DNA of 64,000 nucleotides from Niveispirillum irakense DSM 11586 (GTDB lineage: Bacteria > Pseudomonadota > Alphaproteobacteria > Azospirillales > Azospirillaceae): positions 1 through 64,000 of the forward strand of contig NZ_KE386933.1 of the NCBI RefSeq assembly GCF_000429645.1, read 5' to 3'. Position 1 is the first letter of the stretch, and each line of letters starts with the position of its first letter. The position numbers and the translations under genes are program-made. Under the pieces are notes generated by a model. The model ran no database searches. It was given only the letters and a program-made list of their open reading frames with translations, and was not told the origin of the DNA. Positions 1 through 64,000 of this stretch are shown piece after piece.

Positions 1-1
1 G

Positions 2-334
2 AGCCATACCGGCGGGCGGACATTGGTCTGGTGTGATATCGAAGGCGCGGAGGACGTGCTGCTGGACCCTGTACGCTCTCCAGCCCTCACGGATATGGAT
101 ATATTGGTAGAACTCCACCCAACCGACCGGGGGCACACGCGGGATACTGTGCCCGGCCGGTTCGCGGCCAGCCATGAAATCGAGATTCTCCAGCCGCGTG
201 GCCATGTGCTGGAAATGCCGGAATGGATCAGGGAAAGCGGACAACTGAATCAGCTTCTGGTGCAGTTTGAATGGCGCGGCGCGTCCACCCCTTGGGCCAT
301 GATGCGCGCACGCAGCATGGCGCGGCCCGTTTGA
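2..334 (+). CDS. C-terminal part of a methyltransferase-like protein (5' truncated by window edge)
   Basis: The reading frame is open from the first codon of the window, so the gene starts upstream. The visible ~110 residues contain WCDIEGAE followed by LLDP and DILVELH, which resembles the acidic DxEGAE segment of FkbM-like and related class I SAM-dependent methyltransferases. The SAM-binding glycine loop would lie outside the window. The end is an ordinary alphaproteobacterial tail. Substrate unknown; the family call is by motif only. Confidence 0.55.
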   Translation, partial: SHTGGRTLVWCDIEGAEDVLLDPVRSPALTDMDILVELHPTDRGHTRDTVPGRFAASHEIEILQPRGHVLEMPEWIRESGQLNQLLVQFEWRGASTPWAMMRARSMARPV

Positions 335-428
335 CGACAGGCACGAGCGGCGAGCGCCTTGGGTCTTGGCAATCATGCCGCAGCCGCCTAAATAGGCTGA
401 GATTATTGAGTGGCAGGGAGTGCGCGTG

Positions 429-797
429 ATGGCGGGCGGGCAGTTTGCGGGGCGGGCGGGTTTGGTCTTCGCCGCGCTCAGCGGGGCAGGGGCGACCTCC
501 ATCATTGGCAGTGGTCTGCGCGCGTTGCCCGCTATGGCCGATATTGGCCAGCAATATCCTCAATTATTGATCTGGGGCCCGCTGCCGTTCGGCGCGCTCG
601 TCGCGGTGGCCCATGTCTTCTGGGTCCGGAAGGTGTTGGCAAGCCGTCGCCCAGTGGTCGTCGCGGCGCCCCCGGCGCCTTCGCCCGTTCGCCCAGCCAC
701 GCCGGCGCCGTCGGGCAGCCTGCGGGCTCAGGTCCAGGCGGCGCAGCAAGAAGGTGATGGTGCGACCGGGCGATGGTCGCCCGATGTCCGTAACTGA
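429..797 (+). CDS. Small hypothetical protein with possible membrane segments
   Basis: A 122-residue protein with one or two hydrophobic stretches (about residues 10-30 and 45-65) followed by an Ala/Pro-rich linker and a short polar tail. The ATG at 429 is preferred over the GTG at 420 because GGGAG ends 8 nt before it. It ends 11 nt before the next gene, suggesting co-transcription. I do not recognise a family. Other frames are also open here because of high GC, so reality is only moderately supported. Confidence 0.4.
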   Translation: MAGGQFAGRAGLVFAALSGAGATSIIGSGLRALPAMADIGQQYPQLLIWGPLPFGALVAVAHVFWVRKVLASRRPVVVAAPPAPSPVRPATPAPSGSLRAQVQAAQQEGDGATGRWSPDVRN

Positions 798-808
798 GCC
801 CCTGTGCG

Positions 809-1090
809 ATGAACCGAACGCAATTAACCAATGCGCTGGACCTGATGGACCGGCTGTACCCCAATGTGCTGCGGCCTGATTACCGGGACGAGGTGCTGGG
901 GCTGGGCGCGTCCTTCCCACCCCTTGCCCGTACGGCAAAGACATTGGCAGGGCTGCTGCATAATCTGCGGGGCCAGAAGCTGGATGCGCTTTCGGAGCAG
1001 GAGATCGAGGCGATCCGGACCCTGCACGACACGCTGCGCCTTGGCGCCCAACGGTTGCTGGACGCCAAGGATTGGCCCTACGACACCTGA
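809..1090 (+). CDS. Small helical hypothetical protein
   Basis: A 93-residue, mostly helical, soluble protein (MNRTQLTNALDLMDRLYP at the N-terminus, ending AKDWPYDT) with no signal peptide or membrane segment. It follows the preceding gene closely on the same strand and converges on the DUF2306 gene, with only 4 nt between the two stop codons. No family recognised and no catalytic motif seen. Composition is typical of a real protein rather than a GC-driven shadow. Confidence 0.55.
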   Translation: MNRTQLTNALDLMDRLYPNVLRPDYRDEVLGLGASFPPLARTAKTLAGLLHNLRGQKLDALSEQEIEAIRTLHDTLRLGAQRLLDAKDWPYDT

Positions 1091-1094
1091 CCGA

Positions 1095-1502
1095 TCAACC
1101 GCCGAACAGGACCGTATGCATCAGCCGGCCTGGTAGCAGAGTGAAGCCGCCGGTAATGATCAGGCCCAGGATATAAAGCAGGATCATGGAGCGGCGATGC
1201 TTGGCGATGTCGCCGCGCCGGGCCGCCTGTACGGAACGGTACAGCACGATCAGCACGAAGATGGACAGGAAATGGATCGGGCTGAAGGGCCCGATGATCT
1301 GCATCTTATGGATGGCGAAGGAGGACAAGGCCACGATGGCCATGATCCCTACCCAGAACCGACCGATCAGCCGGTGAATGTCCGTGCCCTTGGGCATGGC
1401 GAACTGTACCCCGCCCAGCGCGATGGATACGCCTGCCAGGACGGCGTGGATTTGAATCAGTGGTGATGCCGCTGTGAAGGCGGCCAAACCGGTTGCTGCC
1501 AT
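1095..1502 (-). CDS. DUF2306-like four-helix membrane protein
   Basis: A 135-residue predicted inner-membrane protein with four hydrophobic segments (about residues 14-34, 49-65, 73-92 and 107-125). HRLIGR after helix 1 and the basic loop RRGDIAKHRRSM before helix 4 fit the DUF2306 family of unknown function. The ATG at 1502 is chosen because GAGGGG lies 5 nt upstream; the open frame extends further but is low quality there. Function unknown. Confidence 0.75.
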   Translation of the reverse strand: MAATGLAAFTAASPLIQIHAVLAGVSIALGGVQFAMPKGTDIHRLIGRFWVGIMAIVALSSFAIHKMQIIGPFSPIHFLSIFVLIVLYRSVQAARRGDIAKHRRSMILLYILGLIITGGFTLLPGRLMHTVLFGG

Positions 1503-1742
1503 GATACCCCTCTGAGCCCGATTTTCGTACCCGCCATGGGTGTGGCGGTACTTTTCATTTCCAATCGGAATATCAGGAAAGGCTTTCCCGGAAAAGAGGC
1601 CGGAAAACGCGGCATCCTGTTGATAACAATCTCCCTTGATCGTGACCGATCCGGGGAGATTTTGCGTTCCCTCAGGCGCCGGGCGCTGCCTCCGGCAGCT
1701 TGGCTTACGCCGCACGTGCGGCGGGCCGGCGGTCGCCGGCCT

Positions 1743-1778
1743 CCAATCCGCCGAAAGGTCAACCTTTCGGCGGATTGG
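1743..1778. repeat. Perfect 16-bp inverted repeat downstream of rimO
   Basis: CCAATCCGCCGAAAGG (1743-1758) and its exact complement (1763-1778) are separated by TCAA. It starts 20 nt past the rimO stop codon, so it may end rimO transcription, but there is no T-run on either side. A second perfect palindrome (CGCCGCACGTGCGGCG, 1708-1723) and a GCCGGC pair (1725-1740) lie beside it. The cluster looks more like an intergenic palindromic repeat element than a simple terminator. Confidence 0.7.
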
Positions 1779-1797
1779 TATGATACCGCGTTTTAAT

Positions 1798-3135
1798 TCA
1801 TACCAGACGGCTGCCCCAGAGATCATACTCATCGGCTTCATCAATGCGCGCGCGCACCATGTCGCCCGGCTTCAGGCCGGTTTCGCCGTTGAGGAAGACA
1901 TTGCCGTCAATCTCTGGTGCATCGGACCAGGACCGGCCGATGGCCCCGTCTTCGTCCACCTCATCGATCAGCACATCCATTTCGCGGCCAACCTTGGCGG
2001 CGAAGCGCTTGGCGCTGATTTCCTGCTGGTGGGCCATCAGGCGGTTCCAGCGCTCCTCCTGCACCTCTGGCGGCACGGCACCGGGGATTTCATTGGCGGG
2101 CGCGCCGTCCACCGGCTCGTATTTGAAGCAGCCCAGCCGGTCGATCTGGGCCTCGGTCAGCCAGTCCAGCAGATACTGGAAATCCTGTTCCGTCTCGCCG
2201 GGGAAGCCGACGATGAAGGTCGAGCGCAGCGTCAGGTCCGGGCAGCCCTGGCGCCACATCTTGATCCGGTCCAGCACCTTGTCAGTGTTGGCCGGGCGCT
2301 TCATGGATTTCAGCACATTGGGGGCGGCGTGCTGGAAGGGGATGTCCAAATAGGGCAGTACCTTGCCCTCGGCCATCAGCCCGATCACCTCATCCACATG
2401 CGGATAGGGGTACACATAGTGCAGGCGGATCCAGGCACCGAGATCACCCAGCTCGCGCGCCAGGTCGATGAACTTGGCGCGGACCTGCCGGCCCTTCCAC
2501 TTGCTCTCGGCATAGCGGGTGTCCATGCCATAGGCCGAGGTGTCCTGGCTGACCACCAGGATTTCCTTCACGCCGGCCTTCACCAGCGCTTCGGCTTCTG
2601 CCAGCACCATATTGGCGGGGCGGGAGACAAGATCGCCGCGGATGGACGGGATGATGCAGAAGGTGCAGCGATTGTTGCAGCCCTCGGAAATCTTCAGATA
2701 GGCGTAATGGCGCGGGGTGAGGCGCAGCCCCTGCGGCGGCACGACGTCCAGATACGGATCGTGGCGGGGTGGCACCACGTCGTGGACCGCGTTCACCACC
2801 TGCTCATACTGGTGCGGCCCGGTGACGGCCAGCACGTTGGGATGGCTCTGTCGGATCAGGCTTTCTTCTTTGCCCAGGCAGCCGGTGACGATAACCTTGC
2901 CATTCTCCTTGATGGCCTCCCCGATGGCTTCCAGACTTTCGGCCTTGGCAGAGTCCAGAAAGCCGCAGGTATTGACCAGCACCACATCCGCCCCGTCATA
3001 GGAGCCGGAAATCTCATACCCTTCCGAGCGCAGCTTGGTCAGGATGCGTTCACTGTCCACCAGCGCCTTGGGGCAGCCGAGTGAAACAATGCCCACCTTG
3101 GGGGCGGTGGGAAGGGAGATGGCAGGCTTGGTCAT
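1798..3135 (-). CDS. rimO: Ribosomal protein S12 methylthiotransferase RimO
   Basis: RimO is a radical-SAM methylthiotransferase that adds a methylthio group to Asp89 of ribosomal protein S12. At 445 aa it matches the family. Visible are the N-terminal MTTase domain (SLGCPK, NTCGF, TGCLGK, whose Cys residues bind the second cluster), the radical-SAM motif CNNRCTFC near residue 158, FIVGFPGET, and a C-terminal TRAM domain (about 375-440). AAGGA lies 9 nt upstream of the ATG at 3135. It is divergent from rpsL, which encodes its substrate. [11 protein letters not shown] and the overall layout separate it from MiaB. Confidence 0.95.
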
Positions 3136-3469
3136 GGGGGTAGGTCCTTCGCGGGAAGGCGCCTATATAAGGCCAGAGCGTCCGCACGACCAGCCCATGC
3201 GCCGCATGACGGGCCGGCGGTGACAGCAAATGGCGCATGGGCGGGACGGCAGCGCCGCCTTGATCGCGGCCAGGGGGCGTGCCGAGTCTGGTCTTTGTCT
3301 GCCATTAATGGTCGCTATCCTGTCTGACGACGCACCTCCGGCGGGCACGAAAGGTGCGCGATCCGGGGTCTGGTGCTCTGGCTGCGTCCTGCTGCGCCTC
3401 CGGACCAGCCCTGCGGACTCCAAGGGGTGCCGTTGCGTGCTGAACGTGGCGGAAATCCAAGGGTCGCGC
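3136..3469. other. Non-coding interval between rimO and the rpsL promoter
   Basis: About 330 nt that must hold the rimO promoter (an AT-rich TATATA lies about 25-30 nt upstream of the rimO start on the minus strand) and the upstream region of rpsL. I see no convincing gene: the open frames here lack ribosome binding sites and have shadow-like Arg/Pro/Ala compositions. No tRNA or rRNA gene was seen, and rpoB/rpoC, the usual upstream neighbours of rpsL, are absent. Confidence 0.5.
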
Positions 3470-3498
3470 TTGACGGTCCCGTGACTCCTCCATATAGT
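3470..3498 (+). promoter_or_regulatory. Sigma-70 type promoter of the str operon
   Basis: TTGACG (3470-3475), a 17-nt spacer, then TATAGT (3493-3498). This is the best promoter match ahead of rpsL and would start transcription near 3505, giving a leader of about 290 nt. A short hairpin (CCCCG/CGGGG with GTGA loop, 3759-3772) sits 25 nt before the rpsL start. Confidence 0.7.
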
Positions 3499-3797
3499 CC
3501 CGCAACCTATTTCGGGGGGGAAGGCGTGGTGTGCCCATCGGGTGCCCCAGGCATATCCCCCAGACCTGGCTTGATCCCTGTGCTGAGGGGCTGGCTGGCG
3601 CTAACCGGAACAGTCGATAGCCGCAACCGAGTCCTTGTTCGGACGGCGTATGGAATCTGCCCCGCGCGGAGCCTCTGGTTTCGCAAGCGGGTATTTTTCG
3701 TCCGTCGTCACGAGTGCCGAATCAGGGAATTGTGCGCGGCCTGGATTGGAATTCGATTCCCCGGTGACGGGGACGACAGCAAGAGCGAAGGGCTTTC

Positions 3798-4169
3798 ATG
3801 CCGACGATCAGTCAGTTGATCCGCAAGCCGCGGGCTCCGTTGGTGGCCCGGGACAAGGTGCCGGCACTGCAGGAGTGCCCGCAGAAGCGTGGCGTCTGCA
3901 CCCGTGTTTACACCACCACCCCGAAGAAGCCGAACTCGGCACTCCGTAAGGTCGCCCGCGTGCGCCTTACGAACGGCTACGAGGTCATCAGCTATATCCC
4001 CGGTGAAGGTCACAATCTCCAGGAGCACTCGGTCGTCATGATCCGCGGTGGTCGTGTGAAGGATCTTCCCGGTGTGCGTTACCACATCATCCGCGGCACG
4101 CTCGATACTCAGGGCGTTAAGGACCGTAAGCAGCGTCGTTCCAAGTACGGTGCGAAGCGGCCCAAGTAA
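3798..4169 (+). CDS. rpsL: 30S ribosomal protein S12
   Basis: S12 of the decoding centre, 123 aa, the usual short bacterial length. The conserved [19 protein letters not shown] and [18 protein letters not shown] segments are intact. Asp89 in KDLPGVRYH is the residue RimO methylthiolates, and rimO is the divergent neighbour. Lys43 and Lys88, the classic streptomycin-resistance positions, are wild-type. First gene of the str operon (rpsL-rpsG-fusA-tuf), 12 nt before rpsG. Confidence 0.98.
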
Positions 4170-4652
<483 letters not shown>

Positions 4653-4685
4653 GTGTCGAGCCCAGCCTGAGGCGGAAGTCCAGAG

Positions 4686-6758
4686 ATGTCCCGGTCCCAC
4701 CCCATCGAACGCTATCGGAATATCGGCATTGCCGCGCATGTTGATGCCGGCAAAACGACGACGACTGAGCGCGTCCTCTTTTATACGGGGCGGTCCTATC
4801 GCATTGGCGAGGTCGATAACGGCACCGCCACGATGGACTGGATGGAACAGGAACGGGAACGGGGCATCACCATCACCTCAGCGGCGACGACCTGCTTCTG
4901 GAAGGACCACCGGATCAACATCATCGACACGCCGGGCCATGTCGACTTCATGATTGAGGTCGAACGGAGCTTTCGCGTGCTGGATGGTGCGGTGGCGATT
5001 TTCGATGCCGTGTCGGGTGTGGAGCCGCAGTCGGAGACGGTCTGGCGGCAGGCGGACAAGTACCGCGTGCCGCGCATCTGTTTCATCAACAAGATGGACA
5101 GAACCGGGGCTGACTTTTTCCGCACCGTGGGCATGATCCGGGAGCGCCTTGGCGCCCACCCGGCCATGCTTCAGTTGCCGCTGGGTGTTGAGCAGGACTT
5201 TATCGGCGTCATCGACCTGATCGCCTTCAAGGCGGTCATCTGGGACGATGACATGCTGGGTGCCCGTTTCCGCACCGTGGATATCCCTGCTGATCGGCTC
5301 GAAGAGGCGAAGGCGCATCGCGCCCGGCTCGTTGAACTGGCGGTGGAGATGGATGAGGCGGCGACCGATGCCTATCTCCAGGGCGATGAGCCCGACGAGG
5401 AAGGTTTGCGGCGCCTGATCCGCAAGGGAACCATCGCGCAGCGTCTGGTTCCCGTCCTGTGCGGGTCCGCTTTCAAGAACAAGGGCGTTCAGCCGATGCT
5501 GGATGCCGTCGTCGATTATCTGCCGTCTCCGGCAGATGTCGCCGATGTTCAGGCCGTTGCGCTGGATGGGGCCGTTGTGACCTGTCCGGCGACTGATACG
5601 GCGCCGTTCGCGGCGCTGGCGTTCAAGGTGATGAATGATCCGGTTGCCGGCTCACTCACCTTTGCGCGCATCTATTCCGGGATGCTTCGCCAGGGGGCCA
5701 AAGTGGCCAATCCGGGCAAGCGCGGGGAAGAAGAGATCGGTCGCATGCTGTTGATGCATGCCAACAGCCGGGAAGAAATCGCTGAGGCTTTTGCCGGTGA
5801 TATCGTCGCTTTCGCTTCGCTGGAAGCGACAAGCACCGGTGACACGCTGTGTGACCCCGCCCATCCGCTCCTGCTGGAGCGGATGGAGTTCCCCGAGCCG
5901 GTGATCGAGGTTGTGGTTGAGCCCCATACAGAGGCCGACCATGACCGGATGGCGGTGGCACTCGGTCGCCTGGCGGCCGAGGACCCTTCTTTCCGTGTCG
6001 GTCGTGATCCGGAAAGCGGGCAGGCGGTGCTGCGCGGTATGGGCGAGCTTCATCTGGAGATCATCGTCGATCGCATGCGCCGGGAATTCCGGGTGGATGC
6101 GGCGGTGGGGCGTCCCCAGGTCGCCTATCGCGAGAGGGTGACGCAGCGGGCGGAAGCCGATTTCATCCATAAGCGGCAGGCTGGTGCGCTCGGGCATTAT
6201 GCCCGTGTCAGGCTGGCGGTTGAACCGGGTGTGCCCGGTTCCGGTCTGGTGTTTGAGAACAAGGTCGCGGGTGACCATCTGCCGAAGGAATTCGTGCCAG
6301 GTGTTCGATCCGGGATCGAAGCGGTGGTTGCTTCCGGTGTCGTGGCGGGTTTTCCCGTTGTCGATCTCCGGGTCGAACTGCTGGATGGTGCTTTCCATGA
6401 TGTGGACAGTTCCGTCCTGGCGTTCGAAACGGCGGCCCGCGGGGCTCTGCGGGAGGCGCTGGCGAAGGCGCGGCCCGTCCTGCTGGAGCCGGTGATGAAG
6501 GTTGAGGTGGTGACGCCGGATGATTATCTGGGCGACATCATCGGTGACCTGAACAGCCGTCGTGGTCAGGTGGCCGGGATCGATCAGCGGGGCAATGCCC
6601 AGGTCATCGGCGCTTCGGTGCCGTTGGCGACGATGTTCGGCTATGTGAATACGCTCCGGTCCATGAGCAAGGGCCGGGCGCAATATACGATGCAGTTTGA
6701 ACGTTACGAGCAGGCGCCGCAGGCGATCGCCGAGGGCATCCGTGCCAAGGTGGCTTGA
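4686..6758 (+). CDS. fusA: Elongation factor G, str-operon copy (EFG I type, divergent domain IV loop)
   Basis: A 690-aa translocase GTPase with an intact G domain: AHVDAGKT (18-25), the classical EFG I switch I/II region ([21 protein letters not shown]), NKMD and GSAFKN; domain III has GMGELHLEI. In the domain IV tip loop, E. coli KQSGGRGQ becomes RQAGALGH (residues 497-504): Ser, the second Gly and the last Gln are all replaced. HDVDSS (571-576) is kept. Codon use is unlike its ribosomal neighbours: the first ~150 codons hold about nine CGG, one AGA and no CGT for Arg. A second EF-G gene lies at 26727. It is probably functional but may be a minor or specialised EF-G. Confidence 0.93.
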
Positions 6759-6799
6759 CGCCAAAAGCCGTAAACCAATGATGATGTGAGGACGAGAAA

Positions 6800-7987
<1,188 letters not shown>

Positions 7988-8019
7988 GCCTATCGCTTCG
8001 ACGCATCACAGCAATGTGG

Positions 8020-8068
8020 TGGGGCCGGCCCGAAAGTACTTGGGGCCGGCCCACTCTTTGGGTATAAA
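8020..8068 (+). promoter_or_regulatory. Possible S10-operon promoter with twin GGGCCGGCCC palindromes
   Basis: TTGGGG (8040-8045), a 17-nt spacer and TATAAA (8063-8068) form a plausible promoter ahead of rpsJ. GGGCCGGCCC occurs at 8022-8031 and 8043-8052, exactly 21 bp apart and flanking the -35 box. Each unit is self-complementary, so the pair could be tandem protein sites or fold as one hairpin in tuf read-through RNA. Confidence 0.4.
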
Positions 8069-8093
8069 CCCTGCTCTTTTTGGGGTCTAGGAC

Positions 8094-8402
<309 letters not shown>

Positions 8403-8465
8403 GTTAGTTTGATGTGAGTACGGGACCTCTCCCGATTGAGGATGTCCCGAGTGAGGAGAAAACAG

Positions 8466-9173
8466 ATGCGATCCGGATTGATCGCGCAGAAGGTCGGCAT
8501 GACCCGCGTCTTCACTGACGAGGGTGAGAGCGTGCCGGTGACTGTGCTGAAGCTGGACCAGGTCCAGGTGGTTGCTCACAAGACGGAAGAGAAGGATGGC
8601 TACACCGCCCTCCAGCTCGGCGCCGTCAAGGCCAAGGTGAAGAACGTCGCCAAGGCCCAGCGTGAGATGTTCGCCAAGGCGAAGGTCGAGCCGAAGAAGA
8701 AGCTCGTTGAGTTCCGCGTCGAGCCCGCCAACCTGATCGAGGTTGGTGCTGAGCTGACTGCGGACCATTTTGTTGCCGGCCAGTTCGTCGACGTCCAGGG
8801 CACTTCCCTCGGTAAGGGTTTTGCCGGTGGTATGAAGCGCTGGAACTTCGGTGGTCTGCGCGCTACCCACGGCGTGTCCGTGTCCCACCGCTCCATCGGT
8901 TCGACCGGTGGCCGTCAGGACCCGGGTAAGACCTTCAAGAACAAGAAGATGCCTGGTCACCTCGGTGCCGAGACCGTGACCGTGCAGAATCTGAAGGTCG
9001 TGTCGGTTGATGCCGATCGCGGTCTGATCCTGGTCAAGGGCGCTGTCCCGGGCCATGAGGGCGCCTATGTCCTCGTCAAGGACGCCGTCAAGAAGAAGCT
9101 GCCCGAGGGCGTGCCGTTCCCCGGCGCTTTCCGTGCCCCGGCGGCCGAAGCTCCTGCGGCGCAGGAGGGCTGA
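8466..9173 (+). CDS. rplC: 50S ribosomal protein L3
   Basis: L3 (235 aa) binds 23S rRNA near the peptidyl-transferase centre. The ATG at 8466 is preferred to an upstream TTG because GAGGAG precedes it and it gives the normal N-terminus ([14 protein letters not shown]). The loop [21 protein letters not shown] contains the Gln that PrmB methylates in other bacteria. The tail beyond about residue 220 is Ala/Pro/Glu-rich, as in other alphaproteobacterial L3. Confidence 0.98.
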
Positions 9174-9176
9174 TAA

Positions 9177-9797
9177 ATGAAGACGTCCGTTAAGAATCTG
9201 AAGAACGAGACCGTCGGCGAGATCGAGCTGTCGGAAGACGTGTTCGGCCTGCCCGCCCGTCAGGACATCCTGGCGCGCATGGTGCTCTGGCAGCTCGCCA
9301 AGCGCCGCGCTGGCACGCACAAGACCAAGGGCATCTCCGAGATCTCCGGTACCACGAAGAAGCCGTGGCGCCAGAAGGGCACCGGTCGCGCCCGTCAGGG
9401 TTCCGTCCGTTCGCCGCAGTTCCGCGGTGGTGCGCGCATTTTCGGGCCGGTCGTTCGTTCCCACGAACATGACATGACCAAGAAGGTCCGCAAGCTCGCG
9501 CTTAAGACCGCTCTGTCGGTCAAGGCCGCTGAAGGCAAGCTGGTTGTGCTGGAAAGCGCCGCCACTGAGACCCACAAGACCAAGGTGCTGTTCGGCCAGC
9601 TCCAGGCCCTGGGCCTGAAGTCCGCGCTGATCATCGATGGCGCCAATGTGAACGAGCTGTTCTTCCGGGCTGCTCGCAACATCCCGCACATCGACGTGCT
9701 GCCGGAGCAGGGCGCCAACGTGTACGACATTCTGCGCAAGGACGTTCTCGTCCTGACGCGTAATGCCGTCGAGCAGCTGGAGGCTCGCCTGAAATGA
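9177..9797 (+). CDS. rplD: 50S ribosomal protein L4
   Basis: L4 (206 aa) lines the exit tunnel. The Arg/Gly-rich loop [19 protein letters not shown] (about residues 61-79) is the tunnel extension. AGGAGGG inside the end of rplC supplies the ribosome binding site, and only 3 nt separate the genes. The stop overlaps the rplW start by 4 nt, so translation is probably coupled. In E. coli L4 autoregulates the S10 operon; no equivalent leader was recognised here. Confidence 0.98.
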
Positions 9798-10111
9798 GCA
9801 ACGCCAAGAAGACGATTGTCTCGGCCGAGCGCATGTACGATCTGATCGTCGCGCCCGTGATCACCGAGAAGGCCACCATGGGCTCCGAGCATAACCAGGT
9901 CACCTTCAAGGTGCGTCTGGATGCGAAGAAGCCGGAAATCAAGGCCGCGATCGAAGGCCTGTTCAAGGTGAAGGTCACGGCGGTCAATACCGTCGTGGTC
10001 AAGGGGAAGACCAAGCGCTTCCGTGGGACGATCGGTCGCCGGTCGGACTACAAGAAGGCCGTGGTCACCCTCGCCGAGGGCAGCACGATCGACGTGACCA
10101 CCGGGGTGTGA
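9794..10111 (+). CDS. rplW: 50S ribosomal protein L23
   Basis: L23 (105 aa) sits at the tunnel exit, where trigger factor and SRP dock. The segment [15 protein letters not shown] and the C-terminal [10 protein letters not shown] are family features. It overlaps rplD by 4 nt (ATGA). Confidence 0.97.
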
Positions 10112-10121
10112 GGACAGAGCG

Positions 10122-10946
10122 ATGGCACTGAAGACTTTCCGTCCCATTACGCCGAGCCTCCGCCAGTTGGTTATGGTGGATCGCTCCGAGCTGTATAAGG
10201 GCAAGCCCGTTAAGATGCTGACCGAGGGTCTTTCCTCCTCGGGCGGCCGTAACAACACCGGTCGTATCACCGCCCGCCGTATCGGCGGCGGTCACAAGCG
10301 CACCTATCGTATTGTCGACTTCAAGCGTCGCAAGTTCGACATGCCGGCAGTCGTGGAGCGTTTGGAATACGACCCCAACCGTACCGGCTTCATCGCTCTG
10401 GTGAAGTACGAGGACGGCACGCTCTCCTACATCCTGGCTCCGCAGCGCCTGAAGGCTGGTGACACTGTCATCGCCGGCGAAAAGGTCGATGTGAAGCCCG
10501 GCAATGCCATGCCGCTGAAGAACATTCCCGTTGGCACGATCGTGCACAATGTGGAGCTCAAGGCAGGCAAGGGCGGCCAGTTGGCCCGTTCCGCCGGCAC
10601 CTACCTGCAGCTGGTCGGTCGCGACCAGGGCTATGCTCAGCTGAAGCTGCCCTCGGGCGAGCTGCGCATGGTTCGCGGCGAGTGCATGGCCACGATCGGC
10701 GCTGTCTCCAACCCCGATCAGTCCAACATTGTGATCGCCAAGGCCGGTCGTAATCGTTGGCTGGGCAAGCGTCCGTCGGTTCGTGGCGTTGCCATGAACC
10801 CGATCGACCACCCGCATGGTGGTGGTGAAGGCCGCAGCTCCGGTGGTCGTCATCCGGTCACCCCGTGGGGCAAGCCGACCAAGGGCAAGAAGACGCGTCA
10901 GAACAAGGCCACGGATAAGCTCATTATCCGTCGTCGCGCTAAGTAA
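10122..10946 (+). CDS. rplB: 50S ribosomal protein L2
   Basis: L2 (274 aa) is needed for subunit joining and peptidyl transfer. [18 protein letters not shown] carries the conserved His of the peptidyl-transferase region (His229 in E. coli). The N-terminal RNA-binding domain ([17 protein letters not shown]) and C-terminal basic tail (LIIRRRAK) are intact. GAGGACAGAG precedes the ATG. Confidence 0.98.
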
Positions 10947-10957
10947 GGAGTGCTGCC

Positions 10958-11236
10958 GTGACTCGTTCCGTTTGGAAGGGGCCGTTCGTAGACGGCTACC
11001 TGTTGAAGAAGGCAGACAAGGCGCGTGCGTCCGGCCGCAACGAGATCATCAAGATCTGGTCGCGTCGTTCCACCATTCTGCCGCATTTCGTTGGTCTGAC
11101 CTTTGGCGTCTATAATGGCCAGAAGTTCCTGCCGGTGCTGGTGACCGAGAATATGATCGGTCACAAGTTCGGTGAGTTCTCGCCGACCCGGACGTTCTAT
11201 GGCCACGCGGCCGACAAGAAGGCGAAGAGGAAGTAA
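10958..11236 (+). CDS. rpsS: 30S ribosomal protein S19
   Basis: S19 (92 aa) of the 30S head. It starts with GTG at 10958 behind TAAGGAG, giving the expected N-terminus [34 protein letters not shown] is the conserved C-terminal segment. Two nt separate it from rplV. Confidence 0.97.
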
Positions 11237-11238
11237 TC

Positions 11239-11637
11239 ATGGGAAAGCCTGCTGCAGAGCGGCGCCTCAGCGAGACTGAGGCCAAGGCGTTCGGCGGAAT
11301 GATCCGCACGAGCCCGCAGAAGCTGAACCTGGTTGCGCAGCTGATCCGCGGAAAGTCCGCTGGTGAAGCCGTCGCCCTTCTGACATTTTCCAAGCGTCGT
11401 ATCGCTGGCGAAGTGAAGAAGGTCCTCCAGTCCGCCATCGCGAACGCCGAGAACAATCACCAGCTGGACGTTGACCGGCTTTTCGTTTCGCACGCGACCG
11501 TGGGTAAGGCCCTGGTCATGAAGCGCTTTCATGCCCGCGCTCGCGGTCGTGGGGCTCGCGTTGAAAAGCTGTTCAGCAACCTGACCGTGATCGTTCGTGA
11601 GCGCGTCGAGGAGAAGGCCGGGGAGGCCGCTGAGTAA
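11239..11637 (+). CDS. rplV: 50S ribosomal protein L22
   Basis: L22 (132 aa), with L4 the second tunnel-constriction protein. [22 protein letters not shown] and the beta-hairpin region [13 protein letters not shown] are visible. Its stop overlaps the rpsC ATG by one base (TAATG), so coupling is likely. Confidence 0.97.
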
Positions 11638-12314
11638 TGGGTCAGAAAGTCAATCCGATCGGCCTTCGCGTCGGTATCAACCGCACCTGGGACAGCCGCT
11701 GGTTCGCTGATCGCGACTATGCCAAGCTGCTGCACCAGGACCTGCGTCTGCGCAAGTACCTGCAGGCTCGCCTGCAGGCCGCTGGCGTCAGCCGCGTGGT
11801 CATCGAGCGTCCGGCCAAGAAGGCCCGCGTCACCATCCACACGGCCCGTCCGGGTGTGGTGATCGGCAAGAAGGGTGCGGACATCGAAAAGCTGCGCTCT
11901 GAGCTCAGCAAGATGGCGGGTTCCGAGGTGAACCTGAACATCGTCGAGATCCGCAAGCCGGAACTGGACGCCCGTCTGATCGCCGAGAACATCGCCAGCC
12001 AGCTGGAGCGCCGTGTGGCCTTCCGTCGCGCCATGAAGCGCGCCGTGCAGTCCGCCATGCGCTTGGGCGCCCAGGGTATCCGGATCAACTGCTCCGGTCG
12101 TCTGGGTGGTGCTGAAATCGCTCGTATCGAGTGGTATCGCGAAGGCCGTGTGCCGCTGCACACCCTGCGCGCCGACATCGACTATGGTGTTGGCACCGCG
12201 ATGACCACCTACGGCACCTGCGGTGTCAAGGTGTGGGTGTTCAAGGGCGAGGTCCTCGCGCATGATCCGATGGCGCAGGACAAGCGCGCCGGCGATCAGG
12301 CCCCGGCCCGCTGA
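11637..12314 (+). CDS. rpsC: 30S ribosomal protein S3
   Basis: S3 (225 aa) lines the mRNA entry channel and has helicase activity with S4/S5. [22 protein letters not shown] is cleanly aligned. The KH domain carries [14 protein letters not shown] (about residues 72-85). C-terminal domain residues [20 protein letters not shown] are intact. Confidence 0.98.
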
Positions 12315-12355
12315 GACGCCGGATACTGGCAGGGATATAGAGAAGGCTACATGCC

Positions 12356-12781
12356 ATGCTGAGTCCGAAGCGTACTAAGTACCGCAAGGCGCACAAGGGT
12401 CGTATCCACGGCGCCTCCAAGGGCGGCACCGATTTGAACTTTGGTGCTTTTGGCTTGAAAGCGGTCGAACCTGCGCGTATTACCGCGCGTCAGATCGAAT
12501 CCGCTCGTCGCGCCATCACCCGCCACCTGCGTCGTCAGGGACGCGTGTGGATCCGGATTTTCCCGGATCTGCCCGTGTCGTCGAAGCCGGCTGAAGTGCG
12601 AATGGGTTCCGGTAAGGGTTCGCCCGAATTCTGGGCCGCGCGCGTTGCGCCGGGTCGTATCATGTTTGAGCTCGATGGTGTGCCGGCGGATCTCGCCAAG
12701 CGCGCTTTCGAGTTGGCTGCTGCGAAGCTGCCGATCAAGGTGCGTATGGTCACCCGTCTGGGTGAAGGGGGTGAGGCATGA
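12356..12781 (+). CDS. rplP: 50S ribosomal protein L16
   Basis: L16 (141 aa) positions tRNA in the A site. [15 protein letters not shown] and [14 protein letters not shown] are family hallmarks. The Arg before MGSGKG is the position hydroxylated by RoxA-type enzymes in other bacteria. It overlaps rpmC by 4 nt. Confidence 0.98.
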
Positions 12782-12987
12782 CGAAGGCTACTGACCTTCG
12801 CGGCAAGAGCCAGGACGAGCTGAACGATCAGCTCCTCCAGCTCAAGAAGGAACAGTTCAACCTGCGTTTCCAGAAGGCCTCTGGCCAGCTGGAGAACACG
12901 GCGCGGGTTCGTGAGGTGCGTCGCGATATCGCCCGCATCAAGACCATCCTCGGCCAGCAGACCTCGTCTGCTGCCGTTGCATCCTAA
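12778..12987 (+). CDS. rpmC: 50S ribosomal protein L29
   Basis: L29 (69 aa), a two-helix hairpin at the tunnel exit. [23 protein letters not shown] and [17 protein letters not shown] match the family. ATGA overlap with rplP suggests translational coupling. Confidence 0.96.
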
Positions 12988-13001
12988 AGGAGGGGTTAAC
13001 G

Positions 13002-13250
13002 ATGCCCCGTCGCATCCTGCAGGGTACCGTGGTGTCCGACAAGGCCGACAAGACCGTTACGGTTCTGGTCGAACGCCGCGTTATGCACCCCGTGTATAAG
13101 AAGTTCATCAAGCAGTCCAAGAAGTACGCCGCTCACGACGAGACGAACGCTGTCAAGATCGGGGACGTTGTCCAGATCGAAGAATGCCGTCCGATCTCGA
13201 AGTCCAAGCGGTGGACCGTGCTGGCGACTCCGGTCGCCGACAATGGCTGA
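13002..13250 (+). CDS. rpsQ: 30S ribosomal protein S17
   Basis: S17 (82 aa), an OB-fold primary 16S rRNA binder. It follows a near-perfect ribosome binding site (AAAGGAGGGG). [17 protein letters not shown] and [12 protein letters not shown] are typical. A terminator-like hairpin follows 6 nt after its stop, so this may close the S10 segment. Confidence 0.97.
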
Positions 13251-13256
13251 ATCGAC

Positions 13257-13287
13257 ACCGGCGGCCTCGGTCGCCGGTTTTGATTTT
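13257..13287 (+). terminator. Weak terminator-like hairpin between rpsQ and rplN
   Basis: ACCGGCG (13257-13263) pairs with CGCCGGT (13272-13278) and is followed by TTTGATTTT. It lies in the 70-nt rpsQ-rplN gap, the S10/spc boundary in E. coli. It may give partial termination; no separate spc promoter was recognised. Confidence 0.4.
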
Positions 13288-13320
13288 GCCGAATACATTT
13301 GAAGATAAGGAAGCCATTCC

Positions 13321-13689
13321 ATGATTCAGATGCAAACCAACCTGGAGGTCGCCGATAATAGCGGCGCGCGCCGGGTGCAGTGCATCAAGGTGCTGGGCGG
13401 CGCTGGTCGTCGCTTCGCCGCCATCGGCGATGTTATCGTCGTGTCGGTGAAGGAGGCGATTCCGCGCGGCCGCGTGAAGAAGGGTGACGTGCATCGCGCT
13501 GTCATCGTTCGCACCGCCAAGGAACTGCGCCGTGAGGACGGTTCCGTCATCCGCTTCGACCGCAATGCCGCCGTGCTGATCAACAAGCAGGGTGAGCCGA
13601 TCGGTACCCGTATCTTCGGGCCGGTTACTCGTGAGCTGCGCGGTAAGAAGTTCATGAAGATCATTTCGCTGGCGCCGGAGGTGCTCTGA
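13321..13689 (+). CDS. rplN: 50S ribosomal protein L14
   Basis: L14 (122 aa), part of intersubunit bridges and the RsfS silencing site. [27 protein letters not shown] is the standard N-terminus. It begins the spc segment and overlaps rplX by one base (TGATG). Confidence 0.97.
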
Positions 13690-14006
13690 TGGCTGCGAAG
13701 ATCCGTAAAGGTGACAACGTCGTCGTCATTGCCGGTAAGGACAAGACGAAGACGGGTGAAGTCATCGAGGTGCTGCCGACCGAAGGTCGCGTCAAGGTGC
13801 GCGGTGTCAACCTGGTGAAGAAGCACCAGCGTCAGACCCCGATGCAGCAAGGCGGCATCGTCGAGATCGAGGCTGCGATGGACATTTCCAATGTCGCGCA
13901 CATCGACCCCAAGACCAACAAGCCGACCCGCGTTGGCTTCCGGACCCTGGAGGACGGCCGCAAGGTCCGCTTCGCCAAGGCTTCCGGCGAAGTGATCGAC
14001 CAGTGA
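13689..14006 (+). CDS. rplX: 50S ribosomal protein L24
   Basis: L24 (105 aa), an assembly initiator. The KOW motif ([20 protein letters not shown]) spans about residues 7-26. Its start overlaps the end of rplN. Confidence 0.97.
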
Positions 14007-14014
14007 GGCGCACA

Positions 14015-14575
14015 ATGGCTGCCCGTCTGAAGGAACATTACGACGCCGAGATCCGTGGCAAGTTGAAGGCGGAGTTTAACTACGCCAACGACATGCAGAT
14101 CCCGCGTCTCGAGAAGATCGTGATCAATATGGGCGTCGGCGAAGCCGCCGGCGACAGCAAGAAGGTCTCCCAGGCCGTTGCTGATCTGACCGCTATCTCC
14201 GGTCAGAAGCCCGTTGTCACGAAGGCCCGCAAGTCCATCGCGCAGTTCAAGCTGCGTGAAGGCATGCCGATCGGCTGCAAGGTGACGCTGCGCGCTGACC
14301 GCATGTACGAGTTCCTTGACCGTCTGGTCACCATCGCACTGCCCCGCGTCCGCGACTTCCGCGGTATCCCGGGCACCAGCTTCGATGGCCGTGGGAACTA
14401 CGCCATGGGTCTGAAGGAACAGCTCATTTTCCCGGAAATCGATTACGATAAGATCGACGATATCCGGGGCATGGACATCATCTTCGTCACCACGGCCAAG
14501 ACCGATAAGGAAGCCAAGGCTCTCCTGAAGGCTTTCCAGATGCCGTTCGTCGGTGAGGCGGGTAACAATGGCTAA
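14015..14575 (+). CDS. rplE: 50S ribosomal protein L5
   Basis: L5 (186 aa) binds 5S rRNA and contacts the P-site tRNA. The ATG at 14015, with GAGG upstream, gives the normal [15 protein letters not shown] start and is preferred to an upstream [16 protein letters not shown] and the P-site loop region are conserved. It overlaps rpsN by 8 nt. Confidence 0.97.
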
Positions 14576-14873
14576 GAAGAGCTCTGTCGAGAAGAACAAG
14601 CGTCGCACCGAGCTGGCGGCGAAGCATCGGGAAAAGCGCGCGGCCCTCAAGGCCATCGCGCGCAGCCGTGACCTGCCGGATGACGAGCGGTTCGCTGCTG
14701 TCCTGAAGCTGGCGCAGCTGCCCCGCAATGGCAGCCGTACCCGCATCCGGAACCGTTGCGAACTGACGGGGCGTCCGCGCGCCTTCTATCGCAAGTTCCG
14801 CTTGTGCCGTGTCGCCCTGCGTGATCTCGCCAGCAATGGTCAGATCCCGGGCATGACCAAGTCCAGCTGGTAA
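14568..14873 (+). CDS. rpsN: 30S ribosomal protein S14 (long, zinc-free type)
   Basis: S14 (101 aa) of the long form found in E. coli. The C-terminal region ([28 protein letters not shown]) lacks the four-Cys zinc site of the short form. The ATG at 14568 lies inside rplE and gives the expected [13 protein letters not shown]. Confidence 0.97.
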
Positions 14874-14886
14874 GGAGGGTCGGGTA

Positions 14887-15285
14887 ATGAACCTGAGCGA
14901 TCCCCTGGGCGATATGCTGACCCGTATCCGTAACGGTCAGAAAGCCCGCATGTCGGTCGTTAACAGCCCGGCCTCCAAGCTCCGCACCAATGTGCTGGAA
15001 GTTTTGAAGCGCGAAGGCTACATCCGCGGTTATTCCGTGGAAGATGTGAAGCCCGGTGTGCGCAATCTGCGCATCGAGCTGAAGTACCATGAAGGCGAAC
15101 CGGTCATTAAGGAAGTGCATCGCGTTTCCAAGCCGGGCCGCCGGATTTACTCCAAGATCGCCGATCTCCAGCGCGTGTATAACGGCCTGGGTATTGCGAT
15201 CCTCTCGACGCCGCGCGGCGTCATGTCTGACAACGAGGCCCGCGCCGCCAATGTTGGCGGTGAAGTCCTCTGCAAGGTGTTCTAA
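14887..15285 (+). CDS. rpsH: 30S ribosomal protein S8
   Basis: S8 (132 aa), a central-domain assembly protein and translational repressor of spc in E. coli. [14 protein letters not shown] and [23 protein letters not shown] are conserved. AAGGAGGG precedes the ATG. Confidence 0.97.
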
Positions 15286-15296
15286 GGAGCACGGCC

Positions 15297-15830
15297 ATGT
15301 CGCGTATCGGAAAGCATCCGGTGCCGGTTCCGGCCGGGGTAACCGTTCAGGTCACCGGTCAGACTGTCACCGCCAAGGGTAAGCTGGGCCAGCTCAGCCT
15401 CACCCTCATCGACGAGATCGAAGCGAAGCTGGAGGACGGCAAGGTTGTCGTCTCTCCGCGCAACGAAACGGTTCGCGCTCGTCAGAACTGGGCCACCGCC
15501 CGCACGAACGTCGCCAATCTGGTGACCGGTGTGGAGAAGGGTTTCACCCGCAACCTCGAAATCACCGGCGTCGGCTACAAGGCCGCCGTCGCTGGCAGCG
15601 AGCTGGTGTTGAACCTCGGTTTCAGCCACGACATCCGTTACCCCATTCCCGCGGGTATCACGATGAAGTGCGACAAGCCGACCTCCATCTCGATCTCTGG
15701 TGCCGACAAGCAGCAGGTGGGTCAGATCGCCGCGGAAATTCGCTCTTATCGTCCGCCAGAGCCCTACAAGGGCAAGGGTGTGAAGTACGATAACGAGACG
15801 ATCGTCCGCAAAGAAGGCAAGAAGAAGTAA
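15297..15830 (+). CDS. rplF: 50S ribosomal protein L6
   Basis: L6 (177 aa), near the sarcin-ricin loop where GTPases bind. Two related alpha/beta domains are visible; the C-terminal one ends with [33 protein letters not shown] precedes the ATG. Confidence 0.97.
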
Positions 15831-15841
15831 GGCGGCCGTCG

Positions 15842-16204
15842 ATGAGCAAGCAACAGGATCTCAACCAGCGCCGCAAGGCGCGGGTGCGTGCCCGGCTCCG
15901 CAAGGTCAGCGGCGGTCGCGTTCGTCTCTCCGTCTTCCGGTCGAGCCAGCATATCTATGCCCAGATCATCGACGACACGGCGGGCCATACGCTCGCCGCT
16001 GCGTCGACCCTGGACAAGGGGCTGCGCGAAGGTCTGAAGACCGGTGCCGATATCGAAGCGGCCAAGGCCGTCGGCAAGCTGATTGCCGAACGCGCTCTGG
16101 CCAATGGTGTCAGCACCGTCGTTTTCGACCGCGGCCAGTATCTGTTTCACGGGCGTGTGAAGGCTTTGGCCGACGCCGCCCGCGAAGCCGGCCTGCAGTT
16201 CTAA
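15842..16204 (+). CDS. rplR: 50S ribosomal protein L18
   Basis: L18 (120 aa) binds 5S rRNA with L5. [18 protein letters not shown] and [26 protein letters not shown] are diagnostic. It is spaced 11 nt from both rplF and rpsE. Confidence 0.97.
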
Positions 16205-16214
16205 GGGGGTAGCA

Positions 16215-16835
16215 ATGGCTCGTAATGAGAACAGCGCGGCCGGCGGCGAAGGTGAGCGGCGTAACCGCGATCGTGGCGAACGCCGCGAGCGTGGTGAGAA
16301 CCGCGATCGTCGTGAGGAACGCGAAGGCGACGATCTCGTCGAGAAGCTCGTCGGGATCAACCGCGTCGCCAAGGTGGTGAAGGGTGGCCGTCGTTTCGGC
16401 TTTGCCGCCATCGTCGTCGTTGGTGATGCCAAGGGTCGTGTCGGCGTCGGTTCGGGCAAGGCCCGTGAAGTGCCGGAAGCCATCCGCAAGGCAACCGATC
16501 AGGCCAAGCGGTCGATGATCCGCGTGCCGCTGCGCGAAGGCCGCACGCTGCATCACGATGTGTATGGTCACTTCGGGGCCGGCAAGGTGGTGCTTCGCGC
16601 CGCCCCGCCGGGTACCGGCATCATCGCCGGTGGCCCGATGCGCGCCATCTTCGAAGCTCTGGGCGTGGCGGACGTGGTGACCAAGTCGGTCGGCACCTCC
16701 AACCCGCACAACATGATCAAAGCGACCTTCGACGCTCTGGCGCAATGCGTCAGCCCGCGTGCTGTGGCCGCCCGTCGTGGCCGTCGCGTTTCCGATATTC
16801 TCGGCAAGCGCGAAGGTGAGAAGGAGGCCGCGTAA
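16215..16835 (+). CDS. rpsE: 30S ribosomal protein S5 with charged N-terminal extension
   Basis: S5 (206 aa) affects accuracy and helicase activity. The S5 fold starts near residue 38 ([22 protein letters not shown]); before it is an Arg/Glu-rich low-complexity segment (residues 10-37) seen as an extension in many alphaproteobacteria. [12 protein letters not shown] and [16 protein letters not shown] are intact. It abuts rpmD with no gap. Confidence 0.97.
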
Positions 16836-17027
16836 ATGGCTGACAAGAACACCGTCATCGTGACCCAGACGGGGAGCCCGATCGGCCGCAAGGCCGATCA
16901 GCGGGCCACCCTGATCGGTCTGGGTCTCAACAAGCTGAACCGCACGCGCGAGCTGGAGGATACTCCGGCCGTTCGTGGCATGATCGCCAAGGTTCGGCAC
17001 CTCGTGCGCGTCGAGGAGGCCTCGTAA
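16836..17027 (+). CDS. rpmD: 50S ribosomal protein L30
   Basis: L30 (63 aa). [36 protein letters not shown] is the family core. It begins on the base after the rpsE stop, and AAGGAGG inside rpsE serves as ribosome binding site. Confidence 0.95.
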
Positions 17028-17062
17028 GAGGTTTCCCCGATACGGCTTGAAGGATAGAGATC

Positions 17063-17542
17063 ATGAAGCTCAACGAAATCCGCGAAAACGATGGCGCCCG
17101 CAAGGAACGCCTGCGTATCGGCCGCGGCATCGGGTCCGGTAAGGGCAAGACCGGTGGCCGTGGTGTGAAGGGTCAGAAGTCCCGTTCGGGCGTCTCGATC
17201 AAGGGCTTCGAAGGCGGCCAGATGCCCCTGCATCGCCGTCTTCCGAAGCGCGGCTTCTCGAACGTGCCGTTCGCCAAGGACTACGCGGTGGTCAATGTCG
17301 GTTCCATTCAGAAGGCCATTGATGATGGTCGCCTGAACGCCGGCGAGACCATCAACGCTGAAGCGCTGGTTGCGGCTGGTATTGTCCGCAACGCCCGCGA
17401 CGGCGTTCGCCTGCTGAACAAGGGCACCCTCACTGCCAAGGTCACGGTTGACGTGGCCGGTGCATCGGCCGGCGCTATCGCCGCTGTCGAAGCCGTTGGC
17501 GGCAAGGTGACGGTTCCGGCCGTTGAGGCCGCCGAAGGCTGA
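17063..17542 (+). CDS. rplO: 50S ribosomal protein L15
   Basis: L15 (159 aa), a late-assembly protein. [41 protein letters not shown] is the Gly/Arg/Lys-rich N-terminus that threads 23S rRNA. A strong terminator follows, so here L15 ends a transcript instead of running straight into secY. Confidence 0.97.
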
Positions 17543-17567
17543 TAAGCCGACGGTCAGGACATGATGC

Positions 17568-17600
17568 AAGGCCCCGGGGCAACCCGGGGCCTTGTTTCAT
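17568..17600 (+). terminator. Intrinsic terminator after rplO
   Basis: AAGGCCCCGGG (17568-17578) pairs with CCCGGGGCCTT (17583-17593) around a GCAA tetraloop, followed by GTTTCATTT. It separates the spc ribosomal genes from secY. Confidence 0.8.
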
Positions 17601-17753
17601 TTCAGCATCAGGACAGGGGCGCGCCATTGCGACCATCGTCCGGGGAGGGGGAAGCAGCATTGACCTGACGGGAAAATGCCGATATCCAGCCTACCAACGG
17701 TCGTGCGGAGCCGGACCTATTGGCGCAGCACCATTGCATGCCGCACTTTCATA

Positions 17754-17782
17754 TTGACCGCAGCGGCGCCGCCCTGTTCATA
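17754..17782 (+). promoter_or_regulatory. Possible secY promoter
   Basis: TTGACC (17754-17759) with a 17-nt spacer to TTCATA (17777-17782), about 60 nt before secY. The -10 box is weak, but a promoter is needed downstream of the rplO terminator. The rest of the 300-nt rplO-secY gap shows no gene. Confidence 0.35.
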
Positions 17783-17842
17783 GCCATGTAACAACATGGG
17801 CCGGGGTGTGCCGGCCGGGTTTGCGACTTCAAGGGGCCTTTC

Positions 17843-19216
17843 ATGGCATCAGCTGCCGAGCAACTTGCCGCCAACATGAATTTCGGCGCCTTCTCCAAGG
17901 CGACGGAACTCAAGAAGCGGATTTGGTTCACCCTGGGGGCGTTGATCGTCTACCGTCTCGGGACCTATATCCCGCTGCCGGGCATCAACAGCGAGGCTTT
18001 CGCCAGCTTCTTCGCCAACCAGTCGGGTGGCATCCTGGGCATGTTCAACATGTTTGCCGGTGGTGCCGTGGAGCGCATGAGCATCTTCGCGCTCAACATC
18101 ATGCCCTACATCTCCGCCTCGATCATCATCCAGCTCATGACCGCTGTGTCGCCGACGCTGGAGACGTTGAAGAAGGAAGGCGAGTCGGGCCGAAAGAAGA
18201 TCAACCAATATACCCGTTACCTGACGGTGATCCTCGCCGTTGTGCAGTCCTATGGGCTGGCATTGGGGCTTGAGGGCATGAACCAACAGGGAGGGGCGGT
18301 CGTCATTGATGCCGGCTGGTTCTTCCGCATCTCCACCGTCATCACGATGGTGGGCGGCACGATGTTCCTGATGTGGCTGGGTGAGCAGATTACCGCGCGC
18401 GGGGTCGGCAATGGCATCTCGCTGATCATCTTTGCTGGTATTGTGGCGGCCCTGCCGGGCGCCTTCGCACAGATTTTGGAATTGGGCCGGACCGGCGCTA
18501 TGAGCACCTGGTTCATCATCGGCCTGCTGATCCTGGCCGTGATCGTCATCACCGGCATCGTGTTCTTCGAACGGGCGCAGCGTCGTCTGATCGTGCAGTA
18601 CCCGAAGCGCCAGGTCGGCAACAAGATGTTCGGGGGCGAGTCCTCGCACCTGCCGCTGAAGCTGAACACCGCCGGCGTTATCCCGCCGATCTTCGCCTCG
18701 TCGCTGCTGCTGCTGCCGCTGACCATGGTCGGCTTCTCTGGCGTCGGCGCTGCGGGGGCGGCTGATGGCGGAAGCTGGTGGTCCAGCGCCCTTGAGTTGA
18801 TCACCCGTAATGTGGCGCATGGCACTCCGCTTTATATGGTGCTGTATGCCGCGCTGATCATCTTCTTCTGTTTCTTCTATACCGCCATCGTCTTCAACCC
18901 GACCGAAACGGCCGATAACCTGAAGAAGTATGGTGGTTTCATTCCGGGCATTCGTCCCGGCAAGAACACGGCCGACTATCTGGACTTTGTCCTGACGCGC
19001 CTGACATTTGTCGGTGCCGCCTATATCACGGTGGTCTGTCTGTTGCCTGAACTGATGATGGCCGAGTATGGCGCTGCCTTCTATTTCGGCGGTACCAGCC
19101 TGCTCATCATGGTGACGGTGACCATGGATACCGTGGCACAGGTCCATTCGCACCTGCTGGCGCACCAGTATGAAGGCCTGATCAAGAAGGCCAAGCTGCG
19201 TGGGAGACGTGGATGA
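17843..19216 (+). CDS. secY: Preprotein translocase subunit SecY
   Basis: SecY (457 aa), the ten-helix channel of the Sec translocon. The plug region, [17 protein letters not shown] in TM2, and [17 protein letters not shown] are clear; basic cytoplasmic loops 4 and 5 ([21 protein letters not shown]) contact SecA and ribosomes. It overlaps adk by 4 nt. The ATG at 17843 gives the usual alphaproteobacterial start [17 protein letters not shown]. Confidence 0.97.
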
Positions 19217-19857
19217 ACCTGATCCTGTTGGGACCGCCGGGGGCCGGCAAGGGGACGCAGTCCCAGCGTCTGGAGAAGAAGTACGGTACGATCCAGCTTT
19301 CGACCGGTGATATGCTGCGCGCCGCGGTGCGCAGCGGGTCGGAACTGGGCCAGCGCGCCGACGCCATCATGAAGGCAGGGCAGTTGGTACCGGACGAGGT
19401 CATGATTGAGATGATCTCGGAACGGATCGATCAGCCGGATTGTGCCAAGGGCTTTATCCTGGATGGTTTTCCGCGCACCGTGCCGCAGGCCGAAGCGCTG
19501 GATGCCATGCTGGCTGACAAGGGCCTCAAGCTCGACCATGTGATCGAGATGAAGGTGGATGGTCCGGCGCTGGTTACCCGCGTGACAGGCCGCTTCACCT
19601 GCGCCAAGTGCGGCACGGGTTATCATGACAGCTTCAACCCGCCCAAGGTTGCCGGTGTCTGCGATAATTGCGGCTCTACCGAGTTCACCCGTCGCGCTGA
19701 CGATAATGCCGAAACCTTCGGCAAGCGTCTGGCGGCATATGAGCGGGATACTGCACCGATTCTCCCCTATTACCGGGAGCATGGCGTGCTGAAACAAGTC
19801 GATGGAATGGCGGAGATCGACGAGGTCACCCGCCAGTTGGAAGCCATTATCGGCTGA
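19213..19857 (+). CDS. adk: Adenylate kinase with zinc-type lid
   Basis: Adenylate kinase (214 aa; ATP + AMP to 2 ADP). The P-loop GPPGAGKGT spans residues 7-15; LDGFPRT is the AMP/core motif. The long lid carries CAKC (130-133) and CDNC (150-153), a four-Cys zinc site absent from the E. coli enzyme. The start overlaps secY by 4 nt, a common alphaproteobacterial pairing. A terminator follows. Confidence 0.97.
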
Positions 19858-19881
19858 TTGCCGATTGCTGCTGAACAAGCG

Positions 19882-19917
19882 AGGGGCGGGTACCGATGGT
19901 GCCCGCCCCTTGTTGTT
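19882..19917 (+). terminator. Intrinsic terminator after adk
   Basis: AGGGGCGGGTACC (19882-19894) pairs with GGTGCCCGCCCCT (19898-19910, one G-U) around a 3-nt loop and is followed by TGTTGTTT. It ends the secY-adk transcript just before the strong rpsM promoter. Confidence 0.85.
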
Positions 19918-19927
19918 TCTTCCGCGC

Positions 19928-19955
19928 TTGACAGGGCGTGAACCCTGCCTATAAT
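19928..19955 (+). promoter_or_regulatory. Consensus sigma-70 promoter of the alpha operon
   Basis: TTGACA (19928-19933), a 16-nt spacer and TATAAT (19950-19955) match both consensus hexamers exactly. Transcription would start near 19962, leaving a leader of about 228 nt before rpsM. The leader has two hairpins: ATCCCGA/TCGGGAT (20052-20068) and GCCCGAC/GTCGGGC (20151-20171), the second ending just before the ribosome binding site. Confidence 0.85.
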
Positions 19956-20189
19956 GCGCGCCTTCGATCTGTTACAGGGTCGATCGCACGGATAGAAACT
20001 CTGTTCCGGATAAGTGCCGGGGCGGAGTCTTTTGCGTGTATGCATTTGAAGATCCCGATTATCGGGATTTCTTCGGATGAGATGTCCCGAGTTCGTCCGG
20101 CTGCCCCGCCACGGGTGCCGGTGCCGACAGGCGGGATGTGGACGAAGATCGCCCGACTTTCTTGGTCGGGCATAGCGAGGAGAGAACAC

Positions 20190-20558
20190 GTGGCGCGTAT
20201 CGCTGGCGTTAATATCCCCACGGCTAAGCGTGTGGTGATCGCCCTTCAGTACATTCATGGTATCGGTCCGAAGTTCGCGGCTGACATCTGCTCCAAGGTT
20301 GGTATCCCCGACGAGCGCCGTGTCAACCAGCTGACCGACGACGAAGTTTTGCGCATTCGCGAAACCATCGATGCCGATTATCGCGTGGAAGGCGACCTGC
20401 GTCGCGAAACCGCGATGAACATCAAGCGCCTGATGGACATGGCCTGCTATCGCGGCCTGCGTCATCGTAGGGGCCTTCCGGTCCGTGGCCAGCGCACGCA
20501 CACCAATGCGCGCACCCGCAAGGGCCCGGCCAAGCCGATCGCCGGCAAGAAGAAGTAA
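20190..20558 (+). CDS. rpsM: 30S ribosomal protein S13
   Basis: S13 (122 aa) of the head, touching the P-site tRNA. The start is GTG at 20190, with GAGGAGAG upstream; it gives [26 protein letters not shown], the universal N-terminus. The open frame continues upstream but is not S13-like. [19 protein letters not shown] is the conserved tail. It leads rpsM-rpsK-rpoA behind a strong promoter. Confidence 0.97.
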
Positions 20559-20575
20559 GACTGGAGACCTGACAA

Positions 20576-20971
20576 ATGGCAAAGCCCAACGCCTCTGCGC
20601 GTCTCCGTCGTCGCGAGCGCAAGAACATCACCTCTGGCGTCGCTCACGTGAACGCCAGCTTCAACAACACCATGATCACCATCACCGACGCGCAGGGGAA
20701 CACCATCTCCTGGTCGTCGTCGGGCACCATGGGTTTCAAGGGTTCGCGTAAGTCGACCCCCTATGCTGCCCAGATGGCTGCCGAGGACGCTGGCCGCAAG
20801 GCTCAGGAACACGGCATGAAGACGCTGGAAGTGGAAGTCAAGGGTCCGGGTTCGGGCCGTGAATCCGCTCTGCGCGCGCTGCAGTCGATCGGCTTCCAGA
20901 TCACGTCCATCCGCGACGTGACGCCGATCCCGCACAACGGCGTTCGTCCGCCGAAGAAGCGCCGCGTCTGA
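20576..20971 (+). CDS. rpsK: 30S ribosomal protein S11
   Basis: S11 (131 aa) of the platform. [38 protein letters not shown] and [15 protein letters not shown] are conserved. It lies 17 nt after rpsM. Confidence 0.98.
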
Positions 20972-21011
20972 TCCAGACCGAGGCATCCCGGCACCCGCAC
21001 CGTTCGGGAAA

Positions 21012-21037
21012 GAGGGGCGCACGCCATCGCGCCCCTC
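21012..21037 (+). promoter_or_regulatory. GC-rich hairpin between rpsK and rpoA
   Basis: GAGGGGCGC (21012-21020) pairs with GCGCCCCTC (21029-21037) around an 8-nt loop. No T-run follows, so it is more likely an RNA-processing or stability element than a terminator. It lies in the 157-nt rpsK-rpoA gap. Confidence 0.5.
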
Positions 21038-21128
21038 CACGCATTGAACGGTTGGCCCCATCTGCGAAAGCCGGTGGGACCGTGGTGTGCCGGAATGTTG
21101 CTTTGACCCGATGGCATGAGGCATAGCC

Positions 21129-22145
21129 GTGATCCAGAAGAACTGGCAGACTCTCGAAAAGCCGAACAAGTTGGAAATCACGCCGGGTAATGACCCGAAG
21201 CGTGAAGCCGTTATCGTCGCCGGCCCGCTGGAGCGTGGCTTTGGCCTGACGCTCGGCAATTCCCTGCGTCGTGTTCTGCTCTCGTCCCTGCAGGGCGCCG
21301 CCGTCACCTCGATCCATATCGATGGTGTGCTGCACGAATTCTCCTCGATCCCCGGCGTCCGCGAGGACGTGACCGACATCGTCCTGAACATCAAGGCGAT
21401 GGCGCTGAAGATGGGTGCTGAAGGCCCGCGCCGCATGCGGCTGCGCGCTGAAGGCCCGTGCAACGTCGTGGCCGGGATGATCGATACCGGTGCCGATATC
21501 GAGGTGCTGGATCCCGATCACCTGATCTGCACGCTGGATGCCGGTGCGCGTCTCAGCATGGAACTGACGGTTCATTCCGGTAAGGGCTATGTCGCCGCTG
21601 CCATGAACCGTCCGGAAGATGCCCCCATCGGCCTGATCCCGGTGGACAGCATCTTCTCGCCCGTGTCCAAGGTCGCCTACAAGGTGGAAAACACCCGCGT
21701 TGGCCAGACCACGGACTATGACAAGCTGCTGCTGACCGTTGAGACTAACGGCGCGGTCACGCCGGAAGACGCGGTGGCCATCGCCGCCCGTATCCTGCAG
21801 GACCAGCTGCAGATGTTCATCAATTTCGAGGAGCCGCAGGCGGCCGTGGCCGAGACGAAGGCGGACGAAATCCCCTTCAACAAGAACCTGCTGCGCAAGG
21901 TGGACGAGCTGGAACTGTCGGTCCGTTCGGCCAACTGCCTCAAGAACGACAATATCGTCTATATCGGCGATCTGGTGCAGAAGACCGAGGCGGAGATGCT
22001 CCGTACCCCGAACTTCGGCCGCAAGTCGCTGAACGAGATCAAGGAAGTGCTGGCCCAGATGGGTCTGCATCTCGGCATGGAAATCCCGAACTGGCCGCCC
22101 GAAAATATCGAGGACCTGGCCAAGCGTCTGGAAGAGCCGTACTGA
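21129..22145 (+). CDS. rpoA: DNA-directed RNA polymerase subunit alpha
   Basis: RNA polymerase alpha (338 aa). The N-terminal dimerisation/assembly domain ([23 protein letters not shown], about residues 35-57) and the C-terminal domain that binds UP elements and activators ([14 protein letters not shown] to [16 protein letters not shown]) are both complete. It starts with GTG. A terminator-like hairpin follows. Confidence 0.98.
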
Positions 22146-22157
22146 GCTTGACGTTAC

Positions 22158-22190
22158 GGGCGGAGCCGACTAGGTTCCGCCCCTTGTTTC
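22158..22190 (+). terminator. Terminator-like hairpin between rpoA and rplQ
   Basis: GGGCGGAGCC (22158-22167) pairs with GGTTCCGCCC (22173-22182, one G-U), loop GACTA, followed by CTTGTTTC. It may end or attenuate the rpsM-rpsK-rpoA transcript before rplQ. The T-run is interrupted. Confidence 0.55.
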
Positions 22191-22301
22191 ACTTTGGGCA
22201 TTCCGCCCACCCCCGCCGTACTGGCCCTTTTCGGGTACCGGCGCTTGCGGGGATCGCCATCGGTTCCGCCCCGCGGGGCCATGCTATGAAGGAGAGTACC
22301 C

Positions 22302-22730
22302 ATGCGTCATGGAATGTCCGGGCGTAAGTTCAGCCGCACCACCTCCCACCGTCTGGCCATGTTCTCCAACATGGCGAACGCCCTGATCAAGCACGAGCAG
22401 ATCAAGACCACCCTGCCGAAGGCGAAGGATCTGCGTCCGATCGTCGAAAAGCTGATCACGCTCGGCAAGAAGGGTGGCCTGTCCGCCAAGCGCCAGGCTT
22501 ATGCCGAGCTGCGCGACAATGCCGTTGTGGACAAGCTGTTCACCGTCATCGCCGAGCGCTACAAGGACCGCAACGGTGGTTACACCCGCGTCCTGAAGGC
22601 CGGCTTCCGGTATGGCGACAACGCCCCGATGGCTGTCATCGAGTTCGTTGATCGCGATCTGGCCGCCAAGGGCCAGGATAGCGGCCCGGTCCTGGTGAAG
22701 GACGAGGACGGCGAAGAAGCCGCCGCCTGA
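22302..22730 (+). CDS. rplQ: 50S ribosomal protein L17
   Basis: L17 (142 aa) near the tunnel exit. [34 protein letters not shown] is the family start; the acidic Ala-rich tail is usual in alphaproteobacteria. GAAGGAGAG precedes the ATG. A decayed copy of the last ~65 codons lies antisense at 26315-26503. Confidence 0.98.
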
Positions 22731-22754
22731 TATCAGGTCAAAAGCCTGACAAGA

Positions 22755-22792
22755 AAAACCCCGCCGGAAGCAATTCCGGCGGGGTTTTTCTT
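22755..22792. terminator. Bidirectional terminator between rplQ and the chemoreceptor gene
   Basis: AAAAACCCCGCCGGAA (22755-22770) pairs perfectly with its complement (22775-22790) around GCAA, with A- and T-runs on the two sides. It serves the convergent genes on both strands. Confidence 0.95.
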
Positions 22793-22818
22793 TCGGCGCG
22801 GTGATCCGGTCAGCTTTG

Positions 22819-24894
22819 TCAGGCCTGCTGAACCTTGGTCAGGAAATTCTCCATCGCACCCTGCAGACTGCTCTGTTCCCGCACCACATCGCCCACCGCT
22901 TCGCTCACTGCCTGAGCAGCGCTACCGGTTTGCTGGCTGGACTGGGCCAATTGGGCGATGGTGCTGGTCACTTCCGCCGTGCCCTGCGCCACCTGCTGCA
23001 CGGAAGAGGAAATCTCCCGGGTAGCCGCCCCTTGCTCCTCCACGGCTGCTGCGATGGCTGATGTTCCCTCGCTGATCCGGCTGATCATATCGGTGATGGA
23101 TTGGATGGCGGTCACGGCGTCTGCTGTCGTCATCTGGATATGCTGAACCTGCTGGGTGATATCTTCCGTCGCGCGTGCAGTCTGCGTGGCGAGGTTTTTC
23201 ACTTCCGCTGCGACAACGGCAAAGCCCTTGCCCGCTTCACCGGCGCGTGCTGCCTCAATTGTCGCGTTGAGCGCCAGCAGGTTGGTCTGTCCGGCGATTT
23301 CGCTGATCAAGCCCACAACGTCACCGATCTTCTGTGCCGCCTCCGTCAAGGCCTCCACTGTGGCGTTGGTGGAAGCGGCCTGACCGGCGGCGGTGCGCGC
23401 CATGTCGGCGCTGGCCGTCACCTGATGGGAAATTTCCGCGATGGAAGCGGAGAGTTCTTCGGTCGCGGCGGCGACGGTTTGCACATTCTGGGAAGTTTCC
23501 TCTGCCGCATTGGAAACCATCCCCGCCTGGGCGCTGGTATCGCTGGCGATGTGGCGCATCGTGCCAGAGGTTTGGTCCAGCGCACCGGAGGCGGCGCTGA
23601 TGGTGCTGAGCGCGGCTTGCGCGGCACCTTCGAATTCACGGCAATAGGTGCGCAAAGCTTCCGCCCGCTGGAGTTCCGCCCTCTGGCGTTCCGCCGCTTC
23701 CTGCTGAAGACGCTGCGCTTCACCAGCGCTGCGGCGCAGGGCTTCCAGTGCGGTGGCAATGGACCCCAACTCGTCCGGATGGCGGGCAGGGGGGACCGGG
23801 ATCGTGTAGTCCTGCCGGGACAGGTGGCCGATTGCTTCCCGCAGTACCATGGTCGGCTGGCTCAATCGGCGTTGGATTGCGAACAGGCCGAACAGCGACA
23901 GGGCGACGGCGGCGGCCAGGCCCAGGAACGTGGTGATCAACACCAGAAGGGCCGATTGCCGCTGGGATTGTGCGTGGTCAACCGACAGGTCCAGCGCGCC
24001 ATAGGCAATGGCAAGGATGCTCTCAAAAGGTTGGTTGCAGGCAGCCGTATAGGCAGCCGCTTCCATGGCTGGCTGGCCGGACCCGTCAAAACGGGCGACC
24101 AACCCATCAATCGTGGCCTGGGCGCGCTCGATATTGGTGCCGGCAAGGCCGATGGCATCACGCAGGGCAACGGGGGTTCCTGGTCGATCGGCAATTTCCC
24201 GCAGCACCTGAAGATCGACACCGTAAGCGCCCCGCCGCACATGCCATTGCCGGGCGGCGTCCGCTGTTAATGGCTTGCTTTCGGTGACGAAGGGGCGGAG
24301 CTGGGAACATTGGGCCCCCATATTGTCGCGCAACCGCCACGCCGCCTCGCGGGTTGTCAGCAGGCTGCCGATAAGCGCGTTGCGCTCCCGCATGTCGCTG
24401 GACAAAGTGGTGGCGGCCTTTTCCATCGCGGTCGATAGCGTCAGCACGGACCGCCGCCAGCCATCCGTGCTGGCGACATCCCGCCCCCCTTTGGGAAGGG
24501 CAAAGAGCGCCTCCACCCTGGCCCATTCCCTGTCCATGGTCTCCAGGTCCGTGGTAATGACCTTTAGCAGATCATCCTTTTCTGCCAGATCGCTATTCTG
24601 AAGCAGGCGCAACGCCTCAGCGACCGCGCTTTTGGCTTCGTCGCGCGTCTTGCTGGCGATGGGGCGCGGGTCGTCCTGGGCGACCAGGGCCGTCTGGACG
24701 CGTGCGATCTGCGCGCGATTTTTGACCACGGCATCGAAAAGGGCCCGGTTGGATTCCGTATCCGCCACAGCACTGCCGGCATTGCTGAAATTTCTCAATG
24801 CCCCGACGGCCAGGGTGCTGGCCGCCAGGAGCAGGCCGCAGAGCATGGTGATCTGCACCGCCATCAGAAGGCGTGACACGGAAGTCCCGAACAT
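22819..24894 (-). CDS. Methyl-accepting chemotaxis protein
   Basis: A 691-aa transmembrane chemoreceptor. TM1 is about residues 8-32, TM2 about 318-343, with a ~285-residue helical periplasmic sensor between; HAMP follows (about 344-395). The cytoplasmic hairpin tip [38 protein letters not shown] occupies about 532-569. There is no C-terminal CheR-docking pentapeptide. Ligand unknown. No che genes are nearby, so it is an orphan receptor. Confidence 0.92.
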
Positions 24895-25039
24895 GTGCCC
24901 CCCAAGGTATGTTGCCGCCCCTGGAAACAGGGGTGTTGGCTATCCCATACTTATTGCTGGCAGAGATGCCGACAACGTGGACCCATATAGCCTGACGGTC
25001 ATGACCGGCGCGTGACAGCCGGGTGACCTGCGCTCGCTT

Positions 25040-26194
25040 CTATCCGATCGAACTGTATAGCGGTTGCCGCAGAAGCCAGCTTGCACGGCTGCGTACTGAA
25101 GCGGCCTTATCCATCATTGCCAAACTGCGCAGTTGGTCGACAGGAATGATCAAAACGGGCTCCCGTATCGCAGCATCTAGCGCAATACGACGTACACAAG
25201 CCGCGCGATCAAAAATTGCCTGCTGTATCAATTCACGACGGGGCGCTGGTATTATGGTCAGGGGCCGTTCGACCATGTCCGGCACCAGCATGTACCGGCC
25301 CATGGTTTTATCGACCCATTGCCTTCGCAATCCCACCGTATAATAGGCCACACCTGATAAGAGACAGCGCAGGGCGACCGCGCGCACAGCAGGCTGCTTC
25401 GCTGTCCTCGCCAGTGCGGGCAGATGTGCATCAATCTCTGGTGAGATGATGAGTCTGCGTAGGAGAACACCACTTGGACCTTGCTGGCGTGCGGCGAGCT
25501 GGTCGACGGCAACACCAAAAATTCCTGCCCCATTAAAGTGCTCTATCAATGACGGGCCTGTCTCACGCCAAGCGGATCGGCGGGGCAGTGTGGCAAGTGC
25601 GCCGAGGAATCCTTCCGCCATAATGGCGTGGTCGGTGATCTTTGTTATCCGTTGGAGGCAGGCTCGCGCTTCTTCCCGGACGGCAGGAACCCAGTCCAGA
25701 AGTCGATACAACAGAATATGAACCAGAAGCGGGCTGGATAACGGGGCCGTGGCGGAACGTAGTGCCGCCTGACGGACATAGCCATCGCGGCTAAGTGAAC
25801 AAAGCAGTGCAAAGGTAGAGTGTTGCTTCCATAAAGGTATTAGGACACTTCCAAGATAACGCTGCCATTCTGTCGCGGAAAGAGAGTGCCCACCTGGGAA
25901 ATGAAAATGCCAAACGATGCCGCGCTGGATGATCGGGGCGACGCTGCACGGCAAATCATTAACAATTTCCTCAAGTTCAACAAGACCCTCCGCAAGTGAT
26001 GCGTGTGCGTCAAAATCTAGCTCTCTAAGGGTCCTTACGGGGGGGAGTAGAAATCTGACTAGCCGCTGCCCCATACTAGGCGCCAGCGAATGCGCTACCC
26101 TTGGTAGCAAATTCGTTGCGGTGGCAACGCATTCGTAGAGTCTACGAACCTGAGTGAGCAGATCGGCTTTAGGTGGCATGGCCTTGACGAGCAT
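25040..26194 (-). CDS. Unrecognised helical-repeat-like protein
   Basis: About 384 aa from the ATG at 26194 (a TTG at 26236 and an ATG at 26179 are alternatives; GAGGA lies 11 nt before 26194). The sequence is a run of amphipathic helices of roughly 35-40 residue period (for example SRDGYVRQAALRSAT, VPAVREEARACLQRITK, DRAACVRRIALDAAIREP, DKAASVRSRASWLL), which resembles HEAT-type repeats. No catalytic motif, signal or membrane segment. Base composition is visibly lower in GC and codons are less biased than in neighbours, suggesting acquired DNA. No function can be assigned. Confidence 0.6.
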   Translation of the reverse strand: MLVKAMPPKADLLTQVRRLYECVATATNLLPRVAHSLAPSMGQRLVRFLLPPVRTLRELDFDAHASLAEGLVELEEIVNDLPCSVAPIIQRGIVWHFHFPGGHSLSATEWQRYLGSVLIPLWKQHSTFALLCSLSRDGYVRQAALRSATAPLSSPLLVHILLYRLLDWVPAVREEARACLQRITKITDHAIMAEGFLGALATLPRRSAWRETGPSLIEHFNGAGIFGVAVDQLAARQQGPSGVLLRRLIISPEIDAHLPALARTAKQPAVRAVALRCLLSGVAYYTVGLRRQWVDKTMGRYMLVPDMVERPLTIIPAPRRELIQQAIFDRAACVRRIALDAAIREPVLIIPVDQLRSLAMMDKAASVRSRASWLLRQPLYSSIG

Positions 26195-26314
26195 TCCTGA
26201 TAAAGTCCTCAATTCGACAGCGCACCGTCTGCTCAATGATGTCGGGTCTGCGTAAAAAAAATCAGTAGGATTCTAGCCGGCAGCGCTTTTAATTTTTCAA
26301 CCAGACACCTGCAA

Positions 26315-26503
26315 TCAGGCGCGGCTTCTTCGCCAAGATCGTCACTCACCAAACCTTGCCCTCGGCGGCCAGATCGGAGCACGAACTCGATGACAGCCAT
26401 TGTGACGTGGTTGCCATGACGGGAAGCCCATCTTCAGGACGCGGGTGTAACTCGCATTACAGTCCTTTGAATGCACGGCGATGAGGGTGAACAGCTTGTT
26501 CAC
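26315..26503 (-). pseudogene. rplQ: Decayed duplicate of the 3' part of rplQ (L17)
   Basis: Read on the minus strand, this stretch aligns with the last ~65 codons of rplQ. Frame 1 gives KLFTLIAVHSKDCN then YTRVLKMGF against [14 protein letters not shown] and YTRVLKAGF in L17; after a +1 shift MAVIEFV is identical; after further indels come GQGLV, a DDLGEEAAP stretch and the stop. Similarity runs slightly past the stop. At least three frameshifts and no L17 N-terminus make it a non-functional relic. It lies 220 nt upstream of, and opposite to, the second EF-G gene. Confidence 0.8.
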
Positions 26504-26533
26504 ACGCGCTTACCCGTCATGCCATATCCCCCC

Positions 26534-26562
26534 TTGGCATCTGGGCCCATCCGCGCTAAATA
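26534..26562 (+). promoter_or_regulatory. Promoter of the second EF-G gene
   Basis: TTGGCA (26534-26539), a 17-nt spacer and TAAATA (26557-26562) match sigma-70 promoters well. Transcription would start near 26569, right at the foot of the hairpin that follows. Confidence 0.6.
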
Positions 26563-26569
26563 GGCCGCC

Positions 26570-26615
26570 ACCGGGGAACCGAGGCGCTTGGCGCTGACGG
26601 CACCCCGGTTTTTTT
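26570..26615 (+). terminator. Intrinsic terminator in the fusA leader (candidate attenuator)
   Basis: ACCGGGG (26570-26576) pairs with CCCCGGT (26603-26609); inside, CCG/CGG and GCGC/GCGC add pairs around a TTG loop; seven T follow (26609-26615). No gene on this strand ends here: it lies between the promoter and start codon of the EF-G gene. A second T7 run occurs at 26690-26696. Together they suggest conditional termination in the leader. Confidence 0.65.
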
Positions 26616-26726
26616 CGTGCGGGTATGGTTTGCCTACGTGGATCGGCCCGCCTTCCGAACACCTGACCTCACCACGCCGGGTCGGTTGATTTTTTTCACA
26701 CGACGCTGGACGACGGAGCCCTTCTT

Positions 26727-28868
26727 ATGCCCCGCACTACCCCGCTTTCTGATATTCGGAATATCGGCATCATCGCCCACGTCGATGCCGGCAAGACGAC
26801 CACGACTGAGCGCATCCTTTACTATACCGGTCGTAAGCACACGATCATCGACGTTCATGATACCAAGGATCTGAAGACGTCGACGACGACCGACTATATG
26901 GAGCAGGAACAGAAGCGCGGCATCACGATCCAGTCGGCGGCCGTTTCCTGCTTCTGGAAGGGCAAGAAGATCAACGTCATCGACACCCCGGGCCACGTGG
27001 ACTTCACCATTGAGGTGAACCGTAGCTTGCGCGTGCTCGACGGCGCGGTCGTGGTGTTTGACGGTGTGGCCGGCGTTGAGCCGCAGACCGAGACCAACTG
27101 GCGCCTCGCGGACAACTACAAAGTGCCGCGCATGTGCTATGTCAACAAGATGGACCGCTCGGGCGCCAACTTCCGCCGCACGGTGAAGATGGTCGTTGAC
27201 CGTCTGGGCTCCCGCCCCATCTGCTTGCAGATGCCGATCGGTTCGGAAGATGACTTCCACGGCATCGTCGACCTTGTTGAGATGAAGGCTTATGTCTGGT
27301 TCTCCGAGGAGAAGGACAGCAAGTGGGAAATCTGGGACGTTACGGATGATCTGGCTGACAAGCTGAAGATCACCAACGCCTATGACCGCGAGTTGCTGTC
27401 CCAGTACAAGCAGTATCGTCAGGATCTGGTCGAAGCCTGCGTGGAGCAGGACGACGCCGCCATGGAAGCCTATCTGGAAGGCACCGAGCCGGACGCCGAC
27501 AAGCTCCGCGAGTGCATCCGTAAGGCCACCCTGTCCGGCGCCTTCGTGCCGGTGCTGTGCGGTTCTTCGTACAAGAACAAGGGTGTGCAGCAGTTGCTGG
27601 ACGCTGTTGTGTGGTACCTGCCCGCTCCGACCGACGTGGAAGCCATCAAGACGGTGGATCCCGATGGTAACCCGAACGGCGAGCGTATCTGCTCCGATGA
27701 AGAGCCGTTCTCGGGTCTTGCCTTCAAGGTGCTGAACGACAAGTACGGTTCGCTGACTTTCGTGCGCGTCTATTCGGGCGTTGTCACCAAGGGCACCCAG
27801 CTGCTGAACACCACCCGTGGCAAGCGCGAGCGTATCGGCCGTATCGTGGAAATGTTCGCCAAGGACACCAACGATCTGGAAGAATGCCGCGCCGGTGACA
27901 TCGTTGCCTTCGTGTCGCTGGCTGAAACCGATACCGGTGATACGCTGTGCGATGCCACCGCCCCGGTGGTGCTGGAGCGTATGCGTTTCCCCGAGCCCGT
28001 GATCTCCGTCTCCATCGAGCCGAAGAACCGTGGCGACCAGGACAAGTTCGGCGCCGCCATCGGCAAGATGGTCCGCGCGGATCCGTCCCTGCGTCTGGAA
28101 ACCGATCGCGAAACCGGTCAGACCCTGCTGCGCGGCATGGGCGAACTGCACCTGGAAGTGACCCTGGACCGTGTCCGCACCGAATATGGTGTGGAAGGCG
28201 TCATGGGCCGTCCGCAGGTGGCTTATCGCGAGTCGATCACCCGTCCGGTCACGCACATCTATACCCACAAGAAGCAGACCGGCGGTTCGGGCCAGTTCGC
28301 TGAAGTGAAGATCATTTTCGAGCCGAAGGAACGCGGTGAGGGTTACGAGTTCGTCGACCAGGTGGTCGGCGGTACCGTGCCGCGCGAATACATCCCCTCG
28401 GTCGATAAGGGCCTGCAGATGCAGAAGGAAGACGGTGTCATCGCCGGCTATCCGACTGTGGACTTCAAGGCCACCCTGATCGACGGTAAGTACCACGACG
28501 TCGACTCGAACGCCCTGACGTTCGAAATCGCCGCCAAGGCCTGCTTCCGCGAAGCCATGAAGCTGGCCGGTCCGGTTCTGCTGGAACCGATCATGAAGGT
28601 CGAAGTGGTGGTTCCGGAAGATTATCTGGGTGACGTGATCGGTGACGTGAACCGTCGTCGTGGCACGATCCTGGGTCAGCTGGAGCGTGGCAACAACATC
28701 GCCGTTGAAGCCCATGTGCCGCTGTCCGACATGTTTGGCTATATCGGCCAGCTGCGCGGCATGACCTCCGGTCGCGGTTCGTTCACGATGGAATTCTCGC
28801 ACTATGATCCGGTGCCGAGGAACGTCGCTGACGAAATCGTTGCCAAGCAGGGCAAGAACAACGGCTGA
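26727..28868 (+). CDS. fusA: Elongation factor G, second copy (spirochaete/mitochondrial-like subtype)
   Basis: A 713-aa EF-G with all GTPase motifs ([26 protein letters not shown]). It differs from the str copy in switch I, which has the longer [19 protein letters not shown] and then GITIQSAA where EFG I has GITITSAA; the IQSAA form is typical of mitochondrial EF-G1 and spirochaete-type spdEFG1. The domain IV loop is canonical ([11 protein letters not shown], 28266-28298). Arg codons are nearly all CGC/CGT, indicating high expression. It stands alone with its own promoter and terminators. It is probably the main or a co-equal EF-G; TetM-like identity is unlikely. Confidence 0.93.
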
Positions 28869-28890
28869 TTTCCGGCTGTTGGTTGAGTTG

Positions 28891-28925
28891 GAAAGCGGCC
28901 GTCCCGAAAGGGGCGGCCGTTTTTC
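28891..28925 (+). terminator. Intrinsic terminator after the second EF-G gene
   Basis: AAAGCGGCCGTCCC (28891 onward) pairs, with two G-U pairs, with GGGGCGGCCGTTTT around a GAAA loop, ending in TTTTTCTTT. It separates fusA from the EamA transporter gene. Confidence 0.9.
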
Positions 28926-28957
28926 TTTGGATATTCAGGTCTGAAAAGCGGTTCCCC

Positions 28958-29815
28958 ATGATCGACAAGCTTGCCCCCGCCCTGTTCGTGCTGCTGTGGA
29001 GCACTGGCTTCATCGGCGGCAAGCTGGGTCTGCCCCATGCGGAGCCATTGACCTTTCTGCTGTGGCGGATGGCCCTGGTGGCCGTGCTGCTGATGGCACT
29101 GGCAGTTTGGACCCGCGCGCCCTGGCCGGCTACAAGGCGGGAGGCAGGGCACATCGCCCTGGCCGGGCTGCTGGTTCATGGCGCCTATCTGGGGGGCGTG
29201 TTCGGTGCCATCCATCATGGTCTGCCGGCGGGAACGGTCGCGCTGATTGTTGGCCTGCAGCCGGTATTGACGGCCCTGGTGGCCGGTCCGCTATTGGGGG
29301 AACGGATCCGGCCGCTGCAATGGCTGGGGCTGGGCCTGGGCTTGCTGGGCGTTGCGGCTGTGGTGGGGGAGAAGCTGGCGCTGCGCAATGGCGATGGCTG
29401 GTCACTGATTCTGGCCGGCATCGCCCTTCTCGGCATCACGGCTGGCACGCTCTACCAGAAGAGTTTCTGCACCGGCATGGATCTGCGCAGCGGCACGGCC
29501 ATCCAATATGCCGCCACTGGCACCCTGTTCGCCGTGCTGGCCCCCTGGATGGAGACGATGCAAGTCGATTGGACCTGGGACTTCATCTTCGCCCTGGGCT
29601 GGCTGTGCCTTGTCCTGTCGGTCGGCGCCATCTTCCTGCTGTTCATGCTGATCAAGCGGGGGGCGGCGTCACGGGTGGCAAGCCTGTTCTATCTGACCCC
29701 TCCGGTCACCGCCCTTATGGGCTGGGCCTTGTTCGGGGAGACGCTGGGGCCGCTGGCGCTGGCCGGCATGGCGGTGACGGCTGGGGGCGTGGCCCTGGTG
29801 TTGCGGCGGGGATGA
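28958..29815 (+). CDS. EamA/DMT-family transporter
   Basis: A 285-aa inner-membrane protein with about ten hydrophobic helices in two repeats (about residues 5-138 and 150-284), the EamA drug/metabolite exporter layout. LWSTGFIGGKLGLPHAEPLTFLLWRM and the C-terminal TPPVTALMGWALFGETLGP are typical. The ATG at 28958 is used because the terminator of the preceding gene covers the upstream open frame. Substrate unknown. Confidence 0.88.
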   Translation: MIDKLAPALFVLLWSTGFIGGKLGLPHAEPLTFLLWRMALVAVLLMALAVWTRAPWPATRREAGHIALAGLLVHGAYLGGVFGAIHHGLPAGTVALIVGLQPVLTALVAGPLLGERIRPLQWLGLGLGLLGVAAVVGEKLALRNGDGWSLILAGIALLGITAGTLYQKSFCTGMDLRSGTAIQYAATGTLFAVLAPWMETMQVDWTWDFIFALGWLCLVLSVGAIFLLFMLIKRGAASRVASLFYLTPPVTALMGWALFGETLGPLALAGMAVTAGGVALVLRRG

Positions 29816-29844
29816 GCTATCCCCCTTGACTGGTTGCACTTATT

Positions 29845-29883
29845 CCTGTACCGATCGGTAAAATTTTTACTGATCGGTACAGG
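29845..29883. promoter_or_regulatory. 39-bp palindromic operator upstream of the HPP-tetR pair
   Basis: Two 19-bp arms (29845-29863 and 29865-29883) flank one central T and differ at one position. Each arm contains the smaller palindrome core ACCGATCGGT or TGATCGGT, typical of TetR-family sites. TTGCAC (29834-29839) and TAAAAT (29859-29864) suggest the promoter lies under it. Autoregulation by the TetR protein at 30381 is the simplest reading. Confidence 0.8.
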
Positions 29884-29892
29884 TGAGGTTTC

Positions 29893-30381
29893 ATGCGCCA
29901 TTTCATCTCCCGTCATCAGCCGACCCAGCCCTGGCGTGTGACATTCCTTTCCGGCCTGGGCGGCCTGCTGGCAATCGGCTGTGTTGCGGCTTTTTCCGCC
30001 TTCATGCAGGCGCCCCTGCTGATTGCGCCCTTTGGGGCCAGTTGTGTGCTTCTGTTCGCAGCACCGTACAGCCCGCTGTCACAGCCGGCCCATGTTGTCG
30101 GCGGGCATGTCCTGGCTACGGCTGTGGCGCTGGTCATGCATGCTCTCCTGCCCAATCAATGGTGGGCGGTGGCGCTGGCGGTTGGCCTCGCTATTGCCCT
30201 GATGGGCGCGCTGCGGGTGACACACCCGCCGGCCGGCGCCGATCCGCTGCTGGTTTTCGCCCTGTCGCCGGGGCCGGACTTCCTGGTTATGCCGGTTTTG
30301 CTGGGCGCTTGTACCCTTGTTGCCATCGCGGTGATGTTCCACCGCGCCAGTGGCGTGACATACCCGCTGCGGCCCGCCTGA
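29893..30381 (+). CDS. HPP-family membrane protein
   Basis: A 162-aa protein with four to five hydrophobic helices and the signature THPPAGADPLL near residue 110 that names the HPP family. Some family members have been linked to nitrite transport in plastids and cyanobacteria, but bacterial roles are mostly unknown. The ATG is 10 nt after the palindromic operator. Its stop overlaps the ATG of the TetR gene by one base, so the two are co-expressed. Confidence 0.85.
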   Translation: MRHFISRHQPTQPWRVTFLSGLGGLLAIGCVAAFSAFMQAPLLIAPFGASCVLLFAAPYSPLSQPAHVVGGHVLATAVALVMHALLPNQWWAVALAVGLAIALMGALRVTHPPAGADPLLVFALSPGPDFLVMPVLLGACTLVAIAVMFHRASGVTYPLRPA

Positions 30382-30950
30382 TGGCCCGTCTGGTGGCAGA
30401 GCGGGCCGACGCCATTCCGCTTCTGGCGGAGGCTTTCCGCGAATTCGGCTTTGAGGGCGCCAGTATCAGCCGGCTTTGTAAGAGGACGGGGCTGGGCAAG
30501 GGCAGCCTTTATCATTTCTTCCCCGGCGGGAAGGAGGAGATGGCGGCAGCCGTTCTGGAGTCGGTGCAGCACTGGTTCGCAGGAACGATTTTTCAGCCGT
30601 TGGAAACGCTGCCCCCGGCAGAAGCCGTGAACGGAATGATCGATGCTGTGGCGGATTATTTTCAGTCCGGGCGCCGTATCTGCCTGGTAGGGGCGTTCGC
30701 GCTGGATGGAACCCGTGACCGCTTCGCCCCGGCGCTGAACGGCTATTTCACCCAATGGCACAAGGCGCTGGCTATCGCCTTGCAACGCGCTGGTCTGCCG
30801 CCGGCGGAAGCGGAAAGCGCCAGCCTCGATACCCTTGTCACCATCCAGGGTGCCCTGGTCCTGTCCCGTGCCCTGGATAGCGAGCAGCCCTTCCGCGCGG
30901 CGATGGAGCAGGTGCGGCAACGTCTATCTGTCGCATGGCGGGGGCCATAG
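30381..30950 (+). CDS. TetR/AcrR-family transcriptional regulator
   Basis: A 189-aa repressor-like protein. The N-terminal HTH (AFREFGFEGASISRLCKRTGLGKGSLYHFFPGGKEEM, about residues 18-53) is classic TetR; the ligand domain (FQSGRRICLVGAFALDG, LDTLVTIQGALVLSRALD) matches the subgroup that contains YxaF/LmrA-like regulators. It starts on the last base of the HPP gene stop (TGATG). It probably controls that gene and itself through the 39-bp palindrome. Confidence 0.9.
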   Translation: MARLVAERADAIPLLAEAFREFGFEGASISRLCKRTGLGKGSLYHFFPGGKEEMAAAVLESVQHWFAGTIFQPLETLPPAEAVNGMIDAVADYFQSGRRICLVGAFALDGTRDRFAPALNGYFTQWHKALAIALQRAGLPPAEAESASLDTLVTIQGALVLSRALDSEQPFRAAMEQVRQRLSVAWRGP

Positions 30951-31034
30951 CCCTTGCCACCAACCGGCTTGCTTATCCCCCAATGGCTGGATAAGGTCGC
31001 GGCCTTCCCTGATCGAATTTGAACGAGGCATCCT

Positions 31035-31298
31035 ATGTCTGACGCGGCAACCTCTACCGACGTCGGCGGCATTGCGGCCGACCGGCTGCGTTCCTTCATC
31101 GAGCGCATCGAGCGCCTGGAGGAAGAGAAGAAGGGTATCCAGGACGATATCAAGGATATCTATGCCGAGGCCAAGGGTACCGGCTTCGACACCAAGATCA
31201 TGCGCCAGATCATCCGCATCCGTAAGATGGAGTCCAATGACCGGCAGGAAATGGAAGCCCTGCTGGATCTCTACAAGTCGGCGCTCGGGATCGAGTAA
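31035..31298 (+). CDS. gapR: GapR-like nucleoid-associated protein (DUF2312)
   Basis: An 87-aa coiled-coil protein of the DUF2312/UPF0335 family. [38 protein letters not shown] and [25 protein letters not shown] match Caulobacter GapR, which clamps overtwisted AT-rich DNA ahead of replication and transcription forks. Length is standard for the family. It stands alone, followed by a strong GC hairpin. Confidence 0.85.
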
Positions 31299-31332
31299 GC
31301 CGTAGAAAGCCGCTTTTGCGGGATTTTGCCGG

Positions 31333-31362
31333 CGGCCGGGGGCTTTCCCCGGCCGTTCCCTT
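31333..31362 (+). terminator. Hairpin after the gapR-like gene
   Basis: CGGCCGGGG (31333-31341) pairs with CCCCGGCCG (31347-31355) around GCTTT, followed by TTCCCTTT. The T-run is broken, so efficiency is uncertain. A further small hairpin (GAAAGGT/ACCTTTC, 31404-31423) lies ahead of trkH. Confidence 0.6.
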
Positions 31363-31472
31363 TGGTGCTTCAGATAGCGCCTTGACGAGAAGGCCGCCTT
31401 CCCGAAAGGTGAAGAAACCTTTCAACGGATGGCCGGCCCGCGCCATCGCGGATCCCAAGCCGCCGGAGTGCC

Positions 31473-32927
31473 ATGCTCTCCCTGGACGTTCGTCCCATTT
31501 TCTATGTCATCGGTGCGTTGCTCTCGGTCCTCGCGCTGGCGATGGCCGTGCCGCTGGTTGCTGATCTGGTGGCCGGCTCCGATGACTGGCGTGTCTTCGC
31601 CGTTTCCTCGGCCTTGACCCTGTTCTTCGGGGTGCTGTTGATACTGACGAACCGGACCGGGCGAATCGTCCTGTCCTTGCGCCAGACCTTCATCCTGACG
31701 ACGGCATCCTGGGTGGTGGTGTGCCTGTTCGCAGCGCTGCCTTTCATGTTTTCTGCCAATGGCCTGTCCTTCTCCGCTGCCTATTTCGAGGCGATGTCGG
31801 GCCTGACGACAACGGGCGCATCGGCTTATGCGGTGGTGTCCACCCTGCCGCCTGGGTTGCTGCTCTGGCGGTCCTTGCTGGTCTGGCTGGGGGGCATCGG
31901 CATTGTCGGCATGGGGATCGTGATCCTGCCTTTCCTGCGGGTCGGTGGGATGCAGCTTTTCCGCAGCGAATCGTCGGACAAGTCCGACAAGGTAGTGCCG
32001 CGAGCGGCTGATATGGCCTTGGGTTTTGGCTGGGTCTATCTGGCGCTGACCTTCGTCTGCATCATCGCGCTGCGCGCTGCGGGCATGCCCATGTTCGACG
32101 CGATCAACCATTCCATGACGGCATTGGGGACGGGTGGCTTTTCCACGCAGGACACATCGATCGGCTTCTACCAAAACCCCAATGTGGAATGGGTGCTGAT
32201 CTTCTTCATGTTCTGCGGCAGCCTGCCCTTCGTGCGTTATATCAGCCTGGTCCGGGGCGATTATGTCGGCCTGTGGCGGGACAGCCAGGTCCGGACCTAC
32301 ACCGCCTTCACCCTGATCGTGTCGCTGTTGCTGGCACTCTATCTGGCAGCGATGGATACGCTGCCTTTTGGTGAGGCACTGCGCCATTCGCTGTTCAACT
32401 GTGTTTCCCTGATCACGACAACGGGCTTCTCCTCCGCCGATTATCTGCAATGGGGGCCGGGACCGGTGGCCTTGTTCTTCATTCTGACGCTGGTCGGCGG
32501 CTGCACCGGTTCCACCTCCGGCGGCATCAAGATGTTCCGGTTCGAGATCATGTGGCTGGCATTGCGGACCCAGGTGAACCGGCTGTTCAGCCCGAACCGG
32601 ATGTTGCCGCTGACCTATAGCGGCAAGCCGGTCGGGTCTGATGTCATCATGTCGGTGATGAGCTTCACCTTCGTCTATATGGCCCTGATTTTGATCTTCG
32701 CGGTGCTGCTGGGGATGACCGGGCTGGATTACACCCATGCCATCTCGGCCGCGGCTACGGCGCTGGGCAATGTCGGTCCAGGTCTGGGGCCGATGATCGG
32801 GCCGGTTGGGAATTACCAGCCCCTGCACGAGGCCGCGATCTGGGTCATGTCGCTGGGCATGCTGCTGGGGCGGCTGGAACTGTTCACTGTGCTGGTGCTG
32901 TTGAGCCCCAGTTTCTGGCGGCGCTGA
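31473..32927 (+). CDS. trkH: Trk-type potassium uptake protein TrkH
   Basis: A 484-aa polytopic K+ transporter subunit. The four pore-loop filters are visible: GLTTTGAS (about residues 108-115), ALGTGGFST, LITTTGFSS and ALGNVGPGLG. Two helices flank each. It would work with a cytoplasmic TrkA NAD-binding ring, whose gene is not in this window. The ATG at 31473 gives a normal-length protein. Confidence 0.93.
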   Translation: MLSLDVRPIFYVIGALLSVLALAMAVPLVADLVAGSDDWRVFAVSSALTLFFGVLLILTNRTGRIVLSLRQTFILTTASWVVVCLFAALPFMFSANGLSFSAAYFEAMSGLTTTGASAYAVVSTLPPGLLLWRSLLVWLGGIGIVGMGIVILPFLRVGGMQLFRSESSDKSDKVVPRAADMALGFGWVYLALTFVCIIALRAAGMPMFDAINHSMTALGTGGFSTQDTSIGFYQNPNVEWVLIFFMFCGSLPFVRYISLVRGDYVGLWRDSQVRTYTAFTLIVSLLLALYLAAMDTLPFGEALRHSLFNCVSLITTTGFSSADYLQWGPGPVALFFILTLVGGCTGSTSGGIKMFRFEIMWLALRTQVNRLFSPNRMLPLTYSGKPVGSDVIMSVMSFTFVYMALILIFAVLLGMTGLDYTHAISAAATALGNVGPGLGPMIGPVGNYQPLHEAAIWVMSLGMLLGRLELFTVLVLLSPSFWRR

Positions 32928-33016
32928 ACGAGAACGGGGAGCGGGGCTTGCGGGCCTGCTGACCGCCGGCGTCCGGCCTGCTATGGTGCCGGCCATCTTT
33001 TCCCTTGCCGCCGGAT

Positions 33017-34057
33017 ATGCCGCAATTGGCCGAGCCCGCCCCCTTCCTGACCGATATCTGGTATTTCGCCATGCCGTCCGCCGCCCTGGCGCCGGGTGGC
33101 ATGCAGGCCAAGATGCTGCTGGGCCAGCCGGTGGTGTTTGCCCGGGGCCATGATGGTGTGGCCTTTGCCCTGCGTGATATCTGCCCCCATCGCGGCATTC
33201 CGCTTTCCTGCGGCCGGTTTGACGGGCGGGAGGTTGAATGCTGCTATCATGGCTGGCGTTTCGATGGCAGCGGCGCTTGCACCGCCATTCCCTCGCTGGT
33301 GGAGGGGCAGGAATTTGATCTGAACCGGATCAAGGTCCGCCGCTATCCCGTGGCAGATGCGCAGGGCAATCTCTGGATCTGGATGGGGGAGAAGGAGCCG
33401 GACGGCCCGCCGCCGCAAATGCCGGATATGGAGGGACGCGCGCCCAACCTGACCGAGGTGATGGAATTTCCCTGCCATGTCGATCATGCGGTCGTGGGGC
33501 TGATGGACCCCGCGCATGGCCCCTTCGTGCATCAAAGCTGGTTCTGGCGTTCGGCCAAAAGCATCCATGAAAAGGCCAAGGCCTTTGGCCCGGCGCCCTA
33601 TGGCTTCGCCATGAAGCGGCACCGGCCCTCTTCCAATTCCGCCGCCTACAAGTTGCTGGGTGGCGCGCCGGAGACGGAGATCAGCTTCCGCCTGCCCGGC
33701 ATCCGGACGGAACATATTGTCGCTGGCCGCCACCGGATCGTGAACCTGACCACGGTGACGCCACTGGATGCCAACCGCACGGAAGTGACCAACAGCTTCT
33801 ATTGGACCCTGGGCTGGGCCAATGTCGCGCGCCCGGTGCTGCGCCGATTCGTCCGCCGCTTCCTGGGCCAGGATCGCGATGTGGTGGTGAAGCAGCAGGA
33901 AGGGCTGCGGCATGAGCCGACCCTGATGCTGATCAAGGATGCCGACACGCAGGCCCGCTGGTACTACCAGCTCAAGAATGAATATATGCGCGCCCACACA
34001 GAGGCGCGGCCCTTCGTCAACCCGGTGAAGGATACAGTGTTGCGCTGGCGCAGTTGA
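33017..34057 (+). CDS. Rieske-type aromatic ring-hydroxylating oxygenase
   Basis: A 346-aa oxygenase subunit. The Rieske [2Fe-2S] motif is CPHRG, then CCYHGW (about residues 54-82). The mononuclear iron site is in DHAVVGLMDPAHGPFVH (about residues 155-171), with the Asp-x-x-His-x4-His spacing of the family. Electrons would come from a ferredoxin and reductase not encoded nearby. Substrate unknown; it resembles demethylase/ACD1-like single-gene oxygenases more than alpha/beta dioxygenases. A TTG at 33005 is an alternative start. Confidence 0.87.
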   Translation: MPQLAEPAPFLTDIWYFAMPSAALAPGGMQAKMLLGQPVVFARGHDGVAFALRDICPHRGIPLSCGRFDGREVECCYHGWRFDGSGACTAIPSLVEGQEFDLNRIKVRRYPVADAQGNLWIWMGEKEPDGPPPQMPDMEGRAPNLTEVMEFPCHVDHAVVGLMDPAHGPFVHQSWFWRSAKSIHEKAKAFGPAPYGFAMKRHRPSSNSAAYKLLGGAPETEISFRLPGIRTEHIVAGRHRIVNLTTVTPLDANRTEVTNSFYWTLGWANVARPVLRRFVRRFLGQDRDVVVKQQEGLRHEPTLMLIKDADTQARWYYQLKNEYMRAHTEARPFVNPVKDTVLRWRS

Positions 34058-34081
34058 GGGGGGAAGCGGTTACTGCGGCTG

Positions 34082-34447
34082 TTATGGCACGGGACTGCTG
34101 GTGCGGCCCTGGACTGTACTGCCGGAGGGGCTGCGCATTACGCTTTTGCCGGCATCGGGGTTCGGCGTATCGGTCATCCGGTCCAAGCGGCGGTTGGGCG
34201 ATGTTTCCGGACCGTATATCTTGTTCAGCCGGTCATATTCCTGCTTGTGATATTCATATTGGGTCTGGAAGTCGGGCTCCCCGTCGCGCCGGCCGCGGAC
34301 GATGATTTCCTCTTCCATCTCCTGTGCCGGCGGGGCTTTCTTCTCTGCCGCTGGGGGCTGCTGCTCGGCAGAAGGCTGTTGGGCCATGGCGGGCAGGGAT
34401 AGGGCCATCAGGGCCAGTGCCAGAAAATAAATCGCCCGCATATCCAT
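34082..34447 (-). CDS. Small exported proline-rich hypothetical protein
   Basis: About 121 aa with a Sec signal peptide (MRAIYFLALALMALSLPAMA, cleavage before QQP). The mature part is Gln/Pro/Glu-rich, then VRGRRDGEPDFQTQYEYHKQEYDRLNKIYGPET. The start at 34447 follows GGCGAGAA; GTG at 34459 and ATG at 34441 are alternatives. It lies 85 nt downstream of the DUF455 gene on the same strand, at the end of the suf region. Function unknown; no cofactor motif. Confidence 0.6.
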   Translation of the reverse strand: MDMRAIYFLALALMALSLPAMAQQPSAEQQPPAAEKKAPPAQEMEEEIIVRGRRDGEPDFQTQYEYHKQEYDRLNKIYGPETSPNRRLDRMTDTPNPDAGKSVMRSPSGSTVQGRTSSPVP

Positions 34448-34532
34448 GTTTCTCGCCACTGCCTGACCGCCCTTGCGCGGGCGTTGGCGTCACCCTGCCA
34501 CAAGCCGCTGATGCCGACCAGGGGCGTCGCAC

Positions 34533-35345
34533 TCAGCCGGCGGCCAACGGTTCATACCAGTCAGATGGCAGCCCTGCCAATTCGCGCGACAGGCCATTGA
34601 AGGGGCGCTTCAACTCCCCCTTGAAATGGGTGCGCACCAATTGCTGCCACCAGGGGCCGGCATCCTGGCCCAGGCAGCGGGCGGCCTGTTCAAACCAGCG
34701 GCGGCCGGCGGCCACATGCCCCACCTCTTCCGCCAGGATGATCTCCAGCACGGCCACACTGTCCAGGTCGCCGGCCTTGGTCAGGCTGTCGATGATGGCC
34801 GGCGTCACGTCCAGCCCGCGCGCCTCCAGCACCATCGGCACCACGGCCAGCCGGGCCGGCAGGTCGTGCGCCGTCGCCTCGCTGGCCTGCCACAAGCCGT
34901 CATGGGCCGGCAAATCGCCATAGGCAGCGCCGAAATGGGCCAGCCGCTCGGCGACCAGCGCATGGTGCTTGGCCTCCTCATCCGCCACGCGCACCCAATC
35001 ATCGTAAAAGGCACGCGGCGGGGTGGTGCCATCGGGCAGGGCGCGGAAGCGGGCCACGATATCCCAGGCCAGATCAATGGCGTTCAGCTCAATATGGGCG
35101 ATGGCGTGTAAAAGCGCGATACGGTTGGCAATGCTCTGCCCCTTGCCGCGCTTGGGCATATCCTTGGGATGGCGCAGTTCCGGATGGGCGGGGCGCGCGG
35201 GCCGGTTGGGCGGGCTGCCCTGGCCGATTTCGCTGATCCGTCCCTCGCGCCAGTCGGCGGCGAAGGCGCGGGACAGGCGCACCTTGTCGGCAGCCTCCGG
35301 GGTGGTCAGCACCGCGATGGCGGCGTCGGCAAGGGTAATCATCAT
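34533..35345 (-). CDS. Ferritin-like DUF455-domain protein
   Basis: A 270-aa protein with ELRHPKDMPKRGKG and a four-helix core bearing candidate metal ligands: HAIAHIELNAIDLAWD, DEEAKHH and EEVGHVAAG. These fit the ferritin-like DUF455 family (HIE, EExxHH, EExGH), probably a carboxylate-bridged di-metal site, with no characterised reaction that I can name. It begins 36 nt after sufA on the same strand, suggesting a link to iron or Fe-S metabolism. Confidence 0.8.
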   Translation of the reverse strand: MMITLADAAIAVLTTPEAADKVRLSRAFAADWREGRISEIGQGSPPNRPARPAHPELRHPKDMPKRGKGQSIANRIALLHAIAHIELNAIDLAWDIVARFRALPDGTTPPRAFYDDWVRVADEEAKHHALVAERLAHFGAAYGDLPAHDGLWQASEATAHDLPARLAVVPMVLEARGLDVTPAIIDSLTKAGDLDSVAVLEIILAEEVGHVAAGRRWFEQAARCLGQDAGPWWQQLVRTHFKGELKRPFNGLSRELAGLPSDWYEPLAAG

Positions 35346-35381
35346 CGCTACTGAAGGGACAAGGGCGGGGGATTGGCGCCC

Positions 35382-35726
35382 TTATACCATGAAGCTCTCG
35401 CCACAGCCGCAGCGGGCTTTCTCGTTCGGGTTCTTGAAGGTGAAGCCGGACTGGAACTTGTCCTCGGCATAATCCATTTCCGACCCGATGAGAAACATGG
35501 TGGCGGCGGGGTCGATCAGGATGGTCACACCCTTATCCTCCACCACCTCCTCGAACAGCTTCTTTTCCTCGGCATATTCGACAAAATAGCTCATGCCCGA
35601 ACAGCCGCGCGCCTTCACGCCCACGCGCAGGCCGATAATCGGCTTGTCGGAACGGCTCATCAGTTCCTTCACCCGCTCGGCGGCGGCGTCGGTGATGGTC
35701 ATTGCCTTGGGCAGGGGACGGGCCAT
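35382..35726 (-). CDS. sufA: A-type Fe-S carrier SufA
   Basis: A 114-aa A-type carrier that receives clusters from SufBCD and passes them to apoproteins. The three ligand cysteines are present: Cys42 in ARGCSGM and Cys106/Cys108 in CGCGESF. It lies 17 nt downstream of sufT in the suf operon. Whether it acts as SufA or ErpA cannot be told from sequence; position favours SufA. Confidence 0.92.
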   Translation of the reverse strand: MARPLPKAMTITDAAAERVKELMSRSDKPIIGLRVGVKARGCSGMSYFVEYAEEKKLFEEVVEDKGVTILIDPAATMFLIGSEMDYAEDKFQSGFTFKNPNEKARCGCGESFMV

Positions 35727-35743
35727 GGTCGGGCTCCTTCACA

Positions 35744-36133
35744 TCAAAACATGTTCAACGCAATGCGGGCTTCGTCGCTCATGCGGCTGGGGTCCCAGGC
35801 GGGTTCCCAGACCAGATCGACGCGGGCATTGCGCACGCCATCAACGGCCTGCACCACCTGTTGCACTTGGCCCGGCATTTCGCCGGCCACCGGGCAGGCG
35901 GGGGCGGTGAGCGTCATTTCGATCTCAACATCGCCTTCGCCATCCACATCACAGCGATAGATCAGGCCCAGTTCATAGATATTCACCGGAATCTCCGGGT
36001 CATAGACCGTGCGCAGGGCTTCCACCACGCGGTCGGCCAGCGGCGCGTCGGCGGGCAGTTTTTCATCTTCCGGCACTTCTGCCGGGGCACCCATGAAAAC
36101 GCCAGGGGCGATGGGGCGGGGATTGCTGCTCAT
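35744..36133 (-). CDS. sufT: MIP18-family SUF protein SufT
   Basis: A 129-aa DUF59/MIP18 protein with the SufT signature DPEIPVNIYELGLIY (about residues 45-59) and the single conserved Cys in TAPACPVAGEMP. Homologues assist Fe-S maturation when demand is high. It has a ~35-residue N-terminal extension. It sits between sufU and sufA, 14 nt after sufU. Confidence 0.88.
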   Translation of the reverse strand: MSSNPRPIAPGVFMGAPAEVPEDEKLPADAPLADRVVEALRTVYDPEIPVNIYELGLIYRCDVDGEGDVEIEMTLTAPACPVAGEMPGQVQQVVQAVDGVRNARVDLVWEPAWDPSRMSDEARIALNMF

Positions 36134-36147
36134 CTTCTTCGTCCCCC

Positions 36148-36630
36148 TTAGAAGGCGGAATTTTCAGTGGAGGTGACAGGGTCGCCATGCAGGGCGGCCT
36201 TCATCGTGTGCCAGGCCAGCGTGGCGCATTTCACCCGCATGGGGAATTCGCGCACGCCCGACAGCACGGCCAGCTTGTCGGTCGCATCCTCGTCCAGATT
36301 TTCATGGACGCCCTGTTCATCATCATCCTTGGTGCAGACATCATGGAAATACTCAAACAGGGCTTCGGCCTCTGCCGCCGGCTTGCCACGCAGGATTTCC
36401 GTCATCAAACTGGCGCTGGCCTGGCTGATGGCGCAGCCCCGCCCGTCAAAGCGCAGATCCTGGATGATGCCGTTCCCATCCACGGTCAGATAGACATTGA
36501 TCTTGTCGCCGCACATCGGGTTATCGCCGCGCGCGGTGCGGTTATAGCTCTCCGGCTTGCCGAAGTTCCGCGGGTTCTTGCCGTGGTCCAGGATCACTTC
36601 CTGGTAAAGGTCGCGCAATTCATCAAACAT
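36148..36630 (-). CDS. sufU: SufU-type zinc-dependent sulfurtransferase
   Basis: A 160-aa SufU. Zinc/sulfur ligands Cys40, Asp42 (NPMCGDK), Cys66 (GRGCAIS) and Cys135 (RVKCATLAW) are all present, as is the SufU-specific insertion between helices that IscU lacks. SufU takes persulfide from SufS. An acidic stretch (KDDDEQGVHENLDEDAT, about 101-117) is longer than usual. It starts 11 nt after the sufS stop. Confidence 0.92.
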   Translation of the reverse strand: MFDELRDLYQEVILDHGKNPRNFGKPESYNRTARGDNPMCGDKINVYLTVDGNGIIQDLRFDGRGCAISQASASLMTEILRGKPAAEAEALFEYFHDVCTKDDDEQGVHENLDEDATDKLAVLSGVREFPMRVKCATLAWHTMKAALHGDPVTSTENSAF

Positions 36631-36641
36631 GGGGGAAGCCC

Positions 36642-37922
36642 TTACCCAAAAAAGCTTTTTGTCGCCAACACCGCATCCACCAGTGCATCCACCTCCGCCT
36701 CCGTATTATAGGCAGCGAAGCTGGCACGGGCGGTGGCACCCACGCCGAACCGGTCCATCAGCGGTTCGGCGCAATGGCGGCCCACCCGCACCGCCACGCC
36801 CCGGCTGTCCAGCAGCGTGCCGATATCGTGGGGATGAATGCCATCCATGGTGAAGCTGATGATGGCGGCCTTGTCCGGCGCGGTGCCGATGATGCGCACG
36901 CCCTCAATCTCCGACAGCCGGCCGGTGGCATAGGCCAGCAACCTTTGTTCATGGGCGTGGATGGCATCCATGCCCAGGGCCGTCACATAATCGATGGCCG
37001 CGCCCAGGCCGATCCCTTCCACGATAGCCGGCGTCCCCGCCTCAAACCGATAGGGGGCCTCGCGGTAGGTGGTGTGGGCGAAACTGACGGTGGAGATCAT
37101 GTCGCCGCCACCCTGCCAGGGCGGCATGGCGTTCAGATGCTCCATCTTGCCATACAGCACGCCGATGCCGGTGGGGCCGTACAGTTTGTGCCCGGTGAAG
37201 ACATAGAAATCGGCATCAAGGGCCTGCACATCCACCGGCTGATGCACGGCGGCCTGGCTGCCATCAAACGCCACCGGAATGCCCTTGGCATGGGCCAGTT
37301 GGGCGATACGCTTGGCCGGGTTCACCGTGCCCAGCACATTGCTGGCATGGGTGATGGATACCAGCTTTACATTGTCGGTCAGCAACTGGGCATAGGCCGC
37401 CATATCCAGCGACCCGTTATCCAGGACCGGCACCACCTTGATTTCAATGCCGATCTGGTCGCGCAGCAACTGCCAGGGCACGATATTGGCGTGATGTTCC
37501 ATCCAGGAAATCACCACCGCATCGCCGGCCTTCAGGAACCGCCGGCCCCAGCTCTGGGCCAGCAGGTTGAACGCCTCCGTGGCGTTGCGGGTGAAGACGA
37601 TATTCTCCCGGCTGGGCGCGTTCAGGAAGGCGGCCACCTTGTCGCGCGTGCCCTCATACAGGTCAGTCGAGCGCTGGGAGAGGAAATGCACGCCACGATG
37701 CACATTGGCGTAATCGTTCTCCAGCAGGTGCGACATGGCGTCGATCACCTGGCGCGGCTTCTGAGCCGAGGCACCATTATCCAGATAGACCAGCTTCTTG
37801 CCGGGCCGGCCTTTGCGTTCATGCACCAGCCGGGTCAGAATCGGGAAATCCTGGCGCACACGCTCCACATCATAGGGCGCATTGCCAAGGCTGGCGGGGG
37901 AAAGGGTGGCGGTATCGCTCAT
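36642..37922 (-). CDS. sufS: Cysteine desulfurase SufS
   Basis: A 426-aa group II PLP-dependent desulfurase (cysteine to alanine plus persulfide). The PLP Lys is Lys246 in FTGHKLYGPTG; the catalytic Cys384 lies in RVGRHCAEP on the short lobe typical of SufS. EHHAN is the PLP-stacking His. Its start overlaps the preceding GNAT gene by 4 nt, and sufU follows, so transfer to SufU is expected. Confidence 0.95.
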   Translation of the reverse strand: MSDTATLSPASLGNAPYDVERVRQDFPILTRLVHERKGRPGKKLVYLDNGASAQKPRQVIDAMSHLLENDYANVHRGVHFLSQRSTDLYEGTRDKVAAFLNAPSRENIVFTRNATEAFNLLAQSWGRRFLKAGDAVVISWMEHHANIVPWQLLRDQIGIEIKVVPVLDNGSLDMAAYAQLLTDNVKLVSITHASNVLGTVNPAKRIAQLAHAKGIPVAFDGSQAAVHQPVDVQALDADFYVFTGHKLYGPTGIGVLYGKMEHLNAMPPWQGGGDMISTVSFAHTTYREAPYRFEAGTPAIVEGIGLGAAIDYVTALGMDAIHAHEQRLLAYATGRLSEIEGVRIIGTAPDKAAIISFTMDGIHPHDIGTLLDSRGVAVRVGRHCAEPLMDRFGVGATARASFAAYNTEAEVDALVDAVLATKSFFG

Positions 37923-38824
37923 AGTGTCGTCCCCAGGGGCCGGCGCAGCCAGTAACGGCCATGGCCCAACAGATAATCTTCAATATGCAGCGCAGGCACG
38001 TAGCCCTGGGCCTGGAAGAAGCCCGGATGCTGGAATGTCATCGGGCAGGCGGTGGCCCAGCGACAGCCGGCCTCTGCCGCCGTTGCTTCCGCTGCGGCCA
38101 GCAGCCGGCGGCCCAGACCCCGGCGGCGCTGGGCCGGTTCCACCCAGCAATCAACCAGGGTGAAATAGCCATTGTCGACGACGCCCATCACACCGCCCAG
38201 CGGGGCACCCGTCGCGTCGCGGGCCATCACCGTCAGTTCGGTGTAAAGCCGGTCAATATGCAGCAGCCAATGGGCATCCAGCCCTTCCTCCACCAGCCGC
38301 ACATCCTCAGGTGCCGGTGGGGCGGAAACCTCCAGCCGCAGGCCCGGCGGCATGTCGGGGGCGGGGGCCTTCTCGGCCAGCGGCTCTTTGCGGAAATACA
38401 GCCGGTCATGCCCGCCGGTGAAATCCGCCATCACGCCCATGGGCACATAGCCCAGGCGCGGATAGAAATCCGGGGCCTGGAACCGCATGGTGTTCACCAG
38501 GGCGCGGGTGCAGCCGCGCTTGGCGGCCAGCGCCTCGCCCGTGCGCATCAAGGTGGCGGCCAGCCCGTGGCGGCGCCAGGGCGCATCCACCCACAGCATA
38601 TGCAGATAGGCATCCTGCCCGCGCAGCCAGCAGACCAGCCCGGCCACGATGCGCCCGGCTTCGTCCTTGATGAACAGGCCCGCATCCTCCCGCCCCACGC
38701 CCAGGGCCGCGCGCTCGGCTGCCGACACCCGGTCGTGCAGCCAGCGCAGCGCCGACATATCCGCCGGATGGCGGATTTCCAGCACCAGATCGGCCAGGGA
38801 GGTGGGGTGGGCGGCGGCGTTCAT
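37919..38824 (-). CDS. Tandem-GNAT N-acetyltransferase embedded in the suf operon
   Basis: A 301-aa protein with two GNAT domains. Domain 1 (about 35-145) has acetyl-CoA loop RRHGLA and ALVNTMRFQAPDFYPRLGY; domain 2 (about 175-290) has RRRGLGRR and ACPMTFQHPGFFQAQGY. Both acetyl-CoA loops look competent. It overlaps sufD by 1 nt upstream and sufS by 4 nt downstream, so it is translated with the SUF machinery. Domain 1 is clearly related to domain 2 of the other tandem-GNAT gene at 40174. Acetyl acceptor unknown. Confidence 0.85.
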   Translation of the reverse strand: MNAAAHPTSLADLVLEIRHPADMSALRWLHDRVSAAERAALGVGREDAGLFIKDEAGRIVAGLVCWLRGQDAYLHMLWVDAPWRRHGLAATLMRTGEALAAKRGCTRALVNTMRFQAPDFYPRLGYVPMGVMADFTGGHDRLYFRKEPLAEKAPAPDMPPGLRLEVSAPPAPEDVRLVEEGLDAHWLLHIDRLYTELTVMARDATGAPLGGVMGVVDNGYFTLVDCWVEPAQRRRGLGRRLLAAAEATAAEAGCRWATACPMTFQHPGFFQAQGYVPALHIEDYLLGHGRYWLRRPLGTTL

Positions 38825-40170
38825 CAGGCGCGTTCCGTCCCCATCCAGGCTGCGGCAGCGGCGCGGAAATAGGCGCGGACCTGTTCGTCGATGATCTCGT
38901 CCATCGCTTCATCCAGGAAGGCACCGATCAGCATCACGCGCGCCACATCGCGCGGCACGCCACGGGCCCGCAGATAGAACATCTGGTCCTCGTCCAGTTC
39001 GCCCGCCGTGGCACCGTGGCTGCACTTCACATCATCGGCATAGATTTCCAGTTCCGGCTTGCTGTTGATTTCCGACGTTTCGGAGAGCAACAGGGCGCGG
39101 TTCAACTGATAACCGTCGGTCTTCTGCGCATCGGGGCGGACGATGATCTTACCCTGGAAGACGCCGCGCGCCTTGCCGTCGATCACGCCCTTCACCACCT
39201 CGCGGCTGGTGCAATTGGGCATGGCATGGTCGATCAGGGTGGTGATGTCGCTCACCTGATCGCCGCCAATGGCATAGGCACCGGACACCCGCGCCTCAAT
39301 CTTCTCACCGCCCAGCACCTGCCGCGCCTCGTGCCGGGCCAGACGCGCGCCCAGGTTCAGCACGAACGTGTCATAGGTGCTGGCATCGGCCAGATGGGTG
39401 TTCAGCGTGGCAATGTGGAAGGCATCGGTGCCTTCACGCTGGATCTTGTAATGGTGCAGCCGCGCACCCGTACCCACCGCCACATCAGCGGCGATGTTGG
39501 ACAGGTACGCCGCGCCCGGCTGGCCGGCATGATGTTCCACGATGGTGGCTTCCGCCCCATCTTCCACCAGCACCACCAGACGCGGATGCCAAGCGGCGGC
39601 CACACCCGCCGGGGCCAGGAACACCAGTTCCACCGGCTGTTCCAGCTTCACGCCCGCCGGCACATGCAGCAGCGCGCCATCGGCCAGGAAGGCGGCATTC
39701 AGCGACCGCATTGGGTGGTCGGCACCGGGGAAGCGGGCCAGCAACCCTTCCATCCGGTCGGCCAGCCCCTGCGGGTCAGCTGCCATCTGCGCCGATAGCG
39801 CATCCAGCAGCACGCCATCGGGCAGGCCCTGGGTACGCGACAGGTCAGCCCGGAACTGCCCACCGATGAAGACCAGACGCGGCCCCGCCGCTTCCAGGGC
39901 TGTGGGAATGGCATCCACCGGCACGGACCGGGCATCCGGGGCGGGCGACAGGGACAGCTTGTCCAGCCCGCGCAGGTTGGTGAATTTCCACGCCTCGTTC
40001 CGGGTGGTGGGCAGGCCCGCCTTGGCGAAACGCTCCATTCCCTCCGCCCGGAAGCAGGCCAGCCAGGGATGCGCCACCGGGGCCAGGGCAGGCTGGGCCT
40101 GCTTCACCTGTTCGATGAAGGAAGCGCTCGTGCCCTGGGCGCTATGGGTCGGGGTCAGTTCGCCACTCAT
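38824..40170 (-). CDS. sufD: Fe-S assembly scaffold subunit SufD
   Basis: A 448-aa beta-helix scaffold partner of SufB and SufC. The C-terminal SufBD core runs about residues 165-400 (FVLNLGARLARHEARQVLGGEK, GKIIVRPDAQKTDGYQLNRALLLS, VKCSHGATAGELDEDQMFYLRARG). The conserved Cys and His of VKCSHGAT are intact. It is flanked on both sides by tandem-GNAT genes (3 nt and -1 nt). Confidence 0.94.
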   Translation of the reverse strand: MSGELTPTHSAQGTSASFIEQVKQAQPALAPVAHPWLACFRAEGMERFAKAGLPTTRNEAWKFTNLRGLDKLSLSPAPDARSVPVDAIPTALEAAGPRLVFIGGQFRADLSRTQGLPDGVLLDALSAQMAADPQGLADRMEGLLARFPGADHPMRSLNAAFLADGALLHVPAGVKLEQPVELVFLAPAGVAAAWHPRLVVLVEDGAEATIVEHHAGQPGAAYLSNIAADVAVGTGARLHHYKIQREGTDAFHIATLNTHLADASTYDTFVLNLGARLARHEARQVLGGEKIEARVSGAYAIGGDQVSDITTLIDHAMPNCTSREVVKGVIDGKARGVFQGKIIVRPDAQKTDGYQLNRALLLSETSEINSKPELEIYADDVKCSHGATAGELDEDQMFYLRARGVPRDVARVMLIGAFLDEAMDEIIDEQVRAYFRAAAAAWMGTERA

Positions 40171-40173
40171 CTC

Positions 40174-41058
40174 TCAAAGCCGCATTTCATAGAAGTTCAT
40201 GCCCATGCCCGGCACCGGGCTCGCCACATAGGCGAAGCGCTGGAAACCGTGCTTCGGATAGAATTTGGGGGCCTGGCAATCCATCGTTTCCACCCCCGCC
40301 CGCGTGCAGCCCATGGCCCGGCCTTCATCCAGCGCGCGGGCCAGCATGTCGAATCCGACACCCGTGCCGCGCAGCCGATCATCCAGCCAGACCATATCGA
40401 CCATATAGTCACCCTGGGTGGCATAGCAGAGCGCACCGCCCAGCACGGCATGGGTTGCCCGGTCGCGCACCAGCGCTGCCACCAGGGTCAGCGGCTGGGC
40501 CAGCATCAGCCGGCGCCGCCGGTCCGTCACGGCCCAGGCATCCCGGCCCAACTGGCGCGACGGCGGTGCGTGCAGGGCGACGGAAAGCCCCTCCGCGCTG
40601 GGCGGGCTGTCCGGGTAGATCACCGGCTTTTCCATCACGGTGAAGGGGCGGCCATTGACATGCCCATCCACCTGCTGGCGCACCGTGAAACCATAGGCGC
40701 GGTAGGGTGCCGTATCATCATGGGCGCGGATGTAGAATTCCATCCGCACCATGTTGCGCCGCGCCAGTTCCTGTTCCGCCAGCCCCAGCAGCACACCCAC
40801 GGCCCCCGGATGGTCCACCGCATCGGGCAGGGACCAGACACCCCAGAAACAATAGGCCGTGTCGCCCCAGCCGATCAGCGTCATGCCGGCGGCGGGGGCA
40901 CCTGTTTCGGGATCACCAATCACCAGCATAAAACGGTTGTGACTGGGCGGCAGACGGGCCGTGTTATAGGCCATCAGGCCGGCAATCACCGGTTCGGCCT
41001 CCGGGCTGGAGGCCGTGATATCCCGTTCCAGGCTGATATAGGTGTCGGGGGCGGCCAT
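40174..41058 (-). CDS. Second tandem-GNAT-like acetyltransferase of the suf operon
   Basis: A 294-aa protein with two GNAT-like halves. The C-terminal half has a plausible acetyl-CoA loop (RGTGVG) and VETMDCQAPKFYPKHGF, close to domain 1 of the 37919 protein. In the N-terminal half the loop is degenerate (DAVDHPGAVG) though HDDTAPYRAYGF keeps the fold signature, so it may be structural. The ATG at 41058 lies 16 nt after sufC and the stop is 3 nt before sufD. Substrate unknown. Confidence 0.8.
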   Translation of the reverse strand: MAAPDTYISLERDITASSPEAEPVIAGLMAYNTARLPPSHNRFMLVIGDPETGAPAAGMTLIGWGDTAYCFWGVWSLPDAVDHPGAVGVLLGLAEQELARRNMVRMEFYIRAHDDTAPYRAYGFTVRQQVDGHVNGRPFTVMEKPVIYPDSPPSAEGLSVALHAPPSRQLGRDAWAVTDRRRRLMLAQPLTLVAALVRDRATHAVLGGALCYATQGDYMVDMVWLDDRLRGTGVGFDMLARALDEGRAMGCTRAGVETMDCQAPKFYPKHGFQRFAYVASPVPGMGMNFYEMRL

Positions 41059-41074
41059 GGCGTGTCGCTTTTCC

Positions 41075-41836
41075 TCAGGCTGCCGCGTCGCTGATGCCGA
41101 ACTCGGCATAGCCCTTGGCTTCCAGCTCCAGCGCCAGTTCCTTGCCGCCGGTCTTCTGGATGCGGCCATTGGCCAGCACATGCACCACGTCGGGCACGAT
41201 GTAATCCAGCAGGCGCTGATAATGGGTGATGACCAGCATCCCGCGTTCCGGCCCGCGCAGCTTGTTCACGCCCTCAGCCACGATCTTCAGCGCGTCAATA
41301 TCCAGGCCGCTGTCGGTTTCATCCAGAATCGCGAGCTTCGGCTGAAGCACGGCCATCTGCAGCGCCTCGTTGCGCTTCTTCTCCCCGCCGGAGAAGCCGA
41401 CATTGACGGCGCGCTTGATCATCTCGTCAGTCATGGAGAGATCCTTGGCCTTGGCCCGGATCAGCTTCAGGAACTGCATGGCATCCAGCGGGGATTCGCC
41501 GCGCGTCTTGCGGATGGCGTTCAGCGCTTCCTTCAGGAAGGTGGCATTGGTGACGCCGGGGATTTCCACCGGATACTGGAAGGCCAGGAACAGGCCGGCG
41601 GCGGCACGTTCTTCCACTTCCAGGGCCAGCAGATCCTGGCCGTCGAACGTGACGCTGCCTTCGGTGATCTCATAGCCTTCGCGACCGGCCAGCACATAGG
41701 ACAGCGTGCTTTTGCCCGCCCCGTTGGGCCCCATGATGGCATGGACCTCACCGGCCTTGATGGTCAGATCAACCCCCTTGAGGATCGCCTTGCCATCGAC
41801 CGAGGCATGAAGATTCTTGATTTCGATCAGGGACAT
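41075..41836 (-). CDS. sufC: Fe-S assembly ATPase SufC
   Basis: A 253-aa ABC-type ATPase that drives SufBCD. Walker A is GPNGAGKST (about residues 35-43), the signature is GFSGGEKKR, and Walker B is AILDETDSGLD. The ATG at 41836 is used because GGAG lies 7 nt upstream and the family begins MSLIEIKNLHA. It is separated from sufB by about 610 nt containing a GIY-YIG gene and an inverted repeat, unusual for sufBC. Confidence 0.95.
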   Translation of the reverse strand: MSLIEIKNLHASVDGKAILKGVDLTIKAGEVHAIMGPNGAGKSTLSYVLAGREGYEITEGSVTFDGQDLLALEVEERAAAGLFLAFQYPVEIPGVTNATFLKEALNAIRKTRGESPLDAMQFLKLIRAKAKDLSMTDEMIKRAVNVGFSGGEKKRNEALQMAVLQPKLAILDETDSGLDIDALKIVAEGVNKLRGPERGMLVITHYQRLLDYIVPDVVHVLANGRIQKTGGKELALELEAKGYAEFGISDAAA

Positions 41837-41933
41837 AACGCTGCTCCACACCTAATGTGCTTGAGAGGGGAGAAGAACCTTTCCACCCTCTCTCCCTGCC
41901 TCCCACTGATAAGCGGACGGTCAGGCTGTTTAC

Positions 41934-42218
41934 TCATAGCAAGGTCGAACTCAGATCATTCCAGTCAGGATTGGATGCTTCAATCAGGTTGATCTTCCAC
42001 TGTCTGTTCCATTTCTTGAGCTGTTTATCCCGAAAGATCGCATCATCGATCCGATCAAACAGCTCGTAATAGACCAGCATTTTCACGTCGTACTGCTTGG
42101 TGAAACCATCAACCAGACCGTCCCGGTGTTCCCATATCCGCCTGCCGATATCGCTGGTCACGCCTATGTAAAGGGTACCCAGCTTTTGACTGGCGAGGAT
42201 GTAAACGTAACCGGTCAT
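41934..42218 (-). CDS. GIY-YIG nuclease-domain protein inside the suf operon
   Basis: A 94-aa single-domain GIY-YIG protein: GYVYILAS at the start, LYIGVTSDIGRRIWEH, then KMLVYYELF and FRDKQLKKWNRQWK. Tyr, Arg and the late helix fit small stand-alone members of the UvrC-N/YhbQ type. ATG at 42218 follows AAGGAG by 5 nt; ATG at 42221 is an alternative. It lies between sufC and sufB, next to a perfect 30-bp inverted repeat, and looks inserted there. Activity is uncertain. Confidence 0.85.
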   Translation of the reverse strand: MTGYVYILASQKLGTLYIGVTSDIGRRIWEHRDGLVDGFTKQYDVKMLVYYELFDRIDDAIFRDKQLKKWNRQWKINLIEASNPDWNDLSSTLL

Positions 42219-42285
42219 CACTCCTTATCCGTTCATTCGACCTTCAAATCCGTTTGCCTGGTTCGCACGACCATCGCCTCCCTTC

Positions 42286-42380
42286 CACCGTCATTCCCGC
42301 GAAGGCGGGAATCCATACAACGCCACCGTCAGTGAAGCCGCTCCCTTGCTTGGATTCCCGCCTTCGCGGGAATGACGGTG
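42286..42380. repeat. Perfect 30-bp inverted repeat (REP/BIME-like) between sufB and the GIY-YIG gene
   Basis: The left arm (42286-42315) and right arm (42351-42380) are exact reverse complements separated by 35 nt. Each arm itself contains the hairpin ATTCCCGC-GAAG-GCGGGAAT. This composite of paired small palindromes is the layout of REP doublets. It begins about 70 nt upstream of the GIY-YIG start and 70 nt after the sufB stop. Confidence 0.9.
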
Positions 42381-42449
42381 GGGGGCAGGACGACAGTTGA
42401 GAGTAAGAGGTGACGGAGGATTGGGCGAAATGACGGGGCATAACCACCA

Positions 42450-43931
42450 TCACCCCACACTCCCCTCCAGACTGATCGCCACCAGCTTCTGCGCCTCCAC
42501 GGCGAATTCCATCGGCAGTTCCTTCAGCACTTCCTTGCAGAAGCCATTCACGATCAGCCCGACCGCATCCTCTTCCTTCAGGCCGCGCTGGCGGCAATAG
42601 AAAAGCTGGTCTTCGGAAATCTTGGCCGTCGTCGCTTCATGCTCCACCCGCGCCGTGCGGTTCTTGCTTTCAATGTAGGGCACGGTATGCGCCCCGCATT
42701 TGTCACCGATCAGCAGGCTGTCGCACTGGGTGAAGTTGCGGGCGTTCTGGGCCTTGGGCAGAATGCGGACCAGGCCGCGATAGGTGTTCTGCGCCTTGCC
42801 GGCCGAAATCCCCTTGGAGATGATCGTGGACCGGGTGTTCTTCCCGATATGGATCATCTTCGTGCCGGTATCGGCCTGCTGCATATTGTTGGTGATGGCG
42901 ACGGAGTAGAACTCGCCCACCGAATTATCGCCCTGCAGAATGCAGCTCGGGTACTTCCAGGTGATGGCCGACCCGGTTTCCACCTGGGTCCAGCTCACCT
43001 TGCTGTTCTTGCCCCGGCAGGCGGCGCGCTTGGTGACGAAATTATAGATCCCGCCCTTGCCATTCTCGTCGCCCGGATACCAGTTCTGCACCGTGCTGTA
43101 CTTGATGGTGGCGTCATCCAGCGCCACCAGTTCCACCACGGCGGCGTGCAACTGGTTCTCGTCCCGCTGCGGGGCGGTGCAGCCCTCCAGGTAGGAGACG
43201 TAGGAACCTTCGTCAGCAATGATCAGCGTGCGTTCGAACTGCCCCGTATTCTTCGCATTGATGCGGAAATAGGTCGACAGTTCCATCGGGCTGCGCACGC
43301 CCTTGGGGATATAGACGAAGCTGCCATCGGTGAAGACGGCGCAGTTCAGCGTGGCGAAGTAATTATCCGAATAGGGCACAACCGACCCCAGATACTGGCG
43401 CACCAGTTCCGGATGGTTCTGCACAGCCTCAGAGATGGAACAGAAGATGATGCCCTTCTCTTCCAGCTTCTTCTTGAAGGTGGTGGCCACCGACACCGAA
43501 TCGAACACGGCATCCACAGCGATGGAGGGGCTGTCGCCAGCGCCTTCGACACCGGCCAGGATGGCCTGTTCCTTCAGCGGGATGCCCAGCTTCTCATAGG
43601 TCTTCAACAACTCAGGATCGACCTCATCCAGCGATTTCGGGCCGGGCGTCGTCTTGGGTGCTGAGTAGTAATAGCTGTCCTGATAATCGATGGGCGGATA
43701 GTGCAGCTTGGCCCAATCCGGCTCTTCCATCGTCAGCCAGTGGCGATAGGCCTTCAGCCGCCATTCCAGCAGCCATTCAGGCTCCCCCTTCTTGGCGGAG
43801 ATGAAGCGAATGACGTCTTCATTCAGGCCCTTGGGCGCGGTTTCCGCCTCAATATCCGTGAAGAAGCCGTACTTATACTTCGCTTCCGCCAGATTGCGGA
43901 CCTGTTCGATGGTCTGTTCGGTGGCGGCCAT
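42450..43931 (-). CDS. sufB: Fe-S assembly scaffold subunit SufB
   Basis: SufB (493 aa), the main cluster-building subunit of Suf[58 protein letters not shown] and [42 protein letters not shown] are standard. The Cys equivalent to E. coli Cys405 falls in the DKCGAH region. It follows the Rrf2 regulator by 34 nt. Confidence 0.96.
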
Positions 43932-43965
43932 GGCCTGAAAGCTCCCCTAAACGATCCGTTCCCGA

Positions 43966-44421
43966 TCAACCAGCCAGCGCCGCCGGCGGGGCCGGGGCGT
44001 GGATGAAGTCAATCGTGGACGGTGCGGCCATGTCGGCCAGCGTCACATCCTGAAGCGCGCGGCGGACCGCGCTGTTCACCTTGTCCCACGCACTCTTGCG
44101 GGCGCAGAGGCTGAGCACCCCGCACGACCCGCTGCCGCCATCCACGCAATCGGTCAAGGCGATCGGACCCTCGATCGCCTCGATGATATGCACCACATTG
44201 ATGGCGGTGGGGGCCTTGGCCAGCGTATAGCCGCCCGTGGCCCCGCGATGGGATTGCAGAAGGTCGCCGCGTGCCAGCAGCTTCAACAGCTTCTGGACCG
44301 TCGGCATCGGCAAACCCGTGCGGTCGGCCAGCGAGGTGGCGGTATGCAGCGCGCCATCGGCATGCGCCAGCGTGGCCAGGACGACCACGGCATAATCCGT
44401 CATTTTGCTGAGCCTCAGCAT
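43966..44421 (-). CDS. Rrf2-family SUF regulator (IscR-like)
   Basis: A 151-aa Rrf2 regulator that likely senses Fe-S status and controls this operon. The winged HTH (LADRTGLPMPTVQKLLKLLARGDLLQSHRGATGGYTLAK) spans about residues 31-69. Cluster-ligand cysteines are Cys92, Cys100 and Cys106. It resembles the SUF-system regulator family found in Xanthomonas and Alphaproteobacteria. A dyad overlaps its own promoter. Confidence 0.9.
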   Translation of the reverse strand: MLRLSKMTDYAVVVLATLAHADGALHTATSLADRTGLPMPTVQKLLKLLARGDLLQSHRGATGGYTLAKAPTAINVVHIIEAIEGPIALTDCVDGGSGSCGVLSLCARKSAWDKVNSAVRRALQDVTLADMAAPSTIDFIHAPAPPAALAG

Positions 44422-44445
44422 GGGTTGTTGCGACTCCTTCTCAAT

Positions 44446-44496
44446 TCAGTACCAATCTGGTACTGATTAAGTGAGCCGGTCGGAGGCGATAGTCAA
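44446..44496 (-). promoter_or_regulatory. suf operon promoter with overlapping operator dyad
   Basis: On the minus strand TTGACT (44496-44491) and ACTTAA (44472-44467) are 18 nt apart. Immediately downstream a dyad TCAGTACCA / TGGTACTGA with a 3-nt centre (44446-44466) covers the start region. Placement and symmetry fit autoregulation by the Rrf2 protein; the sequence is not a textbook E. coli IscR site. Confidence 0.55.
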
Positions 44497-44617
44497 GCCT
44501 GTGCCCCCAGGCTGCCGGCACGGGAGGCATGCGCTACCCGAAAGGCAATGATTTGCCAAAAGAAAAAGGGGCGAGCCCGAAGGCCCGCCCCCTGCCATCC
44601 TGGTGGGAACGCGAAGG

Positions 44618-45541
44618 TTACATCACTTCGGATTTCAGGCCCTGGCGGTCGGCTTCCTCTTCCGCCGTCTTCAGGGCGGCATCGGTGCCGGCCTTGGCGG
44701 CTTCCTTGGCGACATTGGCGGCCTTTTCGGCGGTGCGGCGACCCTTGGCCAGCGCTTCATCCAGCAGCCCGTCGCGGTATTTGCCCATCCACTCATCCTC
44801 GGTGCGGGTGGCGGGCAGGGCAGCACCCACAGCCGCGCCTACAGCCAGCCCCACCAGACCGGCGGAGATCGGGTGCTCGTCCACCATGTCCCAGAAGCTG
44901 CGATTGATGCGGGCGGCGCGGCGACGGGCGCGATGGGCGATGGCTTCGCTCTCCGCAACGATGCGGCGATAGCGGCGATGGCCTTCGCTGTCATCTTCGT
45001 AATGATAGCCATAGGCACTGTCGCCATAACCGGCATACCGGTCGCTCAGTTCCTGCACCTGACGGGAAGGGCGCATCCGCTTCAACCGGCGGCGGGCTTC
45101 CGCGCGCAGTTCGGATGCCTTGTCGGAAATGTCATGGGCGGCCTCATCCAGGCGATGGGTGGCCTTATGCAGCCCTTCCTCCACCCGGTGGGACAGTTCA
45201 TCATATTTCCGGGACAGGCGGTTGCGGGCGCTGCGCGTGTGGTCATCCGCCCAGTGGGCGGCACGATCATAGGCCTCGGTCTTGCGCGCCGCCGACAGCA
45301 GCAGCCAGCCCAGGCCGGCGCCGATCAGGGCCAGCGGCACGCGGTTGTCATGGATCAGGCCGCCAATGCTGCTGCCATTGCCATTGCGGGCATGGCCGTT
45401 GGTCACCGCATAGCCTTCATCTTCAGGGAAGCGGCTTTGCGACAGCGGATCGCGATAATCCAGCGTATCGCTGTCGGGTTGCGGGGCCGTCCCGGCGGCG
45501 CCGGGGCCCTTTGTCGTGCCATAGTCGTTGCTATAGGTCAT
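44618..45541 (-). CDS. Helical hypothetical protein with glycine-zipper-like segment
   Basis: A 307-aa protein. A short hydrophobic helix (VPLALIGAGLGWLLLSAA, about residues 69-86) precedes long charged amphipathic helices, then HPISAGLVGLAVGAAVGAALPATRTEDEWMG (about 225-255), a glycine-rich segment like DUF883/YtxH stress proteins, and an Ala/Lys helix tail. The ATG at 45541 has GAGGAG upstream. It is the last of three co-oriented genes. Related alphaproteobacterial proteins are called nutrient-deprivation-induced; role inferred only. Confidence 0.65.
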   Translation of the reverse strand: MTYSNDYGTTKGPGAAGTAPQPDSDTLDYRDPLSQSRFPEDEGYAVTNGHARNGNGSSIGGLIHDNRVPLALIGAGLGWLLLSAARKTEAYDRAAHWADDHTRSARNRLSRKYDELSHRVEEGLHKATHRLDEAAHDISDKASELRAEARRRLKRMRPSRQVQELSDRYAGYGDSAYGYHYEDDSEGHRRYRRIVAESEAIAHRARRRAARINRSFWDMVDEHPISAGLVGLAVGAAVGAALPATRTEDEWMGKYRDGLLDEALAKGRRTAEKAANVAKEAAKAGTDAALKTAEEEADRQGLKSEVM

Positions 45542-45608
45542 GATTATCTCCTCGGGATCGGGCCTGTATCGGGCCTTTGGCTGAAGAAGCCGGTCAGCAA
45601 AAACGGAT

Positions 45609-46037
45609 TCAGCGCGGTGAAAGCGTGTCGGCCACCTCGCGCACATCGGTGCGCAGGTTCGCCAGCGTCCGGCGCGGCGGTTCCATCACGGGGCGCAGCT
45701 TGGCCTTTCCGGCCAGCAGCAGTGCCAGCCCGATCAGGCCGACCACCACCCCGATGATCAGCGCCGCCATCCAGGGCGCCATCACGTGCGACAGGCCAAG
45801 CGTGGCCGATGCCAGCAACAGCAGCAGCCCGCAGAACAGAATGGCGCCACCGACCAGCATCTGCCCGATGCCCCGGCCGGCCGCGTTGGCCCGTTCCGCC
45901 AGTTCCGCCTTGGCCAGTTCCACTTCCTTGCTGACCAGCGCCGTCATGGAGGCGGCAAGGTCCGCCAGCAGGCTGGTGATTGACCGTTCCGGGGGTGGGG
46001 CGGACTGGGCGCCGCCGGGCTCTTCTGCCAGGCTCAT
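45609..46037 (-). CDS. Holin-X/phage_holin_3_6-like membrane protein
   Basis: A 142-aa protein. A helical N-terminus (LLADLAASMTALVSKEVELAKAELAERANAAGRG) is followed by two transmembrane helices (about 62-82 and 88-108) and a basic tail. This is the layout of the actinobacterial Holin-X superfamily; in chromosomes it is usually not phage but an envelope-associated protein. Its start overlaps the stop of the upstream gene by 4 nt. Confidence 0.75.
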   Translation of the reverse strand: MSLAEEPGGAQSAPPPERSITSLLADLAASMTALVSKEVELAKAELAERANAAGRGIGQMLVGGAILFCGLLLLLASATLGLSHVMAPWMAALIIGVVVGLIGLALLLAGKAKLRPVMEPPRRTLANLRTDVREVADTLSPR

Positions 46038-46615
46038 GGGATGATCTGCGGGTTAAGGCCCGGGGGGGTCGGGCGCGGGTCCAGACCGGTGGGGCCGGTG
46101 GGGGCAGTAGCCGGGCTTGCGGCTGTGCCCATCGCGACTTCAGGGGGTAAATCCATTTCTGATGTGGTGTAGCTGCCGCCGCGCACCGCAACGTCGATAT
46201 CGCCGGCCATGCGGCGGCGGTTGCTGGTGGAGCGCAGGAAGCGGCCCAGCGCAATGCCGGCCAGCAGGGCGCCGCCGACAAACAGCTCCGGTTGGCGGCG
46301 GGCCAGCCCTTCAGCCTGCCCAACCAGATCATCCAGGCCGCGTTCGCGCACCTGATCGGCAAACTGGGCGGCCTTGTCGGCGGCCCCGCGCACATATTTG
46401 GCGGTCCCCAGACCCTGGTCCTCGGCGCTCAGCCGTTCGGCCGCATCGCGCAGCGCATCGGCCACGCCGGCAATCTGGTCGGCGGCACGGTGCTGCTGCT
46501 TCTCAAAACTGCCACGCACACGTTCCCGCGCGGCATCGACCATCTTTGCGCCGACATCGCGCACCTGCTCGCCCAGCTTATCGTTGGGGGTCGCCTCTTC
46601 GAACCGTTCCGGCAT
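46034..46615 (-). CDS. Helical hypothetical protein with membrane anchor
   Basis: A 193-aa protein: long amphipathic helices (LGEQVRDVGAKMVDAARERVRG, AADQIAGVADALRDAAERLSAE), one short hydrophobic segment (ELFVGGALLAGIALGRFLR, about 115-133) and a Pro/Thr-rich tail. The ATG at 46615 has GAGGAGGG upstream. First gene of the three-gene set shared with the holin-X-like and DUF883-like genes. No enzymatic motif. Confidence 0.65.
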   Translation of the reverse strand: MPERFEEATPNDKLGEQVRDVGAKMVDAARERVRGSFEKQQHRAADQIAGVADALRDAAERLSAEDQGLGTAKYVRGAADKAAQFADQVRERGLDDLVGQAEGLARRQPELFVGGALLAGIALGRFLRSTSNRRRMAGDIDVAVRGGSYTTSEMDLPPEVAMGTAASPATAPTGPTGLDPRPTPPGLNPQIIP

Positions 46616-47360
46616 CGGGCCCTCCTCGCCATGATGGTGGGCCGCCCGGCCAGATGGCACGGGCGGGTTGCTGTCTGGTGAAACGTTGGCAAGGCCCGGT
46701 CGTTCCCAGCCGCGATAAATGCCAAGCTATGAGGTGACCGGGACGCTGGCGCCGCTGGTCATGCCCTGGCCTGGGTTGACCGGTCCGGCAAAGGGGCGCA
46801 CCATTTTCCTCATGCGGCGGACAGGACGGCATCCGGTTCCGCCCAGGGCCGACTGGCTTTCCCACCCAATGGCGGGACGGCCAGCCGGATGATCGGCCGG
46901 ATATAGTGTGGCGAAGCCGCCGCCTTTGTGCGGTTCAACAGGGCTTGCGCCCATCCGGCTGAGGCCGAAAAGGCCATGCCACGAAACGGCGGGTCATCCC
47001 TGGTGGATGATCCGCCGTTTTCATATTCCCTTCCCTTCAGCTTCCCTTCCCTTCAGCGCCTGCTGCCCCGTCCTCATCTTCGGGATTACCTCCTGCTGAT
47101 CTGCATCGGGGGCAAAAGGCCGGAAGGGCGCAATCTTTCGGGTAGATGCCCAAGCTCGCCACTTTTTCGTCCCATCTGCGCCATTGCAATCATGGATCAG
47201 GTCCGATCTGGCGCCTCGCTTGTTACAGGCAGGTGCCATGCCGGCCGGCACATATGGGGGCCGGAACTGGGCAACCGGATGGCCCCTGTGCCTGATGATG
47301 GGTGCCCGAGCTAATGGGAGATGGCGGACTTTGTCCTTTGAGCTGTGCCGAGGTGGATGG
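46616..47360. other. 745-nt gap without a convincing gene
   Basis: Open frames here lack ribosome binding sites and have shadow-like composition. It contains upstream sequence of the leftward helical-protein operon, an orphan intrinsic terminator at 46984-47024 and, 80-110 nt before it, a TATAGT box at 46902-46907, which together could bound a small RNA. The rest, to 47360, should contain the promoter of the lipoprotein/two-component operon; none stands out. Confidence 0.4.
46984..47024 (+). terminator. Orphan intrinsic terminator
   Basis: A 16-bp stem (46984-46999 with 47005-47020, one G-U) around CTGGT, ending in GTTTTCAT on the plus strand. No protein gene on this strand ends upstream of it, so it may end a small RNA or act on the minus strand. 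Confidence 0.7.
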
Positions 47361-47900
47361 GTGAAAAGTGGATGGTGGCGCGTAACCGCGCTGGCCGTGC
47401 TGCTGCTGCCTGCCGCCTGTGCGGATAAACCGTCGGCCCCGGCGCCGAAACCCACGGCCCCGCCCCCCCTGGCCCTGGTGGCGCCGCCACCCCCGCCGCC
47501 GCCCACCCCGGTGCCGTCGCGCAAGCCCAAGGTGCCGGCAGCCACCGCCACCCCCGCCGCCATTCGCCCGCCAGCCCCCTTGCCGGCGGCACCCCCGACG
47601 GGGCCAGCGCCCTTGGTGGATCGCTTCAACCCGGAAAAGCTGATCGGCCTGTCCGCGGATGAGACCGAAAGCCTGCTGGGCCGCCCGACGCGGGTGGAGG
47701 AAATGCCGCCAGGTCGCACCTGGCAATATGCGAAGGGTGACTGCGTTCTGCGCATCCACATGTTCATGGAAATGACGACACGCAGCTTCCGCACCCTGTC
47801 CTACGAACTCAACAGCACGGGAGTAAGCCCCGATGTCGATCAGCAATGCCGAGACTGGCTGGACGTCCAAGTCGCCCACCCGACCGGGCAGGGAGGCTGA
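47361..47900 (+). CDS. Proline-rich lipoprotein-like protein upstream of a two-component system
   Basis: A 179-aa protein from GTG at 47361 (GAGG 7 nt upstream). MKSGWWRVTALAVLLLPAAC suggests a lipoprotein signal, though the residue at -3 is Pro, so lipidation is uncertain. A Pro/Ala-rich linker (about 25-85) leads to a C-terminal domain (LIGLSADETESLLGRPTRVEEMPPGRTWQY, then CVLRIHMFM and a Cys near the end) that recalls BamE-like folds. It ends 4 nt before the response regulator, so an accessory sensing role is possible. Confidence 0.65.
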   Translation: MKSGWWRVTALAVLLLPAACADKPSAPAPKPTAPPPLALVAPPPPPPPTPVPSRKPKVPAATATPAAIRPPAPLPAAPPTGPAPLVDRFNPEKLIGLSADETESLLGRPTRVEEMPPGRTWQYAKGDCVLRIHMFMEMTTRSFRTLSYELNSTGVSPDVDQQCRDWLDVQVAHPTGQGG

Positions 47901-47904
47901 CGCC

Positions 47905-48717
47905 ATGGCCGAGAACCCGATCGCGCGCGTAGCGCTTGTCGATGATGATGATCTGTTCCGGGAAAGCCTGGGCCTGAACCTGACGGATGAAGGCTATGAG
48001 GTGATGCCCTTCGACCGGGGCCATGCGGCGCTGGATTATTTCAGCAATGGTGGTACCGCCGACCTGATCCTGATGGATTGGCGCATGCCGCGCATGGACG
48101 GGATTGAAACCCTGCGCCAGCTTCGCGCACGCGGGATTGATATCCCCGTCATCTTCCTGACCGTCCTGTCCGACCAGATCTATGAGGAGACGGCGCTGGG
48201 CGGCGGGGCCGTGGATTTTGTCGAAAAATCCCGTTCCCTGCCGATCCTGTTGAAGCGGATGCAACTGATCGTCCAGGGCCGCAAGCCCGGCCCCGATGAT
48301 GGCACGGCTACGGTTGGCGGCGATATTGGTGCCGATAATGGTGCTGCGGCGGGCCAGACCTACCGGCGCGGGCCGTTGGAACTGCGCCTGGATGTGGCGC
48401 GCGCCTTCTGGAGTGGCAACCGGATTGAACTGACCCTGACCGAGTTCAATATCGTGCGCCTGATGGCCACCCGCGCCGGTGAGGATGTCTCCTACCGCGA
48501 CCTGTATGATCTGGTGCATGGCAAGGATTTCGTCGCCGGCTATGGCCCGGCGGGCTATCGCGCCAATGTCCGCGCCTTCATCAAGCGCATCCGGCACAAG
48601 TTCCGCGCCGTCGATACGGATTTTGACGAGATCGGCAATTATCCCGGCTTCGGCTATCGCTGGTCGGACCGTCATGAAGGCGAAATGGTGGGCGAGGCGG
48701 CGGCAGCCGCAAGGTGA
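47905..48717 (+). CDS. OmpR-family response regulator (ChvI-like)
   Basis: A 270-aa two-domain regulator. Receiver: acidic pocket DDDD (13-16), phospho-acceptor Asp58 in LMDWRMPRMDG, Thr86, and Lys108 in VEKS, where most relatives have KP. A ~25-residue Gly/Asp-rich linker leads to a winged-helix DNA-binding domain (LTLTEFNIVRLM, YRANVRAFIKRIRHKFR, GFGYRW). It overlaps the kinase frame by 4 nt at the GTG option. ChvI-like regulators respond to acid or envelope stress; the target here is unknown. Confidence 0.88.
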   Translation: MAENPIARVALVDDDDLFRESLGLNLTDEGYEVMPFDRGHAALDYFSNGGTADLILMDWRMPRMDGIETLRQLRARGIDIPVIFLTVLSDQIYEETALGGGAVDFVEKSRSLPILLKRMQLIVQGRKPGPDDGTATVGGDIGADNGAAAGQTYRRGPLELRLDVARAFWSGNRIELTLTEFNIVRLMATRAGEDVSYRDLYDLVHGKDFVAGYGPAGYRANVRAFIKRIRHKFRAVDTDFDEIGNYPGFGYRWSDRHEGEMVGEAAAAAR

Positions 48718-48740
48718 GGCCGGAATCGGGGAGAGACGGC

Positions 48741-50306
48741 ATGGCTTCACGCCCGGAGCGTGGTGCGGCGCCGGACACGCGCTGGCGCTGGCATTGGTTG
48801 TGGCGGTCGCTGGCGTCGCGGCTGGTGCTGGCCCTGCTGGTCTTTCTGACCGTGCCGATCCTGCTTTATGAGCAGTTCCGGGTGGCGGATGCGGAAAAGC
48901 AGGTCTTGCTGTTGCGCAGCGCCCAGCAACAGGGCCAGCTTGTCGCCCGCGCGCTGGAGCCTGTGCTGGCCACCCTGGAGAAGCGCGACCTGACCCGGCT
49001 GGGCGAGAGGCTGGAACCGTTTGCCGATGCCAATACCTCGGTACGTCTGCTGCTGAGCCCGGCAATGCCGGCGGCGGCGGCCTCCACCGGGCTGCCGGAC
49101 GGGGAGGGGTTCTTTTATGTTGCCTCTGCCCCGGTGGTGCCCACGGCCCTGCTGGACATTGAACGTCAGCGCCTGATTGAACAGGGGATTCTAGGCAATC
49201 TGGCCGGCAGTTGCGCCGGCAACATGCCTCTGGCGATCCCGGTACAGCAGGCCAGCGGCGGCACCGAACTGCTGACTTCCATCACCCCGATCCGTACTTC
49301 CATGGGCTGCTGGGCCGTCATCACCTCCCACCGTGCCGCAGCCTATCTGGGCGCTGGTGCTGGCCGGCCCTATTGGCAGACGCCGGAGGTGCAGGCGGCG
49401 GCCCTGGTCTATCTCGCCATGGCCGCGCTGATCATGCTGCTGCTGGTGGAAATCTGGCGCAATCTGCGCCGGTTTGGCGCCGTTGCCCGCGCCATCGTGC
49501 AGAAAAGCGGCCCCACCGACAGTTTCGCCGCACAGAACCGGGTGCCGGAACTGGCGCCGGTGGCGGAGGATTTCGATCGGCTGGTCGCCACCCTGCATTC
49601 CAGCGCCGCCAATCTCCGCCGCGCGGCAGAAGATAATGCCCACGCCTTCAAGACCCCCATCGCCGTTATCCGTCAGTCGCTGGAGCCGTTGAAAAAGCTG
49701 GTACCACCCCAGGAGAGCCGGGGCCGGCGGGCGCTGGACCTGATCGAAGGATCGGTGGAAAAGCTGGACGGCCTCGTCTCCTTCGCGCGGCGGATGGATG
49801 AGACGACGGCCGATCTGCTGGAGCCGCCCCGTCAGCGCATCGACCTGTCCGCCTTGCTGAACCGCGTGCTTCAGGGCTATCGCGGGCTGGTGGAACAGCG
49901 TGATGTCCAGCTTTCCACCCGCGTCGATCCGGGGATTGAGGTGCGGGCGGGGGAGGAACTGCTGGAAACGGTGATCGAGAATATCATCGACAATGCGCTG
50001 TCCTTCTCTCCCCCGGACAGCACGCTGCGCATCATCCTGCAACGCCGGGAAAAAGGGGTCGATCTGGTGGTGGAGGATCAGGGGCCGGGTGTGGACCCCT
50101 CCAACCTGGACCGCATCTTCGAACGCTATTTCTCCCAACGGCCGGGCGATGCGGCAGAGACCCTGGACGAGGATGGCATGCCGCATTACGGCATCGGCCT
50201 CTGGATCGTCCGCCGCAATGTGGAGGCCGTGGGCGGCCGGGTGACCGCCGTCAATCGGGCAGGCGGCGGCCTGTCGTTGCGCGTGTCGCTGCCGGTGGCA
50301 GGGTAG
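48741..50306 (+). CDS. Sensor histidine kinase (ChvG-like)
   Basis: A 521-aa membrane kinase. TM1 about residues 26-43, TM2 about 218-236, with a ~175-residue periplasmic sensor; HAMP-like linker; H-box AEDNAHAFKTPIAVIR (phospho-His301); N-box ENIIDNALSFSPPDS; G1 VEDQGPGVDPSNLDRIFERYF; G2 YGIGLWIVRRNVEAVGG. The ATG at 48741 has GGGGAGAG upstream; GTG at 48714 overlapping the regulator is an alternative. Partner of the preceding regulator. HAFKTP instead of HELRTP is the ChvG-type variant. Confidence 0.9.
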   Translation: MASRPERGAAPDTRWRWHWLWRSLASRLVLALLVFLTVPILLYEQFRVADAEKQVLLLRSAQQQGQLVARALEPVLATLEKRDLTRLGERLEPFADANTSVRLLLSPAMPAAAASTGLPDGEGFFYVASAPVVPTALLDIERQRLIEQGILGNLAGSCAGNMPLAIPVQQASGGTELLTSITPIRTSMGCWAVITSHRAAAYLGAGAGRPYWQTPEVQAAALVYLAMAALIMLLLVEIWRNLRRFGAVARAIVQKSGPTDSFAAQNRVPELAPVAEDFDRLVATLHSSAANLRRAAEDNAHAFKTPIAVIRQSLEPLKKLVPPQESRGRRALDLIEGSVEKLDGLVSFARRMDETTADLLEPPRQRIDLSALLNRVLQGYRGLVEQRDVQLSTRVDPGIEVRAGEELLETVIENIIDNALSFSPPDSTLRIILQRREKGVDLVVEDQGPGVDPSNLDRIFERYFSQRPGDAAETLDEDGMPHYGIGLWIVRRNVEAVGGRVTAVNRAGGGLSLRVSLPVAG

Positions 50307-50318
50307 GGCAGGGGCGCC

Positions 50319-51665
50319 TTACCCCCGCCGGAACAGGCCCACCAGTTCCAGATGCGAACTCCACAGGAACTGGTCCACCGGCCAGATTTCCGTCAGCCTG
50401 TAGCCGCCGGCGACCAGAATAGCGCCGTCGCGGGCGAAGCTGGCCGGGTTGCAGGAAACGGCAATAACTGTAGGGACGGTGGATCTGGCCAATTCCTCCA
50501 CCTGGGCCTGGGCGCCGGCGCGGGGCGGATCGAAGATCACGGCCTGGAACGGGTTCAGGTCATAGGGCGGCAGCGGGTCGCGGAACAGGTCGCGCTTTTC
50601 CACACTGACCTGCCCCCCGGCCACACGCGCGCCGGCCTGCAAAGCGGCCACGGCGTCGGGGTCGCCTTCCACCGCATGGATGCGGGCCTTTTTGGAGGCC
50701 GGGAAGGTGAAGGTACCGCTGCCGGCGAACAGGTCGGCGACATCGGTCGCCCCCTCAATCCCCAGCAGGGCGGCGGCAATCAGCGCCCCTTCGCCGGCGG
50801 CACTGGCCTGCAGGAAGGTGCCGGGGGCGGGCGACAGCGTAACAGGGCCAAAGGTGATGGTGCCGCGACGGCGCATGGCGATCGGTTCCGCCGGCTGGCC
50901 GGGGCGGGGGCGCCAGCACAGACGCGCCAGATCGGCCTCCTCGGCAAAGGCGGCCAGGGTTTCCAGCACCCGCAGGTCGGGTTCCGGCAGCCCTTCCAGC
51001 ACCATATCCACCCCATCTTCCAACAGGGTCAGGGCGACATCGACCTGCTGGCCATCGGCCAGGATCTGGCCCAGAACCGTGCGCAGGGGCCCCAGCAATG
51101 CCACCAGCGGCGGGGCCAGCACGGCACATTCCGCGAGATCGACCAGACGGTGGGAATGGCGCTCATTGAAACCGACCCAGGTGCGCCGCCCGCGCTGGGC
51201 GGCCACCAGCGTGGCGCGACGCCGCCCACCGGCAGGCGTGCGGGCCATCGGGTGCATCACCACATCCGGCCCCAGCAGACCTGCCCGGTCCAGGATGCCT
51301 TTCAGCATATCCAGCTTCCACGCCGTATAGGTGGCCTCATCCATATGTTGGGTGGCGCAGCCGCCGCAGGTGCCGAAATGGCGGCAGGCGGGATCGGTAC
51401 GGCCCGGCCCTTCCGCCAGCAGGCTGACTGGCACACCTTCCCAGCCATCGGCACGCCCCTCGCCAAATTTCACCATCAGCCGGTCGCCCGGCAGGGTCTG
51501 AGGCACGAACAGCCGGTGCCCCTGCCATTCCCCCAACCCGTCGCCCCGGCCGCCGACACGGGTGATCTCCACCTCCACCGGGCCATGAGTCGGCGGCTCC
51601 ATTTTGGGCCGCTGGGCAGGCCGGCTGTGGGGACGGCCCTTGTGCTGTTTACGGGGAGCGGCCAT
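50319..51665 (-). CDS. TrmA/RlmD-family RNA m5U methyltransferase
   Basis: A 448-aa class I SAM-dependent uridine-5 methyltransferase. An N-terminal TRAM domain (VEVEITRVGGRGDGLGEWQGHRLFVPQTLPGD, about 30-61) is followed by Fe-S ligands Cys94, Cys100 and Cys103 (CRHFGTCGGC) plus a later Cys in LAECAVL; FAGSGTFTFP binds SAM; SCNPASFARD carries the catalytic Cys. ATG at 51665 has AAGGA upstream; 51680 is an alternative. The target is probably 23S rRNA (RlmC/RlmD position), unproven. Confidence 0.88.
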   Translation of the reverse strand: MAAPRKQHKGRPHSRPAQRPKMEPPTHGPVEVEITRVGGRGDGLGEWQGHRLFVPQTLPGDRLMVKFGEGRADGWEGVPVSLLAEGPGRTDPACRHFGTCGGCATQHMDEATYTAWKLDMLKGILDRAGLLGPDVVMHPMARTPAGGRRRATLVAAQRGRRTWVGFNERHSHRLVDLAECAVLAPPLVALLGPLRTVLGQILADGQQVDVALTLLEDGVDMVLEGLPEPDLRVLETLAAFAEEADLARLCWRPRPGQPAEPIAMRRRGTITFGPVTLSPAPGTFLQASAAGEGALIAAALLGIEGATDVADLFAGSGTFTFPASKKARIHAVEGDPDAVAALQAGARVAGGQVSVEKRDLFRDPLPPYDLNPFQAVIFDPPRAGAQAQVEELARSTVPTVIAVSCNPASFARDGAILVAGGYRLTEIWPVDQFLWSSHLELVGLFRRG

Positions 51666-51967
51666 GGGCATGTCCTTCATTCCGGTTTCGATATGATCAT
51701 GAAACGAGTCTCAGATCGGTGTGCTTATTAATTCCGGTTACGGAATGATAAGGCTCCTGCCTGCTCAGCGGGGGTAGTGACCTGCTGAACGGGCTATTCC
51801 GGTCTGTCGACTCCTAATTTTCTGTGCGATGGCATAGGGGGTGCCTGCGCTTTTGGCAAGCCGGGCGCCGGAAACGGTGCTAGAAGGGCCTTTGTATCGA
51901 CGTACCATCCTATGGAGGATGGGCGCCGGTATCACCGGCAATCTCTACTCCCGGAAGGGTTTCCGTC
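51666..51967. other. 300-nt leader region of the acidic small protein
   Basis: No gene seen. Just before the gene at 51968 are two adjacent hairpins: CCATCC/GGATGG (51905-51922) and GCCGGT/ACCGGC with a 3-nt loop (51925-51939). They may shape translation of the downstream gene. The methyltransferase promoter on the other strand must also lie here. Confidence 0.4.
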
Positions 51968-52216
51968 ATGTCCGAACCGACCAACACCAGCGCCGCCGAG
52001 CAGCTTTTCGACAAGGCGCTCGATATGGCCGAGAAGCATCTTGAAGCGGCCATGAAGGAAGGTGGTGCACTTTCCGGCTATGTCGCCATCGCCATGATCG
52101 AAGCGGCTGTCAATCAGGCCGTGGAAGAAACCAGCCACACCGACGTGGCTGACATGCTGCGCGATCTGGCTGATCAGATCGAAGCCGACGCCGAGGAAGG
52201 CGACGAGGAGGAGTGA
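51968..52216 (+). CDS. Small acidic helical hypothetical protein
   Basis: An 82-aa acidic protein: AAEQLFDKALDMAEKHLEAAMKEGGALSGYVAIAMIEAAVNQAVEE, then DMLRDLADQIEADAEEGDEEE. It is predicted all helical, with no signal or membrane segment. It has a structured leader and its own terminator, so it appears to be a single-gene transcript. CGGAAGGG lies upstream of the ATG. Family not recognised. Confidence 0.75.
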   Translation: MSEPTNTSAAEQLFDKALDMAEKHLEAAMKEGGALSGYVAIAMIEAAVNQAVEETSHTDVADMLRDLADQIEADAEEGDEEE

Positions 52217-52275
52217 TCCCCTCGCCAACCGGCCCTTCCCCAGGGGCCGGTCTGCTGCCGGCATAGGCTGTCCAG

Positions 52276-52315
52276 CACCCCGCCCGCCCTCTGGCTGGCG
52301 GGGTGTTGTTTTTTA
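52276..52315 (+). terminator. Intrinsic terminator after the acidic small protein
   Basis: CACCCCGCC (52276-52284) pairs with GGCGGGGTG (52297-52305), followed by TTGTTTTTT. It overlaps the end of the convergent glgA gene, whose stop is at 52313. Confidence 0.85.
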
Positions 52316-53806
52316 GCGCCCCGCCGCTTCCATGGCGGCGCGGTATGTCGCGACATAATGGCGGGCCGATGCTGCCCAGGAGACATCGCGTCCCATGGCA
52401 TTGCGCTGCACCTGCCGCCAAAGCTCGGTCCGGCGATGCAGGTTCAAGGCCCGGTCAGTGGCGGCCAGCAGCGCCGGCACCGTAACAGGGGCGAAGGTGA
52501 AGCCGGTGGCGGTGCCGTCGGCCAGACTGTCTTCCGTCACATCGGTCACCGTATCGGCCAGCCCGCCGACACGGGCCACCAGGGGCAGGCTGCCATAGCG
52601 CAGCGCATACATCTGGGTCAGGCCGCACGGTTCAAACCGCGACGGCACCATCAGCACATCCACCCCGGCCTGCAACCGGTGGGACAGGGCCTCGTCATAG
52701 CCCAGCACCAGCCCGACCCGGCCGGGGAAGCGCCGCGCGGCCCCGGCCAGCGCCTGCTCCAGCGCGGCGCTGCCGGTGCCAAGCACGGCGACCTGGGCGC
52801 CCTTTTCCACCAGATGGGGCAGGGCCTCCACGACCAGATCAATGCCCTTCTGGTCCGTCAGCCGGCTGACAATGCCGAACAGCGGTGCATGGATATCCGG
52901 GGTCAGGCCAAAGGCGCGCTGCAATTCCGCCTTGTTGGGGGTCTTGGCCTCCAGGTTCGTACCATCATAATGCGACACGATATGCGGGTCGCCGGCACTG
53001 TCCCAGGAATCCGTATCGATCCCGTTCAAAATGCCTTCCAGCACGGCGGCGCGGGCCCGCAGCAGCCCATCCAGGCCGAAGCCCATCGTCTCCCCCTGGA
53101 TTTCCGTCGCATAGGTGGGGCTGACGGTGGTGAGGCGGTCGGAATAGACCAGCCCCGCCTTCAGGAAGCCGACACGGGAATGGAACTCCAGCCCGTTGGG
53201 CGTATAGGCATCCCAGGGCAGGCCCAGTTGCGGCAGCACATCGGGCGGGAACAGGCCCTGAAAGGCCATGTTATGGATGGTGAAAACGGTGCCGGGCCGC
53301 TTGGCCCCGCCATAGGGCCACATCGGATGCACCAGATGGGCGGCGGCCAGTCCGGCCTGCCAGTCATGGCCATGCACCACATCCGGCACCCAGGCCCCGC
53401 GGCCCCGTGCGCCGTCACCATCCAGCCCGATCAGGGCGGCGGTGCGTCCCAGGGCGGCAAAGCGCAGATGGTTGTCGCTCCAATCCTTGCCGTCCGGCCC
53501 CAGATAGGGGTTGCCCTTGCGACCGAAGAAGGACGGTACGTCCAGCGCATAGACAGGGGCGCCATCCACGCCACGCCCCACCAGCAGCCGCGCCGGCGCC
53601 TGAGAGGCGAGACCGGGCAGGCCGCGCAGATCGCGCAGCACCTTCACCCCCTCCAGCCGTTCCAGCACGCCGGGATAACCCGGCAACAGCAACCGCACAT
53701 CCACCTGTTCCGCCCGCAGGGCGGCGGGCAGGGCGCCGGCCACGTCGCCCAGGCCCCCGGTCTTGACATAGGGCAGGCATTCCGACGTCACGAACAATAC
53801 GCGCAT
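52313..53806 (-). CDS. glgA: Glycogen synthase GlgA
   Basis: A 497-aa ADP-glucose-dependent GT5 glycosyltransferase that elongates alpha-1,4-glucan. The N-terminal [13 protein letters not shown] binds ADP-glucose; [16 protein letters not shown] and the C-terminal [20 protein letters not shown] nucleotide-sugar site are complete. The ATG at 53806 gives the normal [18 protein letters not shown]. It is 13 nt downstream of map in a glgC-map-glgA set. Confidence 0.95.
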
Positions 53807-53819
53807 GATCACTTCCGTA

Positions 53820-54686
53820 TCAGAAGGCGGAGAGAGCGGGAGCCGCAGAAAAGCTGTCGGCAAGGGGCGGCACGGGACAATGAAACCCGGCGGGGGAGAG
53901 GGTGAAAATCTCCACCCCCGACGATGTCACCCCCACCATATGTTCGAATTGGGCCGATAAGGAAAGGTCGCGGGTGATGTTGGTCCAGCCATCCGCCAAT
54001 TGCCGGATACCGGGACCACCCTGGTTCAGCATCGGTTCCACGGTGAAGACCATGCCCGGCACCAGTTTCATGCCCCGGCCGGGCTTACCCCAATGAAAGA
54101 TATCGGGTGCGTCATGGAAGACGCGGCCGATACCATGGCCGACATAATCGCGCACCGAGCTATAGCCGTACCGCCGCGCCACGGCATCCGTGGCATGGCC
54201 CAGATCGCCCAACTGCTGGCCGGGCGCTACCTGGGCAATGCCGGCCATCATCGCATCATAGGTTGCACCCACCAGATGGCGGGCCGGGGCCGCCACGTCC
54301 CCCACCAGATACATCCGGCTGGTATCGCCGTGCCAGCCATCCACAATGGCGGTGACATCGACATTCACAATGTCGCCGTCGTGCAGGACGACATCTTCCG
54401 CCGGGATACCGTGATTGACGACATGGTTGGGGGAGATGCAGCAGCTTTTGGGAAAGCCATGATAGCCAAGCGTGGCCGGGATGGCGCCATGGTCGCGCAG
54501 ATAGGTATCCACGATCCTGTCGATGGCAGCCGTGCTGACCCCCGGCACGATAAAGGATGTCAGATGGTCCAGGCAGGAAGCCGCCACCTGTCCGGCCACC
54601 CGCAGGGCCGCGAAGGCGGTTGCATCCTGCAAAACCACCCGCCGCCCTGTCGGGTCCAGCACATAATCGCCAGGATAGGTCTTCAT
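53820..54686 (-). CDS. map: Type I methionine aminopeptidase
   Basis: A 288-aa enzyme that removes N-terminal Met. The metal ligands are visible: Asp in VNVDVT, Asp in HGDTSRMY, His in [10 protein letters not shown], Glu in TVEPML, and Glu in [10 protein letters not shown]; the substrate His is in [10 protein letters not shown] ~30-residue C-terminal tail beyond the fold is unusual. It lies between glgC (49 nt) and glgA (13 nt), an odd location; a primary map elsewhere is likely. Confidence 0.93.
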
Positions 54687-54735
54687 TGTGGCATGCCCGC
54701 CCCGGTTACCGGCTGGTGCCGGGGCGGGCCATCCC

Positions 54736-56055
54736 TTATCCCTTCAGGCGTGCCAGCATTTCCGCCGTGATCAATACCACACCATTATCGGTGCGGTGGA
54801 AGCGGCGGGCATCCTCTTCCGGATTTTCACCCACAACCAGCCCCGCCGGCAGCACGCAGCCACGATCCACCACCACCTTGGTCAGCCGGACATTCCGGTT
54901 GATCTCCACCTCCGGCAGGATCACCGCCTCCGTCAGGGTGCAGTAGGAATGGACGCGCACCTTGTTGAACAGCAGCGACCGGCGCACGGTGGAGCCGGAC
55001 AGGATGCAGCCGGCAGACACCATGCTGTCCACGGCCATGCCGCGCCGATCCTCATCGTCGAAGACGAATTTGGCCGGCGGCAACTGTTCCTGATAGGTGA
55101 AGATCGGCCAGCTCGGATCATAAAGATCCAGCGAGGGGGAGACGTGGCACAGGTCCAGGTTGGCTTCCCAATAGGCATCCACCGTGCCGACATCGCGCCA
55201 GTAGCTTTCACCCGGCTGGGCGCGGTTGCGCACGCAGCTATCGGCGAAATGATGGGCCTTCACCTTCGCCCGGTCGATCAGATAGGGGATGATATCCTTG
55301 CCGAAATCGCGTGACGAGGTCTGTTCCCCGGCATCGCGTTCCAGATGGCCATACAGGAATTCAGCGTTGAAGATATAGATGCCCATGCTGGCCAGCGCCA
55401 TGTCGGGCTTGCCCGGCATGGGGGGCGGATCGGCCGGCTTTTCCAGGAAGCTGATGACATTATCATCATCGTCGATATGCATCACGCCGAAGCCCGTGGC
55501 CTGCATGCGCGGCACCTCGATGCAGCCCACCGTCACATCCGCGCCGGAGCGGATGTGGCTGGACAGCATATTGGCGTAATCCATCTTGTAGATATGGTCG
55601 CCAGCCAGGATCAGCACCCATTCGGCATCATGGCTGCGCAGAATATCCAGGTTCTGATACACGGCGTCGGCCGTGCCCTGGTACCAGCTCGTCTCGTCAA
55701 TGCGCTGCTGGGCCGGCAGCAGATCGATGAATTCCCCGATCTCGCCACGCAGGAAACCCCAGCCGCGCTGTAAATGGCGCAGCAGCGAATGCGACTTGTA
55801 CTGTGTCAGCACCGAAATGCGGCGAAAGCCGGAATTGATGCAGTTGGACAGCGCGAAATCGATGATGCGGAACTTGCCGCCGAAATGGACAGCCGGCTTG
55901 GCGCGCCGGTCGGTCAACTGCTTCAGCCGGCTGCCGCGGCCGCCGGCCAGGACCAGGGCCAGGGCATTGCGCGGCGCGTGCCGCATTTCCTGGTCCAGAC
56001 GCTGTTCGGAAACTTCCGTTGCCAATTCCCGTACCTCCCCCGTGATAGCCGGCAT
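54736..56055 (-). CDS. glgC: Glucose-1-phosphate adenylyltransferase GlgC
   Basis: ADP-glucose pyrophosphorylase (glucose-1-P + ATP to ADP-glucose), the committed step of glycogen synthesis. [35 protein letters not shown] is the catalytic/allosteric N-domain, GTADAVYQN and [11 protein letters not shown] bind substrate, and a left-handed beta-helix ends the protein. The start is uncertain: ATGs at 56124, 56055 (chosen, 439 aa) and 55986 (416 aa) all lack good ribosome binding sites; homologues are about 420-430 aa. Confidence 0.93.
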
Positions 56056-56423
56056 CGCCTGTTGTCCGGATGCCGGTGCCTCTCGCGCATGGTTAAACTC
56101 GCACAGATTGCGCTGGCGGGCCATGCCCCCGTGTTGGGCCTCGACGATATCGCCATGAGCACGGGGTGGGTAATGCAGTTGCCCAGGAAATGTTCCGAAT
56201 TGATTGCCTAAATTTTAGGCTGCACTCACTTTTTCGAGATCGGGGGAGCGGGGCGAGGGCGCTGATGCCTCCGAACTGGTGGAAAACCTTTGGTTTCCAT
56301 GAAAATTGCGCAAGGAAATTACGCCTAAAATTTATGCAATTGACCTATCTGAGGGCGAGTCGTGGACCAGTCCGCCCTCTATCGCCCGTGGTACTGCGCA
56401 AGGGAATCCGCCATTTCCCGGCG
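56056..56423. other. glgC-amtB divergent regulatory region
   Basis: No gene seen. A 15-bp palindrome GCCTAAATTTTAGGC (56206-56220) and an inverted copy of one arm, GCCTAAAATTT (56323-56333), lie 103 bp apart in an otherwise unremarkable sequence that is AT-richer than its surroundings. They could be sites of one regulator acting on both divergent genes. Confidence 0.4.
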
Positions 56424-56439
56424 CGGCACGCTCTTTGAA
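56424..56439 (+). promoter_or_regulatory. Degenerate sigma-54-like promoter ahead of amtB
   Basis: CGGCACGCTCTTTGAA resembles the -24/-12 consensus: GG at -24 and TTG near -12, but the -12 GC is GA. Given that amtB is often NtrC/sigma-54 controlled, the match is suggestive only. Confidence 0.3.
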
Positions 56440-56501
56440 TAAGGGGTCAGTGGCGTGTGCGGCGGCCGGCCGGCCCCGTGCCCACAAGAATGGGGAGCCA
56501 C

Positions 56502-57785
56502 ATGAATCGTTTGAATAAACTCCTTCTCGCGGCGTGCCTGGCGCTGTTCCCGGGCGTGGCCCTCGCTCAGGACGCGGCACCGACCCTGGATAGCGGTAAT
56601 ACGGCCTGGTTGCTGACCTCGACCGCGCTGGTGCTGTTCATGACCATTCCTGGTCTGGCGCTCTTCTATGGCGGCATGGTTCGCAAGGCGAACGTCCTGA
56701 CGATGGTGATGCAGTCTTTCGCCATCTGCTGCCTGATCTCCGTCCTCTGGGTGGTAGCGGGCTTCAGTCTGGCCTTCGGGCCGGGCAATGCCTTTGTTGG
56801 TGATTTCAGCCGCGCCTTCCTGGCGGGCATGACGGTGGAAGGCCTGTCCGGCACCATCCCGGAATCGCTGTTCATCGTCTTCCAGATGACCTTCGCGATC
56901 ATCACCCCGGCGTTGATCACCGGCGCCTTCGCAGACCGGATGAAGTTCTCCGCGATGCTGCTGTTCATGACCTTGTGGTCGCTGCTGGTCTACAGCCCGG
57001 TCTGCCACTGGGTGTGGGGCGGCGGCTTCCTGATGGGCGACGGCGTGCTGGATTATGCCGGTGGCACCGTGGTGCATATCAATGCCGGCGTGGCGGGTCT
57101 GGTTGCCTGTATCATCCTGGGCAAGCGCACCGGTTACGGCACGTCCGACATGAAGCCGCACAATCTGGTCCTGTCGCTGATCGGCGCGGCCATGCTGTGG
57201 GTGGGTTGGTTCGGCTTCAATGCCGGTTCCGCCGTGGCCGCTGATGGCCGTGCAGGCATGGCTATGCTGGTCACCCAGGTCTGTGCTGCCACCGCGGCCC
57301 TGTCCTGGATGTTCGTGGAATGGGGCGTGAAGGGTAAGCCCTCGGTTCTGGGCATCATCTCCGGTGCCGTTGCCGGTCTGGTCGCCATCACGCCTGCCGC
57401 CGGTTTCGTCGGTGTCGATGGCGCCCTGGGGATCGGCGTCCTGTCCGGCGTGATCTGCTACTTCGCTTCCACCACGCTGAAGCATGCTTTGAAGTATGAT
57501 GACAGCCTGGATGTGTGGGGCGTGCATGGTGTTGGCGGCATCGTCGGCGCCATCCTGACCGGTGTCTTCGCCCGTGAGGCCATCGGCGGCACCGCCGGCG
57601 CGCTGGAAGGCAATATCGGCCAGATCTGGACCCAGATCTGGGGCGTGCTGGCCACCGTGATCTGGTCGGCTGTGGCCACCACCATCATCCTCTTCGTCGT
57701 GAAGGCGATTGTCGGCCTGCGGGTCGAGGAAGAGGCGGAGCGTGACGGCCTGGATATCGCCCTGCACGGCGAATCCATCCAGTAA
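56502..57785 (+). CDS. amtB: Ammonium transporter AmtB
   Basis: A 427-aa trimeric ammonium channel. A signal peptide (MNRLNKLLLAACLALFPGVALA) precedes eleven helices; the twin pore histidines lie in GGTVVHINAGVAGLV and LDVWGVHGVGGIVG. The ATG at 56502 has GGGGAG upstream. No glnK (PII) gene is adjacent, which is unusual for amtB; PII would have to be encoded elsewhere. A strong terminator follows. Confidence 0.96.
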   Translation: MNRLNKLLLAACLALFPGVALAQDAAPTLDSGNTAWLLTSTALVLFMTIPGLALFYGGMVRKANVLTMVMQSFAICCLISVLWVVAGFSLAFGPGNAFVGDFSRAFLAGMTVEGLSGTIPESLFIVFQMTFAIITPALITGAFADRMKFSAMLLFMTLWSLLVYSPVCHWVWGGGFLMGDGVLDYAGGTVVHINAGVAGLVACIILGKRTGYGTSDMKPHNLVLSLIGAAMLWVGWFGFNAGSAVAADGRAGMAMLVTQVCAATAALSWMFVEWGVKGKPSVLGIISGAVAGLVAITPAAGFVGVDGALGIGVLSGVICYFASTTLKHALKYDDSLDVWGVHGVGGIVGAILTGVFAREAIGGTAGALEGNIGQIWTQIWGVLATVIWSAVATTIILFVVKAIVGLRVEEEAERDGLDIALHGESIQ

Positions 57786-57833
57786 GCAAGCTCACAGGGA
57801 GGCGGATCCTCAGGGGTCCGACCGGAGCCAAAG

Positions 57834-57873
57834 ACCGCCGCATCGGGCAACTGGTGCGGCGGTTCTTTTTTTT
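57834..57873 (+). terminator. Intrinsic terminator after amtB
   Basis: ACCGCCGCA (57834-57842) pairs with TGCGGCGGT (57855-57863), followed by TCTTTTTTTT. Confidence 0.9.
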
Positions 57874-57942
57874 GGCAACAGGAAGGCGGTGGGCATGCGC
57901 ACGCCCATTACCGCCCGCTACCGGGGCGTGAGCCCCGCACTG

Positions 57943-58155
57943 TCAGCGTTTGATCCCCTCATCCGTCAGCACCACCACCGGATAGCCGCGATATTCCGCC
58001 GGCGCGCCATGGTCGGGCCCGGAGACGCGCAGATAGATGCGCCCTTCGCCAATGCCGGTTCCCACGACGGGGCGTCCGGCCTCGGTCAGTTCCTTGAACA
58101 GGGTGCGGGCGGCATCCGCCACGGGATGTTTGTCGGGAAGGGGCTGGTCGGTCAT
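57943..58155 (-). CDS. Small hypothetical protein
   Basis: A 70-aa protein: a helical N-terminus (ADAARTLFKELTEAG) then a beta-rich part (VVGTGIGEGRIYLRVSGPDHGAPAEYRGYPVVV). It has no signal or membrane segment. It converges on amtB, with the amtB terminator between them. The composition looks coding rather than shadow-like. I do not recognise the family. Confidence 0.55.
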   Translation of the reverse strand: MTDQPLPDKHPVADAARTLFKELTEAGRPVVGTGIGEGRIYLRVSGPDHGAPAEYRGYPVVVLTDEGIKR

Positions 58156-58521
58156 GGTTCTGGCCGCTGATATGTTGCGTTGCCGCCAATTTGGGCCTGA
58201 TGGCCGGCCCGGTCTAGGGCGATCGTGCCGAAACCTGTCTGGTGCGCTGCAGCATGTCTGCCAATCATCTGGCCTTTAATCAGTACGGAATGGCCTGAAA
58301 CAGTCATTGCTACCGGTGTCAATGGCGTAATCATCGCGGCAGGCCCCCACATGCCCGCCTTGCATCGCCATGTCCCAATCCTTCACAAAGATTACCTTAT
58401 CAGGCATCGTGCAGATGCAAATCTATCCGGCGGGTAACCGCGAACGTAACAAGTGGACGATAAGCGCCGCAGGTTCCGGGGCCACGGGACGCACTGAAAG
58501 CCAGAGGGGGAATCGGATCGC
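58156..58521. other. 366-nt gap upstream of pntAA
   Basis: No gene or strong structure recognised. It must contain the pnt promoter and that of the 70-aa gene, but no convincing -35/-10 pair was found. Open frames across it lack ribosome binding sites. Confidence 0.4.
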
Positions 58522-59679
58522 ATGAAAATCGCTATACCGAAGGAACGCCGCGCGCATGAGCTGCGTGTGGCTGCCACGCCCGATACGGTCCGCAAATATG
58601 TCGGACTGGGTTTCGAGGTCGTGGTGGAAACCGGGGCCGGGATCGGCTCCGCCATCACCGACGATGCCTTTGCGCTGGCCGGTGCCAAGATCGCCGCCGA
58701 TGCCGCCGCCACATTGGGCGATGCGGACATCGTGCTGAAGGTTCAGCGCCCGCTGACTGCCGGTGAAGGGGATGTGGATGAACTGGCGCTGCTGAAGCCC
58801 GGTTCCATCCTGATCGCCGGCCTGTCGCCCTATGGCGCGCCGGAGAGCGTGACGGCCTATGCCAATGCCAAGGTTGATGCCTTCGCCATGGAATTCATGC
58901 CGCGCATCACCCGCGCGCAGAGCATGGATATCCTGTCGTCGCAGTCCAACCTTGCCGGCTACCGCGCGGTGATCGAGGCGGCGAACGAGTTTGGCCGTGC
59001 CTTCCCGATGATGATGACGGCTGCCGGTACCGTGCCGCCGGCCCGTGCCCTGGTGATGGGCGCCGGCGTGGCCGGCTTGCAGGCCATCGCCACCGCCAAG
59101 CGCTTAGGCGCCGTGGTGTCGGCCACCGACGTGCGGCCGGCCACCAAGGAACAGGTGGAAAGCCTGGGCGGCACTTTCGTCGCGGTAATGGACGAGGAAT
59201 TCCAGCAGGCCCAGACTGCCGGCGGCTATGCCAAGGAAATGTCGGCGGAATATAAGGCCAAACAGGCGGCCTTGATCGCGGAGACGATCAAGAAGCAGGA
59301 TATCGTCATCACCACCGCCCTGATCCCGGGCCGCAAGGCCCCGGTGCTGGTGACCGACGACATGCTGAAGACCATGAAGCAGGGCGCCATCCTGGTGGAT
59401 CTGGCCTGCGAGCAGGGCGGCAATGTCGAAGGTTCCGTCGCGGGTGAAGTGGTGGAGAAATATGGCGTGAAGATTGTCGGCCGCATCAACATGCCCGGCC
59501 GCATCGCCGTCGATGCCTCCTCGCTTTATGCCAAGAACCTGCTGAATTTCATCACCCCCTTCGTCGACAAGGAGACGAAGAGCCTGAAGTTGAACTGGGA
59601 GGATGAGGTGGTGAAGGGCACGGGCCTGACCCGTGACGGCGCCATCGTCCATTCCGCCTTCAAGCCGGCCGCCGCCTGA
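58522..59679 (+). CDS. pntAA: Proton-translocating NAD(P) transhydrogenase subunit PntAA (domain I)
   Basis: A 385-aa NAD(H)-binding domain I of the split transhydrogenase, R. rubrum type. MKIAIPKERRAHELRVAATPDTV, QSNLAGYRAVIEAA, VMGAGVAGLQAIATAKRLGAVVSATDVRP (the NAD Rossmann loop) and the mobile-loop region near RINMPGRIAVDAS are intact. First gene of pntAA-pntAB-pntB; the enzyme couples NADH-to-NADP+ hydride transfer to proton entry. Confidence 0.96.
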   Translation: MKIAIPKERRAHELRVAATPDTVRKYVGLGFEVVVETGAGIGSAITDDAFALAGAKIAADAAATLGDADIVLKVQRPLTAGEGDVDELALLKPGSILIAGLSPYGAPESVTAYANAKVDAFAMEFMPRITRAQSMDILSSQSNLAGYRAVIEAANEFGRAFPMMMTAAGTVPPARALVMGAGVAGLQAIATAKRLGAVVSATDVRPATKEQVESLGGTFVAVMDEEFQQAQTAGGYAKEMSAEYKAKQAALIAETIKKQDIVITTALIPGRKAPVLVTDDMLKTMKQGAILVDLACEQGGNVEGSVAGEVVEKYGVKIVGRINMPGRIAVDASSLYAKNLLNFITPFVDKETKSLKLNWEDEVVKGTGLTRDGAIVHSAFKPAAA

Positions 59680-59695
59680 TCGGGAGGGAGAATAG

Positions 59696-60130
59696 ATGGA
59701 TCCGCAACAGCACGCACAAAACGCAGCGGACCTGGCCAATCAGGCCAAGGCCCTTGCCGATAATGCCGCCGAACTGGCCAATCAGGCTGCCTCCGTGGCC
59801 AGCCATGCCGCCATGGCCGGTGGCCCGCCCTTCATCGTCACTGGTCTGACCATCTTCGTGCTGGCCTGCTTCGTGGGCTATTACGTGGTGTGGAAGGTGA
59901 CGCCGGCGCTGCATTCGCCGCTGATGGCCGTCACCAACGCCGTGTCGTCGGTCATCATCGTCGGTGCGCTGATCGCGACCGGGGCTTCCATGTCCGGCTG
60001 GTCGATCGCGTTCGGCTTCCTGGCGACGGTGCTGGCCGCCGTGAACATCTTCGGCGGCTTCCTGGTCACCCAGCGGATGCTGGCCATGTACAAGAAGAAG
60101 ACGCCGGCCGCCGGCGGCAACGCCAAGTAA
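59696..60130 (+). CDS. pntAB: Transhydrogenase subunit PntAB (membrane domain, part)
   Basis: A 144-aa membrane subunit. After a repetitive Ala/Asn/Gln helix (residues 8-42: [23 protein letters not shown]) come three transmembrane helices (about 46-66, 75-96 and 102-123), including [11 protein letters not shown]. It contributes part of the proton channel with PntB. It lies 16 nt after pntAA. The ~40-residue N-terminal helix is the variable linker region. Confidence 0.94.
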
Positions 60131-60144
60131 GGGGGGCGATCATC

Positions 60145-61560
60145 ATGGTTATCGTTGCTTCGCTCGCCTATCTGGCGGCGGCAGTCTGCTTCATCATGGC
60201 CCTGCGTGGCCTGTCCAGCCCGGCCACGGCCCAGTCGGGCAACCGGTTCGGCATGGTCGGCATGGCCATTGCCATTCTCACCACGCTGGCCGTCATTCCC
60301 GATATCGGTGGTCTGGCCTGGCTGCTGATCGTGGCCGGTCTGGCTATCGGTGGCGGCATTGGCTATGTCATCGCCAAGCGCATCCAGATGACGGAACTGC
60401 CGCAGCTTGTGGCGGCCTTCCACTCCCTGGTCGGTCTGGCGGCTGTGTTCGTGGCTGCCGCAGCCTTCCATTCTCCGGAAAGCTTCAATATCGGCGCGCC
60501 CGGCGACATCCATGTCGGCTCCCTGATTGAGATGAGCCTGGGTGTGGCCATCGGCGCCATCACCTTCACCGGTTCGCTGGTGGCCTTTGCCAAGCTGCAG
60601 GGGCTGGTGTCCGGTAAGCCCTTGCAGTTCAACGGTCAGCACCTGCTGAATGCTGCGCTGGGCGGCCTGACCGTGCTGCTGATCGTGCTGCTGTGCCTGA
60701 CGCAGAGCCCGATCCTGTTCTGGCTGATCGTTGTTGTGGCGTTGGCGCTGGGCTTCCTGCTGATCCTGCCGATCGGTGGCGCCGACATGCCCGTCGTCGT
60801 GTCCATGCTGAACAGCTATTCCGGCTGGGCGGCGGCGGGCATCGGCTTCACGCTGCAGAACCCGCTGCTGATCATCACCGGTTCCCTGGTTGGTGCTTCC
60901 GGCGCCATCCTGTCCTACATCATGTGCAAGGGCATGAACCGGTCGATCTTCAACGTCATCCTGGGCGGCTTTGGCGGCGAAGCCGCTGGCGCCGGCCCGG
61001 CTGGTGGCGCTGCGGTGGACCGTTCCTTCAAGGCCGGTTCGGCTGATGACGCGGCCTTCATCATGAAGAATGCCGCCAAGGTCATCATCGTTCCGGGTTA
61101 CGGTATGGCCGTGGCCCAGGCGCAGCACGCACTGCGTGAAATGGCCGACCTGCTGAAGAAGGAAGGGGTGGAGGTGAAATACGCCATCCATCCCGTGGCC
61201 GGTCGTATGCCGGGCCATATGAACGTGCTGCTGGCCGAAGCGAACGTGCCCTATGACGAAGTGTTCGAACTGGACGAGATCAACCGTGATTTCGGTCAGG
61301 CGGACGTGGCCTATGTCATCGGTGCCAACGACGTGACCAACCCGGCCGCCAAGACCGACACCTCCAGCCCCATCTACGGGATGCCCATCCTGGACGTGGA
61401 AAAGGCGAAGACGGTCTTGTTCATCAAGCGGTCCATGGGTGCCGGTTATGCCGGCGTGGAGAACGAGCTGTTCTTCCGCCCCAACACCATGATGCTGCTG
61501 GGCGACGCCAAGAAGATGACGGAAGAAATCGTCAAGGCGCTGTCAGGCGGCGGGCACTGA
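60145..61560 (+). CDS. pntB: Transhydrogenase subunit PntB
   Basis: A 471-aa beta subunit: about nine membrane helices, then the NADP(H)-binding domain III with VIIVPGYGMAVAQAQHA, HPVAGRMPGHMNVLLAEA and YVIGANDVTNPAA. The ATG at 60145 has AAGGGGGG upstream and follows pntAB by 14 nt; the open frame upstream of it overlaps pntAB and is not used. A strong terminator closes the operon. Confidence 0.96.
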   Translation: MVIVASLAYLAAAVCFIMALRGLSSPATAQSGNRFGMVGMAIAILTTLAVIPDIGGLAWLLIVAGLAIGGGIGYVIAKRIQMTELPQLVAAFHSLVGLAAVFVAAAAFHSPESFNIGAPGDIHVGSLIEMSLGVAIGAITFTGSLVAFAKLQGLVSGKPLQFNGQHLLNAALGGLTVLLIVLLCLTQSPILFWLIVVVALALGFLLILPIGGADMPVVVSMLNSYSGWAAAGIGFTLQNPLLIITGSLVGASGAILSYIMCKGMNRSIFNVILGGFGGEAAGAGPAGGAAVDRSFKAGSADDAAFIMKNAAKVIIVPGYGMAVAQAQHALREMADLLKKEGVEVKYAIHPVAGRMPGHMNVLLAEANVPYDEVFELDEINRDFGQADVAYVIGANDVTNPAAKTDTSSPIYGMPILDVEKAKTVLFIKRSMGAGYAGVENELFFRPNTMMLLGDAKKMTEEIVKALSGGGH

Positions 61561-61583
61561 GTCCATTGCCCATCCAATGACGG

Positions 61584-61616
61584 AGGGCCGCCCCGGCGAT
61601 GGGGCGGCCCTTTTTC
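61584..61616 (+). terminator. Intrinsic terminator after pntB
   Basis: AGGGCCGCCCC (61584-61594) pairs with GGGGCGGCCCT (61601-61611), followed by TTTTTCG. Confidence 0.95.
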
Positions 61617-61708
61617 GTTGAATGATGGATAAAACGATAACCGACCTCTGGCGCGAAAAAGTCCAGTGATCCTGTAGTTTGGTGCTTTGGACATCGGGGA
61701 GGTTCAAA

Positions 61709-62125
61709 ATGAAGGTAAGCGCTGCGCGTACCATTGATTGGACTTTGCCGTCTGTTTGGGCCAAGATAATCATTGACCTCGATCCGATGTCGGAACATCC
61801 GGTCTGGGTGGTAACCGCCCATACCCCGCTGGGTACTATGCGGATGCTGGGGCTGTTGCGGTTGGAAGGACGTTGCCTGTTTGTTGAGGATGCTCATGTC
61901 GAAGGACTGTTTCCTGGCGCGCTCAGCAGGGCGGGGTTGAACGCCATAGGTTACAGGTTGATGGAGGTGGCGGATGTCGACAGGCTTGTCATTCAGGGCG
62001 CGGTTAGAACAACAGGTGCCCGCCCCGGGCACCGGCCAGCCGCTTTCAGGCTCGCCCGCCCACGCAATGCTGATGCGGACAGGCCCGCTGGCGCAGCCGG
62101 TGACCCTGGCCCAAAGGCTGGCTGA
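61709..62125 (+). CDS. Hypothetical protein paired with an XRE regulator
   Basis: A 138-aa protein from ATG 61709 (GGGGAGG upstream). Core: MKVSAARTIDWTLPSVWAKIIIDLDP, HTPLGTMRMLGLLRLEGRCLFVEDAHVEGLFPGALSRAGLNAIGYRLMEVAD. The last ~50 codons overlap the next gene out of frame. Small size and pairing with an HTH protein recall toxin-antitoxin modules, but I cannot name a toxin family and gene order would be toxin first. Confidence 0.6.
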   Translation: MKVSAARTIDWTLPSVWAKIIIDLDPMSEHPVWVVTAHTPLGTMRMLGLLRLEGRCLFVEDAHVEGLFPGALSRAGLNAIGYRLMEVADVDRLVIQGAVRTTGARPGHRPAAFRLARPRNADADRPAGAAGDPGPKAG

Positions 62126-62474
62126 ACTGGGGCTTGGTTTACGTCAGGCGCACAGCCTGCTGAACCGCCTGGCTGCCGACGAACCGGTTGCCATCACCTT
62201 CCCCGCTGTCCCTGACCCGGCTGCTGTTGTTTCCGACTTGGCAGCATTGGGCTTGCGGGTGGAATGGCGCTGCGCACCTGCCCATGTCGATGTGAAGGCG
62301 ATCAGGGAACGGTTGGACTTGACCCAGGCGGCTTTTGCCGCCCGGTTCGGCCTGGAACTGGACAGCGTGCGCAATTGGGAACAAGGGCGTTATACGCCAG
62401 ACCCAGTGGCGCGCATCTTGTTGAAAATCATCGAACAATCGCCGGAAACGGTGGACCGGGTGGTTGCGGCCTGA
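61974..62474 (+). CDS. XRE-family helix-turn-helix regulator
   Basis: A 166-aa protein. The N-terminal half has TLAQRLAELGLGLRQAHSLLNRLAADEPVAITFPAVPDPAAVVSDLAALGL, a degradosome-like alpha/beta region; the C-terminal HTH (IRERLDLTQAAFAARFGLELDSVRNWEQGRYTPDP, about 108-142) is of the HigA/NadS antitoxin type. ATG 61974 has GGAGG 6 nt upstream, giving a 152-nt overlap with the previous gene; ATG 62067 is an alternative with no ribosome binding site. Confidence 0.8.
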   Translation: MSTGLSFRARLEQQVPAPGTGQPLSGSPAHAMLMRTGPLAQPVTLAQRLAELGLGLRQAHSLLNRLAADEPVAITFPAVPDPAAVVSDLAALGLRVEWRCAPAHVDVKAIRERLDLTQAAFAARFGLELDSVRNWEQGRYTPDPVARILLKIIEQSPETVDRVVAA

Positions 62475-63017
62475 TCACGCAATCACCCGCGTCTGCCCCG
62501 GTTCCAGCCCGTCCAGCCGCCAATCACCCACGGCGATGCGGATCAGGCGAAGGGTGGGGAAGCCGACGGCGGCGGTCATGCGGCGGACCTGCCGGTTGCG
62601 GCCTTCGCGCAGCACAATCTCTGCCCAGCTTGTCGGCACGGATTTGCGGAAACGCACGGGCGGGGTGCGGGGCCAGAGCCAGTCCGGCTCCGCCACGGAC
62701 CGGGCTTCTGCCGGCAGGGTGGGGCCATCCTTCAGGGTGACGCCGGTACGCAGGGCCGCCAGCGCCTCCTCCCCGATCTCCCCTTCCACCTGCACCAGAT
62801 AGGTTTTGGGCCATTTATGGCGGGGTTGGCTGATGCGGGCGATCAGGCCGCCATCATCGGTCAGCACCACCAGCCCTTCGCTGTCGCGGTCCAGGCGACC
62901 GGCCGGATAAATTCCCGGTTGGTTAATAAATTCCGCTAGGGTGCGGTGGCCGGTTCCCTCATCGGTGAATTGGCACAAAACGTCATACGGTTTGTTCAAC
63001 AAGACAATGCGGGCCAT
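62475..63017 (-). CDS. rluE: RsuA/RluE-family rRNA pseudouridine synthase
   Basis: A 180-aa pseudouridine synthase. [17 protein letters not shown] holds the catalytic Asp; KTYLVQVEG and [28 protein letters not shown] are the other motifs. It lacks the N-terminal S4 domain, and the [15 protein letters not shown] start and short length favour RluE (23S U2457) over RsuA or RluB. The ATG at 63017 is chosen from homology; the frame continues upstream. Confidence 0.87.
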
Positions 63018-63141
63018 GGCCGGCTTCCATTCAGCTTTCCAGCCCTGGAAAGGCCGGCATCGGTTCGCGATATAAGCGACGGGAAACCGCATCGCCAGCA
63101 GTGATTCGGTATGTCGCCGCCCCAGACAGAGGAGAAAGCAG

Positions 63142-63924
63142 ATGACCCGACCCGATACCGCCACCCGGCGCACGGCCAAAACCGCCGCTTTGGGCCGTCG
63201 TGACCTGATGCTGGCGGGTGCCGCCGGGGCGGGGCTTCTGGCAGCGGGAGCCGGATTCCTGGCCCCGCGCCCTGTCTTTGCCCAGGTGGCCGGCGCCGGG
63301 CCTGTGACCCTGCCGCCGTTGCCCTATGCCGCATCGGCGCTGGAGCCGCATATCGATGCCCAGACCATGGAAATCCACCATGGCAAGCATCACCAGGCCT
63401 ATGTCACCAACCTGAACAAGGCGCTGGAAGAGCATAGCCAGCTTCAGTCCCTGGCCCTGCCGGAGCTGCTGCACCGCCTGCCGCAATTGCCGGAAACGGT
63501 CCGCACGGCCGTGCGTAACAATGGCGGTGGCCATGCCAACCACACCATGTTCTGGTCGATCATGGGGCCCAATGCCGGCGGGCAGCCCACGGGGACACTG
63601 GCCGATGCCATCACCCGCGATCTGGGCGGGCTCGACGCCTTCAAGAAGGCATTCAACGCGGCGGGGACGAAGCAGTTCGGCTCTGGCTGGGTGTTCGTCA
63701 CGGCCGATCAGGCGGGCAAGCTTTCCATCGTTGCCAAGCCCAACCAGGATACGCCGCTGATGGAAGGCAAGGCGGTGCTGATGGGCAATGATGTGTGGGA
63801 ACACGCCTATTATCTGAAGTACCAGAACCAGCGCGCCGCCTATCTGGAGGCGTGGTGGAATGTGGTGAACTGGAAGGCGGTGGATGCCCGCTATGCCGCT
63901 ATCCGCCGCGGTGAACTGATCTGA
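63142..63924 (+). CDS. Superoxide dismutase (Mn-type) with Tat-type signal
   Basis: A 260-aa Fe/Mn-family SOD. Metal ligands: His79 (MEIHHGKHH), His134 ([10 protein letters not shown]), Asp217 and His221 ([12 protein letters not shown]). The second-shell Gln is in NQDTPLM and GGH replaces the Fe-type Gln, favouring Mn. A ~48-residue leader with LGRRDLML, a hydrophobic stretch and VFA cleavage site predicts twin-arginine export. It has a strong ribosome binding site (GAGGAGAAAG). Periplasmic location is unusual for this SOD family. Confidence 0.92.
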
Positions 63925-64000
63925 TTGACGGGCAGGGGAGGGGGCCACGGCATGCGGGCTTGACGGTCCGCAGGCGGGTGCCATCTTCCCTGCCTATGGA

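Follow-up and report, generated by a model that had tools for sequence, protein, structure and literature searches.

Two predicted tandem-GNAT acetyltransferases encoded between sufC, sufD and sufS in Niveispirillum irakense and its close relatives

In the present study, two genes encoding predicted tandem-GNAT proteins, herein named ACT1 and ACT2, were found interleaved with the core genes of the SUF operon of Niveispirillum irakense DSM 11586, and this genetic association is well supported. SUF is a well-studied machinery for Fe-S assembly, and to our knowledge no dedicated acetyltransferase is known in it. No report of a GNAT as part of SUF was found in the literature searched, most subscription journals lying outside its scope, in agreement with an earlier note on this DNA, to which GNATs were not known as part of SUF systems. 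We propose, as the most likely reading and with a probability of roughly 0.4, that ACT1 and ACT2 might be acetyltransferases dedicated to this SUF system, modifying or gating SufBCD/SufS.

The window is a stretch of 64,000 nucleotides of contig NZ_KE386933.1, in which the minus strand carries the order sufR-sufB-(GIY-YIG)-sufC-ACT1-sufD-ACT2-sufS-sufU-sufT-sufA (Table 1). The neighbouring sufB, sufC, sufD and sufS all score above the NCBIfam equivalog or subfamily cut-offs, and the frames of ACT1 (294 aa) and ACT2 (301 aa) are open. The interleaving of two tandem-GNAT genes with sufC, sufD and sufS, which the earlier note had described, was thus borne out by the open frames and the NCBIfam-identified neighbours, and all four of its spacings were reproduced from the sequence (sufC to ACT1, +16 nt; ACT1 to sufD, +3 nt; sufD to ACT2, -1 nt; ACT2 to sufS, -4 nt). 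The GIY-YIG reading frame is probably a variable insert outside the module. Terminator-like sites were in no excess in a consensus scan (5 versus 4.2 expected), and one of them, on the minus strand at 40872-40855, falls within ACT1.

Table 1. Genes of the SUF operon in the window and the matches by which they were identified
Feature	Coordinates	Strand	Evidence
SUF-type Rrf2 regulator (sufR/iscR-like), first operon gene	43966..44421	-	NCBIfam TIGR02944 140 bits, cut-off 110.65
sufB	42450..43931	-	TIGR01980 645.5 bits, cut-off 346.4
GIY-YIG domain ORF in sufB-sufC gap	41934..42221	-	PF01541 50.5 bits
sufC	41075..41836	-	TIGR01978 367.7 bits, cut-off 212.8
ACT1, predicted tandem GNAT	40174..41058	-	PF00583 at residues 198-272; motif table; model; Foldseek
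sufD	38824..40170	-	TIGR01981 276 bits, cut-off 222
ACT2, predicted tandem GNAT	37919..38824	-	PF00583 83.7 bits, two stretches; motif table; model; Foldseek
sufS cysteine desulfurase	36642..37922	-	TIGR01979 577.7 bits, cut-off 475.1
sufU	36148..36630	-	TIGR01994 146.3 bits, cut-off 92.5
sufT-type (SUF_assoc) gene	35744..36133	-	TIGR02945 152.2 bits, cut-off 143.4
A-type Fe-S carrier (sufA/iscA-like)	35382..35726	-	TIGR00049 120.9 bits, cut-off 58.8

By profile and predicted structure, ACT1 and ACT2 are tandem-GNAT paralogues, each predicted as two GNAT folds. First, both exceed the Pfam cut-off for PF00583 (28.7 bits for ACT1 and 83.7 bits for ACT2, against 20.7), with two GNAT stretches in ACT2. 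Second, profile comparison related the N-terminal half of ACT1 to both the N-terminal (96% probability, E 1.5e-9) and the C-terminal half of ACT2 (94% probability), and weakly to its own C-terminal half (45% probability, E 2e-4). Third, the AlphaFold2 models of ACT1 (pLDDT 90.2, pTM 0.86) and ACT2 (pLDDT 90.5, pTM 0.85) each contain two GNAT-type sheets, and their Foldseek and VIA-align matches are GNATs. The two GNAT-like halves claimed for each gene are consistent with the profile comparison and the models, whereas Pfam alone recognizes only the C-terminal half of ACT1.

The CoA-binding motif A, defined as [Q/R]-x-x-G-x-[G/A] (PMC12219266, in excerpt), is present in at least one half of both proteins. 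In ACT1, the N-terminal half (approximately residues 1-150) is without motif A, and the C-terminal half (approximately 158-294) carries motif A (RGTGVG) and the conserved Tyr267; in ACT2, the N-terminal half (approximately 10-150) carries motif A (RRHGLA) and Tyr121, and the C-terminal half (approximately 158-301) has motif A with Phe or Leu at the place of the Tyr. Across the alignments of 13 ACT1 sequences (A1) and 12 ACT2 sequences (A2), motif A was counted in 11/13 for ACT1-C, 0/13 for ACT1-N, 11/12 for ACT2-N and 10/12 for ACT2-C, exceptions to the consensus being two sequences each for ACT1-C and ACT2-C and one for ACT2-N, and the Tyr in 13/13 for ACT1-C, 12/12 for ACT2-N and 0/12 for ACT2-C. 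Judged by these motifs, one half of each protein is catalytically equipped, and the two proteins keep opposite halves, C-terminal in ACT1 and N-terminal in ACT2. In other words, both resemble double-GNAT enzymes, with two fused domains of which one is catalytically equipped, the similarity between ACT1-N and ACT1-C being weak.

The loss of catalytic features from one half of each protein in every sequence, the flanking of sufD by the two genes, and a rapid divergence alongside that of SufD, which suits an interaction role, would also fit non-catalytic adaptors or acetyl-CoA sensors, half-degenerate proteins that bind SUF proteins and CoA or acetyl-CoA and gate or assemble them without acetylating. 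We consider this quite unlikely, since the retention of the Tyr and motif A in the equipped halves is hard to explain without catalysis, and active double-GNAT enzymes usually have a single active half, either N- or C-terminal (PMC12219266, in excerpt).

The double-GNAT enzymes described there include mycothiol synthase, the clavulanic-acid tandem GNAT 2WPW/2WPX, VipF, Eis, HisAT/NAT16 and NMT (PMC12219266, in excerpt), and ACT1 and ACT2 likewise consist of two fused GNAT folds; they differ in that the pair keeps opposite halves and shares one operon. Full-length Foldseek superposition on double-GNATs was poor (ACT2 on 2wpw_B, E 3.7e-9, TM 0.35/0.32, rmsd 23; ACT1 on VipF, E 1.8e-7, TM 0.29), so that only the halves match. 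By sequence, the closest relatives are generic single-domain GNATs with no assigned function, the closest solved ones being 1Y9W of Bacillus cereus (profile E 1.5e-23 for ACT2 and 3.5e-13 for ACT1) and 2G3A of Agrobacterium tumefaciens, to which the ACT proteins match in fold with TMt 0.71-0.83. We know of no link of either structure to SUF. Unlike ACT1 and ACT2 they are single-domain, their titles name no substrate, and no function was found for them in literature listings. The genomic context of single-domain relatives was also considered as a clue to function and set aside: in 4 of 5 Azospirillum loci, murA- and dcd-like frames (named by eye from the sequence, without a family search) lie beside the GNAT, with no SUF link.

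Small amines are substrates of many GNATs. Mycothiol synthase, itself a double-GNAT, acetylates a cysteinyl amino group (PMC4964394, in excerpt). ACT1 and ACT2 might accordingly be small-molecule enzymes that N-acetylate an amine or cysteine-type metabolite at the desulfurase, such as cysteine itself, its damaged or S-modified forms, persulfides or toxic amines, and thereby feed or protect SufS while the SUF proteins stay unmodified. The position of ACT2 immediately before sufS, with a 4-nt overlap, and the HAD-type hydrolase genes in the sufC-sufD/sufD-sufS gaps of the G255 and G461 operons, which fit metabolite chemistry, are consistent with such a role. However, both proteins fall below every substrate-specific NCBIfam cut-off, and fixed sites on either side of sufD would have no evident need; we regard this explanation as possible but somewhat unlikely. 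Mycothiol synthase (MshD) itself was rejected, as ACT2 reaches 16.8 bits for TIGR03448 against a cut-off of 163.1 and ACT1 is unlisted at E <= 1.

Among 82 genomes of the order, scanned at E <= 0.001 (ACT2 being assessed among the matches listed), the pair was present in 13, namely every one of the 11 genomes from the genus (Niveispirillum group) plus representatives of two sister genera, with identical gene order and both genes in the same two gaps; no relocated copy was found among the matches listed. In one carrier (G072) the pair is divided between two contigs and a contig end cuts ACT2. The junctions, with best-guess starts, measured -16 to +33 nt in 43 of 44 cases (11 genomes with 4 each), the remaining one being +103 in G067. 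The carriers form a small group of what we take to be soil and water bacteria. The pair was absent from the other 69 genomes, and in the suf neighbourhoods inspected in 37 of these, 36 had no GNAT between suf genes and one (G053) did, although detection relied on profiles of the ACT halves and may miss unrelated GNATs in short gaps. In profile searches with at most six candidates scored per genome, full-length ACT2 was not found beyond G000, G068 and G069 among 385 class genomes (partial matches at E <= 1e-15 in 41 others), full-length ACT1 was not found beyond the genome of the window among 398 phylum genomes (8 others partial), and in neither set was the full-length pair found outside the Niveispirillum group and its sister genera. 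A scan of named genomes for ACT1 with two short patterns returned 10 loci, from Niveispirillum, Azospirillum, Aerophototrophica, Oleisolibacter, an "Alpha proteobacterium" and a Rhodospirillaceae MAG. Thus, the search for such pairs across Rhodospirillales suggested by the earlier note held for the genus and two sister genera and failed for the rest of the order, and a widespread occurrence was rejected in favour of one subgroup of one family; absence from close relatives, which would have counted against a SUF role, is not the case within the genus. The carriers could not be treated as one clean clade: in the SufB/C/S tree, G076, which has neither gene, is nested within their group of 12 (UFBoot 80; inner branch 73), indicating that ACT1 and ACT2 are dispensable in that setting.

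In seven close pairs of sequences, dN/dS was 0.08-0.17 for ACT1 and 0.08-0.25 for ACT2, values at which both genes are, by this sequence measure, under purifying selection. At larger distances the apparent values were 0.49-0.54 for ACT1, 0.54-0.73 for ACT2 and 0.33-0.43 for SufD, as obtained by a plain Nei-Gojobori calculation whose values climb with distance. Compared with the SUF core, both proteins diverge more rapidly: between the window and G070 their identity is 54%, versus 74-97% for SufB/C/D/S, of which SufD is the fastest. Genes flanking the operon are lost or inverted in relatives while ACT1 and ACT2 are retained, and the GIY-YIG insert occurs in 5 of the 11 ACT-bearing operons compared.

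The suf gaps also accept unrelated genes, including GIY-YIG, DUF29, tautomerase, HAD, glyoxalase and Yip1 genes; in L240 and L241, a Yip1-type pair fills the gap between sufD and sufS. (Gaps >230 nt gave a list of 56 reading frames. Pfam was used for 30 of them, and the others, namely ACT genes, GIY-YIG frames and frames that were short or overlapping, were assessed with BLAST, with profiles or by eye.) Together with the abundance of GNATs (37 PF00583 matches in this genome) and a pair lost from or never present in G076, this would suit a conserved hitchhiker, an ancestral GNAT-pair insertion unrelated in function to Fe-S assembly that benefits only from suf regulation. Such an origin appears unlikely in view of the same two gaps being used in 13/13 carriers and of the recurrence of GNATs in them. 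A single-domain GNAT lies between sufD and sufS in G053 with -4/-4 overlaps, another GNAT in the same gap of G255 (-4) and its congener G350, and a further GNAT in the sufC-sufD gap of G833, +5 after sufC, making three lineages besides the Niveispirillum group. Of 11 inserted genes, 4 represent independent GNAT events, for which the binomial P was 1e-6 to 2e-4, a post hoc value from small numbers with assumed background rates of 0.75-3%. The G053 protein was rejected as an ancestor of ACT2, being placed beside ACT2-C with a support of 0.29 only. A broader proposal, which we hold to be quite doubtful, is that alphaproteobacterial SUF systems have repeatedly and independently recruited acetyl-CoA-dependent GNATs beside sufD as a layer of control, coupling Fe-S assembly to acetyl-CoA supply, of which the Niveispirillum group would have a paired device with opposite active halves flanking SufD.

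Herein, the dedicated acetyltransferase role is favoured by the constant gaps with close spacing or overlap, the retention of the pair under purifying selection while its neighbours turn over, the single equipped half in each protein, the recurrence of GNATs in the same gaps, and the precedent of RibT. This Bacillus subtilis GNAT of the rib operon binds RibH and RibE, and it has been proposed that it acetylates K29 of RibH and shifts the assembly of the capsid (PMC9048828, in excerpt). ACT1 and ACT2 are likewise encoded within a cofactor-biosynthesis operon, and RibT, acting on the riboflavin synthase complex, serves as the working precedent for an operon-encoded GNAT; it differs in being one terminal gene, whereas the ACT genes are two double-domain paralogues between core Fe-S genes. 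The SUF or isc-suf operons of the Alphaproteobacteria Caulobacter (PMC11475020) and Rhodobacter (PMC6956336) share the order sufB-C-D-S, but the operon descriptions excerpted from these papers name no acetyltransferase. Against the dedicated role we counted the restriction to a single subgroup, the ACT-free G076, the faster evolution than the SUF core, the breaks in motif A, the unrelated gap genes and the generic single-domain GNATs as closest relatives. A scan of 58 conserved SUF lysines gave no clean clade-diagnostic one, and such lysines or other residues were few and none decisive; the best lysine lead is SufD K50 (10/11 versus 2/29), chosen from those 58 without phylogenetic correction.

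If ACT1 and ACT2 are dedicated to SUF, the equipped half would use acetyl-CoA to acetylate an amine that either belongs to a partner encoded on the same message or is bound by it. This partner would presumably be SufC/SufD in the case of ACT1 and SufD/SufS in that of ACT2. Docking the partner, or shaping the pocket for the substrate, might be the task of the remaining half, as it is in further enzymes of the double-GNAT type. Such acetylation could change how SufBCD/SufS assemble, couple ATPase activity or transfer sulfur, and Fe-S output would be tied to acetyl-CoA supply. The unrelated GNATs recurring in the same two gaps are independent natural replicates. If the ACT genes were hitchhikers, they would be a clean case of long retention in an essential-type operon. 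If instead they act on SUF, acetyl-CoA, a central-carbon signal, would directly control Fe-S assembly.

First, a SUF operon that has tandem GNATs built into it and is confined to one bacterial subgroup was confirmed. ACT1 and ACT2, the two tandem-GNAT genes, lie among sufC, sufD and sufS as the earlier note had described, and the junction spacings it gave were reproduced in operon order as +16, +3, -1 and -4 nt (sufC start taken as 41836; the automatic frame start is 41851). Among 82 genomes surveyed at the order level, all of a single family, ACT1 was full length in 13 and ACT2 in 12, with an ACT2 fragment at a contig end in a thirteenth, G072. Eleven of the 13 carriers belong to the genus of the window; the remaining two, G054 and G055, represent two further genera. 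The order sufC-ACT1-sufD-ACT2-sufS was found in 12 carriers, and G072 has the two sides on separate contigs. The 10 loci returned by a scan of named genomes all belong to this group; Niveispirillum, Aerophototrophica crusticola and Oleisolibacter albus are among them. Outside this group, only partial matches were obtained with the ACT2 profile against 385 class genomes and the ACT1 profile against 398 phylum genomes. In a SufB/C/S tree, the carriers cluster with G076 (UFBoot 80), a genome with neither gene; this placement fits one gain and one loss, or an unresolved branch. No such operon was described in the literature on GNATs or acetyltransferases with SUF, within the library and terms searched and the consulted part of PMC3751524.

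Features of the suf operon in the window
Feature	Coordinates	Strand	Assignment
SUF-type regulator	44421-43966	minus	NCBIfam cut-off
sufB	43931-42450	minus	NCBIfam cut-off
GIY-YIG frame, sufB-sufC gap	42221-41934	minus	
sufC	41836-41075	minus	NCBIfam cut-off
ACT1	41058-40174	minus	Pfam GNAT, C-terminal stretch
sufD	40170-38824	minus	NCBIfam cut-off
ACT2	38824-37919	minus	Pfam GNAT, two stretches
sufS	37922-36642	minus	NCBIfam cut-off
sufU	36630-36148	minus	NCBIfam cut-off
sufT-type gene	36133-35744	minus	NCBIfam cut-off
A-type carrier	35726-35382	minus	NCBIfam cut-off

Among NCBIfam models, the window SufS scored highest against the one for the family 2A encapsulin cargo desulfurase, reaching 611 bits, short of the cut-off of 800. 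A DUF455 gene (PF04305, 321 bits; 34533-35345), directly downstream of the A-type carrier, is retained next to suf in only some relatives. Two EF-G-type genes in the window (4686-6758, 690 aa; 26727-28868, 713 aa) both exceed the TIGR00484 cut-off. The genome also has a second suf operon, L210 (G000:C13:32500-44500), reading sufB-C-D-S-U-T with no GNATs in the order read; a second over-cut-off SufD is also present in G071 and G073.

Second, the pair is retained, and its sequence changes rapidly. By best-guess starts, 43 of 44 junctions in 11 operons fall within -16 to +33 nt (exception +103, in G067); the genes flanking the operon are lost or inverted in relatives, and the GIY-YIG insert is present in five of the 11, with 57-78% identity to the window copy. 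In seven close pairs, dN/dS was 0.08-0.17 for ACT1, 0.08-0.25 for ACT2 and 0-0.18 for suf genes; at greater distances, the range in which this simple method can be trusted least, it was 0.49-0.73 for ACT1/ACT2 and 0.33-0.43 for SufD. Identity between the window and G070 was 54% for ACT1/ACT2, 74% for SufD, 89% for SufS, 94% for SufC and 97% for SufB; ACT1 and ACT2 are fast-evolving.

Insertions into other suf loci bear on whether the pair is a hitchhiker in the operon, which, given also its retention, is unlikely. The sufB-sufC gap is a general place of insertion: of the 33 gaps longer than 230 nt among the first 140 loci, 20 are of this type. Frames similar to the GIY-YIG one occupy it elsewhere too, in several Azospirillaceae and in some genomes of the class, and in the ACT-bearing operon of G067 (Aerophototrophica group) it holds a third GNAT gene (L142:9207-10046, 280 aa, PF00583 62.8 bits). 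The family survey comprised 40 suf loci, three from ACT carriers (G054, G066, G067) and 37 others; among the latter, G053 has a single-domain GNAT in the sufD-sufS gap (143 bits to the ACT-half profile; spacings -4 and -4) and G041 has a GNAT downstream of sufA. The class survey comprised 158 further tool-drawn genomes (99 + 59), plus L210 and G350. A GNAT between sufB and sufS was found in two of the 158, both of them distant Alphaproteobacteria: G255 (L235:2869-3462, sufD-sufS gap, together with a HAD gene; -4 after sufD) and G833 (L264:6098-6583, sufC-sufD gap; +5 after sufC, at least +67 before sufD). G350, a congener of G255 chosen because it matched and not among the 158, shares with G255 both the GNAT and its position in the sufD-sufS gap. 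The single GNATs of G053, G255 and G833 thus also sit close to their suf neighbours, apart from the wider distance to sufD in G833. HAD-type hydrolase genes occur in the sufC-sufD or sufD-sufS gaps of two lineages (G461, L311:3908-4609; G255, L235:2132-2848), and the remaining inserts there are a glyoxalase (G268), a Yip1 gene with partner (G103, G234) and family-less frames (G316, G405). Counting each lineage once, GNATs are 4 of 11 inserted genes in these two gaps (binomial P = 1e-6, 1.5e-5 and 2e-4 at assumed background rates of 0.75%, 1.5% and 3%; a post hoc test on small numbers). This hints that GNATs have been recruited to SUF repeatedly.

Third, the claim of two GNAT-like halves per gene was borne out by half profile comparisons and AlphaFold2 models, although Pfam sees only the C-terminal half of ACT1 (two stretches in ACT2). 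Probabilities were 99.6% for ACT1-C/ACT2-N, 99.4% for ACT2-C/ACT2-N and 99.1% for ACT1-C/ACT2-C; ACT1-N reached 96.3% with ACT2-N, 93.9% with ACT2-C and just 45.4% with ACT1-C. The four halves form four separate clades in a GNAT-domain tree (support 0.99-1.0), and each model contains two GNAT-type domains (mean pLDDT 90.2 for ACT1, 90.5 for ACT2). The nearest solved structures, 1y9w and 2g3a, are single-domain GNATs. With tandem GNATs (2wpw and VipF, for example) the match runs in sequence order along the full length, but superposition is poor, so either the halves are differently arranged or the comparison is not rigid.

Each half was also scored, in 13 ACT1 and 12 ACT2 sequences, for the CoA-binding motif A and a catalytic-type Tyr, the common general acid of GNATs according to the part of PMC4964394 consulted. 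ACT1-C has motif A in 11/13 and Tyr in 13/13, and ACT2-N in 11/12 and 12/12, respectively. ACT1-N has motif A in 0/13, its Tyr column being too poorly aligned to interpret; ACT2-C has motif A in 10/12 and Tyr in 0/12. From these counts, the predicted active half looks to be C-terminal in ACT1 and N-terminal in ACT2. A single active half, on the N or C side, is usual in double-GNAT enzymes, as far as the consulted part of PMC12219266 goes. Beside one equipped half in each protein, a non-catalytic adaptor or sensor role is quite improbable.

Conserved position, close spacing and selection have strengthened the functional GNAT-SUF link suggested in the earlier note, and have not proven it. When the 58 lysines that carriers conserve were scanned, with relatedness uncorrected, SufD K50 (10/11 carriers vs 2/29 others) was the sole strong difference in SufB/C/D/S/U, followed by SufA K28 (10/11 vs 3/27); the K50 difference may be regarded as a lead. 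A small-molecule substrate is a somewhat unlikely alternative for these acetyltransferase-type proteins. The nearest precedent is another operon-encoded GNAT, RibT of the riboflavin operon. According to the part of PMC9048828 consulted, this protein binds both RibH and RibE, and a loosening of the capsid through acetylation of RibH K29 has been proposed for it. The SUF operon of this group contains conserved, closely spaced and selected acetyltransferase-type proteins with one equipped half each. Herein, we propose by analogy, at a probability of roughly 0.4, that ACT1 and ACT2 act on the SUF machinery encoded by the same message: with acetyl-CoA as input, SufC/SufD would be the site of ACT1 action and SufD/SufS that of ACT2.
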